Shown here: positions 1 to 64,000 of the stretch, piece by piece
Layout of the letters: the number at the start of each line of letters is the position of its first letter
How positions within the stretch are numbered: position 1 is the stretch's first letter
Assembly: GCF_029504735.1 (NCBI RefSeq)
Contig: NZ_JAQFIP010000003.1
Location: forward strand, 1-64,000
Source: Ereboglobus sp. PH5-10
GTDB taxonomy: Bacteria > Verrucomicrobiota > Verrucomicrobiia > Opitutales > Opitutaceae
DNA: 64,000 nt
Direction: 5' to 3'
The notes under the pieces: generated by a model
What the model was told of the DNA's origin: nothing
Database searches by the model: none
Seen by the model: the letters and a program-made list of their open reading frames with translations, nothing else
Program-made: the position numbers and the translations under genes

Positions 1-3000
1 GGTGCCGGTGAGGTTCACGCCCGCGCCGGTGACCGCGGTCGTGCCGGTGCCGGTGATGTTGTTGGCAAAGGTGCCCGTGCCGGCGAGCTCGAGGACGGCG
101 TTGTTGATGACGGCACTGCTACCGAGGCCGCCGAGATCGGCGAGCGTGAGCGTGCCGGCGCTGACAATGGTCTCGCCGGTGAAGGCGTTGGAGCGGCTGA
201 TCGTCAGGTTGCCGGCGGCGTCCTTTGCAAGGGTTCCCGTGCCGGTGAGCGCGTTGCCGAGGGTTTCGGCGGCGGCGTTGGCCATGGTGAACAGGCCGTC
301 GTCAACGATTGCCGCGGTGCCGAGGTTCGCGGTCGTGGTGACGCGCAGCGCGCTTGCGGGCGCAATGACAAAGCTGCCGCTGAAGGCCGCGTTTGTGGCG
401 GTGAGCGCGATGCTGGAGGTGTTTTGCAAGGCGAACACACCGGAGCCGGAAAGGGTTTTGGCGAAGGTGCCGGTGGCGCTCGCGGTTTGCAGGGCGGCGT
501 TTGCGGCGATGGCGATGGTGCCGGTGGTCGTGCCGAGGGCTTGCGTGCTGGCGATGGTCGTCGTGCCGGTCACGCCGACGTTGGCGGCGAAGGCGGCGTT
601 GGCGCTGGTGATTGTTGCCTGGCCGCCGAGGCCGAGACTGCCGGTGCCGTGCAGCGCGCCGTCGATGCGCGCGCCGTTGGCGATTGTTTGCGTGTGGCCG
701 TTGAGGTCGTAGGCCGCGGTGCTCGTGATTGCCAGGTAGGACGTGTTGCCGAGCGCGTTGCTCGTGCCGCTGATGAGCGTGCCGGTGTTTACGAGGGTCG
801 TGCCGGTGTGGGTGTTGGCGGTGTTGTTGAGCGTGATCGCGCGGGTGGCGTCGATTTGCAGGTTGCCCGCGCCGGTGATCAGCGCGTGCAGTTCCGCGCC
901 GCCGGCGGGCGGCCCGGCGTCGCCGGAGAGGGTTGTGGTTTCGTTCGCGAGGAGCTCGAGCTGCGTGAGTTCGTAGGTGATCGAGAGGCCGTTGGTGTAA
1001 TCGAGCGTTTGCGCGTAGGTCGCCGTCGCGGTCGTGACTGATGCGGCGTTCTTGATGGCGGCGCTCGCGGTCGTGCCGCCGGCGAGCGTGAGGTTGGTGT
1101 TACTCAGCGCAATCGCCTCAATGAGCAGTATGCGGTGGGCTTCGTCCTGTTGCAGGAGCGGCTTGGCGAACAGGCCCGTGCTTCCGCTATAAGTCGAGGT
1201 GACTGTGACCGTGCCGCTGATGGCGTCGAGCGTGCCCGTGCGGATGATGCCCTCGGCTTGCGTGCCGCTCGCGTGGGTGAAGAAAAGCGCGCCGCCGTCG
1301 ATGGTCAGGTTGCCGAGTTGCTGCGTGCCGGTGGCCACGGTGGTTGTGTTGTTCGCGCCGAGGATCACATCGGCGCCGGCGAGCGCGTTGTTGTTGAGCG
1401 TGAAGGCGCTTTTCAGGAACCTGGCGGTTCCTGAGAAAAAGACTGAAGGGCTGAAGGCTGAAGGGCTGAAGGAGAAGGCGGCATCAGGCGATACGAGATC
1501 GATTTCAAGGAGACCTTCGCCGGCGAGGGTGTTGCTCCAGGTCATGCTGCCGGTGGCGACGCGCAGGGTCGCGCCGGCGGCGACGGTCGCGGTGCTCACA
1601 CTGATGGCGTGCTCGTTTGCCATCACCAGCGTGCCGGTCTTGATAAGCGTGGAACCTTCGTAGTCGTTTGAGCCGGAAAGAACGAGCGTGCCACCGCCGG
1701 TTTTTTCGACGCCGTGCGTGCCGGTGATTGTTGTCGCAATGGTGGTCGTCACGAGCAGGCCGGGCGTTTGGTAATCCTCGTCGTCAACGCGCAGGATGAT
1801 GTTCGCGTCGCTGCCGCTTGTCGTGAGCGTGCCGCCGGCAAGGAGATAGCCGCCGGTGCGGAACTGCGCGCCGGAAAGTTCGATGGTGGTGCCGGAGTTG
1901 ACGACGGTGACCGTGCCCGAAACGCCCTTGAAGATTGCGAACCCGCCCTGCTCCCACTCGCCGTTGGAGTTGCCGTCGGTGCCCGTCCACGCGGTGTGTG
2001 TGCCCGAGAGCTGCCCGGGCGCATACCACGTGCCATTGCCTCCGTTCGCCACGCCGTTGCCCCAAAGATCCTTGTCCGCGCCGTCCCAGATCGCGTAGCC
2101 GCCGAGATCGTAGGCAAGCTTGATCCAGTTCGTTTCGCTGGTGACGATGCGGTATTTGGCGAGGTTGGTGTCGGCGTCGCCGCTGATCGTGCCGATGGCG
2201 AAGTTGGTCGAATCGCCGCCGAGCGTGCCGGTGTATTTAATCAGGTCATACTCGCCCTTGGTCAGGGTCGCCGTTGTGGTGATGTTCACGTAGCTCGTGC
2301 CCGAGGCCGTCACGTTGCCTCCGACGACCACGAGGTCGTTCGTCCCGCTTTGGTAGATGTGGCCGGGATCGGTGCGCGCGCCGAGCTCCCAGTCGAGCTG
2401 CGCGTTGTCGTTGAGGGTGAGGTTGCCCAGGATTGTGAGCAGGCCCGGGCTCGCGCCGGGTGAGAGATGGCCATGGGAGAGGATCGTCACGTTGCCCGCC
2501 GCCGTGCCGGTGCCGCCCAGGGTGGAGTTGGCTGCGACGATTGTGTGCGCGCTCGCCAGGTAACCGCGCAGGCTGAGCAGGCCGGCGTTCACGAAAGTCG
2601 TGCCCGTGTAGGTGTTGTTCGCCCAGAGCGTGAGGGTGCCGGCTCCGGTTTTGGTCAGCGCGATCGTGCCGCCCGCCGACGCGATGCCGTCGGCCGCGGC
2701 GGCGATGGAGTTGGCGTCGCCGATTTGCGCGGTGGCGTTTGCACCGATGTCGAAGGTCATGCCGCCGCTGTTTGCGTAAAGGAAGCCACCCGAAGCGTCG
2801 TCGGCAGCGGTGTTGTTGGTGGCGGTGAAGACTCCGCCGGCGGCGAGTTCGAGCGTGAAGCTGGTGCCGCTATAGATCGCACCGCCGGAGGCGACGGCCT
2901 GATTGCCGCTCATGGACATCGCGCTGACTTCAAGCGCGAGCGGGGCGTTGGTGTCCGAGTAAATCGCGCCACCGGAATTTCCGGCGTAGTTGTTTTCAAA

Positions 3001-6000
3001 GGTTCCCGAGGTGATGTTGATGATGCCCGATGACACGTTGTAGATCGCGCCGCCGTCGCCGGTGAGCGCGGTGTTGCTGGTGAAGACGAGATTGGTGCCG
3101 GTGACGGTGCCGGTCGTGTTGTAGATCGCGCCGCCAGAGCTTTCGGCATAATTGTCCGCAAAGGTGCCCGTGGTGATGTTCACGCTGGCGGCGCCGCTAT
3201 GGTAAATCGCGCCGCCCCCGACAACCGCGGTGTTGCTGGTGAAGACGAGATTGGTGCCGCCGAAAATGCCTTGGCTCGCGACAGCCCCGCCGGCGGAGCC
3301 GGCGTAATTGCCGGAGAAGGTTGCCGAGGTTAGGATGATGCTTCCTGTGCTTCCATAATAGTAATCGAAAATGGCGCCGCCATCCGCCACGGCGGTGTTG
3401 CTTGCGAAGAGCAGATTCGTGCCGGAAACCGGGCTGTTGTAATTGAAGATGACGCCGCCGTATTCGCCAGCATGGTTGCCCTCGAACGTGCTCGAATTCA
3501 GGACGATGACGCTTGAAAGATTCGCAAGAATGGCGCCGCCATACCTTGCGGCGGTGTTGCTATCAAAGAAGAGCCCGGCGCCGGCAAAGGTGCCGGAGGC
3601 ATAGACGGCGCCGCCAAACTGGGCGGCATAATTTCCCGTGAATGTGCTGGATTCGATGAGGAGCGCGCTGTTGGAACGGATGGCGCCGCCGTAGGTGCCG
3701 GAGTAGTTGTCGGTGAACACGAGATTGGAGCCTGTTAGGGTGCCGCCGGCAAGAATGGCACCGCCATGCTTCGTGGCGTAATTACCCGTGAACGTGCTCG
3801 ACTCAAGGACGAGCAGGCGATCCGAGTTGTTAATCGCCCCGCCGTCGGTGCCGGCCGTGTTGCTTGTGAAAACAAGCGCCGTGCCGGTGAGCACCTTGGA
3901 TGTGCGAATGGCGCCGCCGCCCTGGGAGGCATAATTGTCGATAAAGGTGCTGGAAACTAGGGTGTCGGCTTGGGTGGTTGACGCGTCACTGTAAAGCGCG
4001 CCGCCGCTGTATGCGGTGTTGCTGGAGAAATAAAGGCTGGTGCCCGTGATTGTCGCCCTGGTGCGGATGGCTCCGCCGCGTTGAGTTGTCGTGCTCGTGC
4101 GATTGCCGGTGAAAGTGCTCGAAACCAAAACCAATGCGGCACCTCCGTTGTCATTGTTGATCGCACCGCCGTATTGCCCGCCGCGGTTGTTGACAAAGAC
4201 GAGGTTCGAACCACGAAGCGCGCCTCCGGTGCTTTCGTTGTGAATGGCTCCGCCGCCGCTGGACGCGATATTGCCGGAAAACGTGCCGCCGTTCAGCACG
4301 AGGGTGCCGCCATCTTGGTTGTAGATGGCACCGCCGGCGCTGGCGGTGTTGTCAGTGAAGACGACATCCGTGCCGGTAAAGGTGCCGCCACCGGTGTTGG
4401 CCATGGCGCCGCCGTTGGACTGGGAGACATTGCCTGTGAAGGTGCTCGATAGCAGCGTCACGGAGCCTTTGTTGTAAACGGCCCCGGCATAAATGCCGCC
4501 GCCGGGGCCGGCAGTATTGCTGGACAAAAGCAGGGCGGAGCCGGTGAACACGCCGGTGTTGTAAATCGCGCCGCCGGAGAGGCCCGAGCGGTTGTTCTCA
4601 ATGGTGCCCGATGCGAGGGCCATGGTGCCGGTGTTGTAGATGGCGCCGGCATAACCAATGGTGGTGTTGCTGGCAAAAACCGCGCCGGTGGCTTCGAGTG
4701 AGCCGGCGTTGTAGATGACGGCGCCGGTGGCGCTGGTGGAGGTGCCGTAGTTGCCTTTGAAGGTAATGTCGCCGGTGATGCCAAAGGTGCCGCCGGCATC
4801 CACGTAAACCGCGACGCCGTTGGTGGCAAGAGGCGGAGTCGTCACGGTGAGGCTCACGCCGGGGGCCGCCTCAAGCGTGGCGTTGGCTCCGGGGGAAACG
4901 ACCTGGCGCTGCGTCATGGTGCCGCTGGAAGTGAAGAGGAGGGTCGCGTCCGAGCCTGCGGCGCCGTCGTAATAAACGGCCTTCGCGCCGGAGCCGAGCG
5001 CCCAACCGGCGTTTGTGCCGGTGGCGGCGGCGAGCACGCCATTGCGAATATAAACGCCGCCCGTGTAGCTGTTGCTCGCGCTGAGGATGAGCGTGCCGCT
5101 GTTGGCGGCGGTGACCGTCAGCGACTTGCCGTCCCAGGCGGGGGCGTTTGCGCCGGCGGCGTGCCCGGTGGCGTTGCCGAGGGACACGTCAACGTTAAAC
5201 ACTTCGTCCGCGCCCAGGGTGAAGTTGCCGTGCGACTGAAGCGTGCCGCTGAGCCAGGCGAGTCGCGAGGCAAGGATGTAGTCGTTGTTGTTCTTGTAGG
5301 CGTCGAACACCAGGAAGTCGTGCGTGCTCGCGCCACCGGTGATTATCCTTTCCGCAAAATCACCGGTGATGCCGCCGGTGGTGTGGATGAGCACCTGGTG
5401 GTTGGCGTCGAGCTCGCTCGCCATTGTCCCGCTGGCGGTGCTTGTGGTGGCGACGCTCAGCGTGCCGCCAACCGTGGCGGTTGGGGCCGTGATAAACGCG
5501 CCGCGTTGACCAAGGGTGCCGCTGAGCGCGAGGTTCAGCGTGGAATTGGCATTTTGCACATACGTGGTGCCAACGCCAACGGTGCCGCTGTCGCTGATTG
5601 ACAGGGTGCCGGCGCCGTTGTTGCCGTTGCGCAGAAGTCTAACCGCCGTGACGACGGCGGTGCCGCCGACCGTGAGGCTGCCGCTGGCGCCGCTGTTTCT
5701 GGCGATGACAATGTCGCGCCCCGCCTCCAGCCGTCCCGTGCCTGTGACGGCGACGATGCCGGTGCCGCTGTTGCCGACAATAAAATCGGTGCCGGTCTTC
5801 CACAGGCCGGCGATGTTGCCGATACCCGTGTTGGACGCCGTGTCGCCAAAGGTCGCGTTCGCGGAGCCGTCGAACGTGCCGGTTTCCGCGATGTTGATAA
5901 CGCCGGTGCTTTGGTTTGACTCGAAACCGATGGCGATGCTGCTGATGGTTGCGCTGAAGTAGCCGCCCACGTTCACGGTGCCGTTGGCGCGCAACCGTTC

Positions 6001-9000
6001 GCCAGTGTAGGTGCCGCCAGCCAGCACGTTGAGCACGCCGCCGGCCCACACGTCCAGATGATTGCGGTTTCGCAACCAACCACCGTCCTCGATGGTGAGG
6101 ACGCCCCGTTGGTTGACCCGGATGGCCTGGGTGCGATTGTTATAGAAATAGCCGTCCTGCTCGATGACCAATGTGCCGGCGCCGTTGCCCGTGTCCGATC
6201 CCACTTTCACGGTGTCGCCGGAGCCTTGGTTGCTGATCCATGTGCCGCTGACGTTGACCGTGCCGCTCGTGCCGGCCGCCGTGCCGATGCGCAAGACATT
6301 GGTATTGCTGACGACTCCAGTCACATCAAGCACGCCGCCGTTGACGGTGGTCGTGCCCGTGTAGTTGTTGCTCGCGCTGAGGATGAGCGTGCCCTCGCCG
6401 AGCTTGGTGAGCGATTTGCCGTCCCAGCCGGGCGCGACGCTGGTAGTCCGGTCAACCAGGCCCACGCCGGCGGTGCCGCTAAAGTCGGGCAGCGCGTCGA
6501 TTTCAAATGTCCCGCCGGCACCGACGGTGAAGGTGCCGGACGCGCTGGTGGTGCCGGTATACCAGCGCAGGAAGTAGCCGACGTAATAGTCTTTCTTGTC
6601 GTCCGTGATGAATCTCCCGCCGTAGAGGTAATCGGCCAGGCCGGCGGTGTCGAAGCCGGAGCCGTTGATGGTGACATCGGCGAAATCGCCCAGAATCGTG
6701 CCGTTGGTGGCGTGCAGGATGAGTTTTTGGGTGGCACCCAATTCGCTCGCCTTGACGGTGTCGGCGATGTCGCCCGCGAGGATGTAATCGCTCACAGTGA
6801 GCGAACCGTTGCCGCCGCCTATGCCCGGCAACAACAGATAGCCATCCGCAATCACATACGCGGTGTCGCGATCCATGTCGAGATTCACGGTCAGCATTTG
6901 GTTGCCGGCGTTGTTTACGCGGAAATACGCGTCGGTGATGATGGTGCCGGTCGAGGCGATGTTGATCGCGCCGGAGTCGTTCAGCCAAATCTCGCTTCCG
7001 TCGCGCCACAGGCCGGCTATGTTGGCGGTGCCGCCAACATAGGTTTGCGTGTTGTTGCTCAAGAACGTGCCTGTCCGCTCGACAGTCAGCACGCCGGAGC
7101 CCGCGATTCCAATATTAACAATCGACGCGGATGCGCCGGCATCCAGCAAACCCGCGACAGTCACACTGCCGGAGGAGTTGGCGGCATGGCCGATGTTAAG
7201 ACCGGCGCTTTTGACCGTGCCGGACTCGGCGATATTCAGCACGCCGGAACCGCTGTCTCCTACAAGGATGCTCGTGGCCGAAATCAAGACGCCGGTGTCG
7301 CTGACATTGAGCGTGCCGCTCGTGCCGGCGCTGCCGCCGATGACGACTTGCGCGGTGCTGCCCGTCCAGCCGGTGACGGCGAGCACGCCGCCGTTGACGA
7401 AGGTCGTGCCCGTGTAGCTGTTGCTCGCACTGAGGATGAGCGTGCCGCTGTTGCTGGCGGTGACCGTCAGCGATTTGCCGTCCCAGCCGCTGGTGGTGTA
7501 GGGACCGTTATTCTGGTCGGTGAGGGGCACGTCCATGTTGAAGCTCGTGCCGGTGTCGATGGTGAAGTTGCCGTGGCCGCGGATCGCGTTGCCAAACCAC
7601 GAGAGGTCGATGCCGGCGAGGTATTGTTTTGAGTCGGCGCTCTTGTAGATGCCGCCGTAGAGATAATCGGGCAGGCTTTCGTGGTCGAAGCCGACGAGGG
7701 TGCTGCTGGCAAACACTCCACTGATGCCGCCGGTTGTTTGGATGAGCACTTGCGTGTCGTGGTCGAGCACCTTCTGCGCGGTGTCAAAATCCGTGCCCAC
7801 GCCGAAGCCGGTCACGGTGATCGTGCCGCCGACGGTCGCGCTGTTCGCGGTGATGAAGGCGTCGTTCCGTCCGCGATGGTCTTCCACGGTGAGTTCCAGC
7901 GTGGAGTTGGCGTTTTGGAAGTAGGTGCCGCCGACGGTGACGAGGCCGTGGTCGCGGATGTCGAGCAGATTGGCGGTGTCGTTGTTCCACATATCGAAAA
8001 GGAAATTGGTGGCGCTTCGGAACATGCCGTTATCACTGATCAGAACAGTGCCGCTGCCCATCCCGCCGATGCCGATGTCGCCGACGAGGACGGTGCCGCT
8101 ATCTTGCACGGTAAGGACGCCTCCACTAAAGTAGCCGATATACATAAGTGAGTTAGCCTCCAGCAAGCCGCTGACTGTGGCGCTGCCGCTTGCCGAGTAA
8201 CCAATGGAGGTATAGTCGCCGCTGACGGTGCCGCCAGCTGCAATGTTGAGGGCGCCGTTGCCGCTATAACCGCCGACATACATGTTTTCGTAAAGCCAGA
8301 GTCCATTGACATTGGCCGTGCCGCTTCCATTGGCGGTGTAGCCGAGGACGCCCAAGCCTCTGGTGGCAACGGTGCCGCCGGAGGTGATGTTGAGAACACC
8401 GGAGCCAGTGCCGCCGATCATGAGGGAGTTATCCCAGGAGCCGTTCGCATTTATTTGCCAGTAGCCGCTGACGTTGACCGTGCCACTGTCGGTCGCCGAA
8501 CCGAAACCGATGAGGCCGGCAGTGTTGCTGCCCGTCCAGCCGGTGATGTTGAGCGCGCCGCCGTTGACGGTGGTCGTGCCCGTGTAACTGTTGCTCGCGC
8601 TGAGGATGAGCGTGCCGCTGTTGCTGGCGGTGACCGTCAGCGATTTGCCGTCCCAGCCGCTGGTGGTGTAGGGACCGTTATTCTGGTCGGTGAGGGGCAC
8701 GTCCATGTTGAAGCTCGTGCCAGTGTCGATGGTGAAGTTGCCGTGGCCGCGGATCGCGTTGCCAAACCACGAGAGGTCGATGCCGGCGAGGTATTGTTTT
8801 GAGTCGGCGCTCTTGTAGATGCCGCCGTAAAGATAATCGGGCAGGCTTTCGTGGTCGAAGCCGACGAGGGTGCTGCTGGCAAACACTCCACTGATGCCGC
8901 CGGTTGTTTGGATGAGCACTTGCGTGTCGTGGTCGAGCACCTTCTGTGCGGTGTCAAAATCCGTGCCCACGCCGAAGCCGGTCACGGTGATCGTGCCGCC

Positions 9001-11628
9001 GACGGTCGCGCTGTTCGCGGTGATGAAGGCGTCGTTCCGTCCGCGATGGTCTTCCACGGTGAGTTCCAGCGTGGAGTTGGCGTTTTGGAAGTAGGTGCCG
9101 CCGACGGTGACGAGGCCGTGGTCGCTGATGGCGAGCATGGCTCCGGAAGCTTGGTGATAGTTGCCGGCGATGCCTGCATTGCCGGTTCCATCAATGGTGA
9201 GATTGCCGGTGTTGTATAGATAGCCGCCGCCCAGCCAGCCCTGGCCGGCAATGGCGACGTGGTTGTTGGCGTGGATATAAATTTCGCCGGAAGTGACCGT
9301 GCCGCTGCCGGCAATGGCGAGCGTGCCACTGCCGCCATAGGCGCCGACATCAATCGTGTCGGCCACAACCACGCGCCCGGTGCCGCTGACGCGCACCAAG
9401 CCGGTCGCGCCGCTTTCCCGGGCAATGCCCATGTAATCGGTGTCAACTTTGCCGGTGACTTCCAACACGCCGTCGCCGTCCGCGCCGACACGCAAATCAC
9501 CGAGCACACCCCAATAACCGGTGTCGCTGACGATGGCGGTGCCGTTCATGCCGGCTTGGCCGATGTAACCGGCGGCGTTGCCGCCGGTCCAGCCGGTGAT
9601 GGCCAACGTGCCGCCGTTGACGATGGTCGTGCCGCTGTAGTTGTTGCTCGCGCTGAGGGTGAGCGAGCCGTCGCCGAGTTTGGTGAGCGATTTTCCGTCC
9701 CAGCCGGAGGTGATCGACTCGGCGCGGTCGTTGAGCGCAACGTCCACCAGAAAGCCCGTGCCCGAGGCGATGTTGAAGGCGCCGTGCGCGACGGCAAGAT
9801 CGGGGTCATACCACGCGAGGCCGTAGCGAAGCTGATAGTCCTTGGTGTCGGCTGACACTCCGTGCTGAAGCGTGATGTAGTTAACACCCGGCTGAAACCC
9901 GCCCGGTATCATTTCGGAAAAGCGTCCGGTTATGCCGTTTTCGGTGCGGATGATTGTTGAAATGCTCGCCGCCAGGCCGCTCGCGGAGCCGGAGGTGGCA
10001 CCCCAATAATCGGAAACTTTCAGCGTGCCCGAAAGGGTGGCCGTCGTCGCGGTGATGATCGGGTTGGAGGATGTTATTGTCAGGTCGAGCGTCGAGCCGG
10101 CGGCTTGCCGGAACGCGCCGGTGGCGAGCTTCGAGGAACCGCTGATGCGCGTAGCGGCGCCGGCATACGTGTCGTATGAGGTGATGGCGTTGAACGCGCC
10201 GTTTTGGGCAAACTGCATGGCGCCGTTGTAGACATTGACAATGCCCACGGCCGAACCGGCGCGGGTGAGCGTGAACGCGCCCGATCCGTCTTGCGTGAGT
10301 TGCGACAAGCTGCCCGCGCCACTGATGCCGCCATTATAGATGTAATTGTCGGAGCGCTTGATCACGAGGTTGCTCCCATCGTATATCTGGATGTCGCCGT
10401 TGACCGAGCCGGTCGCGCCGCCGTTGCCGAGTTGCAACGCGCCGCCGCCGATTATCGTGTTGCCGGTGTAGGTGTTGCTGCCGGTAAGCATGACCAAGCC
10501 CTCGCCGCCCTTGTAAAGCGGCGCGGCGCCATTGCTGCTGATAACGCCGCTGAGCTCGGTGGTGCTGTTCTGCACACCCTCGATTCCCAGCGCAGCCGAA
10601 ACGATGTTGATCCTGTTTGTGATTGTCTGCTTCGCGACGGTGTTGTTGTTGATGATGCCCTCGTCGAGGCTATACTGGCCGTCGCCCTTGAGAACAAAAG
10701 CCCCGGCCGTCGAATCGAAGGCGATGCTCGTGAAGCGCATGTTGGTGGAACTCATAGTGGGGGTGAGGCGATCGTGACCCGCGAAAGTGAGTTCGATCTG
10801 GGCATCGCTGATGGGTGAAATGTCATCGTCCCAGTTTTTCGCCGTGGTCAGCATGTCGTCCGCCCCGGTGCCAGTCCATTTGAACTTGTATTTGTAGTCG
10901 ATTTCGATCTTCCAGCCTTGGAGTGAACCAGCGGTAGCGACAACAGTATCGGCTGCGTAAAGATGCCATGTGTTGTTGGCATTAAGCCCGCGGAATACTG
11001 ATAATGTTGTGCCATAGGGTGTGGCGGCCGGATTTCCTGGAAAAGTGTGAGTATCGCCGCTAGTTAGCTGTGTAGGCTTATATGTGCCTGAAGTAATGTT
11101 GCTGCCATAGGAAAAATAGGACGATGCATCATCGCTAAAAGTTATTGTGGCATGATTAAATCCTTGGTTTGTTCCCGTTATGGAGCCGGCACGCCCTCCC
11201 AGCAGACGAACCGACGTTCCGGAACCTACGAGCAGCAGTTGAACATTGGTTTGTCTCGCGTGATCCAAGTCCAACAATGTTACCCGAGTATCAAAGACGA
11301 CACCCTTGGCGCCTGAGCTGACAATAGTTAATGGGTAAACCGAAGCAGAGCCATCATTGGTGCCCCATATGTAATTGAGCGTGACGCGCGTATTATTAGT
11401 GCCCGACACCGTGCCATCGGCGCCGGCGCGAATCTCTTGCAGGGATAGGACAGAAGCCAGAAAAACCGCAAACGTGCGGATGGTGCGCGGGAAATCGCGC
11501 GCTTGCAATGATGGGCGGGTGTTATGCATGAGGTGGTGGCGGTTGGGTGTTTGCGCAGGCTTGCTCGTGCCGGGAAAAATGTCGGCAAGGCTGCGGGCGA
11601 GTTGGGCTAAACCGTTTTTTGCATTCAT
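1..11628 (-). CDS. Giant autotransporter-type repeat protein, C-terminus off the left edge
   Basis: The frame from ATG 11628 to base 1 was read in triplets over most of its length, with no stop: 3,876 codons and still open. An alternative ATG at 11529 (residue 34) directly precedes a signal-peptide-like stretch (charged RTIR, hydrophobic FAVFLASVLSL, then RAGA), so the true start may be there. The rest is Gly/Thr/Asn/Ser-rich beta-strand repeats (SGSNTYTGNT, GTLTLA, LSPGASPG types), as in autotransporter-associated beta-strand repeat proteins. A WDGKSLT...NSYTG module recurs near residues 640, 990, 1380, 1735 and 2165. Residues about 2265-2915 are FxxN/GGAI repeats as in chlamydial Pmps. No beta-barrel is seen because the C-terminus is missing. 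It is probably a secreted surface adhesin. The 526-bp internal duplication points to recent repeat expansion. Confidence 0.9.
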   Translation of the reverse strand, partial: MNAKNGLAQLARSLADIFPGTSKPAQTPNRHHLMHNTRPSLQARDFPRTIRTFAVFLASVLSLQEIRAGADGTVSGTNNTRVTLNYIWGTNDGSASVYPLTIVSSGAKGVVFDTRVTLLDLDHARQTNVQLLLVGSGTSVRLLGGRAGSITGTNQGFNHATITFSDDASSYFSYGSNITSGTYKPTQLTSGDTHTFPGNPAATPYGTTLSVFRGLNANNTWHLYAADTVVATAGSLQGWKIEIDYKYKFKWTGTGADDMLTTAKNWDDDISPISDAQIELTFAGHDRLTPTMSSTNMRFTSIAFDSTAGAFVLKGDGQYSLDEGIINNNTVAKQTITNRINIVSAALGIEGVQNSTTELSGVISSNGAAPLYKGGEGLVMLTGSNTYTGNTIIGGGALQLGNGGATGSVNGDIQIYDGSNLVIKRSDNYIYNGGISGAGSLSQLTQDGSGAFTLTRAGSAVGIVNVYNGAMQFAQNGAFNAITSYDTYAGAATRISGSSKLATGAFRQAAGSTLDLTITSSNPIITATTATLSGTLKVSDYWGATSGSASGLAASISTIIRTENGITGRFSEMIPGGFQPGVNYITLQHGVSADTKDYQLRYGLAWYDPDLAVAHGAFNIASGTGFLVDVALNDRAESITSGWDGKSLTKLGDGSLTLSASNNYSGTTIVNGGTLAITGWTGGNAAGYIGQAGMNGTAIVSDTGYWGVLGDLRVGADGDGVLEVTGKVDTDYMGIARESGATGLVRVSGTGRVVVADTIDVGAYGGSGTLAIAGSGTVTSGEIYIHANNHVAIAGQGWLGGGYLYNTGNLTIDGTGNAGIAGNYHQASGAMLAISDHGLVTVGGTYFQNANSTLELTVEDHRGRNDAFITANSATVGGTITVTGFGVGTDFDTAQKVLDHDTQVLIQTTGGISGVFASSTLVGFDHESLPDYLYGGIYKSADSKQYLAGIDLSWFGNAIRGHGNFTIDTGTSFNMDVPLTDQNNGPYTTSGWDGKSLTVTASNSGTLILSASNSYTGTTTVNGGALNITGWTGSNTAGLIGFGSATDSGTVNVSGYWQINANGSWDNSLMIGGTGSGVLNITSGGTVATRGLGVLGYTANGSGTANVNGLWLYENMYVGGYSGNGALNIAAGGTVSGDYTSIGYSASGSATVSGLLEANSLMYIGYFSGGVLTVQDSGTVLVGDIGIGGMGSGTVLISDNGMFRSATNFLFDMWNNDTANLLDIRDHGLVTVGGTYFQNANSTLELTVEDHRGRNDAFITANSATVGGTITVTGFGVGTDFDTAQKVLDHDTQVLIQTTGGISGVFASSTLVGFDHESLPDYLYGGIYKSADSKQYLAGIDLSWFGNAIRGHGNFTIDTGTSFNMDVPLTDQNNGPYTTSGWDGKSLTVTASNSGTLILSASNSYTGTTFVNGGVLAVTGWTGSTAQVVIGGSAGTSGTLNVSDTGVLISATSILVGDSGSGVLNIAESGTVKSAGLNIGHAANSSGSVTVAGLLDAGASASIVNIGIAGSGVLTVERTGTFLSNNTQTYVGGTANIAGLWRDGSEIWLNDSGAINIASTGTIITDAYFRVNNAGNQMLTVNLDMDRDTAYVIADGYLLLPGIGGGNGSLTVSDYILAGDIADTVKASELGATQKLILHATNGTILGDFADVTINGSGFDTAGLADYLYGGRFITDDKKDYYVGYFLRWYTGTTSASGTFTVGAGGTFEIDALPDFSGTAGVGLVDRTTSVAPGWDGKSLTKLGEGTLILSASNNYTGTTTVNGGVLDVTGVVSNTNVLRIGTAAGTSGTVNVSGTWISNQGSGDTVKVGSDTGNGAGTLVIEQDGYFYNNRTQAIRVNQRGVLTIEDGGWLRNRNHLDVWAGGVLNVLAGGTYTGERLRANGTVNVGGYFSATISSIAIGFESNQSTGVINIAETGTFDGSANATFGDTASNTGIGNIAGLWKTGTDFIVGNSGTGIVAVTGTGRLEAGRDIVIARNSGASGSLTVGGTAVVTAVRLLRNGNNGAGTLSISDSGTVGVGTTYVQNANSTLNLALSGTLGQRGAFITAPTATVGGTLSVATTSTASGTMASELDANHQVLIHTTGGITGDFAERIITGGASTHDFLVFDAYKNNNDYILASRLAWLSGTLQSHGNFTLGADEVFNVDVSLGNATGHAAGANAPAWDGKSLTVTAANSGTLILSASNSYTGGVYIRNGVLAAATGTNAGWALGSGAKAVYYDGAAGSDATLLFTSSGTMTQRQVVSPGANATLEAAPGVSLTVTTPPLATNGVAVYVDAGGTFGITGDITFKGNYGTSTSATGAVIYNAGSLEATGAVFASNTTIGYAGAIYNTGTMALASGTIENNRSGLSGGAIYNTGVFTGSALLLSSNTAGPGGGIYAGAVYNKGSVTLLSSTFTGNVSQSNGGAMANTGGGTFTGTDVVFTDNTASAGGAIYNQDGGTLVLNGGTFSGNIASSGGGAIHNESTGGALRGSNLVFVNNRGGQYGGAINNDNGGAALVLVSSTFTGNRTSTTTQRGGAIRTRATITGTSLYFSSNTAYSGGALYSDASTTQADTLVSSTFIDNYASQGGGAIRTSKVLTGTALVFTSNTAGTDGGAINNSDRLLVLESSTFTGNYATKHGGAILAGGTLTGSNLVFTDNYSGTYGGAIRSNSALLIESSTFTGNYAAQFGGAVYASGTFAGAGLFFDSNTAARYGGAILANLSSVIVLNSSTFEGNHAGEYGGVIFNYNSPVSGTNLLFASNTAVADGGAIFDYYYGSTGSIILTSATFSGNYAGSAGGAVASQGIFGGTNLVFTSNTAVVGGGAIYHSGAASVNITTGTFADNYAESSGGAIYNTTGTVTGTNLVFTSNTALTGDGGAIYNVSSGIINITSGTFENNYAGNSGGAIYSDTNAPLALEVSAMSMSGNQAVASGGAIYSGTSFTLELAAGGVFTATNNTAADDASGGFLYANSGGMTFDIGANATAQIGDANSIAAAADGIASAGGTIALTKTGAGTLTLWANNTYTGTTFVNAGLLSLRGYLASAHTIVAANSTLGGTGTAAGNVTILSHGHLSPGASPGLLTILGNLTLNDNAQLDWELGARTDPGHIYQSGTNDLVVVGGNVTASGTSYVNITTTATLTKGEYDLIKYTGTLGGDSTNFAIGTISGDADTNLAKYRIVTSETNWIKLAYDLGGYAIWDGADKDLWGNGVANGGNGTWYAPGQLSGTHTAWTGTDGNSNGEWEQGGFAIFKGVSGTVTVVNSGTTIELSGAQFRTGGYLLAGGTLTTSGSDANIILRVDDEDYQTPGLLVTTTIATTITGTHGVEKTGGGTLVLSGSNDYEGSTLIKTGTLVMANEHAISVSTATVAAGATLRVATGSMTWSNTLAGEGLLEIDLVSPDAAFSFSPSAFSPSVFFSGTARFLKSAFTLNNNALAGADVILGANNTTTVATGTQQLGNLTIDGGALFFTHASGTQAEGIIRTGTLDAISGTVTVTSTYSGSTGLFAKPLLQQDEAHRILLIEAIALSNTNLTLAGGTTASAAIKNAASVTTATATYAQTLDYTNGLSITYELTQLELLANETTTLSGDAGPPAGGAELHALITGAGNLQIDATRAITLNNTANTHTGTTLVNTGTLISGTSNALGNTSYLAITSTAAYDLNGHTQTIANGARIDGALHGTGSLGLGGQATITSANAAFAANVGVTGTTTIASTQALGTTTGTIAIAANAALQTASATGTFAKTLSGSGVFALQNTSSIALTATNAAFSGSFVIAPASALRVTTTANLGTAAIVDDGLFTMANAAAETLGNALTGTGTLAKDAAGNLTISRSNAFTGETIVSAGTLTLADLGGLGSSAVINNAVLELAGTGTFANNITGTGTTAVTGAGVNLTGT
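1442..1472 (+). repeat. CTGAAGG microrepeat, locus A, in frame in the giant gene
   Basis: Four tandem copies of a 7-8 nt unit (ctgaagg, with or without an extra g) interrupt the repeat protein. On the coding strand they read as Ser-Pro-Ser-Ala-Phe-Ser-Pro-Ser, unlike the surrounding Thr/Asn/Gly-rich repeats. The same unit occurs at 59184-59274 and 63327-63363. Confidence 0.8.
2880..4830 (-). other. Pmp-like FxxN / GGAI repeat cassette inside the giant protein
   Basis: In the frame of the giant gene this stretch encodes about two dozen short repeats. Lines such as SSTFTGNYA...GGAI alternate with LVFTSNTA...GGAI, one GGA[IVL] every 25-30 residues. FxxN paired with GGA[ILV] is the hallmark of the chlamydial polymorphic membrane protein repeat, which is predicted to form a right-handed parallel beta-helix. 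The flanking sequence has the different autotransporter-type WDGKSLT / GTLTL repeat, so the protein is a mosaic of two beta-helix repeat classes. Confidence 0.8.
7430..7955 (-). repeat. Internal duplication, copy 1 (526 bp)
   Basis: This copy matches 8600-9125 with about three mismatches by eye (for example 7552 c/a and 7777 c/t). The offset is 1,170 bp, which is 390 codons, so frame is kept. It encodes a complete NSYTG / WDGKSLT module. Identity decays on both sides, although the neighbouring modules stay recognisably related. Confidence 0.9.
8600..9125 (-). repeat. Internal duplication, copy 2 (526 bp)
   Basis: Partner of 7430-7955 at an exact 1,170-bp offset and nearly identical at the DNA level. 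Other modules of the same protein have diverged much further, so this duplication or gene-conversion event is recent. Confidence 0.9.
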
Positions 11629-12024
11629 TAAAATTGGTGTGGGGTTAAATCGAAATCACCGCCAGTTGGCACAACAGCCAGGGCTCTATCGGCAATGCAA
11701 ATGTCACTGTCACAGGCTTCACTAAAATGATAAAAAAAGAGAAAAAATTGGATAATTTTTTTACGGGAAAATTACCTTTTCCTTAAAAAAGCACCTTTTG
11801 CAATAAATTATTAAAAAGAGTCAACCTTATGATTTCCAATAAAATATATTTTACAGCAAACAAAACATAAATGCATGCAAACACAATACAGGCATATGGC
11901 GGCACACAACTTATCCGTTCGCAAAAAAAGCCGGACCTGAATCAGGTCCGGCTTTTCGCGGATGAGTGATTGAACAGCCAGTTTACTTTATTTCGCCGGC
12001 TGTCCCTGTTGTTGGCGGTTCGCC
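11629..12024. other. AT-rich intergenic region between the giant gene and eno
   Basis: This stretch lies upstream of the minus-strand giant gene and downstream of eno. Positions 11725-11900 are much more AT-rich than the rest of the window and probably hold the promoter of the giant gene, but I cannot place -35/-10 boxes with confidence. The eno terminator lies at 11928-11957. No ORF is supported here. Confidence 0.5.
11928..11957 (-). terminator. Rho-independent terminator of eno
   Basis: A GCCGGACCTGA stem pairs with its exact complement across a very short loop. On the minus strand it is followed by a T run. It sits about 70 nt past the eno stop codon. Confidence 0.85.
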
Positions 12025-13398
<1,374 letters not shown>

Positions 13399-13466
13399 TT
13401 ATTGCGATCAAATTTCCCAAGGGGGTATCCAAAAAATTTGACCGAACTACGCATGCGCCCGGGAAC

Positions 13467-13483
13467 GCGGGCATCTTGCCCGC
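13467..13483. repeat. REP-like hairpin GCGGGCATCTTGCCCGC
   Basis: A six-base-pair GC stem with a short loop lies between divergent repeat-derived sequence upstream of eno and the end of the DTW-domain gene. It differs from the GTAG-headed palindromes elsewhere in the window and may be a separate family. Confidence 0.55.
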
Positions 13484-13517
13484 AGGTTTGGATGCTTGGG
13501 TGGCGCGCTTGCCCCAA

Positions 13518-14246
13518 TCAATCCCGCGCCGGGGCCGGTTGAAGCTTCCGCACCAGCCCCGGCATGCTTGCCCCGATGGGCGATCCGGCGAGGAATTGCG
13601 CGGCGCGGGTTTTGTGTCCGCGCGCGAGCAGGCTCGCGTAGACGTGCATTTCAAATTGCCCGCGGATCGTGTCGCTCTCGTTCGCGCAATCAAGCGCGTT
13701 GAGCAAGGCGATCAGCGCCTCGATGGTCGAAAAATGCCCCGCGCTGTGCTGCGCGCGCAACCAGTAACGGCTTTCGCCGCGCAACGCCGACACCGGCAGG
13801 CGCACCTTCCGCCCCCATCCATCAACGTGGCGAAGCATTTCGTTGGACTGCGACCAGGTGCCGTCGATCAGAAGCACCTGCAAATTTTTCAGCGCCCCGG
13901 CGCCGGCCTGCGGTTGTTCAAGTCCGTCAAGCCCGTCGCGCAACACATCCTCAAGCGCCTCTCCGCGCGGGTGCAAAATCCACAGCGCGTCCGCCCCGCC
14001 GTTCCCAACCACATCCTCGCGGCGCGGCAGGCACTGGTTGTGCCAAACGATCCGGCGCGACGCCGGCACGACGCGGCGAATGAGGTTTCCCGTGCTCGTC
14101 GGTTTCCACACCTCGCCGTTGTGCATCAGCACATCGAGCGCGAACGGCAGCGCGACCGCGCGCGCGCCCTCGCAGACGCACCAGCGCGGCGCAATCTGGC
14201 AATGCGGACAGCGGGGCACCCCGCGCAACACGACACTTCGAGCCAT
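13518..14246 (-). CDS. DTW-domain protein, probable tRNA-uridine aminocarboxypropyltransferase
   Basis: The 242-residue protein has the DTW-family layout. A Cys cluster CPHC...CVC near residues 13-25 probably binds a metal. The core LLIDGTWSQ near residue 130 carries the D-x-T-W signature, followed by SRYWLR and a GHFSTIEA motif. Characterised members (TapT/TuaA type) transfer the aminocarboxypropyl group of S-adenosylmethionine to a tRNA uridine, giving acp3U. It is transcribed divergently from the sulfatase homologue at 14363. The family assignment is firm; the exact tRNA position is not visible from sequence. Confidence 0.85.
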   Translation of the reverse strand: MARSVVLRGVPRCPHCQIAPRWCVCEGARAVALPFALDVLMHNGEVWKPTSTGNLIRRVVPASRRIVWHNQCLPRREDVVGNGGADALWILHPRGEALEDVLRDGLDGLEQPQAGAGALKNLQVLLIDGTWSQSNEMLRHVDGWGRKVRLPVSALRGESRYWLRAQHSAGHFSTIEALIALLNALDCANESDTIRGQFEMHVYASLLARGHKTRAAQFLAGSPIGASMPGLVRKLQPAPARD

Positions 14247-14362
14247 AAATTAAAAAAGTTAAAAAAACCAAATGACCCAATTTCAGGAAATATCCAAATC
14301 CCAATATTCGCCCGCATGTGAATCCTTGCCGCGCAGGACACACTTTGCAATTTTCCCGCGCC

Positions 14363-15652
14363 ATGAGCCGCCCGCCCGACATACTCTGGATCGTAACCAC
14401 GCAATGGCGCGCGCAGGCATTTGCTTTCGCGGGCGACCCGAATCTCCGCGCGCCATCGCGCACGCCCCGCCTCGACGCCCTCGCGCGCGAACCGGGCACA
14501 ATCAACTTCGCGCAAGCCGTGACGCCCCACCCTTTCGGCCCCTTCGCGCGCGCCGCGATGCTCACCGGCATTCCCTCGCCCGAAAACGGCGTTCGCGATT
14601 ATTACGATCCGCTGCCCGCGAGCAGCCGCACCATCGCGCACGCGCTGCGCGAGCGCGGTTACGCCACGGCATTCTTTGGAAAATGGCACTTGTCGAAACG
14701 CGACCCGCGCGCGCCGCTCGTCGGCGAGACCCACGCGCGCGCCATCGTGCCGCCCGGCGCGCGCGGCGGCTTCGATTTTTGGGAGGGTTTTGAAAGCGGC
14801 TTTTTGCTAAACGACCCGTGGCTGCACGGCACGCGCCTGCCGGAGCCGCGACAATTTCGCGGTTACCAAGGCGGCGTGCTTTGCGAACGCGCGCTGGAAT
14901 ACTTTTGCGGGCGCGAAACCGCACGCGAAAACCCGGCGCGCGCGCCGATGTTTTGCATCGTGAGCCTCGAGACGCCCCACCCGCCCTACGACGCGCCGGC
15001 GGCAAACGCCGTCGCGCCGAATCCGGAGCAGCTCATCCTGCCCGCAAACGTGCCGGCCGGGAGCGAAGCCGAATCAAAAGCGCGTCGCGAACTCGCCGGT
15101 TATTACGCGCACATCGAGGCGACTGACACGGCGGTCGGCCGCCTCATCGCCGGGGCGCGCGCGAAAAATCCCGGCGCGTTGATCGTGTTCACCTCGGCGC
15201 ATGGCGACATGCACGGCGCGCACGGCCTGTTCCGCAAAGGCTGGCCGCACGAGGAAAGCGTGCGCGTGCCGCTGCTGGTGAATCACCCGACCCTCGCGCC
15301 GGAATCGATTTTGAGCAACGCCGCCGTCTCGCTCATCGACCTGCCGGCGATGACGCTTTCCCTCGCGGAGGAAACTACCCGGTCCGCCTTCGGGAAAAAC
15401 AGCCCAGGCAGTCCGCGCCTCGATTTCACGCACGCGCTCATCTCGATGCCGAGCGTGGTGCGCCTGCCGCGCCAATGCGAGCGCGCGTGGCGCGGCGTGC
15501 GCACGCCGGCGCGCAAACTCATTCTCAACGAGGACGGCTCGCCGTGGCTGTTTTTCGATTTGGAAAACGACCCGCTCGAAATGCGCAACCTCGTTGGCGA
15601 GCCGTCGCGCATGAATGAAATCGCGGCGCTCACACCCCTGATATCAGGATAG
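14363..15652 (+). CDS. Sulfatase-superfamily homologue lacking catalytic residues (pseudoenzyme?)
   Basis: The 429 residues keep the sulfatase scaffold: a PDILWIV start, TPRLDALA, RAAMLTG, the FGKWHL motif, HG...GLFRKG and EESVRVPLLV. The active site is altered. The early metal-binding Asp is Thr (VTTQW in place of xTDQ/DDQ). The C/S-x-P-S-R nucleophile motif reads GPFAR, so the formylglycine position is Gly. The later DHG Asp is Ala (SAHGD). No signal peptide is seen, so it is probably cytoplasmic. The start is ATG 14363; a GTG at 14318 would add 15 residues. Either the chemistry has changed or it is a non-catalytic homologue. Compare the canonical enzyme at 39954. Confidence 0.75.
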   Translation: MSRPPDILWIVTTQWRAQAFAFAGDPNLRAPSRTPRLDALAREPGTINFAQAVTPHPFGPFARAAMLTGIPSPENGVRDYYDPLPASSRTIAHALRERGYATAFFGKWHLSKRDPRAPLVGETHARAIVPPGARGGFDFWEGFESGFLLNDPWLHGTRLPEPRQFRGYQGGVLCERALEYFCGRETARENPARAPMFCIVSLETPHPPYDAPAANAVAPNPEQLILPANVPAGSEAESKARRELAGYYAHIEATDTAVGRLIAGARAKNPGALIVFTSAHGDMHGAHGLFRKGWPHEESVRVPLLVNHPTLAPESILSNAAVSLIDLPAMTLSLAEETTRSAFGKNSPGSPRLDFTHALISMPSVVRLPRQCERAWRGVRTPARKLILNEDGSPWLFFDLENDPLEMRNLVGEPSRMNEIAALTPLISG

Positions 15653-15790
15653 CGCAATCAAACCGCGGACGCGTGTGAAATGATTGCGAAACAAGCTGTG
15701 CAACGCGCGAAGAGACCGCGCGCAATCCGACCGCCGCCTGAAACTTGTTGCACAAAACAATCCCTTTCCCGCATTTTAAAAACCTTTCCC

Positions 15791-16555
15791 ATGAAAAAAC
15801 ACTTGTTTCCAACCCTGCTCCTTTTAATCGCACTCACACCCTGGCTTTCGGGCCAGCCCGGCGCGACCGGCAAAAAGAATTATTACACCGGCACCGCCGA
15901 GGACCTGCTTTCACTGGTTCCGCCGCCCCCCGCCGATGATTCGCCCGCGGGCATGGCCGACCTTGAAACAATCCTCCAATTGCAGCGCGACCGCACCCCC
16001 GAGCAAATTGCCCGCGCAAAACGCATCGACAACCACTCCGCCACGCAAATGGGTGCGGTGGCTTTCGGCCCGAGCTTCACCAAGGAAAATTTCCCGCGCA
16101 CCACGGCGCTCATGCAGGAACTGCGCGCCACCCGCAGCAGGATGATCGGTAACGGCAAGGAAATCTGGAAACGCCCGCGCCCCTACCAACGTAGCAAGGA
16201 AGTTGTCATTTGTGTGAAAAAACCGAGGGACCTCTCCTATCCCAGCGGACACTCAGCGACCGGCGCGTTCAGGGGCGCTCTCTTTTCCGCGGCATTCCCC
16301 GAATACAAACCGATTTTTGACGCCCAAGTCCGCGAAACCATGTGGTGCCGCGTGCTCGGCGGCGTGCATTACCCAACCGACGTCATGGCGGGCCGCGACC
16401 TCGGCATACGCACAGCCGAGGCCATGCTCAAGAACCCCGACACACAGGCGGCGATCAAGGAAATCCGCGACGAAATCACCGCCTACATGAAGAAGCACCC
16501 CGAGGTCGAGGCCCACGCCAAACAACGCCTCGCGGAGGTCACGGCAAAACCGTAA
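15791..16555 (+). CDS. Class A non-specific acid phosphatase (PAP2 superfamily), secreted
   Basis: The 254-residue precursor begins with a signal peptide (MKKHLF, hydrophobic core, WLSGQP). All three PAP2 signature elements are present in order: K-x6-RP (KEIWKRPRP), PSGH (YPSGHSATG) and R-x5-H-x3-D (CRVLGGVHYPTD). Length and order match bacterial class A acid phosphatases such as PhoN/PhoC, which dephosphorylate a wide range of organic phosphomonoesters in the periplasm. ATG 15791 was chosen because it starts the signal peptide; the longer frame to 15680 has no such feature. Confidence 0.92.
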   Translation: MKKHLFPTLLLLIALTPWLSGQPGATGKKNYYTGTAEDLLSLVPPPPADDSPAGMADLETILQLQRDRTPEQIARAKRIDNHSATQMGAVAFGPSFTKENFPRTTALMQELRATRSRMIGNGKEIWKRPRPYQRSKEVVICVKKPRDLSYPSGHSATGAFRGALFSAAFPEYKPIFDAQVRETMWCRVLGGVHYPTDVMAGRDLGIRTAEAMLKNPDTQAAIKEIRDEITAYMKKHPEVEAHAKQRLAEVTAKP

Positions 16556-16725
16556 AGAGCGCCTCGCTCATGATGGAGCCGGGTTGCCACTCTGATCAAA
16601 GCCTACTGGAAAAATCACGAACGTCCGTCATTGACCGTAAAAACATAGATGTTAAGAAACAGAAGACAAACCACCAACAGTGGGGTTCAACCAAACTTAA
16701 AAATCAGTATCACAACAAAAAAACG

Positions 16726-17094
16726 ATGAAAACCACCCGCATCCTTCTCCTCGCCTTCATAGGCGCCCTCTCAATCAGCTTTTCCGGCTGCTGCAAAACG
16801 GAGAAAGGTGAATTTAAAATCATTGCCACGCTCGTCGCCAAGGAGGCCAACAAGGACGAAGTCCGCAACGCCCTCACCGCCGTGGTTGACGGCACCCGAA
16901 AGGAAGCGGGCAACATCTCCTACGTTCTCCATCAGGACACCACCAACCCGCTCAAATACACCATTATTGAAGTCTGGAAAAACCAGGAGGCCATCGACCT
17001 TCACAACAAATCCGCGCACTTCCTCGCCTTCGCCGGGACAATCAAGGACAAGGTCGACTCCCTCTCCATAGACACCATTCGCGAGATCTATTAG
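16726..17094 (+). CDS. Lipoprotein with antibiotic-biosynthesis-monooxygenase (ABM/YgiN-like) fold
   Basis: The 122-residue protein has a lipoprotein signal ending at a lipobox-like FSGC at residues 19-22. The following ~95 residues match the ABM dimeric alpha+beta barrel: KIIATLVAKEANKDEV, a glycine/serine turn with ISYVLHQD, then YTIIEVWKNQEAIDLHNKSAHF. The last phrase, W-x(2-3)-EA...H-x-x-S-xHF, is typical of YgiN-like quinol monooxygenases. A lipid-anchored version is unusual, since most are cytoplasmic. Substrate unknown. Confidence 0.8.
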   Translation: MKTTRILLLAFIGALSISFSGCCKTEKGEFKIIATLVAKEANKDEVRNALTAVVDGTRKEAGNISYVLHQDTTNPLKYTIIEVWKNQEAIDLHNKSAHFLAFAGTIKDKVDSLSIDTIREIY

Positions 17095-17311
17095 GAAAAA
17101 TCCACACGCCCGGCGACGCTGGGGACGCTGCGTCGCCCACCGCGCACAATATCCTCGAAGGCTACACAACGCTCGAGCAGTTGATCAACGACATCAGCTG
17201 CTAAACGCTATCGGATACTCCCCGTCGTTTCCCCAGGGGTGTCGTTTGCGCTCTTTTGTTTTTTGGAAAAACACGACGGCAAAGTGACCAAACACGCCCC
17301 ACCCCGTCCGG

Positions 17312-18226
17312 CTATTTCGTGACACGCCGGGCAGCCACGATTTTTTTAGCCTCCTCGGCGAGCTCCCCGATGCTGTCACGGAGCTTCGATCCGATTTCCT
17401 TGACAACTGGAATCAACTCCTCGCGGGGTTCCGCTGTCTCGAGGATCTCCGCCTCTTGTGTGGCGGTTGAAGGCTCATTCTCGGAGATAGCTGTAATTAA
17501 ATAGCTGCAATCCTTCGCAAACGCTATCGTGAAGATTACTGTGCCCTCACGGCCATCAGCGACCGCGCGACCTCGCATGGACAAGGCCGGCAGGCCTGCG
17601 AACGAGGTTTCCCCTGCGCGTTGAGGGATAAAGTATCCGCTGTTAAGCGCTCCTTCAATAAAACCGCCCGCTTGATTGCGCATGGTCTCCGAATCAGGGG
17701 CTGCTGGCAGACGAAGAATCGCTACTTTGTCGCCCGTTTTTTCATCGGTCCAAACGTGGGGGAGCGGAGTGGGCACCTCGGAGGCCTTCGCCGCTTGTTG
17801 CCGATAGCGCAGAAGGACGGCCTCAACTTTTTTTCCAGCCCATTCCCTCGCCGCATAGAATTCCCTCTCGCCGACTTCACTGACTTTCCTTGCGTAGCTT
17901 CGCCCTAGGTCGCTTTCATAAAACGCATTTGCCGCCTTAATCTCTTCAAGCGTGAGCGCCTCGTCATATAGCTTTGCGCATATTTTCCTGATCTCATCGG
18001 AACGCAGCTCGCGTTCGATATCATCCCAAACTTCGGAAGGCAGATTTGCCTGTGCGTAGGCATGCCGTTGGATCCGCACAACGCTCGCACTCAATCGTGA
18101 AAACGACTCGCCATAGCCCAAATGATCCAGCAGTTTGTTTAGTTCCCGCGCCTTGTCAGATGTTGTCCCAGCCTTACAAAGGCCGCAGGCCAATGAGAGC
18201 ATAATGATAGCAAGCAAGTATTTCAT
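17312..18226 (-). CDS. DUF2059-domain exported protein
   Basis: The 304-residue protein has a signal peptide (MKYLLAIIMLSLACGLCKAG). The ACG-LC context could also be a lipobox. The N-terminal half carries the DUF2059 pattern of a helical KLLDHLGYGES segment followed by KAANAFYESDLGRSYARK. The C-terminal half (VWTDEKTGDKVAILRLP...) is unassigned and may bind a ligand in the periplasm. The start at ATG 18226 gives a clean signal peptide; the frame to 18262 adds 12 residues. It converges with the ABM lipoprotein across a 217-bp gap. Confidence 0.7.
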   Translation of the reverse strand: MKYLLAIIMLSLACGLCKAGTTSDKARELNKLLDHLGYGESFSRLSASVVRIQRHAYAQANLPSEVWDDIERELRSDEIRKICAKLYDEALTLEEIKAANAFYESDLGRSYARKVSEVGEREFYAAREWAGKKVEAVLLRYRQQAAKASEVPTPLPHVWTDEKTGDKVAILRLPAAPDSETMRNQAGGFIEGALNSGYFIPQRAGETSFAGLPALSMRGRAVADGREGTVIFTIAFAKDCSYLITAISENEPSTATQEAEILETAEPREELIPVVKEIGSKLRDSIGELAEEAKKIVAARRVTK

Positions 18227-18719
18227 AAGTTTTTGGGGGACGTTAAACACGAGGCCGCTCACATGGATGATTGCGTATTACCTGTCAACGGCGCCGTGTC
18301 GATTGGCGCGCGTCGCACCCTTGGCCACCCTTGCAAAAAATGCGTTTCCGCATCCGCCCGAAAACTATGTTGCGCGGGGACCACTTATTTTCCGCATTTT
18401 CAAACTCGATCCATGCCCCCCGCGTCGATGCGCTGGCCCCTGGTTTTAGCTGGGTCTTTTTTGGTAAAAAAATTATCTTCTCAGCTGGTATGATCCGGAA
18501 AGACAGGTGACACTTTAGAGCATAACTATGCCGTGGGATGCCGACCAGAAAACACCTCGGTCCTTGCCTTTTGACGTAACACTAGAAGTAACGCGAACGC
18601 TGCGCCAAATCGTCCCCGCCGCGCGCACTTCTGACGCACGGCGGCACACACCAAATCAACGCCTCCCTCGAAGCCCCGCCCATTTGCATTGGCACGCATT
18701 ATGCGTTAACATTCGCATT
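18227..18719. other. Intergenic region between the DUF2059 gene and clpB
   Basis: About 490 bp separate two divergent genes. Open frames here are short and do not look coding. I see no convincing CIRCE element or heat-shock -35/-10 pair. The clpB promoter must lie in this stretch. Confidence 0.5.
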
Positions 18720-21305
<2,586 letters not shown>

Positions 21306-21324
21306 CAGCGCGCGAGAGTGTTTT

Positions 21325-21351
21325 GGGTAGGGCGGTTTCGCCGAAACCGCC
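21325..21351 (+). repeat. REP palindrome, left flank of RAYT 1
   Basis: GTAG at 21327-21330 heads a near-perfect hairpin (ggcggtttcg / cgaaaccgcc). The whole 27 bp is the exact reverse complement of 21978-22004, on the other side of the transposase gene. It lies 20 bp past the clpB stop. Confidence 0.9.
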
Positions 21352-21444
21352 GTCTGCACCATATTCCGCCATCATCCGGCCAAAAACCTTTTGCCATCAT
21401 TGGCAAAACCACATGCTTTGGCGGCTGGCAAAGACCGGCGCATC

Positions 21445-22011
21445 ATGCACACGCAAAACCCCACTCCTCCCGACGGCGCGCTCGGCGAGCGCGCCCTACC
21501 CTATGCGTCGCTCCCAAAACGCAAAAAACTCCCGCACGCCATCCCCTCATGGGTCAAGGACGGGGAAACTTACTTCATCACAATCAACTGCACCCCGCGC
21601 GGACTGAACCAGCTTGCCACCCCGGACATCGCGCAAACCGTGGAAAACAGTTTCATTCATCGCCAGCGCATCTGCCAATGGTGGATACAACTTCTCGTGC
21701 TCATGCCGGATCACTTGCACGGACTGGTTTCATTCAGCAGGACGGTCTCCATGCGTCGCACGGTTTTCGACTGGAAACGCTATCTTGCCCGGCACAAAAA
21801 CATCCAGTGGCAGCGGGATTTTTTCGATCACCGCATACGCGATCATGCATCACTGGCTGAAAAATGGCATTACATCCAAAACAATCCCTTGCGCAAAAAC
21901 CTCTGCGCGACACCCGGCGAGTGGCCGTATCAATGGCACAATGGACAGCCTCGCGCGGCGGTTTCGGTTTCGGAAGCGGCGGTTTCGGCGAAACCGCCCT
22001 ACCCTCGTTAA
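21445..22011 (+). CDS. REP-associated tyrosine transposase (RAYT 1, Y1_Tnp fold)
   Basis: A 188-residue protein of the IS200/REP transposase class. The HUH motif is in MPDHLHGLVSF, preceded by the family's WVKDGETYFITINCTPRG strand. The nucleophile region is WHYIQNNPLRKNL, with Tyr followed by NP. RAYTs are single-copy domesticated relatives of IS200 that cut and join REP hairpins. It is flanked by perfect 27-bp inverted REPs, and its last residues (AVSAKPPYPR) are encoded by the right-hand REP, with the stop just beyond. An in-frame start at 21391 is possible; 21445 is the first ATG outside the repeat zone. Confidence 0.85.
   Translation: MHTQNPTPPDGALGERALPYASLPKRKKLPHAIPSWVKDGETYFITINCTPRGLNQLATPDIAQTVENSFIHRQRICQWWIQLLVLMPDHLHGLVSFSRTVSMRRTVFDWKRYLARHKNIQWQRDFFDHRIRDHASLAEKWHYIQNNPLRKNLCATPGEWPYQWHNGQPRAAVSVSEAAVSAKPPYPR
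21978..22004 (-). repeat. REP palindrome, right flank of RAYT 1
   Basis: Exact reverse complement of 21325-21351, with its GTAG head on the minus strand at 21999-22002. A degenerate partial copy lies just before it (21955-21975). The element is inside the coding sequence of RAYT 1 and forms its C-terminal residues. Confidence 0.9.
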
Positions 22012-22050
22012 CCAACACGGCAGAAGCATGCTCGCGCGCCGGATGCCGGC

Positions 22051-23112
22051 TCAGCCTTGCGCGAAGCGCGGGGCGAGCGCGGCGTGAAGTTCGCGCACTA
22101 GCGACTCGGTCGTTTCCCAATCGATGCAACCGTCGGTGATCGAAACGCCGTATTTCAGCTTTTCCCGCGGCTGGGGAAAGGGCTGGTTGCCGGCGAGCAA
22201 ATTGCTTTCGAGCATCGCGCCAATGATCGAGGTGTTGCCTTCGTTGATCTGGCGCACCACCTCGCGCAACACCTCGGGCTGTCGCCCGGGTTGCTTGGCG
22301 GAGTTGTCGTGGCTGCAATCGATAAGGATGGAACGCGGGAGGTTTGCCTTCGCCAGCACGCGCTCGGCCTCGGCGATGTGCTCGGACGAATAGTTCGGGC
22401 CGTGCGAACCGCCGCGCAGCACAATGTGGCACCACGGATTGCCGCGGGTGACAACCGCGGAAGCATGGCCGTCGAAATTGACGCCGAGGAAAGTCTGGGG
22501 CTGCGAACCGGCCTTGATCGCGTTGATGGCGGCGGAGAGCGAGCCGTCGGTGCCGTTTTTGAAACCGAGCGGCATGGAAAGACCGGAGGCCATTTGGCGG
22601 TGTGTTTGCGATTCGGTCGTGCGCGCGCCGATGGCCGACCAGCAGATGAGGTCGGCGATGTATTGCGGCGTCACCGGGTCGAGCAACTCGGTGGCGGTGG
22701 GCAGGCCGAGGTCGAGTATTTCGCGCAGAAACGCGCGCGCCATGCGGAGTCCGGCGGCGATGTCGTGCGAGCCGTCGAGCCGCGGATCCATGATGAGGCC
22801 CTTCCAGCCAATCGTGGTGCGCGGCTTCTCGAAATAAACACGCATGACAATGAGCACGCGGTCGGAAACCTCGCGGGCGAGCGCGGCAAGCCGGCGGGCG
22901 TAATCGGCGCTGGCCGCGGTGTCATGAATCGAGCACGGGCCGACGACGAGGAGGAATCGTTTGTCGTCGGCGAAAATGATTTTCTGGATTTGCTCGCGGG
23001 CGCTGGCGATGAAGGCGGACTGCGTATCGGTGCGCGGCTCGGCCGCCATAAGCTGGGCGGGCGACGGAAGCGCTCTTATTTCGATGATATTGATGTCGGA
23101 CGTTTTATGCAT
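22051..23112 (-). CDS. 3-deoxy-7-phosphoheptulonate (DAHP) synthase, class I
   Basis: First committed step of the shikimate pathway: phosphoenolpyruvate plus erythrose 4-phosphate gives DAHP. The 353 residues match the AroF/AroG/AroH class in length. Key motifs are GPCSIHD (with the metal-ligand Cys), the FEKPRTTIGWKGLI phosphate-binding stretch, LDGSHDI, GARTTESQTHRQMASGLSMPLGFKNGTDG, RGGSHGPNYS and LIDCSHDNSAKQP. Which aromatic amino acid inhibits it cannot be told from these motifs. ATG 23112 was chosen over an in-frame TTG two codons upstream. It is divergent from recQ. Confidence 0.95.
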   Translation of the reverse strand: MHKTSDINIIEIRALPSPAQLMAAEPRTDTQSAFIASAREQIQKIIFADDKRFLLVVGPCSIHDTAASADYARRLAALAREVSDRVLIVMRVYFEKPRTTIGWKGLIMDPRLDGSHDIAAGLRMARAFLREILDLGLPTATELLDPVTPQYIADLICWSAIGARTTESQTHRQMASGLSMPLGFKNGTDGSLSAAINAIKAGSQPQTFLGVNFDGHASAVVTRGNPWCHIVLRGGSHGPNYSSEHIAEAERVLAKANLPRSILIDCSHDNSAKQPGRQPEVLREVVRQINEGNTSIIGAMLESNLLAGNQPFPQPREKLKYGVSITDGCIDWETTESLVRELHAALAPRFAQG

Positions 23113-23244
23113 GGACAAGGTCGCAACCTGAAACGCCGGGCGTTTGCCAGCAAGTTAAACCTTTCAAATGCGGCGAACAGGCCCCCGGCATGGCAATGCG
23201 TGACACGCGGGCGAATGCCCGAAAATCCACTCCTCGCATTTTTT

Positions 23245-23273
23245 CCTTTGCGCCTTTTGCGCCTCTTTGCGGC
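23245..23273 (+). repeat. TTTGCGCC microrepeat upstream of recQ
   Basis: Three near copies of a 9-10 nt unit (tttgcgcctt / ttgcgcctct / ttgcggc) lie immediately before the proposed recQ start at 23284. If the alternative ATG 23215 were used, the repeat would be translated as a Leu/Arg-rich stretch. Confidence 0.6.
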
Positions 23274-23283
23274 TATAGCGTTT

Positions 23284-25125
23284 GTGCAGCCCGACGAACT
23301 CCAGATCACGCTCCAGACGACTTTCGGTTATCCCGATTTTCGTCCGCTCCAGCGCGAAATCATCGAGGCGTCGCTCGCGGGTCGCGACGTGTTTGCGCTG
23401 CTCCCCACCGGCGGCGGCAAATCCATGTGCTACCAGTTGCCCGCGCTGCACCGCACCGGCCTGACGGTCGTCGTCTCGCCGCTCATCGCGTTGATGAAGG
23501 ACCAGGTTGACCAGCTCCAGTCGGCGGGCGTGGCGGCCACGTTCTTGAATTCCTCGCTCGGCGAACGCGAATCGCGCGCGCGCCTCGCCGGCCTGCACCG
23601 CGGCGAATGGCGGCTGCTTTACGTCGCGCCCGAACGCCTCATGCTCGACAGTTGGGCGGAAAACCTCCGCGCATGGAACGTCGCCGCGCTCGCCATCGAC
23701 GAGGCGCATTGCATCTCCGAATGGGGCCACGACTTCCGCCCCGAATACCGCCAGCTCGCGCAACTCCGCGAGCTGCTGCCCGACATCCCCGTGATGGCGC
23801 TCACCGCCACCGCCACCGAGCGCGTGCGCGCCGACATCGTCAAGCACCTCAAGCTCCGCGACCCGCAAATCTACGTCGCCAGTTTCAACCGCCCCAATCT
23901 CACCTATCGCGTCCTGCCCAAGGACGGCCCGCTCGCGCAAATCATCGCCTTCGTGAAAAAACGCGAGGACGAAAGCGGCATCGTTTACTGCGCCACGCGC
24001 GCCACCGCCGAGCGCGTCGCCGAGTCGCTCTCCTCGCGCGGCTACTCCGCCCGTCCCTACCACGCCGGGCTCACCAACAAGGAGCGCGCCGAAAACCAGG
24101 AGCTTTTCCTCCGCGACGAAACCAAGATCATTTGCGCCACCATCGCCTTCGGCATGGGCATCAACAAACCCAACGTCCGCTGGGTCATCCACTACGACCT
24201 GCCGAAAAACATCGAGGGTTATTATCAGGAAACGGGCCGCGCCGGGCGCGACGGGCTCCCCGGCGACTGCCTCCTGCTCTTCAGCGGGGGCGACGCCGCG
24301 AAACAAACGCACTTCATCGACGAGATGACCGACGAGCACGAGCGCAACGTCGCGCGCACGCAACTGCGCCTCATGCTCCACTACGCGGAAAACGCCTCGT
24401 GCCGCCGCCGCGAACTCCTCGGCTACTTCGGCGAAACCTTCCCGATCGACAATTGCGGCGCGTGTGACAACTGCCTCGAGCCGCGCGAAACATTCGACGG
24501 CACCATCGCCGCGCAAAAATTCCTCTCCTGCGTCTATCGCGTGCGCCAGGCCAGCCGCTTCGGCGTCGGCCTCAACCACATCGTCGAGGTGCTCACCGGC
24601 GCCGACACCGACAAAATCCGCCGCTGGGGCCACGACAAAGTCAGCACCTACGGCATCGGCTCCGAAATGACGCGCCCGCAATGGGCCGCCGTCGGACGCG
24701 AACTCATGCGCATGGGCTGCCTCGCGCAAGCCGAGGGCGAATTCCCCACGCTCGAACTCACCGCCGAGGGCGTTGACCTGCTCCGCTCGCGCCGTCCCGT
24801 GATGCTCACCAAGCCGATCGCGCTTCCGAAGGTGAAAAAAGTCATCCCGCGCCAGGGCAGCATCGAGTGCGACGAAATCCTCTTCGCGCGCCTGCGCGAA
24901 CTCCGCAAGACACTCGCCGACGAACGCCGCGTGCCCGCCTACGTGATCTTCGGCGACGCCACGCTCCGCCAGCTCGCCCGCGAATACCCGACGCGCCTCG
25001 CCGACATGCACGACATCTTCGGCATGGGCGAAAAAAAGCGCGCCGAGTTCGGCGAAACCTTCGCAGCTACCATCGCGGAATTTTTGGAAAACAACCCGCG
25101 CATGAAGTTTGATAATAACTCGTAG
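23284..25125 (+). CDS. recQ: ATP-dependent DNA helicase RecQ
   Basis: A 3'-5' helicase for recombination and fork repair. With the GTG start at 23284 it is 613 residues, matching E. coli RecQ. FGYPDFRPLQ precedes Walker A LPTGGGKS (residues ~40-47). DEAH lies near residue 139, followed by helicase motifs including HAGL and GMGINKPNVRWVIHYDLPKN...QETGRAGRDG. The zinc-binding CRRRELL...CGACDNC is near 373-398, the winged helix next, and a C-terminal HRDC domain after ~530. ATG 23215 is an alternative start that would add repeat-encoded residues. The TAG stop is contributed by the GTAG head of the REP at 25122. Confidence 0.95.
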   Translation: MQPDELQITLQTTFGYPDFRPLQREIIEASLAGRDVFALLPTGGGKSMCYQLPALHRTGLTVVVSPLIALMKDQVDQLQSAGVAATFLNSSLGERESRARLAGLHRGEWRLLYVAPERLMLDSWAENLRAWNVAALAIDEAHCISEWGHDFRPEYRQLAQLRELLPDIPVMALTATATERVRADIVKHLKLRDPQIYVASFNRPNLTYRVLPKDGPLAQIIAFVKKREDESGIVYCATRATAERVAESLSSRGYSARPYHAGLTNKERAENQELFLRDETKIICATIAFGMGINKPNVRWVIHYDLPKNIEGYYQETGRAGRDGLPGDCLLLFSGGDAAKQTHFIDEMTDEHERNVARTQLRLMLHYAENASCRRRELLGYFGETFPIDNCGACDNCLEPRETFDGTIAAQKFLSCVYRVRQASRFGVGLNHIVEVLTGADTDKIRRWGHDKVSTYGIGSEMTRPQWAAVGRELMRMGCLAQAEGEFPTLELTAEGVDLLRSRRPVMLTKPIALPKVKKVIPRQGSIECDEILFARLRELRKTLADERRVPAYVIFGDATLRQLAREYPTRLADMHDIFGMGEKKRAEFGETFAATIAEFLENNPRMKFDNNS

Positions 25126-25222
25126 GGGCGCACCTTGCGTGCGCCCTCGTGCTCGAGGACTTTGTGGATGCGCTCGCAAACAGTTCTACGAACACCAGGG
25201 CGCACGCAAGGTGCGCCCCTAC
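25122..25222. repeat. 101-bp paired REP (BIME-like), copy 1
   Basis: Two inverted GTAG-headed hairpins (GTAGGGGCGCACC...) are separated by a ~50-bp conserved spacer. GTAG at 25122-25125 provides the recQ stop TAG (25123-25125). The opposite-strand GTAG at 25219-25222 provides the TAG stop of RAYT 2. A near-identical copy lies at 25816-25916, so direct copies flank the transposase. Confidence 0.95.
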
Positions 25223-25776
25223 GAATCGCGGTCGGCGACTTTTTCCAAATCACCGAGCCACTCAACGGGCGGCGAACCGGACGGGCCGAGGTGCTCCACA
25301 AAATCGAAACACCTCGGCTCTGGCATCCATGTGCCATCCCATCCGCCATCGCCGCATTCAATCAAGCCCGCACGATATGGATTCATATAAATGTATCGGG
25401 CATAGTCCTCGTTCATCTCATCCGGGCGCAAACGATGTTCCCAAAAATCGCGCTGCCAGCCATCACCACGCGTCGCGTTGGCTCGCGACAGGTTTTTCCA
25501 TCGCGCCACACAACGCCCGACATTCGCATACACGCCGACATCCACTCCAAGCTCGAACAGCACATGCACATGATCAGGCATGCAAGTGACCGCCAGCAGC
25601 ATCCACCTGCGCGCATTATGTCCGCTTTTCAAAACCTCGATCATGTGTGCACGGCACAAAGCATCATTGAGCCATGGTCGGCGACCTTCGGTCGCAAATG
25701 TCACAAAATAGCGCGCGCCGGAAATTGATATTCGCCCGACATGCAGTTGCGAGGTTCGACGCGAGTAGAACGGCAT
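25219..25776 (-). CDS. REP-associated tyrosine transposase (RAYT 2)
   Basis: 185 residues. The N-terminal RISISGARYFVTFATEGRRPW is the typical RAYT start. The HUH motif is in MPDHVHVLFEL, followed by FWEHRLRPDE and the catalytic-Tyr stretch YARYIYMNPYRAGL. It is clearly a different RAYT lineage from the one at 21445, with few identities outside the motifs. It is bracketed by two near-identical 101-bp paired REPs whose hairpins are presumably its substrates. The gene runs convergently into recQ and shares the REP at 25122-25222, from which it takes its stop codon. The start ATG 25776 lies about 40 bp from the second REP. Confidence 0.9.
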   Translation of the reverse strand: MPFYSRRTSQLHVGRISISGARYFVTFATEGRRPWLNDALCRAHMIEVLKSGHNARRWMLLAVTCMPDHVHVLFELGVDVGVYANVGRCVARWKNLSRANATRGDGWQRDFWEHRLRPDEMNEDYARYIYMNPYRAGLIECGDGGWDGTWMPEPRCFDFVEHLGPSGSPPVEWLGDLEKVADRDS

Positions 25777-25815
25777 GACGCCACATAATCACTGTCGAAG
25801 TTTGCAATCAAGGCC

Positions 25816-25916
25816 GTAGGGGCGCACCTCGCGTGCGCCCTAGTGCTCGAGGACTTTGTGGATACGCTCGCAAACAGTTCTACGAACACCAGGGCGCACG
25901 CAAGGTGCGCCCCTAC
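25816..25916. repeat. 101-bp paired REP (BIME-like), copy 2
   Basis: Same structure as 25122-25222 in the same orientation, with only about three differences visible (cctcgcg for ccttgcg, gccctag for gccctcg, ggatacg for ggatgcg). The spacer is conserved as well as the hairpins, so the pair behaves as one unit. It ends four bases before the trpS stop codon. Confidence 0.95.
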
Positions 25917-25919
25917 ACA

Positions 25920-26882
25920 TCACAGTCCGCAAGCCTCGCGCGCTTTTTTCAGGATGGGTGCCGCGACCTCCCTCGCTCGCGCGGCGCCGTCGGCCAGGAC
26001 CTTGTTCACATAGTCCATGTTCGCGGCAAGCTCGGCACGCTTGGCGCGGGCCTCAGCGAAATAGTTCCAGTAGTGCTCGAACAGGCTTTTTTTCAGGTCG
26101 CCGTAGCCGAGCCCGCCCGCGCGCAGGCGCTCCTCGGTTTCCTTCGCGATATCGGCGGGCGCAACGAGTTTGAGTAGCTGAATTGCGAGGTTTTTGTCCG
26201 CGTCGGGTTTCGGCTCCGCGGGCGTGCGGCTGTCCATCACGATACCCATGATTTTTTTGCGCACGGTCTTTTCGTCGCCAAAAATGTCGATCGTGTTGTT
26301 GTAGCTCTTGCTCATTTTCTGACCGTCGAGGCCGGGAACGGTGGCGACTTCCTCGCGGATTTCCGGCTCGGGAACTGTAAACACCTCGCCGTAGGCCAGG
26401 TTGAATTTGATCGCGATGTCGCGGGTAATCTCCAGATGCTGCTTCTGATCCTTGCCCACGGGCACGAGGTCGGAGTTGAACAGCAAAATATCCGCGGCCA
26501 TGAGCACGGGATAGGAGAACAGTCCGAAGCTCGGCGAGAAGCCGTGCGCGATCTTGTCCTTGTAACTGTGCGCGCGCTCGATGAGCCCCATCGGGGCGAC
26601 GGTGCCGAGAATCCACGTCAGTTCGCACACCTCGGGCACGTCGCTTTGCTTCCAGAAAACGCTGCGCGCCGGATCTAGCCCGCACGCGAGAAAATCGAGC
26701 GCCACATTGAGCACGTTTTTGCGCCGCTGCTCCGGGTCGGTGAGCGTGGTCATCGAGTGGTAGTCGGCTATGAAATAAAACGCGTCGCCGCGCGCCTGCA
26801 ATTCGACGGCGGGTTTGATGGCGCCAAAATAGTTGCCGATGTGGAGCGTGCCCGAGGGCTGGATGCCTGTGAGAATGCGCAT
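25920..26882 (-). CDS. trpS: Tryptophanyl-tRNA synthetase
   Basis: Class I aminoacyl-tRNA synthetase of 320 residues, slightly shorter than E. coli TrpS. The N-terminus MRILTGIQPSGTLHIGNYFGAI contains the HIGH-equivalent, and KMSKS appears as GQKMSKSYNN. The AYGEVFTVPEPEI and tRNA-binding C-terminal helices are in place. ATG 26882 is the canonical start; the frame continues upstream to 27161 only by chance. A CTCCTGACTCC microrepeat sits about 20 nt upstream of the start. Divergent from murJ. Confidence 0.96.
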   Translation of the reverse strand: MRILTGIQPSGTLHIGNYFGAIKPAVELQARGDAFYFIADYHSMTTLTDPEQRRKNVLNVALDFLACGLDPARSVFWKQSDVPEVCELTWILGTVAPMGLIERAHSYKDKIAHGFSPSFGLFSYPVLMAADILLFNSDLVPVGKDQKQHLEITRDIAIKFNLAYGEVFTVPEPEIREEVATVPGLDGQKMSKSYNNTIDIFGDEKTVRKKIMGIVMDSRTPAEPKPDADKNLAIQLLKLVAPADIAKETEERLRAGGLGYGDLKKSLFEHYWNYFAEARAKRAELAANMDYVNKVLADGAARAREVAAPILKKAREACGL

Positions 26883-26902
26883 GGGAAGAATAAAAAGGGA
26901 GC

Positions 26903-26935
26903 AGGATGAAAGGAGTATGGAGTCAGGAGAAGAAG
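26903..26935 (-). repeat. CTGACTCC microrepeat in the trpS 5' region
   Basis: Read on the minus strand, tctcctgactcc is followed by atactcc, ending about 20 nt before the trpS ATG. The same 12-mer core occurs at 36386-36421, just before thiE. Confidence 0.5.
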
Positions 26936-27030
26936 AAAAACGCTCCCCGCGCAACTCAATCGCAAAACATCCGCGCGCGGCCCGAGCTAATTTCTTGCTA
27001 GATGCCGCCCGCGTGGCGACAAATGCGGGC

Positions 27031-28620
27031 GTGTCGAGGAACCTCAAAAACATAGGCTTGGTGTCGGGCGCGACGATGGTGTCGCGCGTGCTGGGCCTTG
27101 TGCGCGACATGCAGACCGCGGCGGTCTTCGGGTTGAGCGGGATTTCGTCGGCTTTTTTCACCGCCTACCAGCTGCCCAATTTGTTCCGGCGGCTGCTCGG
27201 CGAGGGTTCGCTCACGGCGGCGTTTGTGCCGACGCTCAACATCGAGCTCGAACAACGCCGGCGCGAGGGCGCGTTCGCGCTGGTCAACCAAGTCGCGAGC
27301 TGGCTCACGGTCGTGGCGGGCGCGGTCGTGGTGGCGGCGATGATTTTTTTCAGCCAGCCGCCGTGGATCGAGGCGGCCGCGCGCGTGTTCACCGGCGACA
27401 ACGCCACCGTGCAACGCTGGCTGTTGAGCGGCAACATGACCGTGGTGCTGTTTCCCTACCTGCTCTTTGTGTGCCTGGCGTCCGTGTTCAGCTCGGCGCT
27501 GCAATCGCTCGGGCGCTTTCTCGAGCCGGCCCTGTCGCCGATCTGGCTCAACCTCGCCATGATCGGAATGCTCTGGCTCGGCGTGCGGCTCTGGCCGGAC
27601 GCAAAAATGACGCAGGTTTACATGCTGTGCGCCGGCGTGCTCGTCGGCGGACTCGGGCAAATGTGCGTGCCCGGATGGGCGTTGCTGCGCGAGGGCTGGC
27701 GTCCGCGCTTCACGCTTGAGCTCAGCGAGCCTGTGCGCGCGATCTTCCGGCTCATGGCGCCGACGGTGCTCGGCTCGGCGGTTTACCTGATCAACATGAC
27801 CGTGTCGCGCTACATCGCCCTGTCGCTCAACGACGGCGCGGTCGCGCTTCTCAATTTTGCCCAGCGCCTGATGGAGCTGCCCATCGGCGTGTTCGCCGTG
27901 GCGGTCTCGACGGTGGTGTTTCCGCTCATCTCGCGCTTCGCCGCGCAAAACGACACCGCCGGCATGGCAAACGCCTACCGCAAGGGAATGCGCCTGATCC
28001 TGCTCATCAACATCCCCGCCGCCGCCGGGCTTGGCGTGCTCGCGCTGCCGCTAATCCGGCTGCTGTTCCAACGCGGCGAGTTTGTCGCAAGCGACACCTT
28101 CGCGATGGCCCCCGTGCTCGCGATCTACGCGGTCGGGCTTCCGTTTTTCTCGTTTGTAAACCTGGTGCTGCGCGCCTTCTACGCGCGCCGCGACACCAAG
28201 ACGCCCGTGGTGGCCGCGCTGCTGAGTTTCGTGGTGAACATCGTCCTGAGTCTCGCGCTGATGGGGCCGCTCTCGACCGCGGGCCTCGCCATCGCGGGCA
28301 ACGCAGCCATCATCGTGCAAGCAGTGTTTTTGCAGGTGATGCTCACGCGCAAAGCGCCCGAGATGGCGTTCATCCACATCGGCCGCGACCTCGGAAAAAT
28401 AATCATCGCGAGCGCGGCGATGGGCGCGGCGGTCTGGGGAGGCTGGCGCGCGTGGACGCACCTCGCGACAGCGACGACATTCAACACCGCCTGCGGCCTC
28501 GCCATAATGATCGCCGCCGGGGTCGCGCTCTACGCGGCCCTCGCCTGGGTGCTACGCATCGAGGGCCGCGACGAAGCGCGCGCCATGATATTGAAACGGA
28601 TTCGCCCCCGATCAAGGTAA
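27031..28620 (+). CDS. murJ: Lipid II flippase MurJ (MviN)
   Basis: Inner-membrane MATE-like protein of about 529 residues and 13-14 predicted membrane segments that flips lipid II for peptidoglycan synthesis. The start reads VSRNLKNIGLVSGATMVSRVLGLVRD, the canonical MurJ opening, followed by QLPNLFRRLLGEGSLTAAFVPT with the conserved Arg and the GEGxxxxAF motif. Later RAFYARRDTKTPV is the conserved TM8-9 loop. The GTG at 27031 fits the family start; the frame is open upstream to 26833, but that part overlaps trpS and looks non-coding. Confidence 0.93.
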   Translation: MSRNLKNIGLVSGATMVSRVLGLVRDMQTAAVFGLSGISSAFFTAYQLPNLFRRLLGEGSLTAAFVPTLNIELEQRRREGAFALVNQVASWLTVVAGAVVVAAMIFFSQPPWIEAAARVFTGDNATVQRWLLSGNMTVVLFPYLLFVCLASVFSSALQSLGRFLEPALSPIWLNLAMIGMLWLGVRLWPDAKMTQVYMLCAGVLVGGLGQMCVPGWALLREGWRPRFTLELSEPVRAIFRLMAPTVLGSAVYLINMTVSRYIALSLNDGAVALLNFAQRLMELPIGVFAVAVSTVVFPLISRFAAQNDTAGMANAYRKGMRLILLINIPAAAGLGVLALPLIRLLFQRGEFVASDTFAMAPVLAIYAVGLPFFSFVNLVLRAFYARRDTKTPVVAALLSFVVNIVLSLALMGPLSTAGLAIAGNAAIIVQAVFLQVMLTRKAPEMAFIHIGRDLGKIIIASAAMGAAVWGGWRAWTHLATATTFNTACGLAIMIAAGVALYAALAWVLRIEGRDEARAMILKRIRPRSR

Positions 28621-28686
28621 CACGGACATTCCTGTCCGTGCCGTGAACCAATACCGCGGAACACAGACAGGAATGTCTGTGCCACC
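28621..28686. repeat. Paired palindrome CACGGACA / TGTCCGTG family
   Basis: A 20-bp palindrome at 28621-28640 and a diverged inverted partner (acagacaggaatgtctgt) at 28663-28680 are separated by about 22 bp, directly after the murJ stop. A remnant (tctggcacggacattttcacg) lies at 29071-29092. This family has no GTAG head. Confidence 0.8.
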
Positions 28687-28743
28687 TTGCAAAAACCCAT
28701 GCAGCGAGCAGAAGGTAAAGCTGGCAGTCCGCGCGCCCCGCAT

Positions 28744-29028
28744 CTACTCCACGTAGCGCTCCAGCACGGTCGTCAGCTCGCGGATGCGGCGCTTGGCGTC
28801 GTTGCCGTTCGTCGCGCCCTCGATGCAATCGCGTATGTGCGCGTGCAGGATTTTTTCCGAAAGCGACTTGATCGCCTTTCGTATGGAAAGCAGTTGCAGC
28901 AGGATTTCCGCGCAGTCGCGGTCGGCCAGCAGCATGCGCTCCACTCCGTTGATCTGCCCGGCGATCTTGCGAACGCGAACCTGCAACGCCTTTGTCTCGC
29001 CCTCGGGATGATGATGTATGTCGCTCAT
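28744..29028 (-). CDS. CsoR/RcnR/InrS-family metal-sensing repressor
   Basis: A 94-residue all-helical DUF156 protein that represses metal efflux genes until metal binds. Ligand candidates are His7, Cys39, His64 and Cys68. The spacing (32, 25 and 29 residues from the first Cys) matches the H-C-H-C fingerprint of the Ni(II) sensor InrS as I recall it. CsoR has only C-H-C and RcnR has H-C-H-H. An HHHPEG tail starts the protein. It is divergent from the metal ATPase at 29141 with 112 bp between them, so it very probably controls that gene and itself. Nickel or cobalt is the best guess for the metal. Confidence 0.88.
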   Translation of the reverse strand: MSDIHHHPEGETKALQVRVRKIAGQINGVERMLLADRDCAEILLQLLSIRKAIKSLSEKILHAHIRDCIEGATNGNDAKRRIRELTTVLERYVE

Positions 29029-29104
29029 AAAAATGTCGGGGCCTTCCCCTTTTTTGAAAATTAGATCGTGTGTCTGGCACGGACATTTTCACGTTTCTTT
29101 CGTC

Positions 29105-29134
29105 TTGTCAATATGGGTATAGGGGGTATAGCCC
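29105..29134 (+). promoter_or_regulatory. Promoter with CsoR/RcnR-type operator upstream of the metal ATPase
   Basis: TTGTCA (29105-29110) and TATAGC (29127-29132) are spaced 16 bp apart. The spacer and -10 region contain TATAGGGGGTATA, inverted TATA half-sites around a G5 run, the operator style of CsoR/RcnR/InrS proteins. The ATG of the ATPase is at 29141, leaving almost no leader. Confidence 0.65.
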
Positions 29135-29140
29135 TTACTC

Positions 29141-31153
29141 ATGACGACATCCCGCGAACAGGATCACCACGATGAAAACCATCACCATGATGACGATGAT
29201 CACGAACACGGCCACGACCATGGTCATGGCCACCAATCCGGCCACGGACATCACCACCACGGCGGCGAATGGAAGAATCTCGCACTGCTCGCGGGGCTCT
29301 GCGGCGTCCTCGGCGTCACGGGATTTGTGATTGAGCGCGCGGAAGTCGGGCCCGCGTGGCTGGCCGGTGCATTCTACATCGCCGCCCTGGTCGCCGGCGC
29401 GTGGGACGCGGCGAAGGACTCCTGGGAAAACATAAAGGCGCGCACGCTCGACATCCATTTTCTAATGCTTGCGGTCGCCGTCGGCGCGGCATGCATAGGC
29501 GCGTGGCACGAGGCGGTCGTGCTGTTGTTTCTTTTTTCGGGGGCGGAGGCGATGGAAGCCTATGCGATGGACCGCACACAGCGCGAGGTCAGCTCGCTGC
29601 TCAAGAGCGCGCCAAAAACCGCCACGCTGCTCGACGACGCCGGCATGGAAACAACGGTTGAAGTCGCCGCGCTCGCCGTGGGCAACCATGTGCGCGTAAA
29701 GCCCGGCGAGGCGTTTCCAACCGACGGCACGGTGATCAAGGGCGAGAGCGCCTGCGACGAATCGACCATCACCGGCGAGGCAACCCCGGTCGAAAAGGAA
29801 GCCGGCGCCGCGGTTTACAGCGGCACGATAAACCTGTGGGGAGTGCTCGATTTCGAGGTCAACCGGCTGCCCTCCGAAAGCACGCTGCAAAAAATCATCC
29901 GCATGATTCAGACGGCGCAAAAACTCCGGGCCCCCAGCGAGCGATTCACGGATAAATTTGGCGGCCATTACACGCTCCTCGCGCTCGGCGCCTGCGCAGT
30001 CATGTTTTTTGTGTGGTGGCTCGGCTTCGGTGCGCCGCCGTTTATCAGCGGTGAAACGACATCGGCGTTTTATCGCGCCATGACGCTCCTCGTCGTCATG
30101 AGCCCCTGCGCGCTCGTGCTCTCGATTCCCTCGGCAATTCTCGCCGCCATCGCGTGGGGCGCAAGGCACGGCGTGCTGTTTCGCGGCGGGGCGGCCATCG
30201 AAAAACTCGCCGACGTGGATGTCATCGCGCTCGACAAGACCGGCACGCTCACGACGGGAAAACTAAGCGTCGCCACCGTGGAAAGTTTTCCGCCGGGCCG
30301 CGAATCCGACGTGCTGCGCCTGGCATGCGCGCTTGAAAACAATTCGCAGCATCCGCTCGCGCGCGCCATCGTCAAACACGCGCAAAACACGGGCGTGCAA
30401 ACCGCCGCGGTGGAGGCGTTCGAGTCGCTCACCGGCATGGGGCTTCGCGGACGCGTGGACGGCGTGCCCGTGCTGCTTGGCCGGCGCGAATTGATCATCG
30501 AAAACCACACCGGTCCGCTGGTCGAAACGATTAAAAGTTTTCCGCCCTCGTCGCCGGACCTGAGTGAAGTATGGGTAACCGGCGGGGATGTGACGGGGCG
30601 CATTTTGCTGCGCGACGAAATACGCACAACCTCCCGCGACACGCTCGCCAAGTTGCGCGCAAACGGAGTGCGCACGGTGATGCTCACGGGCGACCGGCGC
30701 CATGCCGCGGAAAACATCGCCCGCGAACTCGGCCTCGACGAAGTGCGCTCCGGCCTGAAGCCGGAGGACAAGGTCGCGGCGATCCAGAGTTTCCGCGAGC
30801 AAGGCAAACGCATCGCGATGGTGGGCGACGGCGTGAACGACGCGCCGAGCCTCGCGGCGGCGGACGTGTCCATTGCGATGGGCGCGCGCGGCAGCGACGC
30901 GGCGCTGGAACAGGCCGAGGTCATCCTGATGCACGACCGCATTGAAAACGTGCTCGCCGCGTTTCGCCTGAGCCGCCGCGCAAAAAGAATCATCAAACAA
31001 AACCTCGCCGTTTCGCTCGGCGTGGTCGTGGTGATGGCGACAGGCTCGATTTTTGGCATCGTCCCGCTCTGGCTCGGCGTGATCGCGCACGAAGGCAGCT
31101 CCGTCGTCGTCTGCCTCAACGCGCTTCGCCTGCTGCTGGGGAAGGACAAGTAA
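29141..31153 (+). CDS. Heavy-metal P1B-4-like ATPase with His-rich N-terminus
   Basis: A 670-residue metal-exporting P-type ATPase. Residues ~8-42 are an extreme His/Asp tail in place of a CxxC metal-binding domain. TGEATPVEK is the actuator loop, SPC (residues ~321-323) the membrane metal site, DKTGTLT (Asp ~365) the phosphorylation site, HPLA the nucleotide-binding loop and GDGVNDAPSLAAA the hinge. SPC plus HEGSS near residue 650 defines the P1B-4 class, described for Co, Fe, Zn and sometimes Ni export; Cu (CPC...) types are excluded. The divergent repressor's H-C-H-C site and the His tail favour Ni/Co. The gene may be nearly leaderless. Confidence 0.93.
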   Translation: MTTSREQDHHDENHHHDDDDHEHGHDHGHGHQSGHGHHHHGGEWKNLALLAGLCGVLGVTGFVIERAEVGPAWLAGAFYIAALVAGAWDAAKDSWENIKARTLDIHFLMLAVAVGAACIGAWHEAVVLLFLFSGAEAMEAYAMDRTQREVSSLLKSAPKTATLLDDAGMETTVEVAALAVGNHVRVKPGEAFPTDGTVIKGESACDESTITGEATPVEKEAGAAVYSGTINLWGVLDFEVNRLPSESTLQKIIRMIQTAQKLRAPSERFTDKFGGHYTLLALGACAVMFFVWWLGFGAPPFISGETTSAFYRAMTLLVVMSPCALVLSIPSAILAAIAWGARHGVLFRGGAAIEKLADVDVIALDKTGTLTTGKLSVATVESFPPGRESDVLRLACALENNSQHPLARAIVKHAQNTGVQTAAVEAFESLTGMGLRGRVDGVPVLLGRRELIIENHTGPLVETIKSFPPSSPDLSEVWVTGGDVTGRILLRDEIRTTSRDTLAKLRANGVRTVMLTGDRRHAAENIARELGLDEVRSGLKPEDKVAAIQSFREQGKRIAMVGDGVNDAPSLAAADVSIAMGARGSDAALEQAEVILMHDRIENVLAAFRLSRRAKRIIKQNLAVSLGVVVVMATGSIFGIVPLWLGVIAHEGSSVVVCLNALRLLLGKDK

Positions 31154-31224
31154 CGGCAACCGCTCACAAAAACACACATAGTCCGGCGCAACTTATGGCG
31201 AGCGGTCGCGTCACGCTTGCCAAC

Positions 31225-33345
31225 ATGAAAACGCGAGCCCCTGTTCACCACGTTAAATGCGCAACAATAAGGTTCCCGCTCTTCACAAAGATACCCCTGA
31301 CGCTACTGGCCTTAATCATCGCCCTGCCGAACATCTCCCGCGCTACGGCGGCATCCAGTTCAAATCCGCGTGCGTCCCACCTCAGCGTTTACATTCAACC
31401 CCAAGACCAGTCGATTTATGTCGACGAGGCCGCCACATTTAGAGCGGTGTTCGAAAATTACTTCGCGGAACAGCTGACTCTCCAATGGGAATGTTCCGAG
31501 AATGACGGATACTCATGGTTCGATGTGCCATATCCGGGCCACGGCGGACGCCTCTCTAACTACTCGGACGACGGAAACACCGAAACACTCCGGACTTTTA
31601 TGACTCCAGAGTCATTTGACGGAAACCTCTACCGATGCCGAGCCACCAACGAATACGAAACCATCTACAGCAATGAAGCCCGGCTCACGGTGCGCAAGCG
31701 CACTGGCAATAACGGAGAAGAGCCGCCCGACGATGGCAACACCACCGGTTTCCTGCCGACACAGCCCTACAACACCGGCTGGATTCCCGCCACGCTCACC
31801 GCCTTCGACGGCGAACAAATCACGCTCATCGCGCCCGCCGGAGGCGACCCGATCCCTGTCTGCCAGTGGCAAAAGTCTCCCGACAATGGCGCATCGTGGC
31901 GTGTGATCCCGGGAGCAACCGGAACAAAGTTCACCTTCACGGCAGGGGTTAGGTTTCACAATGGAGACAAAATCCGCCGTGTCGCCACCAACGGTCACCA
32001 CACCGAAGCCGTCAGCAACGTCCTCACGCTCACCGTGGTTCCGACGCTCTTCACCGCGCCCGCAGCCATCGAGTTCGACGCATCGGGCAATCTCTACGTC
32101 GCCGACTCCGCGGCGCACGTCATTAGCAAAGTCACGCCCCGTCTCGCCGCCACCCACCTCGCAGGAGCTAACGGTGAAGGAGCATTGGCTGACGGCTTGG
32201 GAACAGGAGCCCGATTCCACGCGCCCGTCGCGCTCGCCCTCGACGCAACAGGCGCGTTGCTAGTCGCCGACAGTGGCAATGCAGCCGTCCGCAAAATCAC
32301 CGCCGAAGGAAACGTCACCACCTTCGTCACCGGACTTTTTGAGCCGACCGGTGTCGAGACATCCCCCGATGGCTCCGTCTTCATATCCGACGCAAGCGCG
32401 CACAACATTTGGCAGGTCATGCCCGGCGGCACGCAACCCGCCGGCTTCGCAGGACTCGCGGGAGCCCCGGGATTCGCCGACGCCACCGGCTCGAGCGCAC
32501 GCTTCCGCAACCCCTCCCACCTGCACGTCGATGACGCCGGTGATCTCTACATCGCCGACACCGGCAACCACCTCATTCGCACGATCGCGGCGGACGGCGC
32601 CATAATCACATGGGCGGGAGCGCCGGGCGTTTCCGGCACGACCGACTACAATCCGATCGTCGACGCCCGCTTCAACCACCCCGGCGGCATTACCTCTGAC
32701 AACGACGGAAACCTCTACATTGCCGACACTGCAAACTCCACCATCCGCAAAATCAGGAATGGAATCGAGGTCACTACCATCGCCGGCAAGCCCGGCGTCA
32801 CCGGCTTCACAAACGGCGTCGGGCGCAACGCATTGTTCAACCAGCCCTCGGACATCGCATACGATGGAACCGGCAGCCTCTATGTGGCTGACACCGGCAA
32901 CTCTGTCATTCGAAAAATCGCGCTCGCCACCGGCGAAGTGACAACGCTGGCCATTTACAACGCCAGCGGTGAACCACCTCCGCCGACCACCTACGTGCTG
33001 GACGTCAGACTTGGCCACGGCTCCGGAAATTATGCGGCGGGGGACGCGGTGACGCTCACCGCTTACAATCCGCCCAAAGGCGGCTCTTTCGACTGCTGGA
33101 TGAGCACGGCCGGAGGAGTGTTCACCGACGCCAAGTCCGCAACCACGACATTCACCATGCCACCAAACGCGACTAGCATTTATGCATTCTACAATTCAGC
33201 GGGCACGGGAGCGGGAACAGGCTCGGGCAACGACATCGCTGTCACAAATCGCAATGCCGCCGGCGGCGGTGCGCACTCGCCCAGTTTCCTTGCCTCGCTT
33301 GCCGCGCTGATCGTCCTGCGCATGCTGTTCGGAAAAAACAAATGA
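31225..33345 (+). CDS. Secreted NHL-repeat protein with Ig-like domains and C-terminal sorting-type tail
   Basis: About 706 residues. A long signal peptide (hydrophobic core LTLLALIIALPNI) is followed by two Ig-like segments (~50-140 and ~160-270, with WQKSPDNGASW). Five to six NHL repeats (~275-565) repeat GNLYVADSxxHxIxK/RKI and form a beta-propeller. A small CWxSxxGGxFxDAxxATTTFTMP domain (~580-650) resembles bacterial Ig-like/InlB-type repeats. The end is Gly-Gly-Gly-Ala-His-Ser, a hydrophobic span, then Arg and Lys: the layout of GlyGly-CTERM/PEP-CTERM sorting signals. ATG 31195 is an alternative start. Confidence 0.85.
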   Translation: MKTRAPVHHVKCATIRFPLFTKIPLTLLALIIALPNISRATAASSSNPRASHLSVYIQPQDQSIYVDEAATFRAVFENYFAEQLTLQWECSENDGYSWFDVPYPGHGGRLSNYSDDGNTETLRTFMTPESFDGNLYRCRATNEYETIYSNEARLTVRKRTGNNGEEPPDDGNTTGFLPTQPYNTGWIPATLTAFDGEQITLIAPAGGDPIPVCQWQKSPDNGASWRVIPGATGTKFTFTAGVRFHNGDKIRRVATNGHHTEAVSNVLTLTVVPTLFTAPAAIEFDASGNLYVADSAAHVISKVTPRLAATHLAGANGEGALADGLGTGARFHAPVALALDATGALLVADSGNAAVRKITAEGNVTTFVTGLFEPTGVETSPDGSVFISDASAHNIWQVMPGGTQPAGFAGLAGAPGFADATGSSARFRNPSHLHVDDAGDLYIADTGNHLIRTIAADGAIITWAGAPGVSGTTDYNPIVDARFNHPGGITSDNDGNLYIADTANSTIRKIRNGIEVTTIAGKPGVTGFTNGVGRNALFNQPSDIAYDGTGSLYVADTGNSVIRKIALATGEVTTLAIYNASGEPPPPTTYVLDVRLGHGSGNYAAGDAVTLTAYNPPKGGSFDCWMSTAGGVFTDAKSATTTFTMPPNATSIYAFYNSAGTGAGTGSGNDIAVTNRNAAGGGAHSPSFLASLAALIVLRMLFGKNK

Positions 33346-33396
33346 GCACGCGCTGTCTTGCGCTCATCGGAAGATTTCGCATCTAATCGGCCGCGA

Positions 33397-34215
33397 ATGA
33401 CCGAGACTTTCCTCACAGACCGCGCCTGGCTCTGGCTGGCGGCCGCTCTTTACCTGGGCGGCTTTTTGTTCGGCGTGGTCCCGCTCATCCGGCGCGGGCG
33501 TCATTCGAACCGCCTCGCGTTTTTTATCATGCTCGCGGGGTTCGCCGCGCAAACCCTCGGACTGTATCTGCGCGGAAAAGCAATCAGCGGCTGTCCCATC
33601 GGCAACACGTTTGAGATTTTGCAATTCACCACATGGTCGGCGGTCGCCCTGTATTTTGTCGTCGGCGCGGTTTTTCGGTTAAGTCTGCTCGGGTTTTTCA
33701 CATCCGCGTTTGCCGCCGCGCTCAGCCTCGTTTCGCTCGCGGTTCCGGCGTGGGACGCGGTTCGCCGCGCGTCCGCGTCCGGCGGCAACGCGTGGGTCGA
33801 GTTTCACGCCGCGCTCGCGCTTTTTAGCTACGGCGTTTTCGGACTGCTCGCGCTCACATCCGCCATGTATCTGCTTCAGTGGTTTAGCATCAAACGCCGG
33901 CGGATGGACGGCATTTTTTCGCTCCTGCCGCCGATGCAGGCGCTTGATCAAATCAACCTGCGCCTGCTCACGACCGGGGTCGTTTTGCTCGGCGCGTCGC
34001 TCGCCGTCGCGATCATCCACTGGCAGCGCACCGCGGGCCACGCCATAAATTCCGCCATGCTGTTTCTCGGCGCGATCTGGTTTCTTTACGCGGTGGCTCT
34101 CTCATTCCGCCGCGCAAACATCGTGCCCGCCCGCCGTCTCGCGTGGGTTTGCATCGCGCTTTTTACCGTGGCGATTGCCACGCTCGGCGTCATCGACGCG
34201 CACCGCCTGCCATGA
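33397..34215 (+). CDS. HemX-like / cytochrome c assembly (CcsA-family) membrane protein
   Basis: 272 residues with about eight hydrophobic helices (for example AAALYLGGFLFGVVPL and AALALFSYGVFGLLALTSAMYLL). Conserved-looking His residues lie in VEFHAALAL and IIHWQRTAGH. The tryptophan-rich WGxxWxWD haem-handling motif of true CcsA is absent, so HemX is more likely. The stop overlaps the hemA start by four bases (ATGA), as in hemA-hemX pairs, where HemX affects glutamyl-tRNA reductase level. ATG 33397 is preferred over a start at 33358. Confidence 0.8.
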   Translation: MTETFLTDRAWLWLAAALYLGGFLFGVVPLIRRGRHSNRLAFFIMLAGFAAQTLGLYLRGKAISGCPIGNTFEILQFTTWSAVALYFVVGAVFRLSLLGFFTSAFAAALSLVSLAVPAWDAVRRASASGGNAWVEFHAALALFSYGVFGLLALTSAMYLLQWFSIKRRRMDGIFSLLPPMQALDQINLRLLTTGVVLLGASLAVAIIHWQRTAGHAINSAMLFLGAIWFLYAVALSFRRANIVPARRLAWVCIALFTVAIATLGVIDAHRLP

Positions 34216-35285
34216 GCGCGCACGAAACAGGAGTCTTTTTTTATCTCGGCGCGAACCACCACGCCGCGCCTCTCGCGCTGCGGGAAAAACTCGCGCTCAC
34301 CGAGGACAAGCTGCCCGCGTTCCAAGCGCGCCTCGCCGCCATCGACGGCCTGCGCGGAACCGTCGTGCTGAACACCTGCAACCGCGTCGAAATCTACGGC
34401 CTCGCCAACGCACCCGAAATCATCGCGCGCATCGAGGCGGAGTTTTGCGCATTGCAAGATTTTCCACCGGAGACGTTTCGCGATGTCCGCCAGCATGCGA
34501 CGGGACGCGACGCCATCCAGCATCTCCTCGAAGTGGCCTCGGGGCTCGACTCGCAGATGCTCGGCGAAACCGAAATCCTCGGGCAGGTGAAGGACGCCTA
34601 CGCCGACGCGCTGACGCGCCGCGCGACAGGCCCCGCGCTCAACCGCATTTTTCAAAAAACATTCCAATACGCAAAACACGTCCGCACCAGCACCGCGATC
34701 ACCGCCGGCCAGGTCAGCATCGCCAATGTCGCCGTCGATCTCGCGCAAAAGATTTTCGAAGAGCTTGGGCGCACGCGCATCCTCCTGCTCGGCGCGGGAG
34801 ACATCAGCGAAAAAACCGCGCGCGCGTTCCAGAGCCGCGGCGCGAGCGCCCTCACCGTGGCCAGCCGGACGTTTGAGCGCGCCATGGCGCTTGCAAGCGA
34901 TCTCGGCGCCACCGCCCTGCCCTTCGGGCACGTCCCCGCGCACCTTGCCGATTATGACGTTGTTGTCTGCTCGACCGCCGCGCCCGAGGCCGTGATCCGC
35001 CGCGACGACGCCGAGGCCGCCATGCGCCGCCGCCGCGCGCAGCCGCTTTTTTTCATCGACCTGGCCATGCCGCGCGATGTCGAGCCATCCGTCGCCGACA
35101 TCGAAAATGTTTTTGTCTACAACCTCGACGACCTCGCGCGCATCGCCGAAAAAAACCGCGCCGCCCGTGAAAACGAGGTCGTTCGCGCGCGCGAAATTTT
35201 GCGCGAAAAATCCGCCATGCTTTGGAGTCAGATCGCCCCGGAGTCGCCAAGCCCCGGCCCGTCTCGGCGCGGCGACGCATCCTGA
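34212..35285 (+). CDS. hemA: Glutamyl-tRNA reductase, short form
   Basis: Commits glutamate to tetrapyrrole synthesis by reducing glutamyl-tRNA to glutamate-1-semialdehyde. The catalytic Cys lies in LNTCNRVEIY. GLDSQMLGETEILGQVKDAY and the NADP-binding ILLLGAGDISEKTARAF...SRTFERA are present, then FIDLAMPRDVEPSV. The product is 357 residues against about 420 in E. coli. It stops early in the C-terminal helical dimerisation domain and ends in a Ser/Pro/Gly/Arg tail. Short GluTRs also occur in Chlamydiae, as far as I recall. Translationally coupled to the upstream HemX-like gene. Confidence 0.93.
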   Translation: MSAHETGVFFYLGANHHAAPLALREKLALTEDKLPAFQARLAAIDGLRGTVVLNTCNRVEIYGLANAPEIIARIEAEFCALQDFPPETFRDVRQHATGRDAIQHLLEVASGLDSQMLGETEILGQVKDAYADALTRRATGPALNRIFQKTFQYAKHVRTSTAITAGQVSIANVAVDLAQKIFEELGRTRILLLGAGDISEKTARAFQSRGASALTVASRTFERAMALASDLGATALPFGHVPAHLADYDVVVCSTAAPEAVIRRDDAEAAMRRRRAQPLFFIDLAMPRDVEPSVADIENVFVYNLDDLARIAEKNRAARENEVVRAREILREKSAMLWSQIAPESPSPGPSRRGDAS

Positions 35286-35329
35286 AGGATTGACAGCGCC
35301 CCGCCGCGGGCAAAACTCCGCCGCGTCTA

Positions 35330-35415
35330 GTGACACGGGGTGCTTCCGCCCGAGGGAAGCTGAGAACAAACCCGTCGAACCTGATCCGGTTAATACCGGC
35401 GAAGGGAATCGTCAC
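35330..35415 (+). ncRNA. TPP riboswitch (THI element)
   Basis: The conserved core is intact: ACGGGGTGC, then GCTGAGA, AACCTGATCCGGTTAATACCGG and CGAAGGGA, closed by a GTGAC/GTCAC P1 stem. It lies about 85 nt upstream of thiM and very probably controls thiM-thiE-thiD in response to thiamine pyrophosphate. No clear terminator stem follows, so control of translation initiation is more likely. Confidence 0.95.
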
Positions 35416-35498
35416 AGCCGCGCCGGGCGCGCCAGCACCGGGACGGCGGGCCGGTTCAGTCGCCGCGAAAAAACCGCGTTGAACCAAATCTCGCAAAC

Positions 35499-36320
35499 AT
35501 GGCCCAAAACAAACCAACAGTCACCGTCGACGACATCGTCCGCGTGCTCGAAACGCTCCGCGAGCGACGCCCGCTCGTGCATTGCATGACCAACGAGGTC
35601 GTCAAGGACATCACCGCAAACATACTCCTCGCCATCGGCGCGTCGCCCGCGATGGTCGAGCACGCGGAGGAGGCCGCCGAGTTCGCGGCGATCGCCGACG
35701 CGCTCCTCATCAACGTCGGCACGCTCGGCACCGCGCAAATGGAGGCGATGCGCGCCGCGATCGCCGCCGCCACGCTTGCCGGAAAACCGTGGGTGCTTGA
35801 TCCCGTCGCAGTCGGCGCGATCAGCCTGCGCACGCGTTTTTCCCGCGAGATTCTTGCGCAACGCCCCGCGCTCATTCGCGGCAACGCATCCGAAATCATC
35901 GCGCTCGCGGGCCGAGCTGGAAAAGGCCGCGGCGCGGACAGCGGCGACAGCGCCGAGCACGCGCTCGATGCCGCGGCTCAACTCGTCGCGCAGACTGGAA
36001 ACGCCGTTCTTGTCACCGGTTCCGTTGATTACGCGCTTGATGCCGCGCGCACGCTCGCCTGCGCCAACGGCCATCCGCTTCTCACGCGCGTGACCGGAGT
36101 CGGGTGCGCGCAAGGCTCGCTTGCCGCGGCGTGCGTCGCCGTCGCGCCGGCCAAGATTCATGGTGCCGCGGCCGCCGCCGTGTTCATGGCGATCGCGGGC
36201 GAGCTCGCCGCCGCGCGCGCGCCGCGCCCCGGAAGTTTTCGCACCGCGCTCATCGACGAACTCGACCGGCTCGACGCCGACACCATTCGCAAATACGCAA
36301 AAATCGAAAACAGAGGATAG
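35499..36320 (+). CDS. thiM: Hydroxyethylthiazole kinase
   Basis: Salvage enzyme phosphorylating 4-methyl-5-(2-hydroxyethyl)thiazole. 273 residues. Family motifs are PLVHCMTNEVVKDITANILLAIGASPAM, INVGTL, WVLDPVAVGA, IRGNASEIIAL, VLVTGSVDY and the ribokinase-like anion hole VTGVGCAQGSLAAA. Cys at the GVGC position matches other ThiM proteins. It is the first gene behind the TPP riboswitch. A microrepeat block at 36340-36427 separates it from thiE, so the unit may not be one tight transcript. Confidence 0.96.
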   Translation: MAQNKPTVTVDDIVRVLETLRERRPLVHCMTNEVVKDITANILLAIGASPAMVEHAEEAAEFAAIADALLINVGTLGTAQMEAMRAAIAAATLAGKPWVLDPVAVGAISLRTRFSREILAQRPALIRGNASEIIALAGRAGKGRGADSGDSAEHALDAAAQLVAQTGNAVLVTGSVDYALDAARTLACANGHPLLTRVTGVGCAQGSLAAACVAVAPAKIHGAAAAAVFMAIAGELAAARAPRPGSFRTALIDELDRLDADTIRKYAKIENRG

Positions 36321-36385
36321 AAGCCTGAGTGCCAGAATCCATCTTCCACCATTCACTCCTCACTACTCGCCACCCATCCCTCTTC

Positions 36386-36421
36386 ATCTCCTGACTCCTG
36401 TATTCTGACTCCTGACTCCTT
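36386..36421 (+). repeat. CTGACTCC microrepeat in the thiE 5' region
   Basis: Units ctcctgactcc, ttctgactcc and tgactcc are tandemly arranged, after looser copies from about 36350. The block ends eight bases before the thiE ATG. It shares its 12-mer core with 26903-26935 in front of trpS. Confidence 0.6.
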
Positions 36422-36428
36422 TTCCCTC

Positions 36429-37052
36429 ATGAAACAACCCGATTACACACTCTACATGGTCACCGACATGCCGTCGGTTTATAAAAAGGGATTCCTCGAA
36501 TCCATCGAAGCCGCCGTCGCGGGCGGCGTCTCCATCGTGCAATACCGCACCGATGGCGGCACGAAACACGAGCTTTACGAAAACGGCATGGCCGTGCGCG
36601 ACCTGCTCAAGCGCCTCGGCGTGCCGCTCATCATCAACGACCATGTCGATCTCGCGCTCGCGCTCGATGCCGACGGCGTGCACATCGGCCAGGGCGATCT
36701 GCCCGCGCCCGTTGTCCGCCGGCTAATCGGCAAAGACAAGCTGCTCGGCCTCTCCACATCCAATCGCGAACAGGTCCTCGCGGTTGACAAGACCGTCGTC
36801 GATTACATCGGCATCGGCCCCGTTTTCCCGACGCAATCCAAGCGCAACGCCCCGCCCGCAATCGGTGCCGCCGGACTCGCCGAGCTCGTCCCTCTCTCGC
36901 CCGTGCCCATGGTTGGAATCGGCGGCATCACTGCGGAAAGCGCGCCCGCCATTTATGCGACCGGCGTGACCGGCATCGCCATTGTCTCGGCGATTTCGTA
37001 TGCGGATGATCCCCGCGCCGCGGCCGCGGCGCTTCTGGCTGCGAAAAAATGA
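36429..37052 (+). CDS. thiE: Thiamine-phosphate synthase
   Basis: Couples hydroxymethylpyrimidine diphosphate and thiazole phosphate to give thiamine phosphate. 207 residues, the usual size. The TIM-barrel landmarks are VSIVQYRT, LIINDHVDLALALDADGVHIGQGDL, LLGLSTSN, YIGIGPVFPTQSK and MVGIGGI. It lies between thiM and thiD in the riboswitch-led thiamine salvage cluster; a REP separates it from thiD. Confidence 0.96.
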   Translation: MKQPDYTLYMVTDMPSVYKKGFLESIEAAVAGGVSIVQYRTDGGTKHELYENGMAVRDLLKRLGVPLIINDHVDLALALDADGVHIGQGDLPAPVVRRLIGKDKLLGLSTSNREQVLAVDKTVVDYIGIGPVFPTQSKRNAPPAIGAAGLAELVPLSPVPMVGIGGITAESAPAIYATGVTGIAIVSAISYADDPRAAAAALLAAKK

Positions 37053-37058
37053 CACATG

Positions 37059-37120
37059 GTAGGGCGAACCCTCCGGGTGAGCCGTCCACAATCCCGGCTC
37101 ACCCGGAGGGTTCGCCCTAC
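37059..37120. repeat. Paired REP between thiE and thiD
   Basis: GTAGGGCGAACCCTCCGGGT is mirrored by its reverse complement ending in CTAC at 37117-37120; together they make one long hairpin with a short loop. It begins seven bases after the thiE stop. A diverged copy is at 48952-49000. Confidence 0.9.
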
Positions 37121-37148
37121 CCAAAAATTTCACAACAAAACGATCACC

Positions 37149-37949
37149 ATGATTCCTAACGTCCTCACAATCGCAACCACCGACCCGTCGGGCGGCGCCG
37201 GCGTGCTCGCCGACTTGAAGGCATTTTCCGCAAACGGCGCCTACGGCATGGGCGTGCTCGCCGCGCTCACGGCGCAAAACACGCAAACCGTCACCGGCAT
37301 TTATCCAATCCCGCTTGATTTTATCACGCGGCAAATCGACACGCTGTATGCCGACGTGCGCGTTGACTCGGTGAAAATCGGCATGCTCGGCACCGCCGAA
37401 ATCACGCGCCGCGTCGCCGCCGACCTTCGCCGCCACAACGCGAAACGCATCGTCATCGATCCCGTCATGGTGTCCAAAAGCAAACACCAGTTGCTCGCCC
37501 ATGACGCCATCGAGTCGCTCCGCGGCGAACTCTTCCCCCTCGCCGAAATCATCACGCCCAACATCCCCGAAACCGAGGTGCTCCTCGGCTGCGCACCGAT
37601 AAAAAACCTCGACGACATGCGCAAAGCCGCGCGCGCCCTGCGCGAGCTCGGCCCGCGCATTGTCATGGTAAAAGGCGGTCATCTCGACGGTGCCGAAAGC
37701 ATCGACATCGTTGATGACGGCGTCACGCAAACCGAGCTCCGCGCCCCGCGCATCGCCACAAAAAACACGCACGGCACCGGCTGCACGCTCTCCGCCGCGA
37801 TCGCCGCCCAGCTTCCGCAGTGCGCCACGCCGCTCGACGCGATCCGCGCCGCCAAAGCCTACCTCACACGCGCCATCGAAACCTCCGGCGCGCTCGACGT
37901 CGGCTCCGGCCACGGCCCGACGCACCATTTTTGGAACCTGTGGAAGTAG
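37149..37949 (+). CDS. thiD: Hydroxymethylpyrimidine/phosphomethylpyrimidine kinase
   Basis: Two-step kinase making hydroxymethylpyrimidine diphosphate, a substrate of ThiE. 266 residues. Motifs are TIATTDPSGGAGVLADLKAF, VDSVKIGMLG, IVIDPVMVSKSKHQLL, ITPNIPETEVLLG, IVMVKGGHLDG and the catalytic KNTHGTGCTLSAAIAA. ATG 37149 follows the REP; the in-frame extension to 37056 is REP-encoded and was rejected. Last gene of the thiamine cluster. Confidence 0.96.
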   Translation: MIPNVLTIATTDPSGGAGVLADLKAFSANGAYGMGVLAALTAQNTQTVTGIYPIPLDFITRQIDTLYADVRVDSVKIGMLGTAEITRRVAADLRRHNAKRIVIDPVMVSKSKHQLLAHDAIESLRGELFPLAEIITPNIPETEVLLGCAPIKNLDDMRKAARALRELGPRIVMVKGGHLDGAESIDIVDDGVTQTELRAPRIATKNTHGTGCTLSAAIAAQLPQCATPLDAIRAAKAYLTRAIETSGALDVGSGHGPTHHFWNLWK

Positions 37950-38055
37950 ATGCGCGGCATCGCTTGTGACGCCCGGCATAATGCGCGCGATTTAACGCGG
38001 GGCGTTTATTGCGCCTTGCCCGCGCGCGGTCTTCGCATTTTCCTCGGAGACAAAG

Positions 38056-39210
38056 ATGAAGCCGTCGAAAAAGAATCCCAAATCATCCAAAAAGAAAACG
38101 TGCATTGGAGTTCTCACCGCCGGGGGCGACAGTCCCGGCCTCAACGCGGCCATCCGCGCCATCGGCAAAACCGCCATCGGCAAAGGCTGGAACGTCATCG
38201 GATTTCGCGACGGATTCCTCGGCATGCTTGAGGATCGCTGGGTCGAGTTAAAAAAGGAGGACCTTGCCAACATCCTCACCGTCGGCGGCACGGTGCTCGG
38301 CACGAGCCGGCTCAAGCCCCACCGCATGGGAACGCCAAAAGGCCCCGTCGATGTGCGCGACAAACTCGTGGCCACCTACAAGCGCCACAAGCTCACCGCG
38401 CTCGTTTGCATCGGCGGCGGCGGCACGCATAAAAACGCGCTCAAGCTCGCCGAAAAAGGCCTCAACATTGTCACGCTGCCAAAGACAATCGACAACGACG
38501 TCGCGCACACCGACTCCACCATCGGCTTCGCCACCGCGCTTGAAATCGCAACCGACGCCATCGACCGCCTGCACAGCACCGCGCACAGCCACCACCGCAT
38601 CATCCTCGCCGAAATCATGGGACACCGCGCCGGCTGGCTCGCCATGGGCGCCGGGCTCGCGGGCGGCGCGGACGTGATCCTCGTTCCCGAAATCCCCTAC
38701 GATGTGAACAAAATCGCCGCGGCCATCAAACGCCGCGTCGCGCGGGGCACGAAGTTCAGCATCGTGGCCGTCGCCGAGGGCGCGCGCTCCATCGAGGACA
38801 CGCGGGCCTACGAAGCCGCGCGCCAGGCAGGCAAAAGCGCGACCAACGCCGCGCAAAAACGCATCGCCAAAACCGTGATCGCCAAGCTCGACGCCGATCA
38901 CGAGGACAACATCTTTCGCCTCGCCCGCCAGCTCAACACGCTCACCGGCCTCGACTCGCGCGTATCCATTCTTGGTTACATCCAGCGCGGGGGCACGCCC
39001 TCCCACCGCGACCGGCTCCTCGGCACCCGCCTCGGCACGACCTGCGTGGAAAGGATCGCCGACGGCAAGTTTGGCATCATGGTCGGGGTTGACGGCGACC
39101 GCATCACGACAACCCCGATTTCTAAAGTCGCCGGAAACCTGAAAACACTCCCGCTCGACCATCCGCTGATCCGCTCCGCGCGGCACCTTGGGACAAACTT
39201 GGGCGATTAA
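38056..39210 (+). CDS. 6-phosphofructokinase family protein with altered GGDGS motif
   Basis: 384 residues of the PFK-A superfamily: [39 protein letters not shown] with the catalytic Asp, [29 protein letters not shown]. The Lys in PKTIDND places it with group III or PPi-type enzymes rather than classical ATP-PFK (PGTIDND). The Mg/ATP-site motif, usually GGDGS, GGEGT or GGDDS, reads GGGGTHKN, with Gly at the acidic position. Phosphoryl donor therefore uncertain. A good Shine-Dalgarno (GGAGA at 38046-38050) supports ATG 38056. Confidence 0.9.
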
Positions 39211-39282
39211 ATTTGCGATGCAAACATCCCGCCGCCCCCAACCTTGCGGAACGCCGCTCGATTAACCATGTCAGCAACGCGC

Positions 39283-39729
39283 ATGAAAAACGCCATTTCC
39301 GTTCTCACCATTCTCGTTGCCGCGCTCGTGATGGCGGGATGCAGCACCGTGGACAGTCGCATAAAGGAAAAACAGCCTGTCTTCGATTCGCTGACGCCAA
39401 CCGAACAGGCGAACGTCAGGCAGGGCATCATTGAGGTCGGCTACACGCCCGACATGGTTTACATGGCGATGGGCAAGGCCGACAAAGTGACAAGCCGCGC
39501 CACGGCCAAAGGCACCGTGACCACGTGGATATACAACCAATATTACAAGGAATACATGGGCCGCCGTTTCGTCGGTCACCGTCGCGACATGTATTATGAT
39601 TCGCGGGCAAAAGTCTGGCGCGTGTATTACACACCGGTGTCCGAGGCGGTTTATCGCGACCGCATGGAGGAAATCGGTCGCATCGTTTTCCGCGACGGCA
39701 AGGTCGAGTCAATCGAACAAGTGCAATAA
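39283..39729 (+). CDS. Small lipoprotein of unknown function
   Basis: 148 residues: signal MKNAISVLTILVAALVMAGC with a perfect lipobox (VMAGC), so it is anchored to a membrane. The mature part has LTPTEQANVRQGIIEVGYTPDMVYMAMGKAD, resembling the beta-hairpin/helix start of SmpA/BamE-like folds (threshold of operation, then a GKP/GKA turn), followed by WIYNQYYKEYMGRR. ATG 39268 or TTG 39244 are alternative starts. Function unknown. Confidence 0.7.
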   Translation: MKNAISVLTILVAALVMAGCSTVDSRIKEKQPVFDSLTPTEQANVRQGIIEVGYTPDMVYMAMGKADKVTSRATAKGTVTTWIYNQYYKEYMGRRFVGHRRDMYYDSRAKVWRVYYTPVSEAVYRDRMEEIGRIVFRDGKVESIEQVQ

Positions 39730-39828
39730 ACGGGCGCCCCGGGCGAACACCAAGGCGGACGCGGCAAATTCGTGATTGCCCTCCCCGTCCGCCGCCCTTG
39801 AATGCGAGACCGTTCCCCTTTGGTTTTC

Positions 39829-39903
39829 GCGGGCATAGTATATCGGCTATTATGCGTGCTTCCCAAGCATGAGAGGAGGGTTCGATTCCCTCTGCCCGCA
39901 CCA
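39829..39903 (+). tRNA. tRNA-Gly (anticodon CCC), CCA encoded
   Basis: The acceptor stem GCGGGCA pairs with TGCCCGC. The anticodon arm is CGTGC-TTCCCAA-GCATG with CCC in the loop. The T arm is AGAGG.. GGTTCGATTCC, and A-CCA ends the gene. The cloverleaf closes without mismatches in acceptor or T stems. It is a stand-alone tRNA. Confidence 0.95.
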
Positions 39904-39953
39904 ATGGCTCTGATTGCCGGCTGGCTCCGGCGAGCCCCCTTGCAGTCCAAATC

Positions 39954-41606
39954 ATGAAAAATATTTTTTGCCGTCTTTTCCTCATACAACAACTTTTTGC
40001 ATGGTTCGGCGCCGTGCTGGCGCTGGGAGCCGCGCAAGAGCGGGACAAGCGCCCCAACATCTTTTTCTTTTTTGCCGACGACTGGGGGCGCTACGCGGGC
40101 GTCTACAAGGAAAACCCCGTCAACCAGCTCGTGAACACGCCCGCAATCGACCGGGTGGGACTCGAAGGCGTGCGATTCACCAACGCGCATGTCAACGCGC
40201 CCAGTTGCACGCCGAGCCGCAGCGCGCTGTTCTCGGGCCAATATTTTTACCGCACCGGACGCGGCGCGATCCTGCGCCCCGCCATCTGGGACGAGTCGAT
40301 TCCGACCTTCCCGCTGCTGCTCGAAAAATCCGGCTATTTTATCGGCCACACTTACAAGGCGTGGGGACCGGGAGTGCCGGCAAACGCGCCGTTCGGGGCC
40401 AAGCGCACGCAGTTCACCGGCGCGGGCAATCGTTTCAACAGGTTTTCCCAAAACGTCACCAAGCTCGTCGCAAAAGGCGCGAACCTCGACGACGCCAAGG
40501 AGCGGATATACAAGGAGTGCATCGACAACTTCGAGGCGTTTCTCGCCAGGCGGCGCGCCACGCCGGAGGACGCGACAAAACCGTTTTGTTATTACTTCGG
40601 CCCCACAAACACGCACCGAGCATGGGAAAAAGGCTCGGGCAAGGCGCTCTGGAATCTCGACCCCGAAAAACTGAAGGGGCGCATGCCCAAATTCCTGCCC
40701 GACGTGCCCGAGGTGAGGCAGGATTTTTGCGATTATCTCGGCGAAGTGCTCGCGCTCGATGCCGTGCTCGAACGGTTCATCGCCAAGCTTGAGGCAATGG
40801 GCGAGCTCGACAACACGGTCATCGTCCTGAGCGGCGATCATGGCATCCCCGGTTTTCCGCGGGCGAAGTGCAACCTCTACAACATCGGCACCGAAGTCGC
40901 GCTGCTCGTGCGCTGGGGCGACAAGGTCAAGGGCGGCCGCGCGGTGGACGACTTCATCAACCTGATGGACCTCGCGCCCACGTTTCTGGAAATCGGCGGG
41001 GAAAAACCGCCCGCCTGCATGACGGGCCGCAGCATCCTGCCGCTGCTGCTCTCCGACAAAAACGGACAGGTTGATCCGGCACGCGATTACGTCATCACCG
41101 GCCGCGAAAGGCACGTCGAACGCGCGCGCGCCGACCTCACCCCGTATCCGCAACGCGCCATCCGCACGAAGGACTTTTTGTATATCCGCAACTTCAAGCC
41201 CGAACGCTGGCCCGCAGGCGATCCTTACGCTTGGAACGCCAAAAAACTGCCCGAAAATTTTGCCGAAAAAAGCCGGGACTCCCGTTACGCGTTTGCCGAC
41301 ATGGACGCGAGCCCGACAAAAACCTGGCTCATGCTTCACGGCGCCAAGCCGGAGTGGATTGTGCACTGGAAATACGCCTTCGGCAAACGCCCCGCCGAGG
41401 AGCTCTATGATTTGCGCACCGACCCCGACTGCCTCGTCAACGTCGCGACCGACGCGGATTACGACAAGCGGCGCCAAACGCTCGCCGCCCGCATGATGGA
41501 GGTGCTTGCGCAAACCAACGACCCGCGCGCGACAAACGGCGGCGGCATGTTCGAAAACCCGCCCTTTGCCGGACCGGGAACGGAAGAAATCAGAAAGCCC
41601 CGGTGA
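39954..41606 (+). CDS. Secreted arylsulfatase-family sulfatase
   Basis: A 550-residue sulfatase with a Sec signal (hydrophobic core to about residue 27, ALGAAQ). The catalytic motif C-T-P-S-R begins at Cys85, which would be converted to formylglycine, and is followed by SALFSG. FFFADDWGRYAG supplies the metal-binding Asp pair, TPAIDR follows, and later SGDHGIPGFPRAK and LMDLAPTFLEIGG. It therefore looks active, unlike the homologue at 14363. Sulfatases are often abundant in Verrucomicrobiota that degrade sulfated polysaccharides. The substrate is not evident. It lies directly downstream of the tRNA-Gly. Confidence 0.93.
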   Translation: MKNIFCRLFLIQQLFAWFGAVLALGAAQERDKRPNIFFFFADDWGRYAGVYKENPVNQLVNTPAIDRVGLEGVRFTNAHVNAPSCTPSRSALFSGQYFYRTGRGAILRPAIWDESIPTFPLLLEKSGYFIGHTYKAWGPGVPANAPFGAKRTQFTGAGNRFNRFSQNVTKLVAKGANLDDAKERIYKECIDNFEAFLARRRATPEDATKPFCYYFGPTNTHRAWEKGSGKALWNLDPEKLKGRMPKFLPDVPEVRQDFCDYLGEVLALDAVLERFIAKLEAMGELDNTVIVLSGDHGIPGFPRAKCNLYNIGTEVALLVRWGDKVKGGRAVDDFINLMDLAPTFLEIGGEKPPACMTGRSILPLLLSDKNGQVDPARDYVITGRERHVERARADLTPYPQRAIRTKDFLYIRNFKPERWPAGDPYAWNAKKLPENFAEKSRDSRYAFADMDASPTKTWLMLHGAKPEWIVHWKYAFGKRPAEELYDLRTDPDCLVNVATDADYDKRRQTLAARMMEVLAQTNDPRATNGGGMFENPPFAGPGTEEIRKPR

Positions 41607-41727
41607 CAAAAATCGAAAAGGCCGGCGCGCAAAAACTGCGGAGCGCGGAACGCTCGCGGCACAAAACGCATCGTGTGAATAACAATGGCTTCCCTCATGC
41701 CGCGACTTGCGCACGTTTGATGGCGCA

Positions 41728-42549
41728 ATGACTTTCCTGTTCTGGCTCAAAAAAATCATCGGGCTCTTTTTCATGCCGCTGCAGTTCGCGCTTATTATCG
41801 GCGTGATCGGCGTGGTGTTCATCTGGCTTCGCAAACGCGAGAAGCTCGCGCGCATCGGGCGCGTCATGATCACACTCGCCGTGCTCGTGCTCCTGCTTGC
41901 TTCAAACCGCGGCGTTGCCATCCGGCTTGCGCGTCCGCTTGAGTCCGCCTACGCGCCGATACCGGAGTTAAAATCGGCGTTTGATCCGGCGAATCCCGCC
42001 GTGCCCGCCCGGCTCGCCGCGTGCAAATACGTGCTCGTGCTCGGCAGCGGCCATGCCGACGACCCCGCGCGCTCCCGCATCAACCAGCTCAGCAATTCCG
42101 GGCGCGCGCGGCTTGCCGAGGCGTTGCGAATCCTCCGCGTGCTGCCACCCGACACGAAGTTGATCGTCTCCGGTTATCATCTGCGCGGCCCTTCGCACGC
42201 GCAAGTCAGCGCCGAGGCCGCCGAATCGCTCGGCATCGATCCCGGGCGCATCATTCGCATGGACGAAGCACGCGACACCGATGACGAAATCCGCACAGCC
42301 GTCGAAATCGCAAACGGCGCGCCGGTCGCGCTGGTCACGTCCGCCTGGCACATGCCCCGCGCGATGCACATGTGCGGACATCACAAACTCGACGCCCTCG
42401 CCTGCCCCGCCGACTATCTGCTTCCCTCAAGCGACAGCGAAGGCGCGCTGGCATGGTTTCGTTTCGAGCTCGGCGCGTTTGAATGCAGCAGCAAGGCGAT
42501 CCGCGAACGCATCGGGCGTCTGTTTTTGTTGAAAAACTCGATTCTCTAA
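41728..42549 (+). CDS. ElyC/YdcF-family envelope protein (DUF218)
   Basis: 273 residues. Two N-terminal membrane segments (~1-60) are followed by a DUF218 domain: VLVLGSGHADDPARSRINQLSNSGRARLAEALRI, TKLIVSGYH, a DTDDEIRTA acidic motif, and PVALVTSAWHMPRAMHMC...PADYLL. This matches E. coli ElyC, which is linked to peptidoglycan/lipid-carrier homeostasis. ATG 41728 was chosen over 41707 because it starts the membrane segment. Confidence 0.85.
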   Translation: MTFLFWLKKIIGLFFMPLQFALIIGVIGVVFIWLRKREKLARIGRVMITLAVLVLLLASNRGVAIRLARPLESAYAPIPELKSAFDPANPAVPARLAACKYVLVLGSGHADDPARSRINQLSNSGRARLAEALRILRVLPPDTKLIVSGYHLRGPSHAQVSAEAAESLGIDPGRIIRMDEARDTDDEIRTAVEIANGAPVALVTSAWHMPRAMHMCGHHKLDALACPADYLLPSSDSEGALAWFRFELGAFECSSKAIRERIGRLFLLKNSIL

Positions 42550-42564
42550 AAAAAACGCGCCGCG

Positions 42565-42759
42565 CTACTTTTTCTTCCGTCCCGCGAAAAACGACAGGTA
42601 GATGCCCACGGCGGCGATGAGGATCAGCCACCAGAAATAACGCAGCTCGCGCGCGGCAAGGCTGGCGAAGGCGAGCACGCGCGGGAAAATGAGGCACAGG
42701 GCGATCGCAACGAGGATCGTGACTGCGATGAGAATTCTTTTGCGTGTTTCGGGTGTCAT
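42565..42759 (-). CDS. Small two-span membrane protein downstream of proC
   Basis: 64 residues with two hydrophobic segments (ILIAVTILVAIALCLIFP and WWLILIAAVGIYLSF) and a basic end (AGRKKK). It begins 37 nt past the proC stop on the same strand, so it is probably cotranscribed. No function is recognisable. The start at 42759 (MTPETRKR) fits better than 42786, which overlaps the end of proC. Confidence 0.65.
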   Translation of the reverse strand: MTPETRKRILIAVTILVAIALCLIFPRVLAFASLAARELRYFWWLILIAAVGIYLSFFAGRKKK

Positions 42760-42795
42760 TGTCCGGCGAATGCGAGGGGAAAACAATCTTGTGCG

Positions 42796-43602
42796 TCAGT
42801 CGCGAGAAAGCTCCTCCGAGCGCGCGGTGGCGGCGAGGACAGTCTCCTTGATGATGCCGCGGAAATCGCGCGCGGCCATGCGCTGCAACCCGGCATAAGT
42901 GGTGCCGTTGGGCGAGGTGACTTGATCGCGCAGCGTCTCGGCGTCCTCGCTGCTCTGCGCGAGCAGTTTCGCGGAGCCGAGAAGCGTTTCGATGGCGAGC
43001 TGTTTGGCGGAGTCGCGTTCGAGTCCCGCGGCAACCCCCGCATCGCGAAGCGCGGCGGCGAATTCAAAGACATACGCCGGGCCGCTTCCGCTCAGGCCGG
43101 TGACCGCGTCGAGTTGCGCCTCCCCAACCGCGACGACGCGGCCAAGCGAGCCAAGCACCTGGTCGATGTTCGCGCGGTCGGTTTCGGCGAGTGGCGAGAG
43201 CGACGCCCACGCGGTGACCCCGGCGCCGATTTGGCCGGGCGTGTTGGGCATGGCGCGAACAATGTTGCGCGCATTGGGAAATGTTTGCGCGAGGCGCGCG
43301 AGGCGCTTGCCCGCGAGGATCGAGATGATGAGCTTGCCGCGGGTGAGCCCGGCGAGGCTGGCATCGAGCTGGGCGAGCTGCTGCGGTTTGCAGGCAAGAA
43401 CAACAGTGCCGGCTCCGGCGAGCAGTGTTTCGAGATTGTTGGTCGCGGCGATTCCGGTGCGCGCGGCGAGATCGGCCGCGGTCGTGTCGGTCGCGCTGCC
43501 GAGGCACGCGATTTGCGCGGGAGTGCGCGCCCCTTTGTTGATGAGCCCGGTGACAATCGCCGAAGCCATGCGGCCCGCGCCGAGAAATGAAATGTGGTTC
43601 AT
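42796..43602 (-). CDS. proC: Pyrroline-5-carboxylate reductase
   Basis: Last step of proline synthesis. 268 residues: ISFLGAGRMASAIVTGL (NADP Rossmann motif), ACKPQQL, SILAG, IVRAMPNTPGQIGAGVTAW and the GLSGSGPAYVFEF signature with the DQVTSPNGTTYAGL end. The start ATG 43602 gives a family-typical N-terminus; the upstream open frame to 43722 is encoded by the inverted repeat at 43641-43754 and is rejected. The adenylate-kinase-like gene lies upstream on the same strand. Confidence 0.95.
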   Translation of the reverse strand: MNHISFLGAGRMASAIVTGLINKGARTPAQIACLGSATDTTAADLAARTGIAATNNLETLLAGAGTVVLACKPQQLAQLDASLAGLTRGKLIISILAGKRLARLAQTFPNARNIVRAMPNTPGQIGAGVTAWASLSPLAETDRANIDQVLGSLGRVVAVGEAQLDAVTGLSGSGPAYVFEFAAALRDAGVAAGLERDSAKQLAIETLLGSAKLLAQSSEDAETLRDQVTSPNGTTYAGLQRMAARDFRGIIKETVLAATARSEELSRD

Positions 43603-43640
43603 GAGCGTTGGTTTATTTTGGCAGCAGAAAGACGGGGCGC

Positions 43641-43754
43641 GAATTTTCGATTTTGGATTCTCGATTTTGGATTGCGCGCTACCGCGCGGTTGCGAATGCG
43701 AAAATGGAGCGGTAGCTCCCAATCCAAAATCGAGAATCCAAAATCGAAAATTTC
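43641..43754. repeat. Long inverted repeat with GATTTTGGATTCTC units
   Basis: A 34-nt left arm (43641-43674) and a 35-nt right arm (43720-43754) are reverse complements with one indel. Each arm contains two copies of a GATTTTGGATT unit. The intervening 45 bp also pair in part (ctaccgc / gcggtag). The right arm begins right after the stop of the adenylate-kinase-like gene, so it could act as a strong hairpin in the transcript. Confidence 0.85.
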
Positions 43755-43755
43755 T

Positions 43756-45000
43756 TCATCGTCTCAGTTCCGCGCCCTGGAAGTGGACGTGTATGTGGTG
43801 CACTTTTTTCACGCGGTTTTTAATTATGCCGGTGGCAAAGTCCACGCTCTCGGGCACCTCGATGCGGCGAAGATCCACGACGGCGTGGTAGCCGCGTTCC
43901 GAAAAAGTGTCGATGAGCATCGCAAGGGCGAGGGGATCATCGAACAGCGGGTCTTCGCTGTTGATGTCGGCGCGCCCGGAAATGGCGTGGCGGATGACGA
44001 TGGGCATCAGTTTCTTTTCGATAAAACTGACGACGCGCTCGAAAAGCCCGGCGTGCTCGGTTTCGTAGGAGTCGAGGCGTTTGACGAGATCCTGGCGCGC
44101 GTGGACGATGATATCGCTGGCGAGCGGCAGGGTGCGCACGCGGTCATAGGTGCGCGGGTCGAGCTCGAGCGAGCTTTGGTAGCGGAGCTCGGCGAGGATT
44201 TTTTCATCAACCTCGGCAATGCTGCCCTCGGAGATAACGAAGTGGTAGTTGAAGTTTTCCTTGAGCGACTGGAGCGCCGCCCAGGTTTGCTCCTTGAACA
44301 CACGGTAGCGATGTCGCGCGAGGGGCACGTCGAAATCGGTCGAGCGTTCCTCGAGCAACTCGCCGATGCCTGTGCGGCGAACCTCCTCGTTGTGCTGGAG
44401 AATTTCGCGTCCGCGCTGAAGCTGGCGCTCGACGCTGGTTTTCTCGTCAACGAAAAGCACCATGATGTGGATGGTGGGCTTGCGAAAATGCGCATGGAGC
44501 GGGGTGTCGAAAAATTCCGCGCGGAGCTGGTCCATTTTGGCGACAAGCATTTTCATGCACTCGACCTGGACCTGCGTGCGCGGAAATCCGTCGAGGATGA
44601 CACCGTCGGCGTATTCGGGCTTGAGGAGTTCGCGCATGAGCAAACCGACAACCTCGCGGTCGCCGACCATGTTGCCGGATTCCTTGATGCGCCTGGCCTC
44701 GGGAGAGGCGAGGAGCGAACTCATGACGATGGGTTCGCAGGTGAAGCCGCGTGTTTTTTGGATGAAGTTGGCGTGAGTGCCCTTGCCGGAGCCGGGCGCG
44801 CCGCCGAGCAGGAGCAGTTCCTTGGGAAAGCGGAGGCTTTCGCGCCCGCGTTCCTGCTCGAGGTCATGCCACACGGCGTCGAAAATGATTTGCGCGTCCT
44901 TGATTTCGAGATCGTTTGTGGTGTTGGCGCGCGGAGCGGTCGCGGCGGCGCTTTTTTTGCCGCCTGCGTCCGGGTTGTTTTGATCGGGAACGGGTTTCAT
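43756..45000 (-). CDS. Adenylate-kinase-like nucleotide kinase with C-terminal extension
   Basis: 414 residues, about twice a normal adenylate kinase. Residues ~60-260 are kinase-like: LLLLGGAPGSGKGTHANF (P-loop), GDREVVGLLMRELL, VILDGFPRTQVQ, then a lid-like region with RQLQRGREILQH. Residues ~265-414 have no domain I recognise (YDRVRTLPLASDIIVHARQDLVKRL...IDTFSERGYHAVVDLRR). The N-terminal ~55 residues are low-complexity. Upstream of proC and 24 bp after glyS ends on the same strand, so possibly an operon glyS-adk-like. Physiological substrate uncertain. Confidence 0.8.
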   Translation of the reverse strand: MKPVPDQNNPDAGGKKSAAATAPRANTTNDLEIKDAQIIFDAVWHDLEQERGRESLRFPKELLLLGGAPGSGKGTHANFIQKTRGFTCEPIVMSSLLASPEARRIKESGNMVGDREVVGLLMRELLKPEYADGVILDGFPRTQVQVECMKMLVAKMDQLRAEFFDTPLHAHFRKPTIHIMVLFVDEKTSVERQLQRGREILQHNEEVRRTGIGELLEERSTDFDVPLARHRYRVFKEQTWAALQSLKENFNYHFVISEGSIAEVDEKILAELRYQSSLELDPRTYDRVRTLPLASDIIVHARQDLVKRLDSYETEHAGLFERVVSFIEKKLMPIVIRHAISGRADINSEDPLFDDPLALAMLIDTFSERGYHAVVDLRRIEVPESVDFATGIIKNRVKKVHHIHVHFQGAELRR

Positions 45001-45024
45001 GGGAAGAAAACGAGCGGGGGTGGA

Positions 45025-46551
45025 TCAATACACCTTCTCTTCGAGCAGCGCGAAGAGCTCGGCCTCGGTGATGCGGGTTTGCTGCATCGTGTCGCGGTCG
45101 CGAAGGGTGAAGGTGCCGTCCTTTTCGATTGTGTCGAAGTCGATCGTCACGCACCAGGGCGTGCCGATTTCGTCCTGGCGACGGTAGCGGCGGCCGATGG
45201 CGCCGGACTCGTCGTAGAAGGCGGTGTATTTGCGTTTGATCTTCTTGTAGAGTTCCTGCGCGCGACCGACGAGCGCCTCCTTGTTTTTGAGGAGCGGGAG
45301 CACCGCCACCTTCACCGGCGCGATGCGCGGCGAGAGGCGAAGCACGATGCGCGTCTCGGTGTTGCCCTTTTCATCGGTGACCTGTTCCTCGGCGTAGGCG
45401 GCGCAGAGCGCGGCGAGGAAAATGCGGTCGGTGCCCACGGCGGGCTCGATCACGTGCGGCACGAATTTCTTTTTCGTGGCCTCGTCGAAAATTTCCTGCG
45501 GCTTGCCGCTGGCCTCGGCGTGTTGCGTGAGGTCGTAGTTGCCGCGCGCGGCGATGCCCCAGAGTTCCTGCACGCCGAAGGGATACTTGAACATGATGTC
45601 CGTCGTGCCTTTTGAGTAGAACGAAAGCTTGGCCTTCGGGTGGTCGTAGAGCGAGAGGTGCGAATCGGGCAGGCCGATGGAAATGAGCCACTGGCGGCAC
45701 CATTCAATCCAGTCCTTGTGGCACTGCGCCCAGTCGGCGTCCTCGTGGATGAAGTATTCCATCTCCATCTGCTCAAACTCGCGCGAGCGGAAGATGAAGT
45801 TGCGCGGCGTGATTTCGTTGCGAAACGACTTGCCGACTTGCGCGATGCCGAAGGGCAGTTTCACGCGGCCGGTGTCCACGACGTTCTTAAAATCGACGAA
45901 CATGCCCTGCGCGGTTTCGGGGCGCAGGTAGGCGACGGCGGACGCGTCGCGGAGCGCGCCGACGTAGGTTTCGAACATCATGTTGAACGCGCGCGGCGGC
46001 GTGAGGCTGCCGGGCTCGCCGGTGGCGGGCGACGGGATGAGCGGAATCTCGTCGGGCTGCGCCTCGGTGAGGTCCTTGGGTTGCACGGGCGCGAGCTCGC
46101 CCTGGATCGCCTTCTTGCGCTTGAGCGTTTCGGCGGCGGACTGAAGCTCGGCGGCGGTGTTTTCGCCCTCGAGCGCGGAAACGTAGCCGACCGTCTTGCC
46201 ATCGACGACGACGGGCGAGAAAAAGAGCTGGTCGGCGCGGTAGCGTTGTTTGCTGGCCTTGCAATCGACGAGCGGGTCGGTGAAGCCGGCGATGTGGCCC
46301 GAGGCCTCCCAAACTTTCGGGTGCATGATGATCGACGACTCGATGCCGACGATGTCGTCGCGGCGGCGCACCATATCGTTCCACCAGCAGTCGCGGATGT
46401 TTTTCTTCATCTCGGAGCCGAGCGGGCCGTAGTCAAAAAAGCCGTTGAGGCCGCCGTAGATTTCGGACGACTGGAAAATGAAACCGCGGCGCTTGCAGAG
46501 CGCGACAATGGTTTCCATGGAGACTTCGGCGGGTGTGGACTGCGTTGACAT
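45025..46551 (-). CDS. glyS: Glycyl-tRNA synthetase (alpha2 type)
   Basis: Class II aminoacyl-tRNA synthetase of 508 residues, the homodimeric bacterial/archaeal form. Seen: [23 protein letters not shown], motif 1 region, [28 protein letters not shown], motif 2 [28 protein letters not shown], motif 3 [16 protein letters not shown], and a C-terminal anticodon-binding domain. ATG 46551 gives the canonical start; the frame runs on to 46695 without family-like sequence. Confidence 0.96.
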
Positions 46552-46774
46552 AAGTGTGTTGTGAATGGCGGTGGATGAAAAATAAAAACGACAAACAAAA
46601 CGCACGCGGGGCGCGCGGTCAATGACGGGTTGCCGCGATTGCGCCGGCATCACATCCGCCATTTTGCGCGATTGGCCCCCTTGCGCGGCTCCCAACGCCT
46701 CTCATTTGCAATGCGAGATAAAGTTCTTGCTGCCGCGGCGGGGCGCACATTGTCTTTCGTGACGCCCAAAAACA

Positions 46775-48925
46775 ATGGCTTACTCAGATCCAGTCAAGGA
46801 GAGCGCACCGCTGCCCGCGTTTCTACAAACGCTTAACCTGCGCAAGGCTCTCATACTCCTCATCCTCGCACTCGTCGTCATCACGACCATCGCGGTCACT
46901 GCGTTCCTGCCCAAATGGTATCGCTCCAAGGCGTCCATTCGCGTGCTCAAAATCGGCGCGACCAGCGCCGTCTTCCAGGCGCAGAGCAACGACTACTACG
47001 ACCCCTACTTCGTGCAGGACCAGCTGCGCACGATCAAATCCCCAAAAATCATCAACCCCGTCATCGAACGCCTCAAGCTCAACGAAAAACTCGCCGCCGT
47101 GCTCGAAATCCCCGGACCGCTCCCCGTTGATTTCACCTACGATTATCTCATCAAAAAACGCCTCGTCTCCGTCGAGTCGCCAAAAACATCCTCCATAGTG
47201 GAAATCACTATCGACTCCCGCGACCCGGCGCTCTCCGCCGCCATTGCCAATGAGATTGTCGGCGTCTACACCGAGGACCGCATCAACCTCGCCACTGCCG
47301 CGCAAAAAGCCGACCTCGCCGAGCTCAACAACCAGCTCGCCGCGCAGGAAAAAATCGTCATCGCCCAGCGCGACACCGTCGAACGCCTCCGCGCGGAACT
47401 CAGCATCTCCGGCATCGACCTCACCAATCCGCGCAACAACAGCATGGAAGTCGAGCGCCTCCGCCAGATGCAAAGCACGCTCGTCGCGCTCACCGTGGAC
47501 GCCAACAGCCTCAAAACCCGCTACGAAAGCTTCCGCGACATTCCGCCCGACAAACGCCTCTCGCTCGTCAACGCGCAACTCATCGAGGACCCCGGCACCC
47601 AGCGCCTCCAGCAAATCTACCTCGAGGCCGAGCAAAACGTCACCAAACTTTCCGCCCGCCTCGGCGAAGCGCACCCCGAGATGATCGTCGCCAGCGAAAA
47701 CCTCTCGAAAATCAAGACCCAGCTCGAGGCGCAACTCACCGGCTACGAGTTCACGCTCAAAAGCAAGGCCGAGGAAGCCGAGGCGCGCGTCGCCGAGCTC
47801 AAGAAACAACTCGAGGAAGCCAAGACGTCCCAAATTGAGAACGCCTCCAAGCGCATGCGCCCGTTCGAGGAAGCCATGCAAAAACTCGACGAGGCCACGC
47901 GACTCTACACCACCTTCAAGCTCACCCTCCGCCAGCGCGAAATCGACTACAACCAGCCCAAGCGCCCCGTCGAAATCCTCAGCAAGGCCGAGCCCAAGCC
48001 CGAGCCCGAGCGGCCCAGCTGGCCGATCAACATCACCTTCGCGATCCTTTTCGGCGTCGTGCTCGGCATCGGCACCGCGCTGCTGATCGACATGTTCGAC
48101 GCCAGCTTCCGCAGCGTGGCCGACGTGGAACGCCGCCTCCAGCGCCCCGTGCTCGGCGTCATCCCCTCGTCGCTCACCGCGCGCAAGCCCGCCGAGGAGC
48201 CGCTCGACCCCGCGGAGGACGAACCCTTCCGCGTCCTGCAAACAAACATCACCCTCGCCCTGCGCAACAAACCCTCGCACGGCGCGCAAACGCTCGTGAT
48301 GCTCTCCGCCGGCCCCGGCGAAGGCAAGTCGACCACGCTCCTCCGCCTCGCCCGCGCAATGGGCGCCGCCGGCGAACGCGTCCTCCTCATCGACGCCGAC
48401 CTGCGCCGCCCCACGCAACACCGCCTCTTCAACGTCGCCAAAACCCCCGGACTCGCCGACCTGCTGCAAAGCAAGGTGACGCTCGACCAATGCCGCAGCC
48501 GCAACATCGCGCCCGGACTCGACTTCATCCCCAGCGGCACGATCAGCGGTTTCACGCTCAGCCTTTTCTACGCCGACCGCCTCAAGGAAATTCTGGCCGA
48601 CCTGCGCACGCAATACGACCGCATCGTGTTCGACGCGCCGCCCATAATCGGCGTGAGCGATTCCGCCGTGATCACGAGCCTGATCGACCACGTGCTCCTG
48701 CTCATCCAATATCGCCGCAACCCGCTCAGCATGGTGCTCCGCGCGCAGCAAACCATCCTCGGACTCGACAAGGAAATCCTCGGCGTGGTGCTTAACCGCG
48801 TCCCGAAAAACGCCGGCGCGGACTATGCCTATTACAGCAAAAATTACGCGTATTACGGCTCAAAAAGCGCCCGCAGCCGCGACAAAACAGCGGGCGACAC
48901 AATCAATTTTTCGGAAAAGAAATAA
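46775..48925 (+). CDS. Wzz / bacterial tyrosine kinase (exopolysaccharide chain-length and export regulator)
   Basis: 716-residue Wzc-type protein. Membrane segment 1 (~25-45) is followed by a Wzz periplasmic domain, long coiled coils (~170-390), the PxxP-like membrane segment 2 (~420-445) and a cytoplasmic BY-kinase. The kinase has Walker A SAGPGEGKSTT (~511), Walker A' LLIDADLRRP and Walker B IVFDAPP. The tail carries a tyrosine cluster (YAYYSKNYAYYGSK), the usual autophosphorylation site. It controls polymerisation and export of surface polysaccharide. No other EPS genes lie beside it. Confidence 0.93.
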   Translation: MAYSDPVKESAPLPAFLQTLNLRKALILLILALVVITTIAVTAFLPKWYRSKASIRVLKIGATSAVFQAQSNDYYDPYFVQDQLRTIKSPKIINPVIERLKLNEKLAAVLEIPGPLPVDFTYDYLIKKRLVSVESPKTSSIVEITIDSRDPALSAAIANEIVGVYTEDRINLATAAQKADLAELNNQLAAQEKIVIAQRDTVERLRAELSISGIDLTNPRNNSMEVERLRQMQSTLVALTVDANSLKTRYESFRDIPPDKRLSLVNAQLIEDPGTQRLQQIYLEAEQNVTKLSARLGEAHPEMIVASENLSKIKTQLEAQLTGYEFTLKSKAEEAEARVAELKKQLEEAKTSQIENASKRMRPFEEAMQKLDEATRLYTTFKLTLRQREIDYNQPKRPVEILSKAEPKPEPERPSWPINITFAILFGVVLGIGTALLIDMFDASFRSVADVERRLQRPVLGVIPSSLTARKPAEEPLDPAEDEPFRVLQTNITLALRNKPSHGAQTLVMLSAGPGEGKSTTLLRLARAMGAAGERVLLIDADLRRPTQHRLFNVAKTPGLADLLQSKVTLDQCRSRNIAPGLDFIPSGTISGFTLSLFYADRLKEILADLRTQYDRIVFDAPPIIGVSDSAVITSLIDHVLLLIQYRRNPLSMVLRAQQTILGLDKEILGVVLNRVPKNAGADYAYYSKNYAYYGSKSARSRDKTAGDTINFSEKK

Positions 48926-48951
48926 CAGGGAGTTTCCTCTGTGAGATATTG

Positions 48952-49000
48952 GCAGGGCGAGCCGTTCACTATCCCGGCTCACCGGGACGGTTCGCCCTAC
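48952..49000. repeat. Paired REP, diverged copy (GCAG head)
   Basis: gcagggcgagccgttc is mirrored by gacggttcgccctac. It resembles the thiE-thiD element but has GCAG for GTAG on one side and shorter arms. It lies between the convergent BY-kinase and CinA genes. Confidence 0.8.
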
Positions 49001-49020
49001 CTTCAAATAACACCGCGTTT

Positions 49021-50286
49021 TTATGACTGGGTGTTTTTTTCTTTTAGCAACTCCCGACGCAGCCAGTCGAGCCCGGCAGTGATGGCGCGCTGGCGGAGGG
49101 CGAGCGGCGGACCGGGATAGGTCACGGTTTTGGCCCATGCGCCATTCGGTGAATACATGCCGATGTGAACCGGGCCGCCGTGTTCGTTGCCGGCGCGCGG
49201 ATTGTATTCAAACCCTGTTATCGCGAGCGCGTAGTCGGCGCCCATGCGCTCGGCGGCGCCGGTCGCCATCGCGATGGCGCCCTCGTCACTCGCGCCGTTG
49301 TGCTGGAGCAACACCTCCTCCGGCACGTCGATGAGCTGCATTTTCGATTCGTGCGTGTGGCAGACGGCGGCGCCCGCAAAAAAATGATTCTGGTCGGGAA
49401 TGTCGTTGAAGCAGTTTGCGAGCATTCCGCCGGTGGCGTCCTCCGCGATGGCCAGCAGCCTCTTGTTTGCGACAAGCAGGCGCGCCACGACCTGGGGCAG
49501 CTCATCGTGGCCGACGCACAACAAATTTTCGCCAAGCTGCGCGGCGCATTCGCACGCGATGTTTTCAAGCTGCGTGCGCGAAATCAAGCCGCCGGGCGAG
49601 CTGATGCGGCAATCCACCGCGCCGGGATGCGCGCAATACGCCACGCCCAGCCTCGCGGGATCGGACGCGCCGTGCCTGTCAAAGACGGGCTGCAATTTTG
49701 TTTCGAGAAGCGATTCGCCAACGCCGATTGTGCGCATTTGCACATACGCCTCCTCGCCCGCGATGAAACCGAGGCGCGCGAGGCGCGGCATCACCTGCTC
49801 GGTGAACATGGGGCGCAGCTCGTTTGGCGGGCCGGGCAGCATGCAAAGCACCTTGCCATCCTGCTCGACCCAGAGGCCGGGCGCGGTGCCGTTCGGATTG
49901 TGCAAAATCTCGGCGCGCTCGGGACGCTGCGCCTGCTTGAGATTGTTCGCCGTCATGCACATCCCGAAACGCTCGAATCGCTCGCGAAGGGCGCGCTCCA
50001 CATTTTCGTCGTGCACGAGTTTTTGGCCGAGTTCCCGCGCGACGGCCTCGCGCGTGCGGTCGTCGCAAGTGGGTCCGAGCCCGCCGGTCGTGATGACCAC
50101 GTCGGCCACGCGCCAGCTTTCGGCAAACTGACGCGCGATCGCGCCGGCGTCGTCGCCCAAGGTGATGTTGCGTTGCAGCATCACGCCGCGCCGGGCGAGT
50201 TGCGAACCGATGAATGTGCCGTGGCTGTTGCCAACCAAGCCGAGCAGCAATTCGTCGCCAAGGGTAAGAAGTTCAAAATGTCGCAT
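49021..50286 (-). CDS. cinA: CinA-family protein (MoCF_biosynth plus PncC-like domains)
   Basis: 421 residues. The N-terminal MoaB/MogA-like domain has LTLGDELLLGLVGNSHGTFIGSQLARRG and VITTGGLGPTCDDRTREA (ADP-ribose pyrophosphatase part in CinA). MLPGPPNELRPMF follows, then an NMN-deamidase-like C-terminal domain from ~260. The usual AES-x-TGG motif reads AEDATGGML, so the Ser is Asp and activity of that half is in question. Members act in NAD recycling. Divergent from uvrC, 126 bp apart. Confidence 0.88.
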   Translation of the reverse strand: MRHFELLTLGDELLLGLVGNSHGTFIGSQLARRGVMLQRNITLGDDAGAIARQFAESWRVADVVITTGGLGPTCDDRTREAVARELGQKLVHDENVERALRERFERFGMCMTANNLKQAQRPERAEILHNPNGTAPGLWVEQDGKVLCMLPGPPNELRPMFTEQVMPRLARLGFIAGEEAYVQMRTIGVGESLLETKLQPVFDRHGASDPARLGVAYCAHPGAVDCRISSPGGLISRTQLENIACECAAQLGENLLCVGHDELPQVVARLLVANKRLLAIAEDATGGMLANCFNDIPDQNHFFAGAAVCHTHESKMQLIDVPEEVLLQHNGASDEGAIAMATGAAERMGADYALAITGFEYNPRAGNEHGGPVHIGMYSPNGAWAKTVTYPGPPLALRQRAITAGLDWLRRELLKEKNTQS

Positions 50287-50412
50287 GGAAAAGACTCAAA
50301 CGAACATGCTAATCGCAAACGTGGAAATCTCAAATTGCAAAAGACGATTTTCCATTGGCAAACCCGGCCTCATTGAGGTTTGGATACTTGAGATTCGGAA
50401 TTTCCCAAACAG

Positions 50413-51906
50413 ATGCCATCAAACGCCACAGATAGCAACGAGCCCTTGGGCTTGAAGGGGAAGGTGCGCCGCCTTCCCAACAAGCCGGGCGTGTATCTGA
50501 TGAAGGACCGGCTCGGGCGAATCCTTTACGTCGGCAAGGCAAAGAACCTGAAAAAGCGCGTCTCGTCGTATTTCACGCCCTCGCGCGCCGCGATGATCAC
50601 ACAGCCGAAAATCCGCGCGCTCATCGGCCTGATTGCCGACTTCGACACAATCGAGGTGAAATCCGAGCCCGAGGCGCTTCTGCTCGAGGGGCGCCTCATC
50701 AAACAGTGGAAGCCAAAATACAACACGGACTTCATTGACGACAAACGCTTCCTGCTCGTGCGAATCGACCCGCGCGAGGAGCTGCCGCGCATCCGCCTCA
50801 CGCGCATCCGCAAGGACTCCGTTTCGCGCTACTTCGGCCCGTTCGCGCACTCGGGTCCGCTGCGAAAAACACTCGCGCAAATGCGCCGCCAGTTCGGCGT
50901 GCTGCTCTCCGACTCGTCACCGCAAAAACTCCCCGACGGGCGCTGGCGGCTCTACGACGACATCCGCCAGGAAATCTACGGCGAGCACGCCAACATCGTC
51001 ACCGCCGATGAATACCGCGCCCGGGTTGACGCCGCGTGCGCGTTTCTCGAGGGCAAGTCGCGCGAATGGCTTGAAATCCTGCGCGGCGAAATGCTCGCCG
51101 CCGCCGAAAAACACAATTTCGAAAAGGCCGCCGAGTTGCGCGACATTGTGTTTGCGCTCGAAAAAACGCTCCAGCCCGCGCGTCGTTTCGAGCGCGAGCA
51201 AAGCGTGATCCACACCGACGCCGACGCGCTCGCCTCGCTGCAAAGCGCGCTCGAACTGCCCGCGCCGCCCGCGCACATGGAGTGTTTCGACATCTCGCAC
51301 ATTTCGGGCACGTTTGTCGTCGCCTCGTGCGTGCACTTCACAGACGGGCGTCCCGACAAAAACAACTACCGCCGTTTCCGCATAAAGAGTTTCATGGGCA
51401 ACGACGACTTTCGCGCGATGGAGGAAGTCGTGGGCCGGCGTTACTCGCGACTGCACGGCGAGGACAAAGCGTTCCCGAATCTCATCGTGATCGACGGCGG
51501 CCGCGGCCAGGTTGCCGCCGCGCTGAAGGCGTTTGTCGCGATCGACGTCGAGCCGCCCGCAATCATCGGCCTCGCAAAAAAACACGAGACAATCATTTTT
51601 CCCGACACGCGGCCGCCGCTGAACCTGCCGCTCACGCATCCGGGGTTGCAGTTGCTGCAGCGTATGCGCGACGAGGCGCACCGTTTCGCCAACACCTACA
51701 ACGCCGACTTGCGCTCAAAAAAAATCCGCGAAAGCGTGCTCGACGATTTCCCCGGAATGGGCGGGGTGCGCCGCGCCGCGCTCATGTCGCATTTCGGCGA
51801 CATCGACAAACTGCGCGCCGCAAGCGTGGAGCGCATCACCGAAGTCGAGGGATTCGGCGAAAAGATGGCGGCGGACTTGTGGGCGTTTTTGCATCCGGAT
51901 GGATGA
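50413..51906 (+). CDS. uvrC: UvrABC nuclease subunit C, short and cysteine-poor
   Basis: Makes both incisions in nucleotide excision repair. 497 residues against ~600 in E. coli. The GIY-YIG domain reads KPGVYLMKDRLGRILYVGKAKNLKKRVSSYF. SRYFGPF follows, then the UVR coiled-coil motif, the RNase-H-like nuclease (MECFDISHISGTFVVASCV...DGGRGQVAAAL...) and the C-terminal helix-hairpin-helix (FPGMGGVRRAALMSHFG). The Cys-rich stretch after FGPF is absent, replaced by a region with no Cys. It is otherwise complete. Confidence 0.94.
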   Translation: MPSNATDSNEPLGLKGKVRRLPNKPGVYLMKDRLGRILYVGKAKNLKKRVSSYFTPSRAAMITQPKIRALIGLIADFDTIEVKSEPEALLLEGRLIKQWKPKYNTDFIDDKRFLLVRIDPREELPRIRLTRIRKDSVSRYFGPFAHSGPLRKTLAQMRRQFGVLLSDSSPQKLPDGRWRLYDDIRQEIYGEHANIVTADEYRARVDAACAFLEGKSREWLEILRGEMLAAAEKHNFEKAAELRDIVFALEKTLQPARRFEREQSVIHTDADALASLQSALELPAPPAHMECFDISHISGTFVVASCVHFTDGRPDKNNYRRFRIKSFMGNDDFRAMEEVVGRRYSRLHGEDKAFPNLIVIDGGRGQVAAALKAFVAIDVEPPAIIGLAKKHETIIFPDTRPPLNLPLTHPGLQLLQRMRDEAHRFANTYNADLRSKKIRESVLDDFPGMGGVRRAALMSHFGDIDKLRAASVERITEVEGFGEKMAADLWAFLHPDG

Positions 51907-51936
51907 CCGGAGCGGCGTGCAAGAAAGCGCGGTGCG

Positions 51937-52179
51937 TTATTGCCTGTTCGCGGAACAGGGCGGGGTTTGCGCGCGGCGCGCCGTGCGCCAGCCTTCGCGG
52001 TGCTTGCGAATCCAGTCGAGCAATGCGCGCTCAAAACCGATGTCATAGCCGAGGCGCTCGGACTCGAGCCATTTGTGGCGCAGTATCTCCTCACGCTCCG
52101 CCAGAAATTCCTGATACAAAGAGGACCGTTTCACAAAATCTTGTGATCGCTCTGATCTGTTTGACTGGAGAGTTGTCAT
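51937..52179 (-). CDS. Small conserved-looking protein of unknown function
   Basis: 80 residues, mostly helical and charged: YQEFLAEREEILRHKWLESERLGYDIGFERALLDWIRKHREGWR. The regular Trp/Leu/Arg pattern and a clean ATG (52179) suggest a real gene rather than a shadow. It converges with uvrC, 30 bp away. I do not recognise the family, and no function can be assigned. Confidence 0.6.
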   Translation of the reverse strand: MTTLQSNRSERSQDFVKRSSLYQEFLAEREEILRHKWLESERLGYDIGFERALLDWIRKHREGWRTARRAQTPPCSANRQ

Positions 52180-52382
52180 GACGAACCGGGCTGAAAATTA
52201 AAAATTGGACGAACGTGCCGCCGGCATCCCCGATCGGTTTTGCCGGGCGTTTGGTTAATTTCCAATGAATAATGCGACGGGCAATTTCACTTGCCAGAAA
52301 AATCGCGGCGAGGCGTCTTTTTTTACGAGACAGGCTCCGTGGGCGTCCGGCTTCGAACGTCCACGGAAACTCACAAAAAAAC

Positions 52383-52413
52383 GCAGGGCGGCCTTGTGAA
52401 ACCGCCCTGCCCC
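52383..52413. repeat. REP-like hairpin GCAGGGCGG / CCGCCCTGC
   Basis: A nine-base stem surrounds a ten-base loop, close to the 3' end of the MuiA-like gene. It is related to the GTAGGGCGG family of RAYT 1, with GCAG in place of GTAG. It may also serve as a terminator. Confidence 0.7.
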
Positions 52414-52431
52414 ACCAACTTCTTTTTGGAA

Positions 52432-54207
52432 TTATTCCAGTCCGGTCACTTGCACATCGCTTGGATATTCGACGCTGAACTTGAGCGGAACCTCGCGTTT
52501 TTCGCCGGGTTGAAGGTCGAGGCGCCACACGAGTTTGTTGTCCTCCTCGCGCGTCACTTCCTTGCCGGGTTTTTCGAGCGTGCCCACATCCTTCTCGGCG
52601 GGCGTGATGAGTTTCACGACGATCTTTTCGTTGCGCGAAAGCGGAAGCGCCTCCTTGAACACGACGCGCTCGGCGGTCTTTTTGTTGTTCGTGATCGTGA
52701 CCATGAACTCGTAGGTCACGCGGCGGCCCTTGCCGGTCAGCCCGGTGTTTTCGGCGAAACGGTTCACAACGCGGCGCTTGATTGCCACGCCCTCGTCGGC
52801 GCCGAGCGAGACCTCGAACTTTTCAGTGGGCATCACCGACTTGAGCGACGAAGTGGAGACAAACGCGTTGTCGAGGAAGATGTTCGCCGGCCCTGCGAGG
52901 AACGGATACTCGGTCGAATTTGTGACGTAGGCGCTGAGGAACGCCGTCTCCTGCATCGCGGGTGTTGCCTGATACTGGAGTTTGGCGTCGAGTTTGTTGA
53001 CCGTGATGCTGACTTTCTGCGGCGTGTTGTCGCTCGGGATGCTCGTGGCCGCGAGGATTTTGAATGTCGCGCTGGTGGTGGACGCGTCCACGCTCGCGGT
53101 GGCGATGGCGATGTCCTTTTCGGCCATTTCCTCTACGACCATTTCAGTTGTGGCGGCTGCATTGAAGACTTGGGCCTCGGCCATTTTCATCTGTTGCGGT
53201 GAGGCGTATCGCCTTTCCATCATTGCATCAAGTTTAACAGCAGGCCGCGGCACGAACACGTCGAGTATCCACGGGTTGAGGACGGGCGCGGCGCTGCCAA
53301 GCGAGGGGCGCGCGGTCGAGAGCGTGAGCGCGATGTCGTCCCAATCCTCGCCGGTCGCCTGGCGCACGATGCCGAAGTAAGTGAGTTCGACCGCGCGCTC
53401 GTCGGAGCGCATGCGCACATCGTAGGACGGCGACCAGCTGGCATTAGGCACGGTGTAGGCAACGCTGAGATCGAGCGAGCCGGCTTTCGCGGCGGCAACG
53501 CGCACCGTGACAGTCTTGTAGCTTTTATTGTCGGGGCGCGCGCCGCGCATGATCATGTTTAATTGCGCGCGGAGCGTGCCGAGCTTCTTGTTTGTCTCGG
53601 CGATTTCGAGGTCGAGCGCCTGCGTGTCGGCCGCGAGTTTTTCGCGTTTCTCGCCGGAAAATTCCATGAGCTTTTGCAGGTTTTCCAACGACGGGGGCGG
53701 CGCGTCGGAACCGCTCGGCGGCGAGGCGACGATCACGCCCTCAATGCGGTCGAGCAGCTTGGCCTGCTGCTTGAGGACGGCGCCGCGGTCGTTGAGCTTG
53801 CGCATGGCCTGCTCGATGCCGGCGATCTCCTCCTGGAGTGCGTTGACTCGCGGCAGGTCAACCTCGGCGGCGTTGCTCGTGTAGGTAACGCGCGTGGAAA
53901 CATCGAGGATGGTGGCCTCGGCCGTGCCGCGTCCGTTGACTTGCACGGAGGCGTCGACAAGCGACGCGGGCAGTTTTTCGAGGATGATGTGCGATTCGCC
54001 CGCCGGCAGCTCGATGCGCGCGGCGCGCGTGACGATGGCGCGGTCGGTGTAAACGGTGGCGGCGGTGATTTTTGATTGGGTGGGTGTTGGATTTGTCATG
54101 GGTTTTGAAAAGGCGCTTGTGGCGGCGAGCGTCAGGCCGAGCGCGAGTGTGATTGCGCCGGCGGAAACGCGTTTGCGGGATGGTGGTGTGGTGCGGGTTG
54201 TTTTCAT
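52432..54207 (-). CDS. MuiA-like DUF4140/DUF4139 exported protein
   Basis: 591 residues with a signal peptide (AITLALGLTLAATSAFSKP). The N-terminal DUF4140 part reads KITAATVYTDRAIVTRAARIELPAGESHI. A coiled-coil segment (~115-215) is followed by the C-terminal DUF4139 beta-sandwich (LSVAYTVPNASWSPSYDVRM...DIALTLSTARPSLGSAAPVLNPW...). The family is often named mucoidy inhibitor MuiA, but its mechanism is not established. It lies between small genes with no obvious operon partner. Confidence 0.88.
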   Translation of the reverse strand: MKTTRTTPPSRKRVSAGAITLALGLTLAATSAFSKPMTNPTPTQSKITAATVYTDRAIVTRAARIELPAGESHIILEKLPASLVDASVQVNGRGTAEATILDVSTRVTYTSNAAEVDLPRVNALQEEIAGIEQAMRKLNDRGAVLKQQAKLLDRIEGVIVASPPSGSDAPPPSLENLQKLMEFSGEKREKLAADTQALDLEIAETNKKLGTLRAQLNMIMRGARPDNKSYKTVTVRVAAAKAGSLDLSVAYTVPNASWSPSYDVRMRSDERAVELTYFGIVRQATGEDWDDIALTLSTARPSLGSAAPVLNPWILDVFVPRPAVKLDAMMERRYASPQQMKMAEAQVFNAAATTEMVVEEMAEKDIAIATASVDASTTSATFKILAATSIPSDNTPQKVSITVNKLDAKLQYQATPAMQETAFLSAYVTNSTEYPFLAGPANIFLDNAFVSTSSLKSVMPTEKFEVSLGADEGVAIKRRVVNRFAENTGLTGKGRRVTYEFMVTITNNKKTAERVVFKEALPLSRNEKIVVKLITPAEKDVGTLEKPGKEVTREEDNKLVWRLDLQPGEKREVPLKFSVEYPSDVQVTGLE

Positions 54208-54417
54208 GTTGGTGATGTTGATAAGCGGTTCGGGTTTTGCCTAAAAGTGTGCGCGCAGAATATCGGAAACCGGCGGAGGGATTGTCAGCGGGGCGTCAGC
54301 CATTTGTAAGGAAAATGTCATGCGTTTGGAAAATATCCCCTCGGTTCCAAAATGTATTTATGAACACGGATGAGCCCTTGAGGTCTCACGCTGCAATCTT
54401 CACACTTGTTGTTTCAC

Positions 54418-55314
54418 ATGAAAACCCGCCCACTCGCACCACTTGCAGCGTTTCTTATCGCCGCGTTCGCGTCACTTCACGCGCACGCCCAGACCGCCTC
54501 GGCCACATTTCATCCGTCGCTGCTTGAAAGTCTTTCCGCGTCCCACTCGTATTCGGGGAAATCCGGCTACAAACACAACGAGACTTCAGGAGAGACGTCG
54601 GTCAATAATTTCAGCCTGAGCGCGTCGGGGCGCCTGGCGCTCGGCAAGGCGACGTTCCTCGGGTTCGGCGCCGCGTTCTCAATAAACGAAATCGACTCCG
54701 ACGACTCCGTGCCCGCGCCGGAGCGCCTCGGCACGATCACCGTGAACGCCGGCATCACGCAGGTGTTCTCTGAAAAATGGCGCGGGGCAATTTTTGCGCG
54801 CCCGGGATACTACGGCGATTTTGAGCACTACACATGGCGCACAATCAATGTGCCCGTGATGGCAATCGCCAACTACACCCAGTCCAACGGCACGATGTGG
54901 TCTTTTGGCGTGAGCGTGAATCCGTTCGGCGAATATAAAGTGATGCCGGTGGTGAGCATGCGGTGCGCGCTTGCCGAGGACTGGTCGCTCAATCTCGGGT
55001 TTCCGCGCGTCGGCGTGATGTGGCAGGCGACGAAGGCGCTCGAACTCGGTCTCGGCGCCACCATGCAAGGCGGCGGTTATCGCACCACAAAAGCCCCGGG
55101 AAAAACCAACCGCGCCGACCTGGCCAACACTTACGTGAACTATCGCGAAATACGCGCCGGCGTGAACGCCTCGTATAAAGTCGCCCGCCGCGTGAGCCTG
55201 TCACTCGAAGCCGGTTGGATGGTCGACCGGCGTTTTGATTATCACGACATTGATTACGAGCTAAAGGGAAAATCGTCCGCCTACATAACCGCCGGCGTGA
55301 ATATAAAAATGTGA
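54418..55314 (+). CDS. Outer-membrane beta-barrel protein (DUF6268-like)
   Basis: 298 residues with a Sec signal peptide ending ASLHAHAQ. The mature part alternates polar and hydrophobic residues with aromatic girdles (LGFGAAFSINEIDSDD, YGDFEHYTWRTINVPVMAIANYT, WSLNLGFPRVGVMWQATKALELGLGA) and ends in a strand, YITAGVNIKM. I read it as a small outer-membrane barrel of the DUF6268 type, a family common in Verrucomicrobiota. Function unknown. Confidence 0.8.
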   Translation: MKTRPLAPLAAFLIAAFASLHAHAQTASATFHPSLLESLSASHSYSGKSGYKHNETSGETSVNNFSLSASGRLALGKATFLGFGAAFSINEIDSDDSVPAPERLGTITVNAGITQVFSEKWRGAIFARPGYYGDFEHYTWRTINVPVMAIANYTQSNGTMWSFGVSVNPFGEYKVMPVVSMRCALAEDWSLNLGFPRVGVMWQATKALELGLGATMQGGGYRTTKAPGKTNRADLANTYVNYREIRAGVNASYKVARRVSLSLEAGWMVDRRFDYHDIDYELKGKSSAYITAGVNIKM

Positions 55315-55337
55315 TAATCGGGACCGCGGCTCCAATA

Positions 55338-56375
55338 TCAATTCGCGGCCCCGGTTTCGCTCCTGGTCTTGAACACGCGCAGCAGGAAAAACAGGCTTGG
55401 GAATATAATGCAGCTGCCGACCAGCAGGGCGAGCATGAGCTGCAGCTGCGTGGCGCGCGGCGCGGCGACCTCGTAGAAACTCACCGGCCCCTCGGTCGTG
55501 ATTATTGCGTTGGGCGCGTAAAGCAGCCACCAGCCAAGAAGGATCATCGTGACCTGCCCGGCGGCGACCACGCGGGCGAAAACAACATTGCGCAATTTTA
55601 TAAATTTCCAAAGCGCCACGAACAAAAGCACGGCAATCACGATCGCCGAAATCGCGGCGGGGCGCTCAAGAAACAGGGCGAAAAGACTTTTGGCCTCCAG
55701 CAGCGACGCGAGAAACACCACGCCGCCGGCGACAAAAACACACACGTTGGAAATCGCCGCCCGGCGCGTGAATACGTTTCTGAGCTCGGGCTCCTTGGTC
55801 TCGCCCACCATATACACACTCGCCAAAAACGCGAAGATGCACGTCACGAACAGACCCACGCAAAACGGATACAAGTCGAGCCACGGGAGAATGTAGGCGT
55901 CCACCGCGCCGACCTCGCCGGCCGCGCGCGCAAGGGGGATTGTGCCGCGGTTCAGCGTTCCCGCAATAATGCCGAGCCACATCGCGGTCCACAGGCTCGA
56001 GCCGCCGAAAAGTATCGTGTAAACGCGCTGCGTTTTTTCATCCTGCACGGGATCGTAATGGCGAAAACTGAATGTCGCCCCCCGCACGACAATGCCGACG
56101 AGCAACGCGAGCAACGGCGCGTGCAGCGCGGTCATGAGCGTGGTGAACGCGAGGGGAAATCCCATGAACAAAATCACCACGATCAGGATGAGCCACACGT
56201 GGTTCGCCTCCCACACAGGCCCCATCGCATGATTGATAGCGCGCGTTTGCTCACGGCGCAGTTTTTTGGAGCGCATGGACAACAACTCAAGAATGCCCGC
56301 GCCATAATCCGAGCCGCCGAGCAGCACGTAAAGCAGGAGCGACGCGCCGATGAAAAAGATAAGGATGTGTGTCAT
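55338..56375 (-). CDS. cydB: Cytochrome bd ubiquinol oxidase subunit II
   Basis: 345 residues, multi-spanning. Opens with GGSDYGAGILELL and contains MGPVWEANHVWLILIVVILFMGFPLAF, the conserved E...HVW signature, then FRHYDPVQDEKTQRVY. It starts three bases after the cydA stop, so the pair is translationally coupled and forms the low-aeration quinol oxidase. No CydX-like small subunit is seen downstream. Confidence 0.96.
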   Translation of the reverse strand: MTHILIFFIGASLLLYVLLGGSDYGAGILELLSMRSKKLRREQTRAINHAMGPVWEANHVWLILIVVILFMGFPLAFTTLMTALHAPLLALLVGIVVRGATFSFRHYDPVQDEKTQRVYTILFGGSSLWTAMWLGIIAGTLNRGTIPLARAAGEVGAVDAYILPWLDLYPFCVGLFVTCIFAFLASVYMVGETKEPELRNVFTRRAAISNVCVFVAGGVVFLASLLEAKSLFALFLERPAAISAIVIAVLLFVALWKFIKLRNVVFARVVAAGQVTMILLGWWLLYAPNAIITTEGPVSFYEVAAPRATQLQLMLALLVGSCIIFPSLFFLLRVFKTRSETGAAN

Positions 56376-56378
56376 GGC

Positions 56379-57698
56379 TCAGGCTTTCGTTGAGGGTTCC
56401 GTGTCATCGAGCCGCTTGTGCATGCCGCGCACCTGCCGCTTGAAAAGCCAGACCACCGCGACGGTGATGATCGCGTAGAGCACAAACAACAAATACAAAT
56501 GATACTGCATTCCGGGCACCGGCGTGACGGCGTCCTTGGTTCTCATGACGCCTTGTATAATCCAAGGCTGCCGTCCCACCTCGGTCACGACCCACCCGGC
56601 CTCGATGGCGATAAACCCGAGCGGCGCGCAAATGATGAGCGCCTTCATAAACCAGCCCGGCCATCGTTTCTTTTTCAGGAAAACGAGATAGAGCACGGCC
56701 ATCAACGCGAGGATGCCGCCGATGGCGACCATGATTTGAAACGCGAAGTGCGTGACGACCACGGGCGGCCAGTCCTCGCGCGGAATTTGGTCGAGCCCGG
56801 TGACCGCGGTGTTGAAATCGTTGTGCGCAAGAAAACTCAACGCGCCGGGGATCTCGATGGCGTAGCGCACGGTTTGCGTTTCCACGTCAGGAATGCCGCC
56901 GATGATGAGCGGGGCGTTTGTGGTCGTCACAAACAACCCCTCGGCGGCGGCGAGTTTGGCGGGCTGGTATTCCGCGACGCGCTGCCCGGCGAAGTGTCCC
57001 GAGAAAGGCATGAGCAACGACGCCACCGCGCCAAAGGTGAGCGCAATTTTGAGCGCGCCCAAGTGCATCTCCCTCGCCTTGCCGCGCAAATAAAACGCCG
57101 CGTGGATGCCCGCCACCCCGAATCCCACGGCCTGAAGCGCGGCGAGCTGCATGTGAATTGTCTGGTGAAGCCACGCCTTGTTGAACATCGCGGCGACGGG
57201 GTCGATGTTGATTGCCGCGCCCTCCACCCAGTCAAATCCGGCGGGCGTGTTCATCCAGCCGTTGGCCGCGACGACAAAAATCCCCGAGGTAAAACCCGCG
57301 ATGCCGACAACGAGCCCCGTGGCCCAGTGCAGCCACGGCTTCATGCGCCCCCAGCCGTAAAGGAACAACCCGATGGCAACCGCCTCGACAAAAAATGCCG
57401 AGCCCTCCCACGAAAACGGCATGCCGAAAATCGGTCCCGCGTGTTTCATGAAGCCGGGCCAGAGCAGCCCGAGCTGGAACGCGACCACGGTGCCCGAAAC
57501 CGCGCCCACGGCAAAAAGAATGGCGACGCCGCGCATCCACATTTTTGTGAGCTCAAGATGGGCGGGATCCTTGGTTTTGAGCCATCGCCAGTGAGCCGCC
57601 GACATGAAGAACGGCATGGTCATGCCAATCGACGCAAAAATGATGTGAAACCCCAGTGAGAAAGCAATCGTGGCGCGTGCAGCAAGTAGGTCGTCCAT
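56379..57698 (-). CDS. cydA: Cytochrome bd ubiquinol oxidase subunit I
   Basis: 439 residues. Haem ligand His19-type motif in SLGFHIIFASIG, GRMKPWLHWATG, NGWMNTPAGF, the HMQLAALQAVGF helix with the second haem His, and a short Q-loop typical of CIO-like oxidases (LFVTTTNAPLIIGGIPD). C-terminal GRQPWIIQGVMRTKDAVTP is the WxxQG signature. Start ATG 57698 (MDDLLAARATIAF) is canonical; the upstream frame to 57764 is not. Coupled with cydB. Confidence 0.96.
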   Translation of the reverse strand: MDDLLAARATIAFSLGFHIIFASIGMTMPFFMSAAHWRWLKTKDPAHLELTKMWMRGVAILFAVGAVSGTVVAFQLGLLWPGFMKHAGPIFGMPFSWEGSAFFVEAVAIGLFLYGWGRMKPWLHWATGLVVGIAGFTSGIFVVAANGWMNTPAGFDWVEGAAINIDPVAAMFNKAWLHQTIHMQLAALQAVGFGVAGIHAAFYLRGKAREMHLGALKIALTFGAVASLLMPFSGHFAGQRVAEYQPAKLAAAEGLFVTTTNAPLIIGGIPDVETQTVRYAIEIPGALSFLAHNDFNTAVTGLDQIPREDWPPVVVTHFAFQIMVAIGGILALMAVLYLVFLKKKRWPGWFMKALIICAPLGFIAIEAGWVVTEVGRQPWIIQGVMRTKDAVTPVPGMQYHLYLLFVLYAIITVAVVWLFKRQVRGMHKRLDDTEPSTKA

Positions 57699-57769
57699 GA
57701 TGCGCCGGATATTGCCGCCAAACAGCCTCAGGTAAACCCCTTTTGCATGCACACGGCCGGTCAAAACGC

Positions 57770-57794
57770 TTTTTTACAAAGGATTCGTAAAAAA
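57770..57794. promoter_or_regulatory. Inverted repeat TTTTTTAC-N9-GTAAAAAA upstream of cydA
   Basis: Perfect 8-bp half-sites centred 84 bp upstream of the cydA start codon, in an AT-rich patch. Position and symmetry suggest an operator for the oxidase operon, but the sequence matches no oxygen-regulator consensus that I can name with confidence. Confidence 0.4.
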
Positions 57795-57892
57795 CGAGAA
57801 CAATAAGCACCTAGGAAACATACGTGGCAACACTTATGCTTTTGATTTCAGAGGCAGGATAGAAACGACGAAGCAATGAGACATGTTGCATG

Positions 57893-58429
57893 TTATTGCC
57901 GAGAATCTGGAGTCGAAGAATCTTCGAGTGATGAAACCGTGGATTGATGATCCAAGACTTCGCGCACTATAAACAAAGCTCCGTAAGCGCCAAAGTGACC
58001 GAATCCTCTCACAAAAACATCTGTTTCCGTAATAGTTTTGGCAGACAAATCGCCATACCAATCAGCCACTGTAAAATCACCACGGCACCGCATATTACCT
58101 ATCAAGCCGCCCTTAAAAGCCATAGCCTGATTCAAGCCGTTATCTATCAATTCATAAAATTGTGGGCTGTGTTTCTTAATCGAATCAATATCAAAAGAAA
58201 TCCATATTCCTGAAAGTAATGCCGGTTGCTTTATTTTTTCGCCTTCATATGAAATGACTTGATATTCAAACTGAATATTGATTCCTCCACTCAACTCAAC
58301 ATACTGTTTATTGTATTTTAATGGATTTGAATAAAGATCGCGTGCTGTGACAGCAGTGATTTTATCTGTTTTAGGCGTCTGGGTGCAGCCACATGCAAAA
58401 AGCAAAACAATGATGACATATTTTTTCAT
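57893..58429 (-). CDS. AT-rich lipoprotein of unknown function
   Basis: 178 residues with a lipoprotein signal (MKKYVIIVLLFACGC, lipobox FACGC). The mature part includes ITAVTARDLYSNPLKYNKQYVELSG, a typical OB-fold-like opening, and IWISFDID. I recognise no family. Composition is far more AT-rich and Lys/Ile/Asn-rich than every neighbour, so recent acquisition is likely. It lies alone between cydA and sucB. Confidence 0.8.
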   Translation of the reverse strand: MKKYVIIVLLFACGCTQTPKTDKITAVTARDLYSNPLKYNKQYVELSGGINIQFEYQVISYEGEKIKQPALLSGIWISFDIDSIKKHSPQFYELIDNGLNQAMAFKGGLIGNMRCRGDFTVADWYGDLSAKTITETDVFVRGFGHFGAYGALFIVREVLDHQSTVSSLEDSSTPDSRQ

Positions 58430-58476
58430 TTCACCGCATATAACGTAAAAGTAGATACATTCTTAATAATTATTAT

Positions 58477-59694
<1,218 letters not shown>

Positions 59695-59778
59695 AGGGGG
59701 ATTGGGTGGGTTGTTGTTTGTATCGACGGGAATCGACGTGTGACGACTTGTGGCGGGCTGAGTCGGGAATAGGATTTT

Positions 59779-62613
59779 TCAGAGGTTAAACGCGTCGCGG
59801 AGCAGCATGGTGAGTTCGCGTTTGTGCAGGGCGAGGGCGCCGACGGCGGGGCTGGCACCGGGTTTGCGGCCGGCGTAGGTGGCTTTGCGTCCGAAGATTT
59901 CCTCGAGTTGCGGCGCGATCCATGTCCACGCGCCCATGTTTTGCGGTTCCTCCTGGCACCAGACGAGGTGGCCGCCGTGACCGTAGGTGTCGGCGAGTTC
60001 GGCGATGCGGTTGCGGTGGAGCGGGTAGAGTTGCTCGATGCGCAGGATGACGGTGTCGGTGATTTTGTTGCGCGCGCGGTAGTCGCAGAGGTCGTAATAA
60101 ACCTTGCCGGAGCAGAGGATGATGCGGCCCGGCGGGCGGTGCGACGTGGTTTCAATTTTTTCTTCGGGAGACGCGCCGGGGAGCGGGCAGGATTGCCAGT
60201 CGGCCCACGCGGGGTCGTCGAGAATTTCCTGAAAACCGCCTGTATTGAAATCCTGGATACGCGAGACGGCGGCGGGATGGCGCAGGAGGGATTTGGGCGA
60301 CATCACGATGAGCGGTTTGCGAAAATCGCGTTTCATCTGGCGGCGCAGGAGGTGGAAGATTTGCGCGGGCGTGGTGGGATTGGCGACTTGGATGTTGTTT
60401 TCGGCGCAGGCTTGGAGGAAGCGTTCGAGGCGGGCGCTGGAGTGCTCGGGGCCCTGGCCCTCGTAGCCGTGGGGGAGCAGGAGCACGAGGCCGGTGCTGC
60501 GCTGCCATTTTGACTCGGAGCTGACGATGAACTGGTCGATGGCGACTTGCGCGCCGTTGGCGAAGTCACCGAATTGCGCCTCCCAGATGCAGAGCATTTT
60601 GGGGTAGTCCATCGAGTAGCCGTATTCGAACATGAGCACGGCGGCCTCGGAGAGGAGCGAGTTGTAGACGCAGAAGCGCTCCTGGTCGGGCGAGAGGTTT
60701 TGGAGCGGGATGTGGCGCGCGCGCGTTCCCTGGTCGTAGAGGACGGCGTGGCGGTGCGAGAATGTGCCGCGTTCGCAATCCTGCCCGCTCAGGCGCACGG
60801 GTGTGCCTTCCGCGAGCAGCGTGCCGAGCGCGAGCGCCTCGCCGTAGCCCCAATCGACGGGGCCGTCGGCGGCGAGCGCTTTTGCGCGGTTGTCGAGCAG
60901 GCGCTTGATTTTTGAGTTGATGCTGAAACCGTCGGGAATGGTTGTGAGGGCGCGCGTGACTTTTTCGATGAGTTCGCGCGGGACGCCGGTGGCGACGGGC
61001 GTGTGTTTGTAGGGCGGCTGAAAAACGGCGTTGGAGCCGCGGAAGCGCCGGGTGGCCGGATCGTATTCCTCGGGCGGGCGCGCGGCGGCGGCGGCCTCGG
61101 CGGCCTTTGCTTTTGCGAAGGCGGCGTCCATCGCGGCGGTGTATTCGGCCTGGATGGCGGCGCTGTCGGCGGCGGTGAGCGTGCCCTCGGCGATGAGTTG
61201 TTTCGTGTAGATTTCGGAGACGTGCGGGTGCGAGGCGATGCGCCGGTAGAGCGTGGGTTGCGTGAACGCGGGCTCGTCGGACTCGTTGTGCCCGTGGCGG
61301 CGGTAGCAATACATGTCAACAAACACGTCGCGATGAAACGTCTGGCGGAATTCGAGCGCGAGGAGCGCGGCGAGGCAGACGGCCTCGGGGTCGTCGCCGT
61401 TGACGTGGAAGACCGGCGCGTCGACCATTTTTGCGAGGTCGGTGCAGTAGCGCGTGGAGCGCGCGTCGTCGGGCATCGTGGTGAAACCGATCTGGTTGTT
61501 GATCACGATGTGAACGGTGCCGCCGGTGCGGTAGCCGGGGAGTTGGGAAAACTGGAGCGTCTCGGCGCCGATGCCCTGGCCCGCGAGCGCGGCGTCGCCG
61601 TGGACGAGAAGCGGGATGACTTTGCCGCGCGCCTCGGTGTCGCCGCGGATGCGCTGGCGCGCGCGCGTCTTGCCCTCGACGCCGGGGTTCACGATTTCGA
61701 GGTGCGAGGGATTTGCCGCGAGGCGCACCTCGACTTGCGCGCCGGAGGATGTTTTCAGAATCGCCCCGAAACCGAGGTGGTATTTCACGTCGCCATCGCC
61801 CGCGACGGTGTTGGGCAGGTAGTTTTCCGAGAACTGCTCGAACAAAACGTCGAATGGTTTTCTCAGGATGTTCGCGAGCACGGAGAGGCGTCCGCGATGC
61901 GCCATGCCCATCACGATTTCCTCGACGCCGAGCGAGGGGCAGCGCTCTATTATCGCGTCGAGCGCGGCGATGAACGTCTCGCCGCCCTCGAGTGAGAATC
62001 GTTTTTGGCCGACGTATTTGGTGTGGAGAAATTTTTCGAAAAGCTCGGCCTTGTGGAGCCGCCGGAGGATGCGCGTTTTCTCGGCCTTGTTGAACGCGGG
62101 CTGGAAATGATTCGGCTCGATCGCCGACTGAATCCAGCGGCGCACCTCCGTGTCCTGAATGTGGATATACTCGACGCCGATCGTGCCGCAGTAGGTTTTT
62201 TGCAGCGCGGCGATCAGGTCGCGCAAACGCATCCGCCCGCCGTCGAGATAGTGGCCGATGTCGAACGACTCGTCGAGGTCCGCCGCGGTCAGTCCGAACT
62301 CGGCGAGCGAAAGGCGCGGCGCCGGTCCGGGCGGCGGCGAAAGCGGATCGAGATGAGCCTGCAAATGCCCGATGCTGCGGTAGTGGTAAATGAGCGAGTG
62401 GACTTGCGATTGCTTGAGCGAGTCGATGGCGGGCGCGCCCGCGAGCGCGGCGCCGATTGACGCGGGCGTGGCCGACGCGCCGTTGCCGAGCATGAAGCCT
62501 TGGAAAAACGCGCGCCACGCGGGATCGACCGAATCGGGATCGTCGAGCCAGCCACGGTATGCGGCCTCGATCAAATCGGCATTCGCGCGCGTCGGAAATG
62601 AAAGCGAGTTCAT
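59779..62613 (-). CDS. sucA: 2-oxoglutarate dehydrogenase E1 component
   Basis: Decarboxylates 2-oxoglutarate with thiamine diphosphate. 944 residues, standard for SucA. N-terminal E2-binding region (LIEAAYRGWLDDPDSVDPAWRAFF), FLHTKYVGQKRFSLEG, MGMAHRGRLSVLANIL, GDVKYHLG, SHLEIVNPGVEGKTRA, HGDAALAGQG, YRRHGHNESDEPAFTQP, and the C-terminal LPHGYEGQGPEHSSARLERFLQ. ATG 62613 gives the known start; an extension to 62694 is not family-like. Promoter-proximal partner of sucB; divergent from the eIF1-like gene. Confidence 0.97.
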   Translation of the reverse strand: MNSLSFPTRANADLIEAAYRGWLDDPDSVDPAWRAFFQGFMLGNGASATPASIGAALAGAPAIDSLKQSQVHSLIYHYRSIGHLQAHLDPLSPPPGPAPRLSLAEFGLTAADLDESFDIGHYLDGGRMRLRDLIAALQKTYCGTIGVEYIHIQDTEVRRWIQSAIEPNHFQPAFNKAEKTRILRRLHKAELFEKFLHTKYVGQKRFSLEGGETFIAALDAIIERCPSLGVEEIVMGMAHRGRLSVLANILRKPFDVLFEQFSENYLPNTVAGDGDVKYHLGFGAILKTSSGAQVEVRLAANPSHLEIVNPGVEGKTRARQRIRGDTEARGKVIPLLVHGDAALAGQGIGAETLQFSQLPGYRTGGTVHIVINNQIGFTTMPDDARSTRYCTDLAKMVDAPVFHVNGDDPEAVCLAALLALEFRQTFHRDVFVDMYCYRRHGHNESDEPAFTQPTLYRRIASHPHVSEIYTKQLIAEGTLTAADSAAIQAEYTAAMDAAFAKAKAAEAAAAARPPEEYDPATRRFRGSNAVFQPPYKHTPVATGVPRELIEKVTRALTTIPDGFSINSKIKRLLDNRAKALAADGPVDWGYGEALALGTLLAEGTPVRLSGQDCERGTFSHRHAVLYDQGTRARHIPLQNLSPDQERFCVYNSLLSEAAVLMFEYGYSMDYPKMLCIWEAQFGDFANGAQVAIDQFIVSSESKWQRSTGLVLLLPHGYEGQGPEHSSARLERFLQACAENNIQVANPTTPAQIFHLLRRQMKRDFRKPLIVMSPKSLLRHPAAVSRIQDFNTGGFQEILDDPAWADWQSCPLPGASPEEKIETTSHRPPGRIILCSGKVYYDLCDYRARNKITDTVILRIEQLYPLHRNRIAELADTYGHGGHLVWCQEEPQNMGAWTWIAPQLEEIFGRKATYAGRKPGASPAVGALALHKRELTMLLRDAFNL

Positions 62614-62804
62614 TGCTGAATTGTTTGGGCGAACGATACACGCGCGGGCTCCGCGGCTCAAGATGAAAGGGGCGCCGCAACATCGCCGCGCCACGCACCG
62701 TGTTTGACCGTTAGTAATGGATTGCGCGCCGCTCCATCAAGCAGCGTAATCCGACGCAAAACACCGCCATCCGCTTCACACAAGACACACGAAACCACCG
62801 CATC

Positions 62805-63224
62805 ATGAGCGCCGACAAACACACGCGAAAAATTCCGACCGACGGCGGACGGGACCTCACGCAAAACGTCTTCGCATCGCTTTCGGGTTTGGAAAATCTG
62901 AAACCCGCCCCCGCATCCGCGCCAGCGCCACAATCATCTCCGCCTGTAACGCAGCCCAAGTCCACCGCGCCCGCAAAAAACCGCGGCCGCGTTGACGTGG
63001 TTCGCGAAAAAGCCGGGCGCGGTGGCAAGACCGTCACGGTCGCGCGCGGTTTCACCGGCATCGGCCTCCCCGAAAAAGAGGCGCTCGCCAAAAAAATGCG
63101 CGCCGTCTGCGGCACCGGCGGCACGGTCAAGGACGGCCGCATCGAAATCCAGGGCGACAAGCGCGACGAAGTCGCCCGCATCCTTGCCGAGGCCGGCTTC
63201 CGTCCGGTGTTCGCCGGCGGCTGA
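62805..63224 (+). CDS. SUI1/eIF1-like translation factor (YciH family)
   Basis: 139 residues. A variable, Pro/Ala-rich N-terminal ~60 residues precede an SUI1 domain: VDVVREKAGRGGKTVTVARGFTGI, LAKKMRAVCGTGGTVKDGRIEIQGDKRDEVARILAEAGF. The RGGKTVT and CGTGGTVKDG signatures are diagnostic. E. coli YciH has been linked to initiation fidelity and stress. It starts on a clean ATG, divergent from sucA. Confidence 0.92.
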   Translation: MSADKHTRKIPTDGGRDLTQNVFASLSGLENLKPAPASAPAPQSSPPVTQPKSTAPAKNRGRVDVVREKAGRGGKTVTVARGFTGIGLPEKEALAKKMRAVCGTGGTVKDGRIEIQGDKRDEVARILAEAGFRPVFAGG

Positions 63225-63286
63225 TTTTCGGCCTTTCGAATCCGTCCCATCGGTCTTATCTGTCTTATCCAAAAAAACATTTTCCC

Positions 63287-64000
63287 ATGTCACAACGCCA
63301 CCTCGCCGCACTCGCGCTCTTCCTTCTTTCAGCCCTTCAGTCCTTCAGTTCTTCAGCCTTTCCCGATCTCTCGGCTATCACCACAGAGCGCTACCCCGAC
63401 GCCGATTCCGTTCTTGTGGACGAAATCATTCGCACACGTTACGCCGCCGACGGCTCGGCTTTCACACGCGCCGAAACATTCGTGAAAATCCTCACTGAAA
63501 AAGGCCTCCGCGAAAACCGCACCCACAGCATGGCCTATAATATCTTTTACGAAAGCACCGTCGTCACACTCGCCCGCATCATCCACCCCGACGGCACGGC
63601 CACGCCCATCGACATCGCCGCCAACACAAAGGAAATGACCAACCGCCGCTCGATGGCCGCAAACATCTACGACCCAAACAACAAAATCCTCACCCTCGCC
63701 CTCCCCGGCCTCAAGGTCGGCGACACCCTGCACATCGTCAAGGAAACCACCACCAAGCGTCCGCGCATGAAAGACACCTTCTGCGACTGGCAATCCTTCG
63801 AGAGCACCAGCCCGATCATCCGCAGCACCTACGAAGTTCGCGGCCCGAAGGACAAACCCCTCGCAGCCACCGCCATCCTCGACAAAAACGGCGACACGCT
63901 CACCGCCGCCACCCGCGTCGAGGGCGATGAAATCATCCACACATGGATCGCGCGCGACGTCCCCCAGGCGTTTCCCGAACCCTCGATGCCCGCCTTCTAC
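63287..64000 (+). CDS. DUF3857-type exported protein, C-terminus off the right edge
   Basis: 238 codons are visible from ATG 63287 with no stop. The signal peptide (HLAALALFLLSALQSF) is partly built from a CTTCAG microrepeat. The mature part (FPDLSAITTERYPDADSVLVDEIIRTRYAADGSAFTRAETFVKILTEKGLRE...) matches DUF3857 proteins, which are usually fused to a transglutaminase-like domain. That domain would lie outside the window. Starts 62 bp after the eIF1-like gene on the same strand. Confidence 0.8.
   Translation, partial: MSQRHLAALALFLLSALQSFSSSAFPDLSAITTERYPDADSVLVDEIIRTRYAADGSAFTRAETFVKILTEKGLRENRTHSMAYNIFYESTVVTLARIIHPDGTATPIDIAANTKEMTNRRSMAANIYDPNNKILTLALPGLKVGDTLHIVKETTTKRPRMKDTFCDWQSFESTSPIIRSTYEVRGPKDKPLAATAILDKNGDTLTAATRVEGDEIIHTWIARDVPQAFPEPSMPAFY
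63327..63363 (+). repeat. CTTCAG microrepeat, locus D, in the signal peptide of the DUF3857 gene
   Basis: Four units (ttcagccc, ttcagtcc, ttcagtt, cttcagcc) are in frame. They encode Ser-Ala-Leu-Gln-Ser-Phe-Ser-Ser-Ser-Ala-Phe-Pro, covering the end of the signal peptide and its probable cleavage site. Confidence 0.85.

Follow-up and report, generated by a model that had tools for sequence, protein, structure and literature searches.

Does this locus of an Opitutaceae genome hold two separate sets of RAYT and REP, and what should be made of a REP that encodes the end of the enzyme beside it? The features that bear on these questions lie in the window, by which we mean the whole stretch of DNA analysed (64,000 nt of Ereboglobus sp. 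PH5-10):

21325 to 21351, plus strand: left copy of REP1, with GTAG head, 9-bp arms GGCGGTTTC/GAAACCGCC and loop GCC.
21445 to 22011, plus strand: RAYT1 gene, 188 aa; the HUH motif is HLH at 21712-21720 and the catalytic Tyr codon is at 21871-21873.
21475 to 21501, minus strand: third REP, with head and loop as in REP1; its stem (GCGCTC) differs, and it is read in frame within the N-terminal part of RAYT1.
21978 to 22004, minus strand: right copy of REP1, which encodes the C-terminal peptide of RAYT1.
25122 to 25222, no strand assigned: REP2 dimer of 101 bp with its heads outward (25122-25145 on the plus and 25199-25222 on the minus strand).
25219 to 25776, minus strand: RAYT2 gene, 185 aa; 86.1 bits to NF047646 and matched to 4er8 by sequence.
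25816 to 25916, no strand assigned: REP2 dimer upstream of RAYT2, identical to the dimer at 25122-25222 at 98/101 positions.

We compared both proteins with known families and structures. The NCBIfam model NF047646 (REP-associated tyrosine transposase; cut-off 80) gave 86.1 bits for RAYT2 and 80.1 bits for RAYT1, which barely exceeds the threshold, and the Pfam model Y1_Tnp scored RAYT1 below its cut-off (20.7 vs 23). Both RAYTs matched E. coli TnpAREP (PDB 4ER8, group 2) by sequence. This protein is the best PDB match of RAYT1 in sequence as well as in fold (4er8_A, Foldseek E 4.6e-9, for a model with pLDDT >90 across the core). The best start of RAYT1 is the ATG at 21445; the columns of the HLH pair and the Tyr are invariant or conserved in 19 homologues, and the corresponding RAYT1 codons were confirmed. 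As required of a RAYT, RAYT1 lies between REPs with a GT[AG]G head, and further copies of these are scattered through the genome.

RAYT1 and RAYT2 share 30% identity, are separated by a branch with 99% support in the RAYT tree and lie 3.2 kb apart, which agrees with the earlier claim of two different RAYT lineages within less than 4 kb. With their REPs, the two genes probably represent adjacent REPtrons that belong to different lineages. The sister genome G002 has kept both RAYTs at 99% identity with the same flanking REPs, and the 3.2-kb proximity is one ancestral arrangement common to both genomes. Between the two sister species the RAYT1 core differs by four synonymous and three non-synonymous changes, too few to judge selection.

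RAYT1 is bracketed by a perfect inverted pair of 28 nt (21325-21352 and 21977-22004; 100% complementary, gap 624 nt), one base longer than the 27 reported in the earlier note. With the base composition of the window, ~3e-9 inverted pairs of 28 bp are expected by chance. Each copy reads GGGTAGGGCGGTTTCGCCGAAACCGCC, so that the GTAG heads described for both repeats were found again, and the head is followed by a perfect 9-bp hairpin with loop GCC. GGGTAGGGCGGTTTCG occurs without mismatch at only two sites of the window, the two REP1 copies. The RAYT1 ORF (end 22011) finishes with ...AVSAKPPYPR*, and the right REP1 copy (21978-22004) is translated in frame; a REP does encode this C-terminus, as had been proposed. 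The GTAG-headed third REP, GTAGGGCGCGCTCGCCGAGCGCGCC (minus strand, 21475-21499), lies within the N-terminal coding part of RAYT1. It is not present as such in G002, where the matching stretch differs and has 24 nt more, with the frame kept. By pattern counts, the 3.58-Mb genome holds few copies of the REP1 palindrome (6 exact, 16 near), whereas the other REP, REP2, has 58 sites there, many of them paired at 76-77 bp.

RAYT2 is located between the two 101-bp REP2 dimers, and its stop codon (25221-25219) is the TAG in the GTAG head at 25222. The recQ gene stops (25123-25125) on the TAG in the opposite GTAG head of the same dimer (25122). A single REP2 dimer (25122-25222) thus gives recQ and RAYT2, which converge on it, their stop codons, one from each head.

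We investigated whether REP class tracks RAYT lineage in the source's family, the Opitutaceae, for which 150 genomes provided 115 distinct RAYT genes. Most of these RAYTs were flanked by REPs on both sides. Placed on the RAYT tree, the flanking REP class (head plus loop) required 17 changes as opposed to a mean of 56.1 after shuffling, and none of 200 shuffles was as low; we assigned the class labels ourselves by visual inspection of loop and head, and close relatives inflate clustering in this test. Loops were mostly CTTG or CTCG in the RAYT2 lineage and 3 nt long (GCC or GCT) in the RAYT1 lineage; the 29-row clade containing RAYT1 has a support of just 85%. Apart from GTAG branches, a 27-row branch of the same family had GTGG-headed REPs almost throughout. 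Since REP class follows the RAYT tree, the pairing of enzyme and REP is supported at the level of lineages, and is not strict by genome.

The identical REP1 palindrome also flanks a RAYT of just 49% identity in another genus (G064), so pairing is by class and not by exact palindrome. Stems vary even inside one locus, as seen for the third REP at 21475 and REP1. Of the two paired enzyme/substrate sets that the earlier note had envisaged, the agreement of class with lineage therefore stands, and one palindrome per RAYT does not. The same holds for the check proposed there, namely that each repeat should track its own RAYT: class did so across the 115 genes, but presence and absence by genome were loosely coupled. 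REP1-type matches and REP2 each occurred in 13 of the 150 genomes. Both REP families in genomes that lack both RAYTs had been named as refuting evidence, and two genomes partly fit this. Nine REP2 copies occur in G017 (97% complete), where nothing matched NF047646; RAYT loss is a simple reason for this. G013 has REP1-like repeats, mostly with another loop (TCTCC), and no match of the RAYT1 lineage.

To describe the gene ends, we surveyed 135 genes with a 3' REP, taken from the family set and from a second set of named loci of Verrucomicrobiota and relatives. The median distance from the end of the core to the 3' REP was 27 bp. For REPs with their GTAG on the coding strand and without a preceding stop, the TAG was in frame in 29 of 33 cases (1/3 expected; p 1e-10), and in 17/21 after clustering at 60% identity (p 1e-5). 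Reverse-oriented REPs at RAYT ends were often read through, in frame 0 (GGPSGPALP-type peptides) or frame 2 (AVSAKPPY-type and others), and the peptides of these two frames are unrelated. Among the 27 reverse-oriented REPs without a preceding stop, frame 0 was used 17 times, frame 2 ten times and the Arg-rich frame 1 never; some of the 27 contain the stop inside the REP.

We compared RAYT1 C-termini among homologues, as the earlier note had advised, and found that the REP-encoded tail is not conserved: in RAYT homologues the stop precedes the REP (many of them), falls within it, coincides with its TAG or comes only after it. Residues 173-188 of RAYT1 are disordered in the model (pLDDT <50). 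Between RAYT1 and the 99% identical gene of G002, a 6-bp in-frame indel (two residues) lies in the tail just before the REP. Because the peptides are unrelated, many genes stop before the REP, the tail is disordered in the model and the sister species carries an indel there, we read the REP-encoded tail as tolerated, not selected; we saw no sign of selection.

Other reading frames continue further. At L304 and L294 (from 1501), the RAYT ORF passes in frame through the 3' REP into a cytochrome-c-like (CAECHG) ORF, the start of which is lipoprotein-like. At L260, from a Kiritimatiellae MAG, the RAYT frame runs on through several tandem REPs downstream of 1944.

REP-made stops are not confined to RAYTs. 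A location at gene ends is a known rule for REPs, and TAG stops from GTAG REPs in general were described by Di Nocera 2013 (PMC3733652). Among dispersed REPs beside non-RAYT genes in G000 and G002, the TAG of the GTAG was the stop codon in 9/46 cases, and in 9/10 where no stop came earlier. The idea that TAG stops from GTAG are special to RAYTs is weakened, as dispersed REPs of the same genomes do likewise. Such stops were nevertheless commoner at RAYTs (29/55 vs 9/46; Fisher p 0.0009, with differing distance windows and with relatives counted apart).

Our observations concern gene identity, REP anatomy, the pairing of class and lineage, REP-made ends and the presence or absence of REPs in the sister species. 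We consider it probable (about 0.8) that the locus consists of two REPtrons in which each RAYT recognizes its own REP class, that REPs settle at the coding end, and that the tail is a tolerated by-product. By analogy, each RAYT would be an HUH single-strand DNA nuclease that recognizes REPs of its class by their GTAG head, their hairpin and their loop. Like the TnpAREP studied before (PMC8266576), it most probably nicks and rejoins single-stranded REP hairpins of that class, thereby spreading REP monomers or dimers, which would be moved as non-autonomous elements. For the TnpAREP of S. maltophilia, a G as first loop base is essential (PMC8266576). The pairing found here fits this, and in both survey sets G dominates as the first base of 3-nt loops. 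REPs lie immediately beside the coding end of RAYT genes. When the closest REP on the 3' side carries GTAG in the coding direction, and the frame has not been stopped earlier, the TAG usually becomes the stop codon, as in RAYT2. A REP in the opposite orientation, as in RAYT1, offers no stop in the frame used, and read-through adds a short disordered tail, probably a tolerated by-product of the REP's position and not a conserved part of the enzyme.

Alternatively, the tail may be functional, a regulatory C-terminus written by the enzyme's own substrate, so that gain, loss or flip of the REP would retune the enzyme. We consider this unlikely. The C-terminal tail of E. coli TnpAREP touches the GTAG bases, and the protein is more active once its last 13 residues are removed (PMC8266576), but it belongs to a different RAYT group. 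REP read-through is recurrent in many homologues, and the complete lack of the Arg-rich peptide (0/27) would also fit a functional tail; on the other hand, the peptides of the two frames have nothing in common, many homologues lack a tail, and that of RAYT1 is predicted to be disordered and carries the sister-species indel. Somewhat less likely still is that a REP adjoining the gene switches the end of the enzyme between a GTAG stop and a tail, depending on how the REP is oriented, and so changes REP processing, a form of self-regulation in cis.

We give even less weight, and about equally little, to two explanations in which the RAYT and its REPs are related in another way. The perfect inverted pair bracketing a single gene could suggest an insertion-sequence-like RAYT cassette that moves as a whole and has the REP1 copies as its terminal inverted repeats. 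However, only one copy of RAYT1 exists in its genome, and its position is shared with G002; the second RAYT1-like gene there has 45% identity and no REP was found at it, and many REPs have no adjoining RAYT. The IS200/IS605 model NF033573 gave 14.3 bits with a cut-off of 55, and together with its single copy this led us to reject RAYT1 as an IS200/IS605 insertion sequence. REPs could also be general gene-end elements (3' hairpins for mRNA stability or termination) that adjoin RAYTs incidentally. The non-RAYT genes of G000 and G002 that end on REPs and the known preference for gene ends agree with this, but incidental placement predicts neither that REP class follows the RAYT tree nor that REPs lie on both sides of most surveyed RAYTs. 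We therefore retain the two REPtrons with a tolerated tail as our main reading.

Arrangements of this kind are known. The REPtrons that Di Nocera 2013 (PMC3733652) described in Opitutus terrae and other bacteria also have GTAG REPs flanking RAYT genes, are repeat-specific, with several REP families and matching REPtrons in one genome, and include REPs that overlap RAYT 5' or 3' ends; GTAG provides TAG stops there too, and REPs inside genes were reported as well, most of them in O. terrae. In contrast to those REPtrons, two lineages lie 3.2 kb apart here, and RAYT1 holds REPs of two stems, in its N-terminal and C-terminal coding parts. E. coli TnpAREP differs in that the palindromes of its REPs are imperfect and bulged, and no description has its C-terminal tail encoded by a REP.

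The group 3 TnpAREP of Stenotrophomonas maltophilia (REPtron Sm, PMC8266576) resembles RAYT1 in the perfect palindrome directly after GTAG, the 3-nt loop with G first and the DHLH motif, but has YI[VI]ANP and 8-bp arms where RAYT1 has YIQNNP and 9-bp arms. The perfect REP1 palindrome, with 9-bp arms and loop GCC, is of the kind expected for group 3/subclass 2.5. RAYT1 itself has the DHLH and WQ of subclass 2.5 (DH[LF]H, WQ, YI[VI]ANP), and we did not place it there because of the mismatching Tyr motif, even though its REP resembles REPSm of group 3. In RAYT1 relatives the Tyr motif is mostly YIRxNP. RAYTs of subclass 2.4 likewise carry in-frame REPs inside their own genes and a YIxNNP motif (PMC6006769). 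Their insertions lie between HuH and Tyr and their HuH motif is NH[IFV]H, whereas RAYT1 has REPs at both ends and DHLH, and we rejected this assignment too.

We also compared REP sites between genomes. At least two REP dimers are lacking at orthologous sites of G002. Where G000:C1 has a REP2 dimer (45071-45170), G002 lacks it and has ~12 bp instead of ~142, and no REP in G002 corresponds to the REP1/REP1' dimer at G000:C16; the junctions of these dimers are not precise. The two missing dimers fit recent gain or loss, the direction of which cannot be told. A search for a clean site empty of either REPtron yielded none: the gene order around DAHP synthase and trpS differed in G051, and no DAHP synthase match was found in G080. 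A peptide-pattern scan of the named genomes with RAYT1 alone gave no matches, but alignment did. G080, which belongs to the genus of the window, has 75 RAYT-model matches (e.g. L208), mostly to the second half of the model, in open frames of ~230-460 aa. They represent an amplified HUH-type protein family that does not reach this level in the sisters.

The locus is a clean example of an arrangement already described, and the extra tail of RAYT1 looks like a harmless by-product. RAYT gene ends written by REPs are an instance of a general habit of REPs, which argues against a meaning in the C-terminal peptide; if the end were switchable after all, the substrate would regulate its own enzyme in cis. 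That the head and loop class of REPs follows RAYT phylogeny is the pattern expected if loop recognition sets specificity. Such recognition has so far been measured in a few proteins, and our survey set offers natural enzyme/REP pairs for swap experiments.
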